A stretch of DNA of 36,968 nt from positions 1 to 36,968 of IMG/VR virus record IMGVR_UViG_3300022929_000080; one strand, written 5' to 3'. The stretch comes from a virus. Both the position numbers and the translations under genes were made by a program. Every line of letters begins with the position of its first letter. The first letter of the stretch is position 1. Positions 1 through 36,968 of the stretch are shown piece by piece. The notes under the pieces were generated by a model that saw nothing but the letters and a program-made list of their open reading frames with translations, was not told where the DNA came from and ran no database searches.

Positions 1-413
1 CTTAAAAATTCTACAGTTCCAGCAACACCAACAGTACCATTTAAAGTAAAATCTTCTTCCACTTCATTATAGTTTGCATCAAGACCTTGAAGTCTGACTG
101 TAAGTGCTCCCGTTCCTCCACTATCATCTTGAGAAGAACTAGAAGTTACTGTAACAATTCCTGCCGTGGATGGGAATGTATATGCTCCTCCTTCAGTCCA
201 AACAGTATCATAATCTGCTGATGTAGTTACCACTGCACCAAACTTATGGACATTTGCAATCTGAGTGGTAATACCTGCAGCGACATTCAAGTCAAACTGA
301 GTATCACCACCACAAGCACCAATGTTGCCATACTTGTCGGCACACATATAAACTTCAAAGTTTGTCTTAGTTTGATCTAAGTAACTTTGAGTATTCTTAT
401 TCCACTGAGCCAT
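1..413 (-). CDS. Virion structural protein, partial (C-terminus beyond window)
   Basis: An open frame runs from ATG at 413 to the left window edge, giving the first 137 residues with no stop. The protein begins MAQWNKNTQSYLDQ and continues with alternating Gly/Thr/Val-rich beta-type sequence, including a GALTVRLQGLDANYNEVEE stretch. I recognise a close variant of that last motif (GLDANYNE...TLNGT) from marine phage virion proteins; this is recalled, not searched. The ATG overlaps the stop of the upstream gene as TAATG, so translation is probably coupled. It is the last gene of the tail/neck block visible here. The exact role (capsid decoration, tail or fibre) is not determined. Confidence 0.7.
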   Translation of the reverse strand, partial: MAQWNKNTQSYLDQTKTNFEVYMCADKYGNIGACGGDTQFDLNVAAGITTQIANVHKFGAVVTTSADYDTVWTEGGAYTFPSTAGIVTVTSSSSQDDSGGTGALTVRLQGLDANYNEVEEDFTLNGTVGVAGTVEFL

Positions 414-721
414 TAGTCACTCCAACTCAATCTTTCTGGACGATATCTTTGAGTATTTTTAATATTTACTGCACTTTGAGGTGCTGGATAGATATTCTGG
501 ACAATAGCACCAGGATACTCACCTTGAAGATTTTCTGCCAACTCATTCTTCGAAGGCATAGAACCTTCAATCTCCATTCTATATATTTTCCCTTCCCAAA
601 CCACATCTGCGAAGTATGATTCGGTAGGTGTTTCCTGTGAAGAACCCCCTACATTGAGAGTTCCATTAAAATCACCATTAATAGTGATACTTTCTGATAA
701 AAATTTCTTAAAACTTTTCAT
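413..721 (-). CDS. Conserved phage hypothetical protein, 102 aa
   Basis: The product starts MKSFKKFLSESITINGDFNG and ends RPERLSWSD. I chose the ATG at 721 because it overlaps the stop of the preceding gene (TAATG) and has GGAAA about 8 bases upstream; a TTG at 733 would add four residues but would lie inside the upstream gene. The middle (YFADVVWEGKIYRMEIEGS, then a Pro/Tyr motif IYPAP) looks like a compact alpha/beta domain. There is no membrane segment or signal peptide. The type is familiar from cyanomyovirus genomes next to structural genes, but I cannot assign a function. Confidence 0.75.
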   Translation of the reverse strand: MKSFKKFLSESITINGDFNGTLNVGGSSQETPTESYFADVVWEGKIYRMEIEGSMPSKNELAENLQGEYPGAIVQNIYPAPQSAVNIKNTQRYRPERLSWSD

Positions 722-2241
722 TAGCATTTCCAACGGCGACGGGCTTTACAAATTGCTTTATCTGGTGTTTTTGTACAATCAATATTATGCATTTTCTTCT
801 GACCCTCAGAGCGAGAACAATAACTTGATCTTCTCTTAGCGTCCTTACTTCCTTTCTTTGGATTACCTGTTACGGCAGTCTTCAACTTAGAACCTGGATT
901 CTCACGACGATAAGCATTTACTGCTTTCTGACTCATACCATCAGTTTTATCAGACTTGTTGACTTTCTGCCAGTCTTCACCAAACATCTTTGGTCCTTTT
1001 GACTTCTTCTCAGCAGCCGCCTTTTCTCCAGGATTAGAAGTATTTCTGGCTAAGTTACCAATCTTCGCATCCCTTTGGGCGGCTCTATGCTTTTTTGCGT
1101 CAATCTCATAAGATTCTTTCTTGACGCAGTTTGGATATCTCTTACCAAACATTGTCTTCATTCCTTTCTTCTCATAACCTTTCCAGCACTTCTCATCAAG
1201 TGATTGTCTCCAATCAGAGAAAGATTCTTTCTTGACTATAGGTTTAATTTTTTTCTTTCCATCAGCGGAAGGAACAAACTCACCCATTTCACTTGACTTA
1301 GGATCTTCAGTGTCTACATCACCATCAACATCGGCATCAATTCTTTTATTTGCCTTAGCAGCAAGTTTCTTTAAATTGCCACCACCTATCTTTGCTTCTT
1401 CTTTCTTTTCATCAATCTGAACACCTTTAATTGGTTCTGGTTTGATTAAATCAATAAATTCATATTCGGTTGCTTTAAAATCATCTCTCCAATTAGAAAA
1501 TTCTACAGATTCTGATTTATTTCCCCAGTTGGCAGCACCAACCTTGCGGCACTTAACCAGAGCACCTGAGGCATATGCAGAAGGCCATACAGAATAACGA
1601 GACTTAACCTTATGGTAACAAGCATCTTTTGTTCCGCTACCTGAACCTTTTTTATCTTTTGTTGCCTCTGTAGTGTATTCCATAGATTCCTGTGTTTTAG
1701 TGTCTCCCGAAGGGTGCTTCTTATAATCTTTCTTGTCTTTAAAAGTTCTTACCATTGTGGGTTTTGAAGCACCACTCTTTTGTTGTTGTCCAGGATCTTG
1801 TCTACTCTTGCGAGCATCGGCACTTCTAATCTTTTTCTTACCCTCTTTGGTTTTTTTTAAACCAGCAAGTCTTCTAGAAGAATAGCACTTTGGAGTTTTG
1901 GTTTCTCCAGGCTCATTGGCACAAGGAGAACCATCTGATTGAACCCAACCAGGTTTTCCATCTTTTGATTTGGACTTACCAAACCATGCATGAAGTGAAC
2001 CACCTTCATGAACTACTTGCTCTCCCATGCCGCCCCCATTGCCGCTGCCGTTTCCGCCATTACCATTACCACCGTTACCATTACCGTTACCATTGCCATT
2101 ACCATTTCCGTTCTTCTTATTGTCAGTGTCTTCAGTATCTTTTTCAAGATAACCTCCTCTCCCTACATGATATCCTGTTGGAAGTTTTTTACACTTCTTT
2201 TCAGTAAAACAATAATAGTAACCTGGTTTACACTTGGACAT
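721..2241 (-). CDS. Cys/Lys-rich mosaic protein of marine phages, 506 aa
   Basis: This very basic protein is built of several short modules. Residues 1-40 hold a Cys-containing module (CKPGYYYCFTEKKCKK, then GYHVGRGGYL), followed by a Gly-Asn linker at about 44-70. A basic module at about 78-170 contains GKPGWVQSDG and CYSSRRLAGLKKTKEGKKK and resembles DUF5872-type sequence. The next (about 207-245) reads KDACYHKVKSRYSVWPSAYA. After a linker with an acidic patch, about 350-380 holds EKCWKGYEKKGMKTMFGKRY. The C-terminal domain (about 430-506) contains DGMSQKAVNAYRRENPGSKL and ends KARRRWKC. These modules recur separately in marine phage proteins (recalled, not searched). Position just after gp16 suggests a virion or packaging-associated role, unproven. 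The paired Cys residues could bind metal. Confidence 0.75.
   Translation of the reverse strand: MSKCKPGYYYCFTEKKCKKLPTGYHVGRGGYLEKDTEDTDNKKNGNGNGNGNGNGNGGNGNGGNGSGNGGGMGEQVVHEGGSLHAWFGKSKSKDGKPGWVQSDGSPCANEPGETKTPKCYSSRRLAGLKKTKEGKKKIRSADARKSRQDPGQQQKSGASKPTMVRTFKDKKDYKKHPSGDTKTQESMEYTTEATKDKKGSGSGTKDACYHKVKSRYSVWPSAYASGALVKCRKVGAANWGNKSESVEFSNWRDDFKATEYEFIDLIKPEPIKGVQIDEKKEEAKIGGGNLKKLAAKANKRIDADVDGDVDTEDPKSSEMGEFVPSADGKKKIKPIVKKESFSDWRQSLDEKCWKGYEKKGMKTMFGKRYPNCVKKESYEIDAKKHRAAQRDAKIGNLARNTSNPGEKAAAEKKSKGPKMFGEDWQKVNKSDKTDGMSQKAVNAYRRENPGSKLKTAVTGNPKKGSKDAKRRSSYCSRSEGQKKMHNIDCTKTPDKAICKARRRWKC
2030..2112 (-). repeat. Tandem Gly-Asn codon repeat (low-complexity linker)
   Basis: A run of GGN-AAY codons, seen on the plus strand as repeated TTACCATTACC, encodes about 26 residues of alternating Gly and Asn (NGNGNGNG...GNGGG). 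It separates the N-terminal Cys module from the basic module of the 506-aa protein and probably acts as a flexible linker. The 6-base period makes it prone to slippage, so its length may vary between isolates. Confidence 0.85.
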
Positions 2242-2242
2242 C

Positions 2243-2668
2243 TTACTTAGTATCCGTATTATTATTTAGAAAACCTTGTTTCAAAAGTTTTTGCAGTTCT
2301 GAAGTAGAACCTACAAAAAGAGCATTATTGGTAACATTATTTGTTTTTGGAGCATCTTCATTTACATCTTTTAGTTTTTTCTGCAAGTCAATTAATTTAT
2401 CGGTTGTATCAGCAACACTCTTAATTAATTGTCCTGCAACTTCATATGCTCTTGGACTATTACCTTCCTCAGCAACTTCCATAATACCGTTAATTGCTTC
2501 CTGTCCCTTTTCAATCAAAGAATACAAATTGGCACGAGTATATTCATAATCTTTTTCAACATCATCCTTTGTCTTCTCAGGAGGTTTTAGTTGAGATGGT
2601 TTATCCACCTTAACAATATCACTCTCAATATTAAGAGCTTCGTCTATGGAATCATAATTATCTGGCAT
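2243..2668 (-). CDS. 16: Terminase small subunit gp16
   Basis: This 141-aa protein matches the cyanophage gp16 type. It has an acidic N-terminus (MPDNYDSIDEALNIES), a helical core (YTRANLYSLIEKGQEAINGI) and the signature YEVAGQLIKSVADTTDKLID followed by a coiled-coil-like stretch. It then has NNALFVGSTSELQKLLKQG near the C-terminus. T4 gp16 is about 164 aa. The small subunit forms a ring that regulates the large terminase gp17 during headful DNA packaging. The gene lies directly after gp15 as in T4, with a 2-base gap. The large subunit gp17 does not follow in this window, which is a departure from the T4 order. Confidence 0.88.
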   Translation of the reverse strand: MPDNYDSIDEALNIESDIVKVDKPSQLKPPEKTKDDVEKDYEYTRANLYSLIEKGQEAINGIMEVAEEGNSPRAYEVAGQLIKSVADTTDKLIDLQKKLKDVNEDAPKTNNVTNNALFVGSTSELQKLLKQGFLNNNTDTK

Positions 2669-2670
2669 GG

Positions 2671-3477
2671 TTAAATATCAGTCTGTTGTGTAGGACTATA
2701 GTTCTTAGAGTCTGAAAAATACTCCCATGACTCACTGAAACCAAAGTCATCCTCAGGTCCTGCAGTAATTGGATCTGGTTCGACAGTATATCTAACTTCA
2801 CGTTTAGCAGTTTGTGTATCTATGTTAGAATACATATCAATTTGAACCTTCTTGATGAGTCCATCGGTGGATTCTGCAACAGGACCGAACAGATATGTTT
2901 TTGCCGTAAATCTTAATGTATAAATTAGTGCTCTTCTGGTAGAAAAATCTCCTTCATAATCATCTTGAAAATCTATATTATCTAATATAATGGGAATATC
3001 TCTCTTTTCACCAATAGATTCAACCAAATCAACAGTTAAGTTAAAAGATGGTTGGAAGAATGGCATAATTTGTTCAACAATTTGCAAAGCATCATCACTC
3101 AATTTTGCATAGATGCTTAATTCAAAACTAATGTTATATGGAACAGGCATGAATACTTTTTTTACCTTGTTCGCATCATTCTCATCAACAGCTCTGAATG
3201 TTTGAGTGACACTAGTTTTTCTAGTCGGATCGTATTGTATGCCAGTCATCTCAAATGACATTCTTGGCAGAGTAATGGCAATTGGTTTCTTTAAATCTGC
3301 CTGTTGTTGTATCTTTGCCAAAAACTTTTGAGTAGGACCGTATGACAATCCTACTTTAGTTTCATCGGCAACAGAACCATCTTTATTGAGGTGTCTAATA
3401 TAGATGTTGTTAAATAACGTACCAAAACTAATAATAGTTTTGCGTATAATTTCGTGATAAAAATAAGTTCCTAACAT
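2671..3477 (-). CDS. 15: Tail sheath stabilizer and completion protein gp15
   Basis: This 268-aa protein (T4 gp15 is about 272 aa) starts MLGTYFYHEIIRKTIISFGT, the characteristic gp15 N-terminus, and contains the conserved core with PRMSFEMTGIQYDPTRK and VPYNISFELSIYAK. Gp15 caps the head-proximal end of the contractile tail and stabilises the sheath before head joining. The ATG overlaps the gp14 stop (TAATG), and gp16 follows after 2 bases, exactly the T4 gene order 13-14-15-16. The acidic C-terminal tail (FGFSESWEYFSDSKNYS) is typical of the cyanophage version. Confidence 0.92.
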   Translation of the reverse strand: MLGTYFYHEIIRKTIISFGTLFNNIYIRHLNKDGSVADETKVGLSYGPTQKFLAKIQQQADLKKPIAITLPRMSFEMTGIQYDPTRKTSVTQTFRAVDENDANKVKKVFMPVPYNISFELSIYAKLSDDALQIVEQIMPFFQPSFNLTVDLVESIGEKRDIPIILDNIDFQDDYEGDFSTRRALIYTLRFTAKTYLFGPVAESTDGLIKKVQIDMYSNIDTQTAKREVRYTVEPDPITAGPEDDFGFSESWEYFSDSKNYSPTQQTDI

Positions 3478-4919
3478 TAATATTCTCCAAACGGATTAGA
3501 CTCTGTGAAATCTAATAACGAGTCTGCTTCCGATTCAAACTCTTCATTTGTGTCATAAGATTCTTCATGACTATTTAAGTCATGCGATTTAAGTATATAG
3601 GAAGCGGAAGATGCTGAACCAACAATGGATTCTCCTGGAGTAAACGTTCCACTGTTGATTGCAACATAAAGTTCATATGGAGGATCTGAAACACTAATAT
3701 CATCTCTAATCTTGAATCCTCTAACCTGTGCAGTGGTGCTACTGATAGAACCAGTGACAGTTTCATTGTATATAAAGGTTCCGATACCAGTCGTACCTGC
3801 TGTAGATATAGCAACTGTTGGCGCCTCTGTATAACCAAATCCAGCATTTGGCATTGCCAGTCTGGTTATAGTTCCATTTACTCTTTCAATGGTAGCAACT
3901 GCAGTTGCAGTACCCAAACCAGAAGGTCCAGTGATGGTAACCGTTGGAACTGTAAAGTAACCATTACCATCCTCAGTAATAGTAAGGAACTGAACGGCAT
4001 CGTCTACAACAATTACTGTTGCAGCAGCTCCAACTCCATTACCACCGGTAAATGTAACAGTAGGTGGATTAGTCGCAGTATATCCAGAACCAGCATTTGT
4101 AATATGAACTGCCTCAATAGAACTAACTCCACCAATGGTGGTGGTAATAGCGACTGCGGTAGCAGTAGATCCTCCACCAATAGTTGGGGCAGAAATCGTT
4201 ACTGTTGGAATACCTGTATATCCCTTTCCATCATCAGTTAGTACAATTTGTCCAACCATACCGTTAATGGATTGTCCATTTAGACTTGCAGTAGCTGTGG
4301 CTTGCACCGCACTACTTTCTAACTGTAGTGTAGTGATATAACCCTCATCTTCTACAGTTCTATCAATATCATCTATTCCAGTATCAATGTCTTCATTTTC
4401 ATATTCAAACAGTTCACAGAGAAGTTCATAAACATATGTTTTTTGTAATTGATAGAATGGTTTCTCTACTTCTACCCTTTTAATTTCAAATAATCTTTGT
4501 CCAAGAGGGAAATATATTAAATCTCCTTCTCTAGGACGAGTAATTAAATTAATATCATAGTCAGTAATATTACCGTCAGTAATTCCTGCCTGAATACCAT
4601 CTAAAAATGGTGTTATAAAAGTTTCAAATCTTTCTTGAGAGATGATTAAATTAATTTCATTTTTTAGTCTAAGTCCAAACTTAGTCATCAAATCACTTCC
4701 AGGAGCATATCCTTCATAGTTGTCAAGATATGCTTCGATGATAAAATTATCATCAAATTTTGATGTTTCTACCTCTTTAAGAATATTGTCGGTGTTTACA
4801 AATTTTCTAGGAATATAATAAACGTCAATTCCATAAATCTTCAACTGCTCATTGATTAAATCTTGAATCAAATATTGCTCGTTGGAACTACCTTGTAAAA
4901 AGAAGGGATTTAACGCCAT
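3477..4919 (-). CDS. 14: Neck protein gp14 with inserted GxGYT repeat domain
   Basis: The N-terminal 200 residues (MALNPFFLQGSSNEQYLIQD..., RKFVNTDNILKEVETSKFDD, EGDLIYFPLGQRLFEIKRVE) and the last 23 residues (ending DFTESNPFGEY) are gp14, a neck/head-completion protein. T4 gp14 is about 256 aa, while this protein is 480 aa. The extra sequence lies at about 205-455. It contains four repeats of the form GxGYxxxPTVxI near residues 229, 275, 318 and 358 (spacing about 40-44), followed by an FTPGESIVGSASSASYI module. The same modules recur in gp8 and in the large baseplate proteins of this window, suggesting a transferable beta-rich surface domain. The order and TAATG overlap with gp15 support the identification. 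Confidence 0.9.
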   Translation of the reverse strand: MALNPFFLQGSSNEQYLIQDLINEQLKIYGIDVYYIPRKFVNTDNILKEVETSKFDDNFIIEAYLDNYEGYAPGSDLMTKFGLRLKNEINLIISQERFETFITPFLDGIQAGITDGNITDYDINLITRPREGDLIYFPLGQRLFEIKRVEVEKPFYQLQKTYVYELLCELFEYENEDIDTGIDDIDRTVEDEGYITTLQLESSAVQATATASLNGQSINGMVGQIVLTDDGKGYTGIPTVTISAPTIGGGSTATAVAITTTIGGVSSIEAVHITNAGSGYTATNPPTVTFTGGNGVGAAATVIVVDDAVQFLTITEDGNGYFTVPTVTITGPSGLGTATAVATIERVNGTITRLAMPNAGFGYTEAPTVAISTAGTTGIGTFIYNETVTGSISSTTAQVRGFKIRDDISVSDPPYELYVAINSGTFTPGESIVGSASSASYILKSHDLNSHEESYDTNEEFESEADSLLDFTESNPFGEY

Positions 4920-4924
4920 AATAA

Positions 4925-5791
4925 TTAACCAATAAAGTCGAGAGGTGGTAATTCATACTCTTGAGTCATTCTTTGTTTAATATCTTCTAAGTCTCTTTCC
5001 GCATCATCATAAATTTGTCTTCCATTTAACTCAATTCCGCCAGGAAGTTTTACCCCTTGGAACTTGATTAAATTCTGTCCCCACTGTCTCTTAATCAATG
5101 CTGTCAGATATTTTTTGACAAAACTATCATTATATACTTTTGAGAAGTCTGCAGGATCTAAAGCTCTATAACAATCAATAACAATAAAAGTGTCTTTACT
5201 TTCAGCACCCCAGTCGATGTCGAGGTACATTCTATTTTGTCTCTTATTAAATCTTATCTGTTTATCAGTTGTGAGGAGAAAATCAATATCTTCAAGATAA
5301 GTTTTTGTCATAGAATATTGTAATAGTTCAACGGAGTTGAAATAATACAAATCATTTAAAAATAGTTGGTATTTGATACTAAACATTCCATTCGAAATGG
5401 AACTAGCATCAAATTTAAATACTTTTTCGATTCCTATTACAGAATCTGGGACTTGAATATAATTTGAGTTTTCATAGAAACTAAAAGTAGTCGCTGTCCC
5501 TACAATTGTGGATGTTCCGGTGGTAGTTGTTATACCAACACCAGTTTCGCCATCAGTAACATCGGAACCTGCAGTTTGAGCTCCTACACCCCTATCAATA
5601 TCATCCTGAGTAATCTTATATTTTAAATACATTCTCTCAACGCCGTCAAAATGACGTTCGTTGAAATATTGAATCGCATCATCTACTAAATCATCAATCT
5701 GATCGTCATCGACGTTAATTTCAAGAACAGGCGCTCCTAATCTTCTCAGACAATAGTCTATTAATTCTTGCCTCGTTGTTGGCTTAGCCAT
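4925..5791 (-). CDS. 13: Neck protein gp13
   Basis: This 288-aa protein starts MAKPTTRQELIDYCLRRLGA and continues PVLEINVDDDQIDDLVDDAI and FNERHFDGVERMYLKYKI, the recognised gp13 N-terminus of T4-like cyanophages. The core contains DSVIGIEKVFKFDASSISNG and ends with a helical KQRMTQEYELPPLDFIG. Gp13 (about 309 aa in T4) joins gp14 at the portal to complete the head and form the tail-docking neck. A Gly/Thr-rich stretch at about 70-105 looks like a surface loop. The ATG overlaps the upstream stop as TAATG and gp14 follows 5 bases later. Confidence 0.92.
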   Translation of the reverse strand: MAKPTTRQELIDYCLRRLGAPVLEINVDDDQIDDLVDDAIQYFNERHFDGVERMYLKYKITQDDIDRGVGAQTAGSDVTDGETGVGITTTTGTSTIVGTATTFSFYENSNYIQVPDSVIGIEKVFKFDASSISNGMFSIKYQLFLNDLYYFNSVELLQYSMTKTYLEDIDFLLTTDKQIRFNKRQNRMYLDIDWGAESKDTFIVIDCYRALDPADFSKVYNDSFVKKYLTALIKRQWGQNLIKFQGVKLPGGIELNGRQIYDDAERDLEDIKQRMTQEYELPPLDFIG

Positions 5792-6843
5792 TAGAATTCT
5801 CCTCCATCAATAGTGTCCGTCCATACCGGAGTCCCTATCCCTGATGATACTGCTGTTGTTAATATATATTCACTCGTGCTTATTGCAGCAGTGGTACTAG
5901 CAGAACTTACTAACTTACCAGAGGTATTGAAGTATGCTACACCACTTTCATCGGCATAATCATTATCATCATAAAATAATCCTTCAGTTACACTTACAAA
6001 TCCAACAACACTTACGTTGCTGTTAACATTAACGGCGCTACTAAACGTGGCGACACCAGCAACAACTAAGTCATCTAAATCGGTTTGCCCATCAACGTCA
6101 AGAGTACTATTAGCATCAATAGCGCCACTAAATGTCGAAACACCCGCAACAACTAAGTCATCTAAATCGGTTTGCCCATCAACATCCAAAGTGCCATTAG
6201 CATCTATGGCGCCACTAAATGTTGCCACTCCCGATGCAACTTCAAGTCCCGATGCAAATGTTGCAAGACCAACAAAAGTTGATATCCCACTAACTTTTAT
6301 ATCAGTAAAAGTATTGGGTGCATTGGCAATTGCAGATTCAATGGTTGCCGTAGTGGTGGCATCCAAAGATGCAATGTTTTGAAGTTCTCTACCACTACTG
6401 ATTACTTGTGTTGCACCTATATTGAGAGATGCTACACTGGTAACACCAGCAATATTAACGCCGTTAAGAATATCAACAGCAGCATTTATATCAAGATCTG
6501 ATGCAAATGTTGCTATGCCAGTGACGTTAATCGAACCACCAACATTTAAGTTTTTACCAACACCAACACCACCAGTAACAATTAATGCGCCTGTTGCAGT
6601 GCCTGTTGACTCAGTGCTATTAGTAAAATATGCAATTCCTTCAATCGTGCTTGATGCGGAATCAATCACGCTTGTCATTATAAACGTGGATGTCCCCGTA
6701 TCCCATACGATGATCATCCCATCTTGGGTTTTTAATGTAGTATTTAAATCACTGGAATCGATGAGACGCCCAGAAGCAGTTGCAGAACTTGATAGAACCT
6801 TAACTACATTTTGATTACCAACCCTAGCCTTTATGGTTGCCAT
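5791..6843 (-). CDS. Fibre/whisker-like beta-repeat structural protein, 350 aa
   Basis: The N-terminal 70 residues (MATIKARVGNQNVVKVLSSS..., GMIIVWDTGTSTFIMTSVID) form a short capping domain. From about residue 85 to 290 the chain is a series of beta-type repeats ending in G(V/I)(S/A)TF: GIATFASDLDINAAVDI, GISTFVGLATF, GVSTFSGAIDANSTLDVDGQ. Two nearly identical 29-residue units (DGQTDLDDLVVAGV) lie side by side. The gene sits where T4 has the fibritin whisker gene wac, between the baseplate genes and gp13, so a neck whisker or fibre role is likely by position. There is no sequence match to T4 wac that I can see. The C-terminus ends PVWTDTIDGGEF. Confidence 0.75.
   Translation of the reverse strand: MATIKARVGNQNVVKVLSSSATASGRLIDSSDLNTTLKTQDGMIIVWDTGTSTFIMTSVIDSASSTIEGIAYFTNSTESTGTATGALIVTGGVGVGKNLNVGGSINVTGIATFASDLDINAAVDILNGVNIAGVTSVASLNIGATQVISSGRELQNIASLDATTTATIESAIANAPNTFTDIKVSGISTFVGLATFASGLEVASGVATFSGAIDANGTLDVDGQTDLDDLVVAGVSTFSGAIDANSTLDVDGQTDLDDLVVAGVATFSSAVNVNSNVSVVGFVSVTEGLFYDDNDYADESGVAYFNTSGKLVSSASTTAAISTSEYILTTAVSSGIGTPVWTDTIDGGEF
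6048..6235 (-). repeat. 87-bp tandem coding repeat (29-aa unit)
   Basis: The plus-strand sequence starting AACAACTAAGTCATC at 6061 recurs at 6148 with almost no change, a period of 87 bases or 29 codons. Flanking copies are diverged but keep the G(V/A)xTFSxA core. Near-identity at DNA level points to recent duplication within the fibre-like gene. Confidence 0.85.
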
Positions 6844-7181
6844 TACCTAGTTACTCCCGCTCTTACCAACGCAGATCCTTCCACAGGTTTAGAAACGATA
6901 CCTCCACTACTAGTTAATTTGACATCATAAACATATCTTCCAGATTTAATATCTTCGGTAATTGTGGAAGCTAAAGATATTTTAACCTTACCTTTAGTAG
7001 CATCAGTAATGGTTGAAGCAAAAGAAACTGCTGTAGAACTGGTATATGTTTTTCTGAGCTTTGATTCAACACTGTAACCGCTCAAATCAAGAAGAGTAGC
7101 TGTCGCAGTATCTTCTAACTGGAATGTAGTATCAAAATCAAATCCCTGCTCTATTACTATATTTGATACAAATATTGCCAT
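6843..7181 (-). CDS. Small structural-block protein, 112 aa, unknown
   Basis: This small protein begins MAIFVSNIVIEQGFDFDTTF and reads like a single beta-sandwich domain: LDLSGYSVESKLRKTYTS, SGRYVYDVKLTSSGGIVSK, then PVEGSALVRAGVTR. I know similar proteins in cyanomyoviruses at the same position, between the DUF4815 protein and the whisker-position gene. The fold pattern (polarised beta strands ending in VxGxxxVxxGVT) is that of small receptor-binding or baseplate-upper accessory domains, but this is inference. The gene has its own TATAAATA late-promoter motif about 29 bases upstream, and its stop overlaps the next ATG (TAATG). Confidence 0.75.
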   Translation of the reverse strand: MAIFVSNIVIEQGFDFDTTFQLEDTATATLLDLSGYSVESKLRKTYTSSTAVSFASTITDATKGKVKISLASTITEDIKSGRYVYDVKLTSSGGIVSKPVEGSALVRAGVTR

Positions 7182-7209
7182 TATTCAAGTGAGCACGTAT
7201 TCCTTTAGA

Positions 7210-7217
7210 TATTTATA
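7210..7217 (-). promoter_or_regulatory. T4-type late promoter TATAAATA upstream of the 112-aa gene
   Basis: The minus strand reads TATAAATA in the 60-base gap between two genes. T4 late promoters are a TATAAATA -10 box recognised by gp55 with no -35, and cyanophages use the same or a close motif. A CTAAATA variant also lies at 7243-7249, over the stop of the upstream gene. Position and strand fit transcription of the 112-aa gene, the fibre-like gene and gp13 onward. Confidence 0.65.
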
Positions 7218-7241
7218 TTCGATTCACTCCCATCGAATTTC

Positions 7242-7445
7242 CTATTTAGTTAAAAACTCTTTCAATAGAGATTTAATCTCTTCAATATCACGCTTCATAT
7301 TATCAAGTTCTTGTCTTTGAGCATCCTTCTTTTCAATTCTTTTGACATAACTGTTATAAGCAACTGTATCTTTATTCACAATTGCCCCCGTCTCCTCATC
7401 CCTATAGAGATGAGGATGATCTTTCACCTTAATATGTTTGCTCAT
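7242..7445 (-). CDS. Small conserved coiled-coil protein, 67 aa
   Basis: The sequence starts MSKHIKVKDHPHLYRDEETG, then GAIVNKDTVAYNSYVKRIEK, and its last 30 residues form a heptad-like charged helix (MKRDIEEIKSLLKEFLTK). The first part looks like a small beta-hairpin module and the tail a coiled coil suited to oligomerisation. I recognise this type as a conserved small ORF next to the large baseplate genes of cyanomyoviruses. The ATG overlaps the stop of the 2372-aa gene as ATGA, so it is probably translated by coupling and could be a chaperone or minor virion component (inference). Confidence 0.8.
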   Translation of the reverse strand: MSKHIKVKDHPHLYRDEETGAIVNKDTVAYNSYVKRIEKKDAQRQELDNMKRDIEEIKSLLKEFLTK

Positions 7446-10400
7446 CTTATTGCGATTGTTCTAAGATCTCTAATTCTTGGAGGTTCTGCCTGATTAGTTC
7501 CCGACAAACAAATCTTGATTCTATATCCACTGAATTCACCCAAATTATTAGCGGTGAACTCATATTCTAAGAACTGATTTTCTTCACTATCTGGAACTCT
7601 TACATCAGGTCTTCCATTGTTGTTCGCAGCGTTTACAACCTTCAATTCTCCATCGAGAGGAGAGGTAAGGTTATCATATCCTGGGAATAGTTCAAACTCT
7701 TGCTCAACAGCGGCAGAGTCATCTCTTACAAGACTGTAGAGAACTCTAATGTCCGCAGATTGGTGTCTATAAGCGGTTAGAAGGACTTTGAGGGAAGATG
7801 CTGGTTGTGCTAGAGATATAACCTTAGAAACGTATGCTGCTGTGTGAGGATCGTTTATGAACGATTTAACGTTTGCATCGGTTGAATAATCGCTTACAGG
7901 ACTATTTAAGTTGTTATTGGAAAATACAACTGTAGAGTCATCTAGATAAATGATTGGGGAGAGATTTTCGTCTTCCGTATTCAGAGTCAATGCTGCAGTG
8001 AAAGATCTTCTTCCAGGAACAGTGCTGAATACACTTTGATTCAATTCATTTACTCTAGAGCAAACTATTCTTGTAGAGTCTACTAGATTAGGCTCATTTA
8101 ATAATACATTATCTACAGTGTTCAGACGTTGGAAAGATGCCTCACTACCGTCAATACTAGTTCCTGAAGTGGTTCTAACTGTTGCACTTACTGAAGTGAG
8201 TTTTCCAGGTGCAGTGACATCGAATCTTGGTGTTAATTCATTAAACAGAATGTTTTCGGAACCAACAACATTATCACCACCACCAACTACATTAACAAAG
8301 GACAACTGAGGTCCTGTGGAAGTATCTGCACTTCTATCAAGTCCATTTGTGGAACCTCTATCAATCTCAATGAAGTAACGATTTGCCTCAATTCCAGTGT
8401 CCGAAATATCATGAGTTACACCATTAATTCTCCTCAGTGAAACTCCAGCAAACTCATACTTCATAACCTCAGAATTAACATCATGAGTTTGAGTTATCGT
8501 GTCACCAAATCCTCTAGCATTGATAGTTAGTTGATTGGAAGATGCTGCAGTATACTCAATAATTTCATCACCAATCTTAACGTATCCCTTGTTTGTAGCA
8601 TTTACTGTAAGTCCTTCAAAAGTTGTGAAGTTTGTAGAATCATCTACTTCTATGGTAGTTGTCTCTGTTGAAAGAAGTTCACTACTCAATGTTGTTGGTG
8701 CAACATCAGATTCAATTCCACTAAGTTCTAATTGATTAGTATTACCATACATACCATGAGCAAAATGATTAACCTGTAAGAAGTTTCCAGAGTTACTACC
8801 AGTTCCTTCAGAGGTTCTATCAACGATTGTAGTTGATGCAGCGCTAACGATTGTAGAATCAGTACTGTAGTAGCTGAGTCCTGCTCCAACTTGGAATGCT
8901 TTAGATGAACCCTTCTCACCCTGAACGTTGGTAAGATACAATGTATCAATACCACCAATTGCCTCAACAGTAATTCTAGCGTCTCTTCCAGTAAAACTAC
9001 CATCAGAGTTGTCTATCGTGACAACATCACCCACTGCATATCCATTTCCTCTAGAAGTAATCGTAGTATTGGTAACAGCACCATTAGTAGTTGTAATATC
9101 AAATTTTAATCCAGAACCACTTCCTACAAGAGTTGTAGTACCAACATCACTTTGATTCGTGTAATTTGTCCCTCCATCATTGATTCCCAATGTTGAAACT
9201 GAACTACCAATGGAAACAATATTTCCGTGTCCATCAATACTGTTGGTTCCAGCAATTCTTCTACCTTCAGTTAATATATCAATTAAAGGACTGTCAGAAA
9301 CAACTGTTGTAATTCCGAGTGTAAGAGTCTTAGGTACTGCAACCAAAGGATTCTCATCTAATGGTTGTGAATATCCATTACTTTCATTGAGCGGTGGATT
9401 ACCAAAGTGTGCAATACCCGAAGTAGATGTAAACTTCGCTTTGTACAGTTTAAACTTAAGATCCAATTCTTGTGCAGGAGTCCATGTTGAACCATTTTGG
9501 GACTTGAACAAACTTCCCATCGCAAACTGTTTTGAATAAACCACAGATTCTGCATTTGGAAGAGACTGAGTATTTGCAGTCTTTTCTCCCATCTTTGCAA
9601 TCCAAACCTCATACTGATCTGTGGTTGGTGCAAGAAGAACTACAGCATATTCTCTTCCAGGTGCAAGGTATATTGGATAATCAAAAGTGGCAGTAGTAGC
9701 AACTTCACCAGTTTTTGATGTTGTGATATCATCTGGAAGAAGTGTCTTAGGTTCGCCAACAACCTTCAGTGTTGGAACACCAAGTTCAACAGTTCTTATC
9801 TGAACCATCACTGGTTCATTAGTGGATGGTTTATTAGCAAAGAAGATATCTACTGCTGTCAAGAAAGCACCGTTATCATCATCACTCTGTCCATTTAAAT
9901 CTGGAGCATCAATATCTTTACCGACTACAAACGATTGTGCCAGAGGATCGAATCTAGCAGAAAGACGTTCTGTTACTGTCTGTCTAACCTGGAATATACC
10001 ATTTGCAGTATAAGTACCAACTGCAGAAGAAGTGAGTTTGCTTCCAGGAAGTGGTTTCTCATTACTGATACTAGTGCTCAGTGTATAAGTCTTCTTACCT
10101 GTAAGAATTCTAACATCTGGTGCTGGATTGGTATGTGGGTTTCTAATGAAGAAGGAACCCAACACATCGCCATAATTGTCAGTGATAATTCTATTATCTT
10201 TTACATATGCAACAGCGCCACTAGTTTGTCCAACCAGTTTTGCACCCTTCAGAACATATCCAAAGAATGCTCCCTGTGCCTCTGCAGACAGAGCTGCTAT
10301 GTCAATATTCAATACTTTGGAAGATTGACTATATGCAGATGAAATATTTTCACTCTTGGCATATGGATTAATGTTATATGTTACTGATGGAGAATTAAAC

Positions 10401-13400
10401 GCTCCCTCTTTGTGATTTGAGTTAGCGAGTCTGAATCTAATGATTCTCTCTCCACCAAAATATCCAATTACAGTCTCTCCAACAGAGAAGACTCCACTAG
10501 AACCATAATTTTCTAAAGTGCTATCAGTTGCGATTTCAAGGAGTTTTGGTATGAAATCAACATTACTATGATTGTCTAAGAATTGATAATGAATTGAAAG
10601 TGGTTTTAGATTTCTTGCAAAGACAGAGACGTTCCTTGAACGAATATATCTTTCTACACCAGATGAAACGATAACATCTCTTGTTCTAGTACCAACAATT
10701 CCTCTAACAAAACCTCTACCACCAATATCAACAGTTACACTTCTACCAGGGATTCTAATAGTTCTAGTCCAAACATCAGATGCTGGTTCTAACTTAACAA
10801 ATCCAATATATTCGACAACATGGAAAGGATTAACATTTTCAACTCTTGTTGCAAGTGGTTGCTCAATCCAACCAACTGAATCATATTTCAGAGTGATTGA
10901 TTTTCCAGTCTTTTGAACATTAGAATCTAATAAAGCAAAATCAGTAGACAGATCTAACTCACTCTCAGCAATTTCAGTTGCTGGAAGAGGTCTCATCTGA
11001 ATTGAGTTTCTAAAGACACGAGGTTTTAATTCTCCACCAGAAACTTCAGCAGTTGTCAAGTCGGAGTCTAAAAGAGTTGTATCATTGAAATCATCAACAA
11101 AGAATCCACTCTTAAATCTATTATTTCCATCAGCATCTTCAATACGAAGTGACTCTGTTTTAACTTCTAATAGACTTAAGGTGGTTGTTCTCTCAAGATT
11201 TTCTATTCTATCCTCAAGTTTTCCAATGTCACGCATCGTATATCTTCTATTATCGAATAGAGAAATAGAAGCATCATCAGTATCATACAAATAAGCAGGC
11301 AGATTAATAGTTGCCAACTCCATCAAATCTGTATCATTGACGATGGGTTCCTTTGGATCTTTAGAAGGAACACCTTTGCTAACAATAAAGTTTCCAAACT
11401 TATCAAGGAATAATTTATCAATTCTTGGTAAATAGAATTCAAATCCAACTAGAGAACTTTCTCCTGGTTTTAAGTTGAACTTTGGTTCAGTACCAAAACT
11501 TCTTGAGTCAAAATCAAATGGTGAACTGGTGGTTACCGTGAACTCCGATACTCTAGGTCTGAAGTCAAGTGTATCGGACGCTCTAACATTATCGCTTCCA
11601 ATTACGGGAATATCATCTTTAAATCTATCAGCATCATAACTCAATACTGTGAATACATCACCGTCATCATTTGCAGGAACAGTATAATGATCGAATACAA
11701 TCAACAACCTTCTGGAAGGTTCTACATCATTCTTCCTGACAATTCTTGAATAATCATAGTATTCATCTCTCTGCCCTTTATCGAGAGTATAATTATTGGT
11801 AATGTTCTTATACTTACCTATGGTTATGGACTGAACAGTTGATGTAATGTTCGACTCGCCGAAAGTGACTTCTTCACCAACAGCAAATTTTTCTTTGTTC
11901 AGATATACAATTCCTAAATTATTAGTTGGAACCGATGGTGTTGTTCCTGTGTTTAATACAACTCTAGCAATAGCACCACTGGTAGAACCAACAATTTCTT
12001 CTCCAACAATGGCATCCGAATCTACATTTGAGATTGATGAAAATTCAATTCTATCTAAAACAGGATCTGAAGTGTCTGTTGATTCATAAACTGCAAGAAC
12101 TTTTGCTACATCAGGGAAATTGAGTGATATTTCACTATCCTGAACTCTCAATCCAAAGAAGTCATTAGAAGTTAATCCATCATCAACAGAAGTGCTCGTG
12201 GCAGAACCAGATTGTGCAAGTTTGGAAAGATTAACAACTTTAATTGCACTTCTTGTATATTCCTTTATCTTACTCTTGATTCCATTCTTCTTAAGAGTTG
12301 TATTAACAACAACACTAGACTCTGAAGCTTCTAAACCTCTGATGGTTACAGTATTTGTTGTGGTGTTTAAAGTGAATGCATCTGAAGTTACTGTTCCAAT
12401 TCCACCACCAGTATAGTGAACTGAATATCTTTCTTGATCGAAAGCCTCAAAGAATGCACTGGTAATTCCAGTGACTGCTGTTAAATCAAATGCAAGAACT
12501 CCATCACCGTTCGTAGTCTCTCCAGTAATTTGCTGAGATAATGCTAATGTGGAGTCTGTAAAATTAATAGAAGAAATATTTGGTTCTGGAAGTTTTGCAT
12601 AGAGATATCCTTGCCCATTATTTTTAAGTTCTGGAATTCCCAATTCTACTCTAAAAGTTCCAATACCAATACCACCATCAAAAACTCCAGCAACGGTGGA
12701 AAGTCCAGCAAGTGTTAATGAAGATAAATCTGATGAAACTGCTGATACTCTGTTAAAAGTTTCGTCTCCACTGCCTTGCTGATATCTAATAATATCTCCC
12801 GCTTTAATCCCAGAAAATTGCTTTCCAGGACTTGTCATTGTTGAACCACTGATATTAACATCAGTGATGCCATTAGGAAGTTTTCTCTTGCTTAAAACTG
12901 AATCAGCAGAGAATGCAGGAAATCCTCCTCCAGAACCAGCTGAAATAGACTTAATATCCTGTATTCCAAATACACTAGCAGCTGTTACAGTAAGGGGTGA
13001 ATCAATGCCATTGATAACAAGTTGCTCATTAACGGCAAATGTTCCTGATGTTTGGCGTAGAATAATTGAAGTTCCAGATCCTGCATCTTGAGCAAAACCA
13101 CTAGCACCACTACTCTTTCCTTTAACAAAAGAAGTTACTGGAACCTCTCCTGCAACAATTGTTCTATTAACAGTCAGTGTAGTTTGTGTTTGTATATCAT
13201 ACAAATATAAGTCCCATTGCGTCTCAGCGCTACTATATGCAGCGTCAGTTAAATTAAATGCATAGACACGAGCAGAACCAATTCCAGATGGAGTGCTTCC
13301 TTTAGGTCTATCGCTAAGAGTTACAACGACGTTTTCTGCAACTGCTCCAGAAACATTGTTGACTCTCAACAAATGTCCCATCTCGAAAGGTATATTTGAG

Positions 13401-14560
13401 TTGGTAACTATTTCAGTGTCTCTTGGTTTATCAACGTCTATAACTTGTGCAGAAACAGTTTCAACATCATATCCAGCAACATATGCTTTTCCAGGTGAAA
13501 CCTGGACACACATTAAATCGTCTGTTGGTTCGTTACCTTCCTCAGTAGTTTCTCCCTCCAAAAACAAACCATCATTTCCAAGTCTGTCATTTAAAGATTC
13601 TAAAATTTTAACATCAAATGAATCTACAGAATAATGTCCAGACTCGTCATAAGTTCTTTCTGCAATATAATCTCTGATTACATTATAAACTGTTTTATCT
13701 TCAATTTTTTTAATTTTTCCATCGTCTACTCTTAAAAGTTCAATGAAGTCTGTGTCATTAAAATCCGTAAGAGACTTTTTGGTTAATGTGAGTGATAACT
13801 TAAACCTATCAGCACCTGGTGCTGCATAGTTAGTGAATCCTTTTGCATTATCATACAAAGAGTCATCATCTTTTGCATTAATAATTTTCTCTTCAATTTT
13901 TAATCCAACTCTATATGATGGAGTATTTGTATAATAGTCTAAAATAAGTGTTTGCTTATTGACGTTGGCAAATATACCCCTAACAAAATATATACCGTTA
14001 TCAATAGATGCAGATGAACCTGTGCTAGTTGCACCTTCTCCAATTAATGTTGCAAATGCAGTTCCTGCATTGATTGTAGTGTTTCCGTAAGTTACATTCT
14101 CACTAGCAAATAGAGACTCTCCATCCTGGAAAGTATCTGAAATATAATCATCCCCAGAATCAGAATATTTGACATATAGTGTCACATATTCTACAATGTC
14201 ACTATCTGTAGTGAGAGCAACATCTTGAATTGATGCCGAAACACCCGAAAGTTGTCCTGTTACCTTTTTACCAATAAAGTTTTTGATATACAGTGATACA
14301 TCAACACCCAAATTAGTGGCATCAATTTTTACTGCAGAAAACTGATTGTCAAAAGTAATGGCTCCTGGAAGAACCATGGAGCCTTCTTTAAAAATATTTT
14401 TTCCAAAATACTCTATCTGATTTTGAAGAATCGACTGAAGGGTTGTTAATTCTCTAGCCTGAACTGGAAATCCTGGTTTAAACAGAACTTTGTAAAAATC
14501 CTTACTGCGATCAAAATCGTCGTAATATGGGCTGATATTTAAATCTGTTTTTTGTGACAT
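7442..14560 (-). CDS. DUF4815-type baseplate/tail-fibre structural protein, 2372 aa
   Basis: The N-terminus (SPYYDDFDRSKDFYKVLF, then PVQARELTTLQSILQNQIEY) is the DUF4815 signature, with PGKAYVAGYDVETV near residue 353. A coiled-coil-like segment (GKLEDRIENLERTTTLS) is near 1105. A conserved domain at about 1537-1660 (DPLAQSFVVG, DIFFANKPSTNEPVMVQIRT, YEVWIAKMGE) is typical of cyanophage versions. Near 1780-1850 there are GxNYT/GNGY repeats, and near 1980 an IGDEIIEYTA...ARGFG module shared with the giant gp7-position protein. The C-terminus ends PPRIRDLRTIAIR. It occupies the T4 gp9-gp12 position, so a peripheral baseplate or fibre-attachment role is likely. It starts 6 bases after gp8. Confidence 0.85.
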   Translation of the reverse strand: MSQKTDLNISPYYDDFDRSKDFYKVLFKPGFPVQARELTTLQSILQNQIEYFGKNIFKEGSMVLPGAITFDNQFSAVKIDATNLGVDVSLYIKNFIGKKVTGQLSGVSASIQDVALTTDSDIVEYVTLYVKYSDSGDDYISDTFQDGESLFASENVTYGNTTINAGTAFATLIGEGATSTGSSASIDNGIYFVRGIFANVNKQTLILDYYTNTPSYRVGLKIEEKIINAKDDDSLYDNAKGFTNYAAPGADRFKLSLTLTKKSLTDFNDTDFIELLRVDDGKIKKIEDKTVYNVIRDYIAERTYDESGHYSVDSFDVKILESLNDRLGNDGLFLEGETTEEGNEPTDDLMCVQVSPGKAYVAGYDVETVSAQVIDVDKPRDTEIVTNSNIPFEMGHLLRVNNVSGAVAENVVVTLSDRPKGSTPSGIGSARVYAFNLTDAAYSSAETQWDLYLYDIQTQTTLTVNRTIVAGEVPVTSFVKGKSSGASGFAQDAGSGTSIILRQTSGTFAVNEQLVINGIDSPLTVTAASVFGIQDIKSISAGSGGGFPAFSADSVLSKRKLPNGITDVNISGSTMTSPGKQFSGIKAGDIIRYQQGSGDETFNRVSAVSSDLSSLTLAGLSTVAGVFDGGIGIGTFRVELGIPELKNNGQGYLYAKLPEPNISSINFTDSTLALSQQITGETTNGDGVLAFDLTAVTGITSAFFEAFDQERYSVHYTGGGIGTVTSDAFTLNTTTNTVTIRGLEASESSVVVNTTLKKNGIKSKIKEYTRSAIKVVNLSKLAQSGSATSTSVDDGLTSNDFFGLRVQDSEISLNFPDVAKVLAVYESTDTSDPVLDRIEFSSISNVDSDAIVGEEIVGSTSGAIARVVLNTGTTPSVPTNNLGIVYLNKEKFAVGEEVTFGESNITSTVQSITIGKYKNITNNYTLDKGQRDEYYDYSRIVRKNDVEPSRRLLIVFDHYTVPANDDGDVFTVLSYDADRFKDDIPVIGSDNVRASDTLDFRPRVSEFTVTTSSPFDFDSRSFGTEPKFNLKPGESSLVGFEFYLPRIDKLFLDKFGNFIVSKGVPSKDPKEPIVNDTDLMELATINLPAYLYDTDDASISLFDNRRYTMRDIGKLEDRIENLERTTTLSLLEVKTESLRIEDADGNNRFKSGFFVDDFNDTTLLDSDLTTAEVSGGELKPRVFRNSIQMRPLPATEIAESELDLSTDFALLDSNVQKTGKSITLKYDSVGWIEQPLATRVENVNPFHVVEYIGFVKLEPASDVWTRTIRIPGRSVTVDIGGRGFVRGIVGTRTRDVIVSSGVERYIRSRNVSVFARNLKPLSIHYQFLDNHSNVDFIPKLLEIATDSTLENYGSSGVFSVGETVIGYFGGERIIRFRLANSNHKEGAFNSPSVTYNINPYAKSENISSAYSQSSKVLNIDIAALSAEAQGAFFGYVLKGAKLVGQTSGAVAYVKDNRIITDNYGDVLGSFFIRNPHTNPAPDVRILTGKKTYTLSTSISNEKPLPGSKLTSSAVGTYTANGIFQVRQTVTERLSARFDPLAQSFVVGKDIDAPDLNGQSDDDNGAFLTAVDIFFANKPSTNEPVMVQIRTVELGVPTLKVVGEPKTLLPDDITTSKTGEVATTATFDYPIYLAPGREYAVVLLAPTTDQYEVWIAKMGEKTANTQSLPNAESVVYSKQFAMGSLFKSQNGSTWTPAQELDLKFKLYKAKFTSTSGIAHFGNPPLNESNGYSQPLDENPLVAVPKTLTLGITTVVSDSPLIDILTEGRRIAGTNSIDGHGNIVSIGSSVSTLGINDGGTNYTNQSDVGTTTLVGSGSGLKFDITTTNGAVTNTTITSRGNGYAVGDVVTIDNSDGSFTGRDARITVEAIGGIDTLYLTNVQGEKGSSKAFQVGAGLSYYSTDSTIVSAASTTIVDRTSEGTGSNSGNFLQVNHFAHGMYGNTNQLELSGIESDVAPTTLSSELLSTETTTIEVDDSTNFTTFEGLTVNATNKGYVKIGDEIIEYTAASSNQLTINARGFGDTITQTHDVNSEVMKYEFAGVSLRRINGVTHDISDTGIEANRYFIEIDRGSTNGLDRSADTSTGPQLSFVNVVGGGDNVVGSENILFNELTPRFDVTAPGKLTSVSATVRTTSGTSIDGSEASFQRLNTVDNVLLNEPNLVDSTRIVCSRVNELNQSVFSTVPGRRSFTAALTLNTEDENLSPIIYLDDSTVVFSNNNLNSPVSDYSTDANVKSFINDPHTAAYVSKVISLAQPASSLKVLLTAYRHQSADIRVLYSLVRDDSAAVEQEFELFPGYDNLTSPLDGELKVVNAANNNGRPDVRVPDSEENQFLEYEFTANNLGEFSGYRIKICLSGTNQAEPPRIRDLRTIAIR

Positions 14561-14566
14561 CTTTTT

Positions 14567-16105
14567 TTAGAATTCCAGAATGATTTTAACGTCTTCTTTT
14601 TGTCGAATGTTCCTTTCAATCAAAGGTCTATTGTTGATGTATATTACATCACCCGTCTTTTTATTTATCTCAGGATTTGAATATCCACCAGAGAAAGTAA
14701 CGCCCAAATTAATTGATTTGTTATCAACAGTAACTGTGCTATCACTAAAACTTGTATTGACGGAAGCAGAACCACCAGCATCAAAACCGATGTTATTGCT
14801 ACCAGAAAATGCTAGAACTTTTGATACAGTTGAGACATCATTTGCATCAGTCTGATTTTCATCATTGCTAAAATACAAAGATCTGTCTTGATAATATTTT
14901 AGTACTTTTGTATCCTTATCATATGATGCAACATATCCTTGAGCAGTTCCATCAGTTACGGTTTGTGTAATTCTATCTCCAATAGTTGGTGTTCCAGTAA
15001 ATGAATCTGCTAATTTAATTCCAAATAGAGACGAGAAACTATTCTCAGTAAAAATGGATGTTGATGAATATTGTTCAGGATTCTTTATCAGTCCAATTTG
15101 AGAGAACTTTGTATCAACAGGGAAGTCCTTAGTGGAATCATCAAATCTAGCGTAGACAAGAATCTTATCTGTACCTAATTCGGTGTATATATCATATCCA
15201 TGTCCCCTAGATGGAGGAATAATTGGAATCAACTTTGCTGGACTTGAGATAGTTCCTGTTCTCTTCAAATCTACGATTCCATATGTGTATCCTTTTCCAC
15301 CAGATACTATTGATGTTCCCGTAATAGTTCCACTACTATCAACGGTAATTGAAACTTCACCACCAGTTCCATCACCTAGAATGTCATAAGTTCCTGCGCT
15401 ATATCCAGCTCCACCATCTTCAATATAAACTTTTTTAATCTGGTTGTCATTTGTTTCAGAGTCTCCACCTTCACGAATAGTCTGAATACCAGTATCAGTT
15501 GATGTTGCCCAATCATTGGGAACAACAACATACTCTGTGGAATCAAATTTAATAATATCTGATGGAGCAACAGAGAAAAGATATTTCCATACATATCCAT
15601 CTCCACTAGAACCAGCAGCTGATGGATCTATATCGGTAAATGTTGGTTCGTCTAGTGATCTTCCGCCAGTTCGATTAGTTCCAGAAGAACCATTATCGAT
15701 ACAGATATACACCCTAAAATCACTATTGATAACAAAATAATTGGCATCATATAATCTAGCAGTTTTAGAAATTGGTGTCTGATTTAGAATACTATAGTCA
15801 TGTCTATACATGTCGTATGCAGTATTAGACACCCAATCAACTTTTCTGATGACTCTTCTAATATTTGCACTAGTAATCTTTTTACCAAACAGAGAAGCGT
15901 CTCTGTACTGAGAAATATACTGAAAATTATCAATAGGATTTGGTGTATTAGAATCCCAATCAGAAGTTCTGCCAAATCCAGGATTTGGTGTGGTTGGGTT
16001 CGAGAACCCTAGAAAAGCATAATATGAATTATTGGTATCTGATACGGAGTCTATAAAGTTCCCAGCATTCAGTATCCTGAATTTATCGGTTACGACAGCA
16101 GCCAT
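14567..16105 (-). CDS. 8: Baseplate wedge protein gp8 with insertion
   Basis: The 512-aa protein keeps gp8 landmarks: an N-terminal VTDKFRILNAGNFIDSV, IRRVIRKVDW, GDGYVWKYLF with TEYVVVP (about 165-195), FSQIGLIKNPEQYS, and the C-terminal VIYINNRPLIERNIRQ ending ILEF. T4 gp8 (334 aa) has the same order of motifs (GDGYVWKYLF, EYIVVP, IYMENRPPI, ILFTF). Extra sequence near 225-300 carries two GxGY repeats (GGAGYSAGTY, GGKGYTYG), and a second extension lies at about 355-460. Gp8 is a dimeric wedge component bridging gp7, gp10 and gp6. The gene follows the gp7-position gene, as in T4, and has a TATAAATA motif just upstream. Confidence 0.88.
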   Translation of the reverse strand: MAAVVTDKFRILNAGNFIDSVSDTNNSYYAFLGFSNPTTPNPGFGRTSDWDSNTPNPIDNFQYISQYRDASLFGKKITSANIRRVIRKVDWVSNTAYDMYRHDYSILNQTPISKTARLYDANYFVINSDFRVYICIDNGSSGTNRTGGRSLDEPTFTDIDPSAAGSSGDGYVWKYLFSVAPSDIIKFDSTEYVVVPNDWATSTDTGIQTIREGGDSETNDNQIKKVYIEDGGAGYSAGTYDILGDGTGGEVSITVDSSGTITGTSIVSGGKGYTYGIVDLKRTGTISSPAKLIPIIPPSRGHGYDIYTELGTDKILVYARFDDSTKDFPVDTKFSQIGLIKNPEQYSSTSIFTENSFSSLFGIKLADSFTGTPTIGDRITQTVTDGTAQGYVASYDKDTKVLKYYQDRSLYFSNDENQTDANDVSTVSKVLAFSGSNNIGFDAGGSASVNTSFSDSTVTVDNKSINLGVTFSGGYSNPEINKKTGDVIYINNRPLIERNIRQKEDVKIILEF

Positions 16106-16123
16106 CGTTTATACGTTTTTAGA

Positions 16124-16131
16124 TATTTATA
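16124..16131 (-). promoter_or_regulatory. T4-type late promoter TATAAATA overlapping a stop codon, before gp8
   Basis: On the minus strand the last codons of the giant upstream gene read ATC-TTA-TAA, and the next bases complete TATAAATA. The stop codon is thus embedded in the late-promoter box. The gp8 ATG is at 16105, leaving a leader of only about 12 bases if initiation is 6-7 bases downstream. This would let gp8 and the genes after it be expressed independently of the 11.7-kb gene. Confidence 0.6.
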
Positions 16132-19100
16132 AGATAATTTTAGGAAGAGCACCCGTATCTCTAAGTCCAACACTTCTTCTTTGAATAGTTGGATATGTAG
16201 AAAGTCCAGAGACAATGTTACCTGTGACACCTAGAGAGACAGGATTAGAACTTCTTGTGAGTCCATCGGTAATGTTGGATAACCTACCCCAAGAGTATTT
16301 TCCAACAGGACTTGTCAAATTGCCAGTAGTTCCAAGTCCAACAACTGGTGAACCAGAATCCACATTACATGTAATAATTCCAATCGTTCCAGAACTACTC
16401 CAAGTGGAAACCTTGTATACACAATCCAAGAATGTTGTTCCAATTCCAACAACAGCAGCATTAGAATCATCAACGGATGTAACTCCAGTTCCAATTCTGG
16501 TATCAAAGATATAAATTGGATATCCTGTAGCAATTCCTGTAAAGGTGGAAGAGTGAATTTCAAACTCAAGTGCTAAAGGATGAGAACCTGTTCCTGTGGT
16601 GGTTGTAATTCCAGTGACGATTCCAGAGAAACCAGCCACGGCAACAAAGTTTTGAACAAGTTCTACCGATTCGTCTGCTACTGTTGTAACTCCACTGACA
16701 ACTAATCCATTGAAACTTGATGGAGGTGCTGATGCTCCCTTATCATCTTCATAATCAAACATCTGAGCATCATCAACAAAGATTTCATCAGCAGTTGTTG
16801 AGAAGTCGCCAATAATTCTTGCTGTTGGGAATACTAAGGATTCTATAGAATCTCTAGTCTTATAGATGTTCTCACCGTTGATGACTTTATCAACTTTTTG
16901 CTTAATCCACTTCAGTGGTTTAACATTGGTTTCATCAATACCAACACCATTATATGAATCAGTTTCAAACTTATCAGAGAACGACAAATCGAAGATAGTT
17001 CTTTCATCTTGTGTTACTGTTCCTCGGATTGAATCATTTTTCAATACCTGAACAGTATCACCAACTTTCAGAGACTGATTGACATCGGTAACTAAGACGC
17101 TATCAGTTCCAGAAACTCCTCTGTAGAAGAAGATTGCAATATCATCAGTTTCTTTAGGTGCTGTAGTAAAGACGAAAGATGTTCCTCCAGTAAACTGATA
17201 TGAAACTCCAGGTTCTTGCAGAATACCATTGACAAATATAAGTAGTAGGTTTTCAAGTGGTTGGTCTGGTGCAAGTGATGCTGCTGGTTCGAAACTGAGA
17301 AGTTCAGATTGATAGAACAGTGGGAATCTTACTCTAACCCCATCCTGATAATTTTTGACAGAATCAATGTAATCTAACTCTCCAAACTCCCATGAAGCAA
17401 AATTATCAGAATATGTGTCAAGAACAGTTAGTTCAAAATCTGCCAGTGGTGATGACAATGCTTTATCGGTAACAAGTCCAACTGGTTTAAGAACATCACC
17501 TCTTCTAAAGGCATAACCATTTCTTGCAATCTTAAATTCAGTAACTTCGAAGAGAGTAGATCCAACACCTGCAGTAGCAGGTCCAACTTTGACATCCAAG
17601 AGAAGTCCAGTACCAGTGTCAGTGGTTGAACCGATACTCAATCTAGAAACTCCAATGACTGGTAGATTCTCATAGGAAGGATCTGTGACAAATATTTCTG
17701 GACTTGTATATCCAGTTCCACCAGAACCAACATTAAATGTCAGAGTTCCACCAGCACCGACAGTAGCGGATATTGATGCTACACTGCCCGAGTGCCCACT
17801 TTCAAAAACGCTGATGCCAATGGATACCAAACCATTATATCCAGAACCGTTATTATCAGTCGCCCCAAGCCCAACAGATACAATTGAACCTCCAGCTCCG
17901 ACTACAGCGGTTACAGATGCTCCAACCAGAGGTGCAAATCCAGCGCCTGGTGTAGAACCGAGAGATACAATTATACCTCCTCTTGGTGTTTCATTTGCAT
18001 TTACATCAGAATCAGATACAACAAACTCTAATGGATCTATGTCAGGTTTCGTGAGTCCAGAGAACACGATAGTGGTAATACCAGATATACCATCATCAAG
18101 AATTGAATAATTATTATTTTTGTTGTTATCTGTTGTTGGAGTCTGGAAAACATTGTTAATGAATACGATTCCACTTCCACCCGTAGAACCAATACCAGTG
18201 GTATTTGCTCCACCAACTTTCATTGTAAATGTTCTACCAATTCCACTGAACTCATCAGAAAGATCATCATATATTTGGTTAGTAGAATAATCACTTCTCA
18301 AGAATGCTCTTCCACCAAAAGTTGAAGTTTGGAAATCTAAATTAGAATCAGTTTTATCGATTTGTGGATTTCCTTTTGGAGCATCAGTAAAGTGAATTTT
18401 ATTGTCATCTGTAATATTATATGCACCTTTATGAACTCTAACGCTGGTAGTATCGTTATGTGCAGAAGCTGCAGTTCCAACAAATCCTCTCTTAACAAGA
18501 ACTAAATTCTCAGTTCCAGAATTAGTGATTGGACCTACATTGGTTGTTCCAAGTCCAACGTTGGTAACTTCCATAAACTCATCATTAATCTTCAAGATGT
18601 CTTTTGGACTTATTGTTGAAATTCCACTCAATGTGAATATTGTAGAAGCAGTTCCAATTTGTCCACCATTTCCAGACAACGTATGAACTATTTTGGTAGC
18701 TTTAATTGGATACTGAACTAAGTTATCAATAGAAATGATTGTCTTAGAATTTCTCTCTGCCATAGAGAATCTATGAGCATTTCCTTCACCAAGAGATGGG
18801 AATGTTACGCCTGTGCCTGCATTAGCATCAGCTTCAGTAAGGGCAACCTTAAATGTATCATTTGTTAGTTTGATTGCAAATACAGTTGTAGGAAGCACCG
18901 CACTACCACTAGTCATCATTGCACTCGTGCCAACTCCAACAAAAGTTGAATTTGGAGTGTAAACCAATTCTTCACCAGTTCTGAAGAAGTGATTATCAAT
19001 TGAGAAGATACCAGTAGTTGCTGCCAAAGCAACAGAATTCGGATCGAATACTTTAGCAAAGACTGGTACTGTATTTGAAGTTAATTCAAAATCAAACTTG

Positions 19101-22100
19101 TTAATTCTATCGCCATTAATTGAGTTATAGAATACTTCATCCATACTCTCACTTGTTTTTCCATAATCCAATGATGGTGGATTATTAACAATATCAAGCG
19201 CAGTATAAAGTGATTTACTGAATACTGAAATACTAGTAATTCCTGTTTGATCGCTATCAGGATAGAATTTAACTTCTAGGTTATCGCCATTGAAATCTCC
19301 CCCAAATGTTCCAACGCCAGATGAGGTATCAAACTCTTCTGTATTTGCCAAAGAAAGGAATGGCATTTGGTGTGTATAAACATTGCTATTATCATGAATA
19401 GCTAAGACTTGATGCAATGCCTTTGTGGCACCAATGCTCACTTCAATGAAAGACTTAGATGCGTTAAACAGATTCTTATCAAGTGTCAGAACAGTTGTGA
19501 TTCCTGCTGAAACTGTATCATAGAATTTAGATTCATAAACAGCACTTCTCTCATTAGTATCTGTTTGAGCACCAGTAAGATATCTGAAAGTTCCAACACC
19601 AACAGATGTGGTTCCAAATCCTACAATGTTAGTTTTAATTTGAACTTCATGTGCTGAATCATTAGTATGAGTGATAGACAACATGCCACTAGACAAATCA
19701 GCACCAAATGTTCCGATAGAGTTTCCTACCAGACTTGTACCATCTTCACTATCTGCATAATACTCAGAAACAAAACTATCAGTTCCATTATGAGAAACAA
19801 GCATTTTGACAAAGTTCATGTCATTGGTTGTATTGTCAATGACTTGTGCTGTTAAGAACAGAGATTCAAATTCTCCAGAGTTAAGACTGACAATCGTGGA
19901 GATACCAGTTCCTGTGGATTCAACATTGATGCTGGAAAGTAAATCTACAAATCCGATTGCAGTGGATCCAACACCAGCGGTGATACTGTTAAATGTTTGC
20001 TTGATGAGTTTGATGTCATAATCAATATTATTTGGATCGTCAGGACTGAATCTCAAGAAAGTGTCATTAAATCTATCAGTGTGTAATTCAAACGTTCCGT
20101 ACTCTGCCCCACCATTTTCATCAGTTCCATCATTTGATAAAAATTCATTATCAAAAATGAAAGATGATGTTCCATCATTAAAGATTGTCAAATCATTAAA
20201 CTGAATTTGGGTATTGTTAGTATTTGTTACTCTTAAAATATAATTTTCAAACTTAGATGGATCTGTGCCTTCGCCCAACTTAAAGATGTTAACAAATTCA
20301 GTTATATCAGCCTCACTGTTTGAGAACTGAGAGCTAACATCGTCAATCTTAAGAACATCATTACTTCTTAAATCAATAAAGTCAGTAAGTTTTTTATTTT
20401 CCAGTTTTATGAACTTAGACTTACCATCTACAACATCAATATCAAGAACATTATCAAAGTTATAGACTGCATCTACTCTGTGCTCATCAATAAAGATATC
20501 ATAGAAATTAGTATCACTAATTACTGTCGATACTCCAGCATCGTTGATAACAGAAGTAATGCCAACATCAGCGAAGTTCTTCAGTCCACTGACATGAACC
20601 AGATTATTAACTACCGATTCTTGCTCTTCCCAAGTTTTAGAACTTTGAATTGTATAAGAGAGATTTTGGAAATAATCATTGTTTGGTGTAACCTGGAAAT
20701 CTTCATTAAGTTTTCCAATTTCATCTTCCCATCCTAAATCCTTATTATTTGCATAATCAACTTCAAATTCACCTTCATTGTTTTCAATCGTAGTGATAGT
20801 TGCGACATTGCCAGAGTCAGTTCCTGTTATTATTTCATTAAGTGAGAGTTTATAGGAACCATTGACTTTTAGGAGGTTTTGATTGCTCTCAACAACCACC
20901 AAATCTCTTTCAATATCGTTGCTAATTAGTTTTTCACCAACTAAGAATTCTCTAATCGATTGTGTTACCGAAAACTCTGGATATGATCTCTTATTGATAA
21001 CTGTACCTGAAGAGTCTTGTGCTGTCTTAGCAATACCAGTGATTGTTCCGAGTCCAGAAATGCTCAGCGTAACCTGATCGTTAACAGTAAGTCCTTTGAC
21101 ATAGTTGGTTACTTCCAGGAATTTATATCCAAAGTCCTCAGAGTTGAATCCTTCACCATCAGTACCATATTTTTGAATTCCTTCAACAAAAACTTTATCT
21201 CCAACGTTGAAAGGTTGTGAACTAAATCCAGTTACACCGTTTCTGGTTGGTGTGGTAATTTTACATGTAAATATTCCACTATTTGCCTCAGACAGAACTT
21301 CCTGGACACTAATACCATTAGTATTATCAACTGAGAATAACTCAACACCACTATCAGGTAATCCAACTGGTTGTGAATCAACCTCAATACTTTGAATAGA
21401 AGTTCCTGATATCTTAATATCAAAAGAACCAGTATCTAAAACATTTCTAGTTTCAGTATCAATAATTTTTATTGCTGGTGGTTTAGTATATCCCTCACCA
21501 AAACTGACAATATCAATGTCGGAAATAGTATTAGAATCACTGACAGTAATTAGTGGCGATATGTCTGCCTCAGGTCTTAAAGTTAAGTCTGGTGAATAGA
21601 TGAAGTTGTCAGTAATACTTCTGGTTTGATTTAGATTTCCAATAGTGTCTGACTCGACAGATACAATTAGGTTCTTACCATTAGTTGAATTTGTAGACTC
21701 AAGAGTTGGTAATTTCTTATATCCAGAACCAGAGGAGAGAATGTGCAGATTTTTGACAGCTCCCGTAGCAGTTTCTGATGTGGTGCTATATTCTAACGTG
21801 TCACATTCAGACTGAACATAAGAAAGTTTCTCTGGTTTTTGTGCCAGATTAAGCGTAAAGGTAGTTGTTCCAGTTCCACTTATCTTATATGAGTTCTCAT
21901 AAGAACTATTGATAAACTTAATCTTAGAATAGTTTGTGACAGAAGTATCCGAAGTGGTTACGATACCAGCGTTTTGTATTGTGTAATATAACACTTCTGG
22001 GAAGGAAGTGTTATATTTCAATGTCAGAGAAGCATTAGTTGATACACCTACCGTTCCTACACCAGTTACTGCAAAACTTGTAGTATCTCCGATAGAAACG

Positions 22101-25100
22101 AATTCATTATGGAAATCTATATCATAGAAAAGTTTTAATTCATATCCTTCCAGTGAAGAATCAGTTAAGTCAAATACTAAATCATTGTTTTTAACAACAT
22201 CAATTTGTGGATTGATTAGAGATATTAATTGACTTGAACCACCGGTGCTAGCAATACTTACAACGGTTGGTGGAGAAACTAAGGTATCACTCTTGGTATT
22301 GCACAAACTAATCTTGTTTGAATTAATTCTATAAACATAGAAATAATTTTTGTCTAATGCTGCATGAGTGGAATCTTCAAAATAAATCTTATCACCAGTC
22401 TCTAATCCATGATCTGTCAGAGTCAGAACATTAGTTGTCGTATTAATTCCTGTAGAGTTGAATCCGATTGGATTGATAACAACACTGTTAATGTCTGGTT
22501 TGTAAAGGACACGAACTCCTGTTGAAGTGCCAACTCCAACGGAGAGACTTGGATTGACATCTAGTTTTACAATGTCTCCATTGCTAAGTCCATGAGACGT
22601 TGATACAGAGACAGTTGCTTTCGATTGCTCAATATCACCTAAAACCTGAACAAAGGTAGATTCAAATAGATACTTATCATTATCAGCACCATTAGTGTGG
22701 AAGAATACTTCTGATGTATCGATAGATGTCTTAATTCCAATCAGATTCTTATTCTTCTTGACAACAAATACTGTGGATGGCATTGCAAATGTTGTCGAAC
22801 CATCTGATGAAATATTAAAATTGGTTCCGCCACTCGTATATGAGATTTGTTGATTAGTTGAGAATGGATGTTCCTCTAAGAAGATACTCTTAGATGGGAT
22901 ATCTCTAGTTGTGAGAACATCACCAAAAGCAAATGTAACAGATGTAGAGACGCCAGTTACTGTTCCAACACCAAGTGATTCTCTTGGATTAAAATATACT
23001 TTATCGTTAACTTTAGATTCAAAATAATCGGAAGATTGTTCGAAAGTGAACGAATCTGGGAAGAATGTTACAGCAACACCAACGGTGTGTGACACTCCAG
23101 ATAGTCCTCTTTCAACTCTAAGAATATCTTGATTTCTACTGATTCCCAGAATCGACATGGTTTCCGTGCCAATTCCAATACTGCTTCCAATTGAAATGCC
23201 ATTAGGAACTGGAGAGACATAGATTTCAGTAGTAAAACCTATCGATGCCGCTGCCGTTATTGTGGATAAAGTTGCACCATTACTATATGATGGAACTGTT
23301 ATTTGATAGTCTTTATTGAATTTGGATAACGTAGTTGTGAATCCAGAGAGAGCAACAAAGTCTAAACTGGTAAAATCATGTTTTGGTAAAATGGTTGCCT
23401 TAATTCTATTGTCTTTTTGCCATGTAAAGATGGCATCAGTATGATTAGTAAATGTTGTTTGTAGTTCTACAATCTCCTTTCCTTTAATTGAAGAAATATC
23501 TACGTCTAGTCCAGAACCATCCGTTCCATCTTCATTGAAGGATAACTTATCACCAACCTTAAATCCATCACCAGCACTTTCAATATTAATTGATTTGACA
23601 AATCCACCAGTTACTGACTCAATTACAAACTGCTGCTTAGTTACATCATCAATTTCGTTAATGAAATCATAATCAGCATCTCCCATAGCAACATTATATG
23701 GGAAAGTATTTCTATGTAATATTGATGAATTAAAATCAAATCCTTGATTTAAATTAACATCTTTAACTGTTTTGGAATAATACTCATTTCCTATAAAGTA
23801 TGGGAATGTTGGTGTGGTATTATCTGCATCATCCAATGTTGCGTGATATGCATAGACACCGTTTGGAAACTCTACAGTCTTTTCAAATCTTCCATTATAT
23901 TCATCTAAGTCACCACTGTCATTAAATGTATAGTCTTCTATAAAATATCCAGCAGTAAATCCAGAAGGTCTATCTACAACATTTGCAGTGAGGAGTTCAT
24001 ATCCAGATTGTAAAGTTTTGGTAGTAGATGTAGTGTCCTCAGCATCGCTATGTCCGAAAGGTCCATAGATTGGATTTCCATCATATGCCCATCCAATAAT
24101 TCCTGATACGTTTCCAACCGCTTCTTTGAATGATGTTTTAAGGGTATCAAAATATTGTGATACAGAATATCTTAAGTTGTCATTAGAGTTTAGATAAACT
24201 TCACCATCACTAAATCTATCTGCATTATCATTTACTGTCAGATCTCTTACATTTAATTCTAAGACTGAATTTTTACCTGCAGAGATAATCTTAACCTTCG
24301 TAGAAGTTGCAGAATAACCAATACCTGCATTAATAACTTTGACTGAAGATATTTTTCCACCACTGATTATTGCTCTAAGTTCAGCACCTCCTCCAGAACC
24401 ACTGGAGTCTTCAACCACTAAATCTGGTACAGAGTTATACTCTAATCCACCATATGTGACGTTTACAGAATTAATACTGCCATTAAGAACTACTGGTGTT
24501 ACTTCTGCCTGTTTTCCATTCTTTATAGTAAATGTAGGTTTCTTCTCAAAGTTTATAACTGTTGAACCATATCCTGTTCCAGCTTCATAAAGATATGCAT
24601 CAATTAAACTTCCTCTGACTACAGGTGTCGTAACAAGATTTTGACGCTCCTGAGTTGTAGAACCAATTCCTGTACTGACATAAGTAATCGATACAGAAAT
24701 ATCTGGATAAGCGAAGAACTGATTTCCTACACCGGTATCTGTAAACTTCAGATAGTTTTGTCTATCAAAGTTTGTGGTAGTTGTTCCACCTACACCAGCA
24801 TCACATATTCTGAAAGAATTATCGTCTACTTTTAAAACATAATACTGGTTTGATGTGGATACACCTGTTATCGCTGTTGTTTCAAAATTATATGTTATAA
24901 GTTCTCCACTATTAAATCCATGATTATCAAAATTAATTGTATCTCTAGCAGAAGAAATGCCTGTTGGTTTTACAATTAATTTTCTATTAGTATATCCAGA
25001 ACCTCCCTCTATAACTCTTACATAAGAAACTACATTCTTTGATTTTGCTGTAGAAAACTTGTGTGTTCCTTGAGAACCAGTAAACAGTCCTACAACATTT

Positions 25101-27781
25101 GTCTTTGCAATCTGGTCTGAAAGAGTGTTATACAGTGTGACTGTTGTATTGTTGTCAACCTGTACAAAATATGTTGCGTTATTAACTAACTGAGTAGTTG
25201 TGGCAACACCCACTACATTGTTTCCTAAAGAGTTATATACAATCTCTTCTCCATTCACAAAATTGTGATTTGTCAGGAAAGTAATCTGATTTGTGGCAAT
25301 ACTAACACCACCACCATCTGTTAAAGATCTTGAATCGAACTGAACGTCTCTCACTCTCTTAGCAAGAACTGGCTCAATTACAGCACCACTTCCATTTCCA
25401 CCAGTTATATTTGTAGATACAACTCTATCAATATCGTAATCTTGAGAATCTACGTATACGTTGGTTAATTCACCACTTACAACTGGTTGTATCTTTGCCG
25501 AACCACTATCAACACTTATAACGGGTGGATTTATTACATCAAATCCTACTCCACCATTAAGAACATTTACCGCAGATAATGGACCGTAATAAATTTTATC
25601 TGTTGACTTGTAATTATTAATTTCAACACCATTGATTAACATTCCTGTAGAACCAGGAATTGTCTTTTCACCAGTTCCTCTTTCAATATTTTTCTGAAGA
25701 GGGAATTTTCTTAAAAGTTTTTGTGCACCAACTTCCTCATCTTGTTGAGAAGCAAGTATAAAATTATGTGTTCCTACACCGGTAGGAGTATCAAATGATA
25801 AGTAGTTGGCACCACCAACAAATGCAGGAGATGCATAAAGTTTAAATTTCTGTATATTAGTCTGAATTCCAACAAAGTAATATCCAGTGTCGATACCTAC
25901 CAGATTTTCTCCAGTTGGTTTATAATATACCTTGTCTCCATTAATAAATGGTGCTGCCTCTGATAGTGCAATAGTCGAATATTCACCTTGGAATAAATCT
26001 TCAAAGTTGTCTGCAGATGATACAGATACGGACTTAAGTGAAGAACCTGTACTGTATCTGTATTCCGTAGTATTGATTCCTGTCTTAGATTCTGCCGGTA
26101 ATGAGTTTGAAGCAACATATGCATACTCATCATTCTCAGTATAGAGATTTAATACATCAGATAAAATTTCACCATTACCATATTCAAAGGTTACTGAAGA
26201 TGATGATGCTTTACTTGACTTTCTTCTTAAATCATAATTTGTACTAGCATCTAACGTTGGTAAGTTAGCAACTACTACACTATTTTGTGCAGCATCAATA
26301 GATTCAATATAAGGAACACCACTAGCAGCAACTACAGTCTCGGTTCCTCTCTCTAATATCTCTACTTCGTCTCCTACTTTTAAACTTGATCTGTCAATAG
26401 GAGATGCAAGTTCTAATGATGAATTATCTGAGATTTGATTTCTAGAACTTGTATTGTATATCCAAGAGTTTGCAAAAATTTCTTTATATGTTGCATTGTT
26501 ATTTTCAATTTTATCGCCAACGCTTTTGATTCTGACAATATCACCCTCATCTACCTTAAAAGAGGAACTAGTTTGTTTTAAATTTCTAGCAACACCAAAG
26601 AATATTAACTCTACCTTCTTAGACGTATCACCATTTTCATAAGAAAAATAAGTATCTTCAGATCTAACATTATCAGTTGGCGATATTGCAGTATCAATTC
26701 CAGTGCAACCTAAAAATTGGTTAACCGTTTTTCCAGTGTAAGAAATGGTATTGTCGCCTGAAATGATGGTTCCAGAGTCTGCGAATGAAATCGTAGAGTC
26801 AACATCAATAACTGAAGCACCAGCATTAACTGTTTCTAATGCTTTTGTATTTGGAGTAATCTTGAAAGTTCCTTGAACCGCAGATTCGGTGTCATATCCA
26901 ACAAATAATTCAAGTTGATAATATGTTCTACCCTTTCTTGTAAATATTTCTACAGATGATATAGATGCATTTGTTGCCGTATCTGTGCTCTTCGTAATTG
27001 TTTGTCCAACTAATTTAAGAGGATCACCAGAAATTGCCTCTGCTACTACAATTTCCCTTCTAATATAATTTGAAGAGGAAGGTTTAATTAAGTACTCTTC
27101 TAGGTTAACAACTCTTGGTGTCTCACCAAACAGTACATTGAACAGGATTCTGATTGAATCATCAGTTCCTTTTGCTTCATAGAAGTTCTTTGCATACTTA
27201 ATAAAGTTGCCTACATCAATCTCATCAACAAATGTGAGGTTTTCAAATCCAGGTACGAAAGTATATTTTAATTTCTTATAAAATTCTTTTAAGAATAGAG
27301 CACTAAGATTCTGTACTGACGCATCTGCACTATGCGAAGCAGCAGTAGACGTGGAGAATACAATATCTTCTTGATTCAGTTCTTGATGATAATCTGTGAT
27401 TCCACTAAAACCACGAATACAACCAGTGAAACTATTGGTTGTTATTCCAGTATAGGTGATAATCTCATCACCAATTTTGAATAAACCGTATTCGTTTGGG
27501 AATCCTCTTGTACTTGATACTTGAATAGTAGAAGAAGATGTCGTAATACCCGCAGATAAAGTTGTTGACTCAACAACCACCTCTGGGCTTAAATTATCTA
27601 ACTTCAGATACTGATCTAGATTGTCAGTAATGTCAATTGGACCACCTTGATATTCTTGAGAAATATAATATTGCTTCAGAAAGTCTGCCGTTTTTGGACT
27701 CTCATCCAAGATAAAACTTGGAAGTTGACTTTCAACGAGCTGTTGTACTTTTACTCTAGACTCAAAACCAGTCTGTATCAT
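16127..27781 (-). CDS. Giant modular baseplate protein in gp7 position, 3884 aa
   Basis: Position between gp6 and gp8 equals that of T4 gp7 (1032 aa), so a baseplate wedge role is inferred. The N-terminal 330 residues (MIQTGFESRVKVQQLVESQL, FLKEFYKKLKYTFVPGFENL) look like the conserved anchoring part. The rest is modular. GxGY repeats occur near 745, 930, 1070, 1155, 1405, 2022, 2095, 3313 and 3360. HGF/HGL-GD-x-V modules occur near 834, 949, 1632, 1727, 1789 and 2928, resembling the E1 FCCH-type domain often called in phage tails. A YHYH-type domain spans about 1225-1340 (YDGNPIYGPFG, NGVYAYHATL). GDEIITYTG/RGFSG modules lie near 90 and again near 3060. An FVNGILQEPGVSYQF module is near 3515. 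It starts 1 base after the gp6 stop. Confidence 0.8.
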   Translation of the reverse strand: MIQTGFESRVKVQQLVESQLPSFILDESPKTADFLKQYYISQEYQGGPIDITDNLDQYLKLDNLSPEVVVESTTLSAGITTSSSTIQVSSTRGFPNEYGLFKIGDEIITYTGITTNSFTGCIRGFSGITDYHQELNQEDIVFSTSTAASHSADASVQNLSALFLKEFYKKLKYTFVPGFENLTFVDEIDVGNFIKYAKNFYEAKGTDDSIRILFNVLFGETPRVVNLEEYLIKPSSSNYIRREIVVAEAISGDPLKLVGQTITKSTDTATNASISSVEIFTRKGRTYYQLELFVGYDTESAVQGTFKITPNTKALETVNAGASVIDVDSTISFADSGTIISGDNTISYTGKTVNQFLGCTGIDTAISPTDNVRSEDTYFSYENGDTSKKVELIFFGVARNLKQTSSSFKVDEGDIVRIKSVGDKIENNNATYKEIFANSWIYNTSSRNQISDNSSLELASPIDRSSLKVGDEVEILERGTETVVAASGVPYIESIDAAQNSVVVANLPTLDASTNYDLRRKSSKASSSSVTFEYGNGEILSDVLNLYTENDEYAYVASNSLPAESKTGINTTEYRYSTGSSLKSVSVSSADNFEDLFQGEYSTIALSEAAPFINGDKVYYKPTGENLVGIDTGYYFVGIQTNIQKFKLYASPAFVGGANYLSFDTPTGVGTHNFILASQQDEEVGAQKLLRKFPLQKNIERGTGEKTIPGSTGMLINGVEINNYKSTDKIYYGPLSAVNVLNGGVGFDVINPPVISVDSGSAKIQPVVSGELTNVYVDSQDYDIDRVVSTNITGGNGSGAVIEPVLAKRVRDVQFDSRSLTDGGGVSIATNQITFLTNHNFVNGEEIVYNSLGNNVVGVATTTQLVNNATYFVQVDNNTTVTLYNTLSDQIAKTNVVGLFTGSQGTHKFSTAKSKNVVSYVRVIEGGSGYTNRKLIVKPTGISSARDTINFDNHGFNSGELITYNFETTAITGVSTSNQYYVLKVDDNSFRICDAGVGGTTTTNFDRQNYLKFTDTGVGNQFFAYPDISVSITYVSTGIGSTTQERQNLVTTPVVRGSLIDAYLYEAGTGYGSTVINFEKKPTFTIKNGKQAEVTPVVLNGSINSVNVTYGGLEYNSVPDLVVEDSSGSGGGAELRAIISGGKISSVKVINAGIGYSATSTKVKIISAGKNSVLELNVRDLTVNDNADRFSDGEVYLNSNDNLRYSVSQYFDTLKTSFKEAVGNVSGIIGWAYDGNPIYGPFGHSDAEDTTSTTKTLQSGYELLTANVVDRPSGFTAGYFIEDYTFNDSGDLDEYNGRFEKTVEFPNGVYAYHATLDDADNTTPTFPYFIGNEYYSKTVKDVNLNQGFDFNSSILHRNTFPYNVAMGDADYDFINEIDDVTKQQFVIESVTGGFVKSINIESAGDGFKVGDKLSFNEDGTDGSGLDVDISSIKGKEIVELQTTFTNHTDAIFTWQKDNRIKATILPKHDFTSLDFVALSGFTTTLSKFNKDYQITVPSYSNGATLSTITAAASIGFTTEIYVSPVPNGISIGSSIGIGTETMSILGISRNQDILRVERGLSGVSHTVGVAVTFFPDSFTFEQSSDYFESKVNDKVYFNPRESLGVGTVTGVSTSVTFAFGDVLTTRDIPSKSIFLEEHPFSTNQQISYTSGGTNFNISSDGSTTFAMPSTVFVVKKNKNLIGIKTSIDTSEVFFHTNGADNDKYLFESTFVQVLGDIEQSKATVSVSTSHGLSNGDIVKLDVNPSLSVGVGTSTGVRVLYKPDINSVVINPIGFNSTGINTTTNVLTLTDHGLETGDKIYFEDSTHAALDKNYFYVYRINSNKISLCNTKSDTLVSPPTVVSIASTGGSSQLISLINPQIDVVKNNDLVFDLTDSSLEGYELKLFYDIDFHNEFVSIGDTTSFAVTGVGTVGVSTNASLTLKYNTSFPEVLYYTIQNAGIVTTSDTSVTNYSKIKFINSSYENSYKISGTGTTTFTLNLAQKPEKLSYVQSECDTLEYSTTSETATGAVKNLHILSSGSGYKKLPTLESTNSTNGKNLIVSVESDTIGNLNQTRSITDNFIYSPDLTLRPEADISPLITVSDSNTISDIDIVSFGEGYTKPPAIKIIDTETRNVLDTGSFDIKISGTSIQSIEVDSQPVGLPDSGVELFSVDNTNGISVQEVLSEANSGIFTCKITTPTRNGVTGFSSQPFNVGDKVFVEGIQKYGTDGEGFNSEDFGYKFLEVTNYVKGLTVNDQVTLSISGLGTITGIAKTAQDSSGTVINKRSYPEFSVTQSIREFLVGEKLISNDIERDLVVVESNQNLLKVNGSYKLSLNEIITGTDSGNVATITTIENNEGEFEVDYANNKDLGWEDEIGKLNEDFQVTPNNDYFQNLSYTIQSSKTWEEQESVVNNLVHVSGLKNFADVGITSVINDAGVSTVISDTNFYDIFIDEHRVDAVYNFDNVLDIDVVDGKSKFIKLENKKLTDFIDLRSNDVLKIDDVSSQFSNSEADITEFVNIFKLGEGTDPSKFENYILRVTNTNNTQIQFNDLTIFNDGTSSFIFDNEFLSNDGTDENGGAEYGTFELHTDRFNDTFLRFSPDDPNNIDYDIKLIKQTFNSITAGVGSTAIGFVDLLSSINVESTGTGISTIVSLNSGEFESLFLTAQVIDNTTNDMNFVKMLVSHNGTDSFVSEYYADSEDGTSLVGNSIGTFGADLSSGMLSITHTNDSAHEVQIKTNIVGFGTTSVGVGTFRYLTGAQTDTNERSAVYESKFYDTVSAGITTVLTLDKNLFNASKSFIEVSIGATKALHQVLAIHDNSNVYTHQMPFLSLANTEEFDTSSGVGTFGGDFNGDNLEVKFYPDSDQTGITSISVFSKSLYTALDIVNNPPSLDYGKTSESMDEVFYNSINGDRINKFDFELTSNTVPVFAKVFDPNSVALAATTGIFSIDNHFFRTGEELVYTPNSTFVGVGTSAMMTSGSAVLPTTVFAIKLTNDTFKVALTEADANAGTGVTFPSLGEGNAHRFSMAERNSKTIISIDNLVQYPIKATKIVHTLSGNGGQIGTASTIFTLSGISTISPKDILKINDEFMEVTNVGLGTTNVGPITNSGTENLVLVKRGFVGTAASAHNDTTSVRVHKGAYNITDDNKIHFTDAPKGNPQIDKTDSNLDFQTSTFGGRAFLRSDYSTNQIYDDLSDEFSGIGRTFTMKVGGANTTGIGSTGGSGIVFINNVFQTPTTDNNKNNNYSILDDGISGITTIVFSGLTKPDIDPLEFVVSDSDVNANETPRGGIIVSLGSTPGAGFAPLVGASVTAVVGAGGSIVSVGLGATDNNGSGYNGLVSIGISVFESGHSGSVASISATVGAGGTLTFNVGSGGTGYTSPEIFVTDPSYENLPVIGVSRLSIGSTTDTGTGLLLDVKVGPATAGVGSTLFEVTEFKIARNGYAFRRGDVLKPVGLVTDKALSSPLADFELTVLDTYSDNFASWEFGELDYIDSVKNYQDGVRVRFPLFYQSELLSFEPAASLAPDQPLENLLLIFVNGILQEPGVSYQFTGGTSFVFTTAPKETDDIAIFFYRGVSGTDSVLVTDVNQSLKVGDTVQVLKNDSIRGTVTQDERTIFDLSFSDKFETDSYNGVGIDETNVKPLKWIKQKVDKVINGENIYKTRDSIESLVFPTARIIGDFSTTADEIFVDDAQMFDYEDDKGASAPPSSFNGLVVSGVTTVADESVELVQNFVAVAGFSGIVTGITTTTGTGSHPLALEFEIHSSTFTGIATGYPIYIFDTRIGTGVTSVDDSNAAVVGIGTTFLDCVYKVSTWSSSGTIGIITCNVDSGSPVVGLGTTGNLTSPVGKYSWGRLSNITDGLTRSSNPVSLGVTGNIVSGLSTYPTIQRRSVGLRDTGALPKIIL

Positions 27782-27782
27782 A

Positions 27783-29687
27783 TTACTTTCTTGCTAAATT
27801 CCCGTTAGAATAACTTGATGTGTAGTATTCGTTGACAAATTTTGTTCCAGATATCTCATCGCCAGAAGCAATCACATCCCTTACCATATTTATTGTGCTT
27901 TTAGAAATGTCTAAACTGAGATATAAGTCTTTGAGTCCAACAACGTCGTTTGATTCTGGGAATGCCTGAATCTCAACAATTCCATTTGGACGATCTGTGG
28001 ATGTTATATTGATGGTTGTTAATATAACCTCACCCTTTAAGTAGTCTACAGTTCCTGATTCTTGTGCAACAACAACAATATTTCCATTCTCATCAAGTTT
28101 AACAATAGAAATAGTTCCAGTTGTAGTTCCACTAATCGGTGTGTCTGTAAGGAATACTGTAGAGTCTTCTCCAGTAATCTTAAATCCTGTAGACTTGATA
28201 TTAAATCCTTCAGAATTAATGTGGAATCTATTGCCAAAACACAACTCATACTGTGCAAACTGATTCAATGCTGCCTTCAAGTCTCTTCTTATAATCACTT
28301 TAGTAATATTGGAAGTAATAGCAGTATCAGTACTATCAATTACCTTTTGAAGTTTACTGTATTTGAATCTTCCACCAAACGCATTCAAGTCAATAGAATT
28401 AGAATATGCGGTTAAAGAGTTTGTGACTCTTGTTTTCAAGTCATTTGCACTCGATACTTGATTATAGTCATAGTAAACAGAACTATTCAATTCAACGTAA
28501 AGGACTTTGAGATCTACAATTTTCTGATTAATACCAGAAACAGAGTACTGTTTTAATTTGCTCAGGATGAGAGACTTGTTAAAATCAGATACAAATGTAC
28601 CATTCTTTGGTTTGATGCTAATTTGAACATTTCCAAACTCTGGTGGATCTAACTCTTCACCACCAACAACGGATACAGATTCGGTATCTGGATATATTCT
28701 CTTGATAATTGCCTCATAATCACGCCCTGTAACCGCCCTGTACTGTGATGAATACAGTCGAGGGGCATAATACTTGATTGAGTTGACTGTCTCAATCTGA
28801 GCGCCATTCTGGGACGCCTGGTTAGTGGTGATGGATACGGTTCCAGGTTGAATTATCTGTCCCGCAGCAGACTCCAGAGTTCCCGAGAAAGAGAAACTAG
28901 AGGCACCATTACCTTCTTCACCATCAGTGACGATGTAATTGACTGTAACCGTGTCTCCATCAGAGTCGGTACCGGTTCCTAATTTCTTACCAATAATTCC
29001 ATCACCAAAGATAATCTCATATTTCTCATCCTGAACCTCCTGGATGAGATAGATTCTAGAAGACGACTTTACTTCAAAGATATTCTCAGAGAGTGCATAC
29101 TCAATACCCAGTCCAGTGTCTCCTGCTTTTTTAATATAAACAGAAATCGTAGATGTATCAATGAAAGAGTTTTGTAAGATAAATCTCTGATCTAATGAGC
29201 CATCATAAGTAAATTGTTTTGTCAGGAACGTTCCCTGATAGACATCAATATTACTAAACGTCGCATCACCATCAACTACACTAGTGGTGATGTCTTCTGG
29301 TATCGCAAAGGTATATGTAGTGTCATTGGCACTACCTACGCACACTATGCCTGCCTTTAAGGTGACTGTGGGTGTTGATACACTTGGAGATACCGTGAAT
29401 GATATCTGTGCCTTAGAGGCGTTTCTGGAACGAGGTACATACCCAATATTCCTTGCCAGAGAAACAACGTTTTCTCTCAGTGTCGCAGAATCCAAGAAGG
29501 ATTCATTGACAATCATATTTGAGTTAAACGCGGTAATATAGGTGTTATATGCCAGCGTGTCAATTAATACCGAAAAGTTAGAACCTTCGAAATCAAAGTC
29601 CGTGAATGTAGAGTTAGCACGGAGATAATCTTTAATCGAAGTCTTTATCTGATCAAAGTCTAGGTTAGTATATTTTGTAAAAGGCAT
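27783..29687 (-). CDS. 6: Baseplate wedge protein gp6
   Basis: This 634-aa protein (T4 gp6 660 aa) begins MPFTKYTNLDFDQIKTSIKD, with NFSVLIDTLAYNTYITAFNS and LDSATLRENVVSLARNIGYV following. These are hallmark motifs of the gp6/baseplate J-like family. Further on, YRAVTGRDYEAIIKRIYPDT and VVGGEELDPPEFGNVQISIK are conserved. The C-terminus ends YYTSSYSNGNLARK. Gp6 forms the continuous ring (iris) that holds the wedges together and, with gp7 and gp53, the wedge core. The gene starts 1 base after the gp25 stop, preserving the T4 order 25-6-7-8. Confidence 0.93.
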   Translation of the reverse strand: MPFTKYTNLDFDQIKTSIKDYLRANSTFTDFDFEGSNFSVLIDTLAYNTYITAFNSNMIVNESFLDSATLRENVVSLARNIGYVPRSRNASKAQISFTVSPSVSTPTVTLKAGIVCVGSANDTTYTFAIPEDITTSVVDGDATFSNIDVYQGTFLTKQFTYDGSLDQRFILQNSFIDTSTISVYIKKAGDTGLGIEYALSENIFEVKSSSRIYLIQEVQDEKYEIIFGDGIIGKKLGTGTDSDGDTVTVNYIVTDGEEGNGASSFSFSGTLESAAGQIIQPGTVSITTNQASQNGAQIETVNSIKYYAPRLYSSQYRAVTGRDYEAIIKRIYPDTESVSVVGGEELDPPEFGNVQISIKPKNGTFVSDFNKSLILSKLKQYSVSGINQKIVDLKVLYVELNSSVYYDYNQVSSANDLKTRVTNSLTAYSNSIDLNAFGGRFKYSKLQKVIDSTDTAITSNITKVIIRRDLKAALNQFAQYELCFGNRFHINSEGFNIKSTGFKITGEDSTVFLTDTPISGTTTGTISIVKLDENGNIVVVAQESGTVDYLKGEVILTTINITSTDRPNGIVEIQAFPESNDVVGLKDLYLSLDISKSTINMVRDVIASGDEISGTKFVNEYYTSSYSNGNLARK

Positions 29688-29688
29688 T

Positions 29689-30090
29689 TTATCTCGTTGC
29701 CTCTAGGAGGAAGTTAAATTCTTGGGTTGGAAACTCTTGTCCTACAATATCAAATATGACTGTCACATTAAATGTATTGTCATCGGGTATTGGTTGCACT
29801 TCAACCACTACATTTTCTACCCTTTTTTCAAAGTTATCAATTGCAATTTCAATTTGTCCCTGAATAATGGAAGCAGTACCAAAATCAACAAATTCAAAGA
29901 GACTTCTTCTTACATCAGAACCCAACAAAGAGTTAAAAAACCTCTCTGTTGGGATTGTTTCCACAATATTTCTGACAGATCTACGAATCGCGTTCTCATT
30001 CTTTAAAATTTGCAGATCTTTCGTGACGGGATGAGGCTCAAAAGACAAATTAATGTCTTTAAATGCTCTGGATATCCTCTGTATCGCCAT
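29689..30090 (-). CDS. 25: Baseplate wedge protein gp25
   Basis: The 133-aa length matches T4 gp25 (132 aa). The sequence MAIQRISRAFKDINLSFEPH, then VTKDLQILKNENAIRRSVRN and IVETIPTERFFNSLLGSDVR, is the GPW/gp25 family pattern, whose conserved acidic/arginine residues mediate sheath initiation contacts at the baseplate. A small wedge protein, it links the hub-proximal wedge to the sheath. The gene is the first of the late block seen here and has a TATAAATA late-promoter motif 23 bases upstream of its ATG. Confidence 0.93.
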   Translation of the reverse strand: MAIQRISRAFKDINLSFEPHPVTKDLQILKNENAIRRSVRNIVETIPTERFFNSLLGSDVRRSLFEFVDFGTASIIQGQIEIAIDNFEKRVENVVVEVQPIPDDNTFNVTVIFDIVGQEFPTQEFNFLLEATR

Positions 30091-30112
30091 TAGGTAAAGA
30101 GTTTTATTGGAT

Positions 30113-30120
30113 TATTTATA
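30113..30120 (-). promoter_or_regulatory. T4-type late promoter TATAAATA upstream of gp25
   Basis: The minus strand reads TATAAATA in the 33-base gap between the 67-aa gene stop (30124) and the gp25 ATG (30090). It marks the start of the structural block and has no recognisable -35 partner, as expected for gp55-type late initiation. Confidence 0.68.
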
Positions 30121-30123
30121 TCC

Positions 30124-30327
30124 TCACTCTGAAATCTTACCATAGTATGGTTCTGTGCCATAATCCCAGTCATCATAGTCTTCATCATTACGAATTTTCT
30201 CATGAATTTCGTTTTGTTTGATGAAATCGTGCTTTTTTGGTGTCAAATCATCATTCGCAATTTCACGAAGCATCTTCTGATGTTGATGATTTGCCAAATT
30301 ATCTAAAAAATCGTGATTTGCCGTCAT
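30124..30327 (-). CDS. Small conserved acidic protein, 67 aa, unknown
   Basis: The product starts MTANHDFLDNLANHQHQKML and continues REIANDDLTPKKHDFIKQNE, then an acidic, Tyr-rich tail (DYDDWDYGTEPYYGKISE). It is predicted helical and soluble, without membrane segments. A strong Shine-Dalgarno (GGAGG) lies 5 bases before the ATG, and the ATG overlaps the upstream stop as ATGA. I recognise the type as a conserved cyanophage ORF near gp25 but know no function. Confidence 0.8.
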   Translation of the reverse strand: MTANHDFLDNLANHQHQKMLREIANDDLTPKKHDFIKQNEIHEKIRNDEDYDDWDYGTEPYYGKISE

Positions 30328-30998
30328 TTTTCCTCCGTTTCTTGGTTTTCTTTACGCTCTTTTGACGTTTTCCAGAAATATTCATCCTCTCTACCCATTC
30401 CAAGGCGTTCAAAACCACATTCAACGGAGTAATATTGGGTTGAAACCTTAAAATCAGGCATTTTTGGTTCTTCTGGAGTCAAACTATTGTCAAAAATACG
30501 CAATCTATTGTTTGGATAGAGTGCATATTGTCCATTTTCAAGTTCAATGAGGTTGTGTGATTTGTGTTCGGCGGGATTTTCACTCGTTGCCCAGTCCACG
30601 GCATCCGAATCTTGGTGATAGTTGTCAATCGTACAGACATAAGTGCCTTTTTGAATGCCAAAGTCCCGTGTATAACATTCAAAATCCATACTTCCGATGA
30701 ATTTTTTATCAATACTGACTACACCATAGTCCATACAGTTCCAAAACTGTAGGTTTGGTAAGTCCATGTCTGGTGTCGGTAGTTCTGGTTCCGAAAGGAA
30801 TGCGGATATTGGAAGTTTATCGTACATGGCAGCGTACTCTGGTAAGTACGTCTCAAAATAAAAAGCACGTCCAGGTATCGACTTAGCCGATATCCAGACG
30901 CCTTTTACAAATTCACCATGTCCGCTTTGATGATCCGTCAAATATTCCTTACGAACCCACACTTCCTGTGCTGGTAGGTTAGTGATTAAACAACTCAT
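30324..30998 (-). CDS. Conserved cyanophage protein, 224 aa, unknown
   Basis: The sequence begins MSCLITNLPAQEVWVRKEYL, then DHQSGHGEFVKGVWISAKSI and PGRAFYFETYLPEYAAMYDK. A conserved mid-section reads FWNCMDYGVVSIDKKFIGSM, and a later one LENGQYALYPNNRLRIFDNS. The C-terminal 30 residues are highly charged. I know close relatives only as conserved hypothetical proteins of cyanomyoviruses upstream of gp25. The Trp/Tyr-rich alpha/beta composition suggests a globular soluble protein. Its stop overlaps the next ATG (ATGA), so it forms a coupled pair with the 67-aa gene. Function unassigned. Confidence 0.85.
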   Translation of the reverse strand: MSCLITNLPAQEVWVRKEYLTDHQSGHGEFVKGVWISAKSIPGRAFYFETYLPEYAAMYDKLPISAFLSEPELPTPDMDLPNLQFWNCMDYGVVSIDKKFIGSMDFECYTRDFGIQKGTYVCTIDNYHQDSDAVDWATSENPAEHKSHNLIELENGQYALYPNNRLRIFDNSLTPEEPKMPDFKVSTQYYSVECGFERLGMGREDEYFWKTSKERKENQETEEK

Positions 30999-31020
30999 AA
31001 TAATGACGTGACTGTTCTAT

Positions 31021-31155
31021 TTAACCCTTACCCTGCCCACGGTATTTTTTTGGAGCCTTATTGCGAGAAGTCGCGGCGCACTTCGTGTGCTTTCCTGCAC
31101 CCTGACGAGATTTTTTTGGAATACCTTCAATGTATCCACCACCTTTCTTGATCAT
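31021..31155 (-). CDS. Very basic 44-aa conserved phage protein
   Basis: A short frame reads MIKKGGGYIEGIPKKSRQGA, then GKHTKCAATSRNKAPKKYRG and QGKG-stop. About one third of the residues are Lys or Arg and many are Gly, with no hydrophobic core, so it is likely nucleic-acid or ribosome associated (inference). An AGGA Shine-Dalgarno lies about 9 bases upstream, at the end of the preceding gene. I recall near-identical short proteins in other cyanomyoviruses. It is easily missed by gene callers because of its size. Confidence 0.75.
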   Translation of the reverse strand: MIKKGGGYIEGIPKKSRQGAGKHTKCAATSRNKAPKKYRGQGKG

Positions 31156-31157
31156 AA

Positions 31158-31316
31158 TTAAGTCCTAATAATACGTGTTTCTAATTCCTTGGGGTTTGGA
31201 GAACCCGTCTGATAGTATTCTATCGACAGGTCTTCCATTCTATTGAAGTACTCCTCCTTTGTCAAGTTAGAGTACAGTCTCTGATTCCTATACCAGATTG
31301 TATAAGAGTCAGCCAT
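31158..31316 (-). CDS. Small conserved protein, 52 aa, unknown
   Basis: I start this gene at the ATG at 31316, which is 1 base after the glycosyltransferase stop; an upstream in-frame start at 31394 would overlap that gene by 77 bases. The product reads MADSYTIWYRNQRLYSNLTK, then EEYFNRMEDLSIEYYQTGSP, ending ETRIIRT. It is probably a small helical protein. The pattern YxNLTxEEYFxxMEDLSxEYYxTG is familiar from cyanophage genomes. No function is known. It is in the same transcription unit as the glycosyltransferase. Confidence 0.75.
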   Translation of the reverse strand: MADSYTIWYRNQRLYSNLTKEEYFNRMEDLSIEYYQTGSPNPKELETRIIRT

Positions 31317-31317
31317 C

Positions 31318-32076
31318 TTAGATAACCCTTGTCTTCTCGTGTCCGACTCTGATACGAGGATCGCACCAGATTTCAAAGCCAGCTTCTTTTGCATCGAGAC
31401 AGAAACTTACATCCTCTCCACACATATCCTGAACCTCACCAGATTCGAAGACTTGCATCTTTGGTGCAAACCATGGATACTTCATCTCGGAGTGTTCAAA
31501 GACACCGTGCTTGATGAGCAACCAACCGAATCCTGCATAGTCAACGGTGAATGGTTTACGACGCTTGGAGATGCTTTCAATCGTTTCGTGATTCATAACA
31601 CCACCATTATTACGGAAGTCATCTTCTTCCATCCAGTGTGCAACACTCGTGGTTTTGCCATCTTCCGTACAATACCAACCACTTGCAATATCCTGATCCA
31701 TCAAAACCAATTGCCAGAACTTTTCGGTATTGAATACGATATCACTATCAATCCACAACTGATAATCATAATTCAATTTGCCGTCCCAGGGAATCTGATC
31801 GGGACCTCGCAGTACATTCGCACCAAGACACTTACATCTTGCGAAGTTTACCATTGATGAATAATCTTGCGAGATTTGAATGCTTCCACCATTCTGCACA
31901 ATATCAAAACACAATTGCACAAAACTTTTCAGATAGGTATATGAGACACCTCTACCAGGAAGACAGAATACGATGGTTTTTCCACGAATCATCTGCTTCG
32001 CTTTATCATAGTCCCACTCTGCGGTACTTTGTCGTGCTGTGGGCGCCTTTGCCTTTACAGTAAATCCTTTAGCCAT
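31318..32076 (-). CDS. GT-A type (family 2-like) glycosyltransferase
   Basis: The 252-aa protein has a single GT-A catalytic domain. After MAKGFTVKAKAPTARQSTAE come GKTIVFCLPGRGVSYTYLKS and, near residue 107, the metal-binding DxD motif in LWIDSDIVF. GFGWLLIKHGVF follows the mid-section, and the acceptor/catalytic region near 217 reads GEDVSFCLDAKEAGFEIWCD, ending with RVGHEK; H246 is the likely extra metal ligand. Such enzymes transfer a sugar from a nucleotide-sugar, here perhaps onto virion protein, phage DNA base or host surface glycan; the acceptor cannot be told from sequence. It has no membrane segment. A near-consensus sigma70 promoter lies directly upstream. Confidence 0.8.
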   Translation of the reverse strand: MAKGFTVKAKAPTARQSTAEWDYDKAKQMIRGKTIVFCLPGRGVSYTYLKSFVQLCFDIVQNGGSIQISQDYSSMVNFARCKCLGANVLRGPDQIPWDGKLNYDYQLWIDSDIVFNTEKFWQLVLMDQDIASGWYCTEDGKTTSVAHWMEEDDFRNNGGVMNHETIESISKRRKPFTVDYAGFGWLLIKHGVFEHSEMKYPWFAPKMQVFESGEVQDMCGEDVSFCLDAKEAGFEIWCDPRIRVGHEKTRVI

Positions 32077-32080
32077 AAGA

Positions 32081-32094
32081 AAGTAACGTTACTT
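32081..32094. promoter_or_regulatory. Perfect 14-bp palindrome at predicted start of transcription
   Basis: AAGTAACGTTACTT is its own reverse complement. It lies between the -10 box (32099-32104) and the ATG at 32076, over the predicted start site. It could be a repressor operator or a structured 5' end. The leader has no clear Shine-Dalgarno. Confidence 0.45.
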
Positions 32095-32098
32095 CAAT

Positions 32099-32127
32099 AT
32101 CATAACACTGTATCTATATCCTGTCAA
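32099..32127 (-). promoter_or_regulatory. Near-consensus sigma70 promoter for the glycosyltransferase unit
   Basis: On the minus strand, TTGACA (6/6) is followed by exactly 17 bases and then TATGAT (5/6). The predicted start is near 32092, about 16 bases before the ATG. This is the best host-type promoter in the window and suggests early, host-polymerase-driven expression of the genes from 32076 to 30124. Confidence 0.75.
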
Positions 32128-32158
32128 TCACTCCGTTCTTGTGCATCAATCGCTGCGC

Positions 32159-32332
32159 TCAGTCTGCAACCTCCGTAATTATTATAGAGTCTCTGTCCAA
32201 TACCATGTTCACGGTGGTTCCTTCGTACCATCCGTTCTCGTCACATATCCATTCTGGTATTATAAGATAATGTTCTCCAGTTACTGGATCAATCTCTACA
32301 GTCGTAAAATTTTCCTCCGGATTTTTTTGCAT
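32159..32332 (-). CDS. Small AbrB-like protein, 57 aa
   Basis: The frame reads MQKNPEENFTTVEIDPVTGE, then HYLIIPEWICDENGWYEGTT and VNMVLDRDSIIITEVAD-stop. The pattern (strand, IPEWICDENGWYEGT, strand, D-x-D, IIITE) is that of a SpoVT/AbrB swapped-hairpin domain as in small antitoxins and regulators. It has no attached effector domain. GGAGGAAAA occurs inside codons 5-9, so a later non-ATG start cannot be ruled out. It may be a DNA-binding regulator of early genes (inference). Confidence 0.62.
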   Translation of the reverse strand: MQKNPEENFTTVEIDPVTGEHYLIIPEWICDENGWYEGTTVNMVLDRDSIIITEVAD

Positions 32333-32444
32333 CAGTGTGTTTTCGTCGCTTGATTTTATATAGAAATATTATGTGTTTGGGTAACACTTTGTAGGTTAGG
32401 GTAGTTAGGCGTTTTTATATACGGGGGGCGACACGCGACGGTAT

Positions 32445-32468
32445 AAAAAAGGGGGCACAAACGCCCCC
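32445..32468 (-). terminator. Rho-independent terminator after the nuclease-like gene
   Basis: On the minus strand a 6-bp GC stem (GGGGGC/GCCCCC, loop GTTTGT) is followed by TTTTTT. It lies 34 bases past the stop of the 216-aa gene (32502), an excellent intrinsic terminator. Confidence 0.88.
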
Positions 32469-32501
32469 ACTGCTGTATCACGAACGAACGGGCACTAACT
32501 G

Positions 32502-33152
32502 TTACACAGTGGCAGGCAGTTTAGTGAACCCAACCCAGGTGCGGTTTGGTTTGATTTCCCCGTACACACAAGCATCCTCACAGACGGACACTTTGGAGAC
32601 AGGGAATTTCAAACTGGTGCGGGAGTTGTTATCACTGTGAGCGCCAATCGACTCACCGACGACATCAGTGAAGACACAGACATTAAGCGCTTCAATGAAA
32701 CATCCAGTTTCTAGGATTTCATCCAGAGACTTATCCTTAACTGGCGTCCACAGAACCTGTACCAAATTCAACGATTTCTTCTCTTTAGGAGAATGCGTTG
32801 CGCCTTGGATATGTGTACCCTGTCCCGTCTTAATTTCCCACGCTTGGATGTCATCACCGACGATTTCGATAAAGTCACCAGCGCTGGAAAACTTGGGAAG
32901 GACGGATGCACCGAGTTCCTGCAACTTGAAGGGCAGATACAGTTCGAACAGTTTGCCGAACGATACACCTAAGTCAACAAAGAACTCCGATTTGGATTCA
33001 TTACTCCAGTACTGATTAACCAGTTGATTGAGAGTCAAATGAGAACCCAACTTTTTCCAGAAACGAATAATCCGATCCTGCAGCAGTTCTTCATTCATAT
33101 CACTGATAATCTCAGAGATGTTATCAGCGATGAGAGTTTTGATTTGAGTCAT
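32502..33152 (-). CDS. PD-(D/E)XK nuclease-like protein, 216 aa
   Basis: An N-terminal helical part (MTQIKTLIADNISEIISDMN) is followed by a helix with GKLFELYLPFKLQELGA (E70). The catalytic pattern then appears: SSAGDFIEI (D93), a 12-residue gap, and WEIKTGQGTHIQGATHS with E106-I-K108. This E...D...ExK arrangement is the restriction-endonuclease fold of type II enzymes and related nucleases. Such an enzyme would cut DNA with Mg2+; a role in host DNA breakdown, recombination or inter-phage exclusion is possible. No methyltransferase partner is visible in the window. The C-terminal part (FTDVVGESIGAHSDNNSRTS) is unassigned. It is followed by a strong terminator, so it is a discrete unit. Confidence 0.68.
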   Translation of the reverse strand: MTQIKTLIADNISEIISDMNEELLQDRIIRFWKKLGSHLTLNQLVNQYWSNESKSEFFVDLGVSFGKLFELYLPFKLQELGASVLPKFSSAGDFIEIVGDDIQAWEIKTGQGTHIQGATHSPKEKKSLNLVQVLWTPVKDKSLDEILETGCFIEALNVCVFTDVVGESIGAHSDNNSRTSLKFPVSKVSVCEDACVYGEIKPNRTWVGFTKLPATV

Positions 33153-33226
33153 TTTAGTGTGTCTTTGTTAGGGTAGACAAATGAGTGGGCGTCTTTAGGG
33201 CGCGTCCCGTTCCCTGTCCTATCCTA

Positions 33227-33472
33227 TCACAGTTCCTCGAAAAGCGCACCCATCTCAGCGGCGTCGATGGCGGGGTCATCCCAACGGACGCCATCGCCTG
33301 TCTCACCGATGAACCGACCAACCACACCGTCCGTCATGCATCGCACGAACTTGACCCAGGGGTTCTCACCCTCAGCGAACTCCACACATGCCTTAGCAGT
33401 GTTGTAGAGGAATTCGTCGTTTCCGATCCAGAGGGCGGCGTTCCAGGTTTCGTAGTTTGCCCAACCGTTCAT
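33227..33472 (-). CDS. Conserved cyanobacterial/cyanophage protein, 81 aa (DUF7249-like)
   Basis: I start at the ATG at 33472: MNGWANYETWNAALWIGNDE is the conserved beginning, while the 29 residues of an upstream extension look non-coding. The remainder (LYNTAKACVEFAEGENPWVK, TGDGVRWDDPAIDAAEMGAL) matches a small family I recall from cyanobacteria and their phages and associate with DUF7249. Trp-rich helices and the TxDGVRWxD motif are the signature. The function is unknown. A TATACT box lies at 33501-33506 upstream, without a good -35. Confidence 0.78.
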   Translation of the reverse strand: MNGWANYETWNAALWIGNDEFLYNTAKACVEFAEGENPWVKFVRCMTDGVVGRFIGETGDGVRWDDPAIDAAEMGALFEEL

Positions 33473-33578
33473 GGTCTGTCGTTTCGTTTGAACTGAAGTC
33501 AGTATAAGGGGCAGAGGGGGTGCTATTGGGGAATGAGTGGACAGCACGCTCATTGGCACACGGGCGGCCGAAAGTTAG

Positions 33579-33607
33579 TTATACAAACTCTCAAGGAGTT
33601 TGTATAA
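33579..33607. repeat. 12-bp inverted repeat spanning a stop codon
   Basis: TTATACAAACTC pairs perfectly with GAGTTTGTATAA across a 5-base loop. The hairpin includes the TGA stop (33591-33593) of the 302-aa gene. No T-run follows on the minus strand, so it is not a classic terminator; it may protect or delimit the mRNA 3' end. Confidence 0.75.
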
Positions 33608-34499
33608 ACTTTTGGTTGTTGAAGTTAGCATAACTGAAACGCTCACGATTCACCAGTTTCATTGTACCGAACTCATTGGAGTAAACATAACCTTCTCCGG
33701 AGATTTCATCCTGTCCGATGTATGCTTTAGGTCCGTTATTACGGCACATAAAGAGTGCATCATCCTTGATTGATTGCACCAGTTTCCAGAACGAAATTAG
33801 ACTCCAATCACAGTCGAATGCAGTATCTGAGATGGGGGTATTTTCACGGATGCACTTATTCAATGCTTGCTTAATTTTCTGTGCTTTCTTCTCATCGACA
33901 AACTTAACAGTCTGTGCAATTATCTTTGCAAACTTAATCGGTTCGGATACATCAAACCCACCAGCACAAACATCATACGAACCACTGAAGATATATGCCT
34001 TCGGTTTCACAAACTTGACGTAGGGAGTGTCAGTAATGATGAACTTCATAGGGTGCGCTACAGCATCACGCAGGTCAGATTCTGCGGTGTAAACTGTATG
34101 CGGAGCGACAATGATTTCCTCTTGAATTACTTCATCAAAGCGGTACGTGATTGTGTTGGGAGAATATTCCTGAGATCCACCGAAACCGATAAAATCCCCC
34201 TGGAAAATGCTGTCTGTATGAGGCAACCAATCAAGACAAGCGTGCAGAATGTTTGCAACTTCGCCCACGTGGTTTTGATCGATTTCTTCATGAGAATGAT
34301 TGATTTTGATTTTTACTTTGTTGAACACACTTTTAGTGCCAACGAAGAACTTACCGTTCGCAGGGTTTGTGCCCCAAACTATAGCGGGCGCACCGTCAAT
34401 TTTCAGGGAAAGATTACCCTCTGCCACGAACCAATCAAGGGCGCTCAAATCACCGGAAAGGATGGTGTCTTCGGGATGTTCGATGTGGGTGTTTTTCAT
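33591..34499 (-). CDS. Ligase-superfamily nucleotidyltransferase (DUF6267-like), 302 aa
   Basis: Motif I of covalent nucleotidyltransferases is present near the N-terminus: LSLKIDGAPAIVWG, with K33-x-D35-G36 as the candidate nucleotide-accepting lysine. FFVGTKSVFNK (residues 51-61) follows. A motif III-like SIFQGDFIGF comes next, then near the C-terminus EGYVYSNEFGTMKLVNRERF, in which EGYVY fits motif IV and MKLVN motif V. The pattern agrees with a phage family I know as DUF6267, which includes HPEDTIL near the start as here. No OB-fold domain is obvious, so it could be a minimal RNA/DNA ligase, an adenylyltransferase or an end-modifying enzyme. TATAAT is 6 bases before the ATG. Confidence 0.72.
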   Translation of the reverse strand: MKNTHIEHPEDTILSGDLSALDWFVAEGNLSLKIDGAPAIVWGTNPANGKFFVGTKSVFNKVKIKINHSHEEIDQNHVGEVANILHACLDWLPHTDSIFQGDFIGFGGSQEYSPNTITYRFDEVIQEEIIVAPHTVYTAESDLRDAVAHPMKFIITDTPYVKFVKPKAYIFSGSYDVCAGGFDVSEPIKFAKIIAQTVKFVDEKKAQKIKQALNKCIRENTPISDTAFDCDWSLISFWKLVQSIKDDALFMCRNNGPKAYIGQDEISGEGYVYSNEFGTMKLVNRERFSYANFNNQKFIQTP

Positions 34500-34505
34500 A
34501 TCCGG

Positions 34506-34537
34506 ATTATAGGGACAAAAAAGCGCCCTGTGGAGGG
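34506..34537 (-). promoter_or_regulatory. Candidate leaderless promoter for the ligase-like gene, inside a terminator
   Basis: On the minus strand TATAAT is followed by 6 bases and the ATG (34499). A -35-like TCCACA (4/6) lies 17 bases upstream, in the loop and stem of the preceding terminator. Transcription would begin at or beside the A of the start codon, giving a leaderless message. The -35 is weak, so this is tentative. Confidence 0.42.
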
Positions 34538-34542
34538 CGCTT
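34515..34542 (-). terminator. Rho-independent terminator after the 115-aa gene
   Basis: A perfect 9-bp stem (AAGCGCCCT/AGGGCGCTT, 4-base loop) is followed on the minus strand by TTTTTTGT. It is 12 bases after the stop of the gene at 34554-34901. Confidence 0.9.
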
Positions 34543-34553
34543 GTGACGGTTCC

Positions 34554-34901
34554 TCAGGCGAACACGTATCCAGACTGGAATGGCACGTTTTGAAACTTGC
34601 TCTCACCGTTGATAGCGCCCACGAACTTGCGAACGTACCAGGTCCAGTCCTTTTGAAAAACGCCCTCGCCTGCAATGCAGAATGCATCGCACAGGGCATT
34701 CAGACGGGATTTCGTGGTGTTGGACTGCCAGCCCCCATCATAGATCGTCATGTCGTTGTCGGTGACGGTGGCGATCAGGTTCCCGTGAAGGTAGACAGAA
34801 GACGTTCCCGTTTCGGCGTCGAATTGAACAGAGGTGTTAGCGTTTCTCCAGTTGCGGTTGCTCTGGACTGCCTGGCACATCTGGGATTCGATTTTGCGCA
34901 T
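34554..34901 (-). CDS. Conserved small protein of cyanobacteria/cyanophages, 115 aa
   Basis: The start at 34901 (MRKIESQMCQAVQSNRNWRN) is chosen over an upstream extension because a promoter lies just before it. The rest reads NTSVQFDAETGTSSVYLHGN, LIATVTDNDMTIYDGGWQSN and TTKSRLNALCDAFCIAGEGV. The motif set LHGNxIA, GWxSxTTxSRLNAL and QKDWTWYV is familiar from short proteins in Prochlorococcus, Synechococcus and their phages. No function is known. It is a single-gene unit, with a sigma70-like promoter in front and a strong terminator behind, typical of an early gene. Confidence 0.8.
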   Translation of the reverse strand: MRKIESQMCQAVQSNRNWRNANTSVQFDAETGTSSVYLHGNLIATVTDNDMTIYDGGWQSNTTKSRLNALCDAFCIAGEGVFQKDWTWYVRKFVGAINGESKFQNVPFQSGYVFA

Positions 34902-34927
34902 TTGAGTCGTTTGTTTGACTTGATAGA

Positions 34928-34956
34928 ACAATAGGCGATTCTGGGAGCAGTGCCAA
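34928..34956 (-). promoter_or_regulatory. Sigma70-like promoter for the 115-aa gene
   Basis: On the minus strand TTGGCA (5/6) is spaced 17 bases from TATTGT (4/6). The predicted start is near 34921, about 20 bases before the ATG at 34901. Confidence 0.6.
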
Positions 34957-34980
34957 AAAATTGTGACACTACGCCAACTG

Positions 34981-35166
34981 TCACTCTCCGAAGAATGAGA
35001 AGTGGGCATCAACCACGAAATCGATCACGTCATCCGTGGCATTCACGCCGAACTGCTCACAGAACCAGTCCACTGCCATATCAGCGGGTAGCATCGTGTC
35101 GAATAGGAAATCCTGCAGGTCCTGCAGGGTTTGGGGATTGGAGAGAATGGTTTTTGTTTTGTTCAT
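34981..35166 (-). CDS. Small acidic protein, 61 aa, unknown
   Basis: The reading frame starting at ATG 35166 gives MNKTKTILSNPQTLQDLQDF, then LFDTMLPADMAVDWFCEQFG, ending VVDAHFSFFGE. It is a helical acidic protein with no membrane segment. An upstream in-frame extension to 35217 has no support. TATAAT sits exactly 6 bases before this ATG, the same arrangement as before the ligase-like gene. I do not recognise the family. Confidence 0.68.
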   Translation of the reverse strand: MNKTKTILSNPQTLQDLQDFLFDTMLPADMAVDWFCEQFGVNATDDVIDFVVDAHFSFFGE

Positions 35167-35172
35167 GCCACC

Positions 35173-35178
35173 ATTATA
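35173..35178 (-). promoter_or_regulatory. TATAAT box 6 bases before an ATG
   Basis: The minus strand reads TATAAT-GGTGGC-ATG. This is a perfect -10 box, but no convincing -35 is found 17 bases upstream (ACCAAA). If active, the transcript would be leaderless. Confidence 0.4.
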
Positions 35179-35242
35179 AGCACGGGGTTGGGCGCTTTGG
35201 TTGCCGCATTGTGCCACCTTGCGAATTGGTTGAGCGGCCGAC

Positions 35243-35374
35243 TTAGTTTGTGTTAGTTAGTGCTTCAATTTGCTGGTTTCGTTTTTCAATGACTTCCAAC
35301 ATGTTTGAGTCAAGTATACTGAGCATCAGATTTGCACCCAGCATAATGAACATAACCGTGAACGCAATTCGCAT
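35243..35374 (-). CDS. Small single-pass membrane protein, 43 aa
   Basis: The frame reads MRIAFTVMFIMLGANLMLSI, then LDSNMLEVIEKRNQQIEALT and NTN-stop. Residues 3-21 form one hydrophobic segment and the rest is a short charged helix, so it is a small membrane peptide with a cytoplasmic or periplasmic coiled tail. A strong GGAGG lies 9 bases upstream, and its ATG overlaps the upstream stop (TAATG). The size and form would fit a holin-like, spanin-like or membrane-modulating peptide, but nothing specific supports any of these. Confidence 0.72.
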   Translation of the reverse strand: MRIAFTVMFIMLGANLMLSILDSNMLEVIEKRNQQIEALTNTN

Positions 35375-35556
35375 TAGTTTTCCTCCAAAAGTTCGGGATA
35401 ATACTCTTTAACTTCTTCCATCAATTCATCATCGGTATACTTATCATAACTCTGGTCCATGAAATCATAAAGAACTGCCCACATAGTTTTGAAGTCCATT
35501 CCATCAATCACGTTGTCGATGAGTTGATCTTGAAGTTCCTGACGGTTCATGTTCAT
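35374..35556 (-). CDS. Small acidic conserved protein, 60 aa
   Basis: It reads MNMNRQELQDQLIDNVIDGM, DFKTMWAVLYDFMDQSYDKY, TDDELMEEVKEYYPELLEEN. The family pattern (Rx-ELxDQLxDNxIDGMDxK, then YxDEEL...YxPELLEE) is familiar from cyanophage small ORFs. The ATG at 35556 overlaps the preceding stop as ATGA; the second ATG at 35550 is an alternative start. It is likely a small helical protein, function unknown. It is translationally linked on both sides. Confidence 0.8.
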   Translation of the reverse strand: MNMNRQELQDQLIDNVIDGMDFKTMWAVLYDFMDQSYDKYTDDELMEEVKEYYPELLEEN

Positions 35557-35723
35557 TTGGTGGGGAAGTTTTTGCAGACGGCATCACACAAGGTCTCAAT
35601 GAGTTCGTCTCTCAATTCATCATAATCTTCTGTATGTGGAAATACCTCACTGAACTTTGATTCGATGATACAATCAATGTCCTCCATGAGTTGTTCGCGT
35701 TGTTTGAGAATTTCGAGGTTCAT
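35553..35723 (-). CDS. Small conserved protein, 56 aa
   Basis: The frame reads MNLEILKQREQLMEDIDCII, ESKFSEVFPHTEDYDELRDE, LIETLCDAVCKNFPTK-stop. It is a helical protein with three Cys residues. It starts 2 bases after the stop of the 44-aa gene and its stop overlaps the next ATG, so it belongs to the same coupled cassette. Similar sequences occur in cyanophages as I recall, without function. Confidence 0.78.
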   Translation of the reverse strand: MNLEILKQREQLMEDIDCIIESKFSEVFPHTEDYDELRDELIETLCDAVCKNFPTK

Positions 35724-35725
35724 GT

Positions 35726-35860
35726 TCAATAATCGGTGTTGCCGTTGATGTAATTTTCTACGTCAAACTTTTCTTCTTTCTCCCATTCTTCCTTGAAATC
35801 TATCACGTCGAAAATCTCACCTTGGGAGTCATTGATTTCGCTCCAGAGTTCATCGAACAT
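35726..35860 (-). CDS. Small acidic protein, 44 aa
   Basis: Starting at ATG 35860 the product is MFDELWSEINDSQGEIFDVI, then DFKEEWEKEEKFDVENYING, NTDY. An upstream extension to 35926 would run through a hairpin and is rejected. The protein is strongly acidic and helical. A GGAG lies about 16 bases upstream, rather far. It is the first gene of the small-gene cassette 35860-35243, following a regulatory patch with dyads. Confidence 0.68.
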   Translation of the reverse strand: MFDELWSEINDSQGEIFDVIDFKEEWEKEEKFDVENYINGNTDY

Positions 35861-35889
35861 TTGAAATTTTTGATTACTCCGTAACAATA

Positions 35890-35917
35890 ACCCCTCACGG
35901 ACGAAACCGCAAGGGGT
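35890..35917 (-). terminator. Hairpin: terminator or leader attenuator
   Basis: A 6-bp stem (ACCCCT/AGGGGT), a 2-base mismatch, then 3 more pairs closing an ACGAAA-type loop. On the minus strand it is followed by TATTGTT, a moderate T-tract. It lies between the dyad operator patch and the first cassette gene, so it could end an upstream transcript or attenuate the downstream one. Confidence 0.5.
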
Positions 35918-35942
35918 AGTGGACACTCTGCCAATTGTCCTA

Positions 35943-35993
35943 CTGATACGAATTCGTATTATCTAATATTGTCTGATACGAATTCATATTATA
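35943..35993. promoter_or_regulatory. Two ATACGAATTC dyads 30 bp apart plus TATAAT
   Basis: CTGATACGAATTC occurs at 35943 and again at 35973. The first copy is part of a perfect 14-bp palindrome (ATACGAATTCGTAT, 35946-35959), and the second is imperfect (ATACGAATTCATAT). A minus-strand TATAAT at 35988-35993 sits at the upstream edge. Spacing of 30 bp puts both dyads on the same face of the helix. This looks like a repressor-controlled promoter for the cassette below 35860. Confidence 0.5.
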
Positions 35994-36014
35994 TCCAATT
36001 CACGTACTGGCACA

Positions 36015-36200
36015 CTACCAGTCGATATCGTATTCCTCGATGTTAATATTAATATCCTCGTCGGAATTTAAATTTAGTACTTCTCGCCAATCGAGAGTTT
36101 CTAAATCTAAATCCTCGTAACACATGACATCTAGTGTGACGCGCATTAGGCGTTTTGTGTATAACGCGGGCATGTGAATCTCGTGCGACGTGTACTGCAT
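36015..36200 (-). CDS. Small Asp/Glu-rich protein, 61 aa, tentative
   Basis: I start this at ATG 36200, 4 bases after the stop of the upstream small ORF: MQYTSHEIHMPALYTKRLMR, VTLDVMCYEDLDLETLDWRE, VLNLNSDEDININIEEYDID, W. The C-terminal half is strongly acidic and ends in DxDW. Upstream in-frame starts to 36257 would overlap the neighbour by about 50 bases. There is no good Shine-Dalgarno. I do not recognise a family, but the acidic C-terminus is typical of small phage proteins. Confidence 0.5.
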   Translation of the reverse strand: MQYTSHEIHMPALYTKRLMRVTLDVMCYEDLDLETLDWREVLNLNSDEDININIEEYDIDW

Positions 36201-36204
36201 TATA

Positions 36205-36384
36205 TCATGCATAATGTCTATACGCAAGCGCATCATAGTCTTGCGTATCTCGTGCATAATCCTCGTCTATTGTATACTGATCTAGAGGCATATATGATTG
36301 CATATACACGTCATACATCTCGACGAGATCATTGTGATAATAATAATTGTTATGTGTATAGTCGAGATCGTGTTCGTAATACAT
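36205..36384 (-). CDS. Small Tyr/His/Asp-rich protein, 59 aa, tentative
   Basis: Starting at ATG 36384 the product is MYYEHDLDYTHNNYYYHNDL, VEMYDVYMQSYMPLDQYTID, EDYARDTQDYDALAYRHYA. It has a striking content of Tyr, Asp and His and no hydrophobic core. An in-frame TTG at 36438 would extend it through the promoter dyads and is rejected. The upstream region has dyads and a -10/-35 pair. No family known to me. Confidence 0.48.
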   Translation of the reverse strand: MYYEHDLDYTHNNYYYHNDLVEMYDVYMQSYMPLDQYTIDEDYARDTQDYDALAYRHYA

Positions 36385-36468
36385 AATTCTCGTCGAGATG
36401 TATGATGTTATTATACTGTGATCTCGACGAGAATGCAAGCCCTAATGCCCGCCAGATCTAGTCGAGAT
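36317..36468. repeat. Four to five TCTCG-N-CGAGA dyads at about 35-bp intervals
   Basis: Near-palindromic 13-mers: ATCTCGACGAGAT (36317-36329), TTCTCGTCGAGAT (36387-36399), ATCTCGACGAGAA (36421-36433) and ATCTAGTCGAGAT (36456-36468). A half-site TCGAGAT is at 36362-36368. Full-site centres are 70, 34 and 35 bp apart. One site sits in the spacer of a promoter-like pair and another just past its predicted start. Further ATCTCG half-sites are at about 36178 and 36247. Confidence 0.62.
36410..36438 (-). promoter_or_regulatory. Promoter-like TTGCAT-N17-TATAAT with dyad in spacer
   Basis: On the minus strand TTGCAT (3/6 to the -35 consensus) is 17 bases from a perfect TATAAT. The spacer contains most of the dyad ATCTCGACGAGAA. 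A predicted start near 36403 lies just before the dyad at 36387-36399. This is a plausible repressible promoter for the two small ORFs below. Confidence 0.5.
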
Positions 36469-36478
36469 TCATAACCAT

Positions 36479-36486
36479 TATTTATA
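36479..36486 (-). promoter_or_regulatory. T4-type late promoter TATAAATA
   Basis: The minus strand reads TATAAATA about 95 bases upstream of the 59-aa ORF and upstream of the dyad cluster. It would add late transcription to the sigma70-like promoter at 36410-36438. Confidence 0.5.
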
Positions 36487-36537
36487 ATACCTTTGTATTA
36501 TTTGTGTCGATTCTGTGACTTTTCGCCGTCCCGGTGG

Positions 36538-36566
36538 TTGACAGAGAGCGCTTCTTATGATACGCT
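36538..36566 (+). promoter_or_regulatory. Possible plus-strand sigma70 promoter
   Basis: TTGACA (6/6) is 17 bases from TACGCT (3/6). Downstream lie AGGGAGG and an ATG at 36598, but only a 7-codon frame follows. If used it would make a short non-coding or leader RNA opposite to all genes here. Confidence 0.3.
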
Positions 36567-36781
36567 CGCTAAACTTGCATCAGGGAGGCACCTTTTCATG
36601 AGGTATAATAGAGTCTTATAAGGATAAGATGAGGTGCTTTATGAGAGTCTTAATTCATATCATAATCACCCTTTAATACGAATAATTATCATCACAACAA
36701 AAAACAAAAGTATATTTATTTAACCTTTTTTATTTAATTTTTAACATATTTAAGTAACAACGGATACAGAAACCTCCCCCC

Positions 36782-36968
36782 TTACCTACTCTTGACATAC
36801 TCCAATTCCTTCCAGTTCTCTGGATAACAACACACCAAACATCTTTCATTCCTGTGCAGAGTACAATCCTTATAGGACTCATCACTCTTCTCTCTTACCA
36901 TAATCTCTATAGTAAGATACCTCTTCTCCGTATCAATCCAATATATCCATCCTTCCATTCCTTTCCAC
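36782..36968 (-). CDS. Conserved small protein, C-terminal part at window edge
   Basis: An open frame enters from the right edge and ends at TAA (36782-36784), giving 61 residues: WKGMEGWIYWIDTEKRYLTI, EIMVREKSDESYKDCTLHRN, ERCLVCCYPENWKELEYVKS, R. A beta-rich start (WxxDTExxYLTIE) is followed by a Cys cluster (CLVCCYP) and a W-x-ELxYV motif, a pattern I associate with small cyanobacterial and cyanophage proteins. An internal ATG at 36958 could be the true start (58 aa), since AAAGGA precedes it directly, but the window ends too soon to decide. Function unknown. Confidence 0.6.
   Translation of the reverse strand, partial: WKGMEGWIYWIDTEKRYLTIEIMVREKSDESYKDCTLHRNERCLVCCYPENWKELEYVKSR

Follow-up and report, generated by a model that had tools for sequence, protein, structure and literature searches.

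The nuclease encoded in the accessory region of this viral DNA (the whole stretch analysed, 36,968 nucleotides long, is called the window below) is most probably a restriction endonuclease (R) that belongs to a type II restriction–modification (R-M) system encoded by T4-like cyanophages (Kyanoviridae and kin); in this phage population R and its methyltransferase (M) have become unlinked. The nuclease family, its catalytic residues, its fold class, the recurrent pairing of R with M and the occurrence of M within this phage population were computed. The window itself comes from a T4-like cyanophage and has a baseplate gp25 gene, DUF6267 and Kyano_Gp96; its best DNA match is Synechococcus phage S-SKS1 at 73% identity. 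The accessory stretch around the nuclease (32500–35100) has a G+C content of 43–52% vs 37.7% for the window. A DUF7249 (PF23907) gene at 33227–33559 on the minus strand lies 74 bp upstream of the nuclease and occupies the same place in the near-identical contigs L002–L004.

Table 1. Features of the nuclease locus and its surroundings, in window coordinates
Feature	Position	Strand	Basis or remark
Type II restriction endonuclease-like CDS (R), 216 aa	32502..33152	-	Open reading frame, alignment, model, fold matches
E70 codon, helix glutamate, presumed EcoRV E45 counterpart by position	32943..32945	-	Invariant; model helix 51-79
Codons D93 to K108, GD-X12-E-I-K core, putative PD-(D/E)XK site	32829..32876	-	D93/E106/K108 invariant in 23-homologue alignment
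N176-T179 codons, NSRT motif near C-terminus	32616..32627	-	Invariant in alignment
Terminator-like hairpin and T-run, 34 bases past the nuclease stop	32441..32468	-	Consensus match; number of matches near chance
DUF6267 (PF19782, phrog_455) ligase-like protein, unnamed	33591-34499	-	438 bp upstream of the nuclease
Dovetail overlap with IMGVR_UViG_3300017986_000145	34164..36968		2,805 bp, 99.68%, 9 mismatches, no gap

The sequence-only reading had proposed a full catalytic set of E70, D93, E106 and K108 for this protein, and both the open reading frame and the motif are confirmed: all four residues are invariant across 23 diverse homologues with identity down to 24%, giving the conserved E…D…(D/E)-x-K arrangement of the PD-(D/E)XK group. 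Homologues lacking D93, E106 or K108, which that reading had named as one of two observations that would count against it, were sought, and the three residues are present throughout the 23-sequence alignment; they are also kept in a nine-sequence alignment that includes the Syn9 gp61 group. In the same 23 sequences S90, G92, G117, T119, H120, K123, E124 and the NSRT residues are invariant as well. The dN/dS of 0.02–0.05 for the nuclease in the window clade indicates strong purifying selection, and because of the invariant residues and this low ratio the motif is taken to be real and under selection. By its sequence, the protein is a PD-(D/E)XK enzyme with a complete catalytic set, and cleavage is predicted. 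The nuclease is a single-domain protein with no ATPase, helicase or specificity subunit within it, as is found for type II endonucleases; a UvsW-like helicase gene lies near the nuclease in relatives, and occurs too in cyanophages without the nuclease. No relative of the nuclease was found by sequence in Pfam, PHROGs, NCBIfam, PADLOC or the PDB.

An AlphaFold2 model built from the 23-homologue alignment (pLDDT 87.7, pTM 0.86) contains a helix at residues 51–79 that holds E70, and strands at 84–89, 92–98 (with D93) and 101–110 (with E106 and K108). The model and its fold matches thus display the alpha/beta core of PD-(D/E)XK enzymes, in which a beta hairpin bears the D and the E-x-K. By position, E70, D93, E106 and K108 parallel E45, D74, D90 and K92, which we take to be their counterparts in EcoRV. 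The best Foldseek matches of the model are EcoRV chains (E 5e-4). With VIA-align the top match is NaeI (Z 9.3, 3.6 Å over 149), followed by SfiI (7.5), DpnI (7.1), EcoRV (6.7), BglI (6.4), NlaIV (6.2), and SwaI and HincII (both 6.0); scores below 8 lie in a range where common arrangements score too and only NaeI exceeds 8, and what counts is the agreement among these top rows, every one of which is a type II or type IIM restriction enzyme. The placement of the residues along the modelled topology and the fold matches agree with a clustered PD-(D/E)XK catalytic site.

The same fold is used by free-standing homing endonucleases and Holliday-junction-type nucleases, and the weak resemblance of the model to I-Ssp6803I and Hjc in VIA-align (Z about 5) would fit such an enzyme, as would the different places that R and M occupy in different lineages. 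We consider this very improbable: the whole-length matches are restriction enzymes, neither an intron nor an interrupted target gene was observed, and a methyltransferase recurs as the partner of the nuclease.

This partner emerged from clustering of the open reading frames around the nuclease relatives, in many of which a gene of roughly 285 aa adjoins the nuclease. Its product matches the PF01555 DNA methyltransferase family (E 1e-40 to 1e-46) and carries a TSPPY motif, which is typical of N4-cytosine enzymes; its relatives in the PDB include an N4-cytosine methyltransferase and CcrM. As judged from these matches, M is a beta-class DNA methyltransferase, and TSPPY suggests N4-cytosine methylation. 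Eighty M loci were fetched from IMG/VR, and 45 of them have a gene of the nuclease family, which in 42 of the 45 lies directly upstream on the same strand (40 by the distance filter of the script, plus L204 and L207, where R overlaps M, added by eye). Overlaps of 1–17 nt between R and M were found in nine pairs examined. A methyltransferase encoded together with the endonuclease, as in type II R-M systems, is therefore seen at 42 of the 80 M loci, and for the window phage through an overlapping contig. The M proteins of nuclease subfamilies A and B (defined below) are about 65% or more identical, vs about 25% for the nucleases, a contrast that, on these alignments, is the usual pattern of a fast-evolving R and a slow-evolving M. 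The 104-kb contig L153 has an intact nuclease, but its M frame (2590–3400) is interrupted directly behind TSPPY, where about 49 bases are missing, perhaps through an error of assembly.

The pairing also bears on whether the nuclease might instead be a DpnI-like, modification-dependent enzyme that cuts methyl-marked DNA of the host or of competitors. DpnI is among the fold matches, a resemblance of fold, and dependence on modification would account for the tolerated loss or unlinking of M. Against this, close association with a single conserved methyltransferase is what marks a protect-and-cut system, and it would be suicidal for the enzyme to attack the marked genome that encodes it; we give the DpnI-like alternative very little weight.

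The sequence-only reading had further described the nuclease as an orphan with no methylase nearby. This holds for the window, in which no methylase of PF01555, PF02086, PF00145, PF02384 or PF05869 was found, and no M lies beside the nuclease in its close relatives L002–L008. It does not hold for the phage population, since a contig whose overlap with the window is 99.7% identical encodes an M of the partner family at a distance of 13.2 kb from the nuclease. Among the IMG/VR contigs a single one contains a 30-mer taken from the window's final bases, namely 3300017986_000145 (the contig of L178), which extends the window by the dovetail overlap listed in Table 1. Its M gene at contig positions 12213–13031 (minus strand) projects to about 46376–47194 (minus strand) in window coordinates, 9.4 kb beyond base 36968 and upstream of the nuclease start on the same strand. 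The linkage of R to M in the window phage is thus drawn across a 2.8-kb overlap between contigs, the window's own assembly being without M. The M contigs L177/L178/L182 and L180/L181/L183 form two sublineages, as do the nucleases of the window clade, and the metagenomes 3300018428 and 3300031565 each contain both the R and the M genes.

A separated arrangement is also seen in subfamily B. Contig 3300005512_000139 (G017) carries a subfamily-B nuclease and M 6.1 kb apart on one strand, and L162 (1989–6110) and L026 (1–2368) overlap at 94%, which suggests that in a further lineage of subfamily B several kb separate M from R. Absence of an adjacent M requires at least three changes on the nuclease tree, and because both the G017 and the window cases have separated R and M, unlinking happened more than once. 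Recurrent loss of M was entertained as an account of these absences; it was dropped for the window clade on the M-bearing overlapping contig, and G017 and the L162/L026 overlap weaken it for subfamily B.

By comparison, the complete 168-kb genome of Synechococcus phage DSL-LC02 contains the nuclease but nothing that matches the five methylase families or an M profile; it alone has an endonuclease with no methyltransferase found in the genome, and by these six profiles R can persist without M. This genome is the main ground for regarding R as a solitary enzyme without a cognate M, a host shredder or an anti-competitor device, with the phage DNA spared by absence of the site, by another modification or by late cutting. 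The purifying selection on R that persists where no M adjoins, and the threefold or more frequent origin of the missing adjacent M, would fit such an enzyme too. We nevertheless regard it as unlikely, since the window clade has M in the overlapping contig and the other contigs with R alone, to go by G017 and L162/L026, probably have M elsewhere.

About 35 related nuclease loci came out of two IMG/VR scans; they include subfamily A, to which the window belongs (WEIKTG), and subfamily B, that of DSL-LC02 (WEIKGTSG); A and B are about 25% identical. DSL-LC02 is the one isolate in the phage collection with the nuclease (WJZ48236.1, annotated as hypothetical). A phrog_2558 ParB/GmrSD_N-like protein follows the nuclease directly in DSL-LC02 (L001:6791–7783) and in L009:4025–4483, and lies between R and M in L020:6361–7461; it is a possible third component. 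A narrow search with two peptide patterns found no bacterial relative of the nuclease among 84,980 genomes, and the nuclease profile had no match beside bacterial relatives of M; those that were read had other enzymes or none alongside, for example a Bpu10I-family enzyme in L050.

In the isolates Syn9 (gp61–gp62), P-TIM40 (59–60), S-H35 and S-MbCM6 (045–046), the same M is preceded by a hypothetical protein of 202–222 aa, which belongs to phrog_11812 (group C). Group C and the nuclease have the D/E-x-K, G..HS, NNN..L and YG motifs in common. Direct comparison of the nuclease and group C profiles is weak (Prob 8.5), and through the bridging subfamily D (L187–L192, L213, L229) the group C profile matches with Prob 93.6 and E 2e-7. 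The structural model of group C (subfamily C) is poor (pLDDT 46) and was left unused. On the profile matches, group C probably belongs to the same family as the nuclease. Two small proteins, SWZG_00206 of S-SKS1 (L146:30871–32302) and S-MbCM6_047 (L132:3340–3759), have a nuclease-like D..E/Q-x-K and lie beside or overlap methyltransferases; they are unmatched by the nuclease family profile and may be members of further hidden R-M pairs.

The ligase-like gene upstream of the nuclease, which had been suggested to form a cut-and-seal pair with it, is present as described; such a pair might work in mobility, in repair or in packaging. It encodes a DUF6267 protein in which the KxDG, QGDFIG, EGYV and K-L-V motifs are conserved, and which is nucleotidyltransferase/ligase-like. 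These motifs and the closeness of the two genes in the window are what a cut-and-seal pair has in its favour. The search for co-occurrence beyond background found no specific link: DUF6267 occurs in 439 phage records, nearly all of them cyanophages, vs 1 for the nuclease; in the only isolate with both, DSL-LC02, 83 kb separate the nuclease from a weak DUF6267 homologue; and DUF6267 keeps its usual place in cyanophages without the nuclease, such as S-SKS1 and S-SM2. DUF6267 is a cyanophage backbone gene. A cut-and-seal pair is thus the least credible of the alternatives considered here, hardly deserving weight, and the two genes most likely lie close together by chance within the accessory region.

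For the nuclease as R of an R-M system, we infer a common specificity of R and M, cleavage activity, dimerisation, timing and a biological target as follows. M would place its mark on a short site in the phage DNA. R, which probably has an EcoRV/NaeI-like fold and works as a Mg2+-dependent homodimer, would cut the site of M where it is unmethylated, either in the host chromosome, with release of nucleotides and host shut-off, or in co-infecting phages, or in both. Host genome degradation and competitor exclusion are our best functional guesses for the nuclease. In a comparison of R+M-, R+M+ and R-less cyanophages that covered 4- and 6-mers and interrupted palindromes, no word was missing specifically from R-only genomes, which also speaks against a solitary R. 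Many palindromes are avoided by cyanophages with or without the nuclease system, and because of this general avoidance no recognition site could be derived from it. GCATGC, GACGTC and GTCGAC do not occur in any of the cyanophage stretches compared (L045–L048, that is DSL-LC02; the window; L138–L140; and L146–L148), including those of S-SKS1 and S-SM2, both of which are without the nuclease; for GCATGC, 0 were found vs about 40 expected in one set.

A wider proposal, which we put forward tentatively and rate as possible though somewhat doubtful, is that T4-like cyanophages carry a large unrecognised restriction-enzyme family of at least four subfamilies (A to D) with one conserved M, from which R has been repeatedly separated and which is missing in DSL-LC02. 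The logic of addiction would be relaxed because a lytic phage needs no surviving host, and R would be a weapon turned on host genomes and on competing phages.

With the R-M assignment, a gene family labelled "hypothetical" in abundant marine viruses, to which phrog_11812 of the laboratory model Syn9 probably belongs, becomes a family of restriction enzymes that can be tested, and Syn9 gp61/gp62 is an isolate pair suited to testing the putative R-M system. If the enzymes are active, cyanophages bear R-M weapons of their own, which bears on host genome degradation and the exclusion of rivals, and perhaps on the avoidance of many palindromes by cyanophage genomes. Unlinked R and M, and an R without M as in DSL-LC02, are uncommon arrangements among restriction systems. 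Full-text searches of one open-access library found no paper on the nuclease family, and one may exist elsewhere. Virus-encoded R-M systems are of a known kind; as far as our searches reach, the nuclease family, its spread over cyanophages as "hypothetical" proteins and the unlinked arrangement are new.

Comparison with known enzymes places the nuclease with the type II group of EcoRV, NaeI, SfiI and DpnI, with which it has the catalytic set, the topology and the whole-length fold in common, whereas it has no detectable sequence similarity to solved structures or Pfam and comes from a lytic cyanophage. The phrog_11812 proteins (Syn9 gp61, S-MbCM6_045 and P-TIM40_59) resemble the nuclease family in lying directly upstream of an orthologous PF01555 M; they differ in being annotated as unknown, their kinship being likely by sequence profiles rather than by structure. 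The S-SM2 gene annotated as "restriction enzyme type II R/M system 1" (SSM2_066) is an R-M-type gene in the same cyanophage accessory region, but it has no significant similarity to the nuclease family. Among virus-encoded systems, the GATC R-M of marseillevirus leaves host DNA uncut, and exclusion of competing viruses has been proposed for it (PMC7253447). It is virus-encoded, as is the system described here; it belongs to a eukaryotic virus, has adjacent genes and was tested experimentally, whereas the cyanophage system is known by computation. The R-M systems of chloroviruses (CviAII, CviJI and others) are likewise virus-encoded, and their packaged R has been credited with initiating the breakdown of host DNA within minutes (PMC7019647). 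Our searches found no sequence relation between them and the cyanophage system, whose host is cyanobacterial, and whereas the R and M genes of chloroviruses are, according to that review, always adjacent (PMC7019647), those of the cyanophages can stand 6–13 kb apart.
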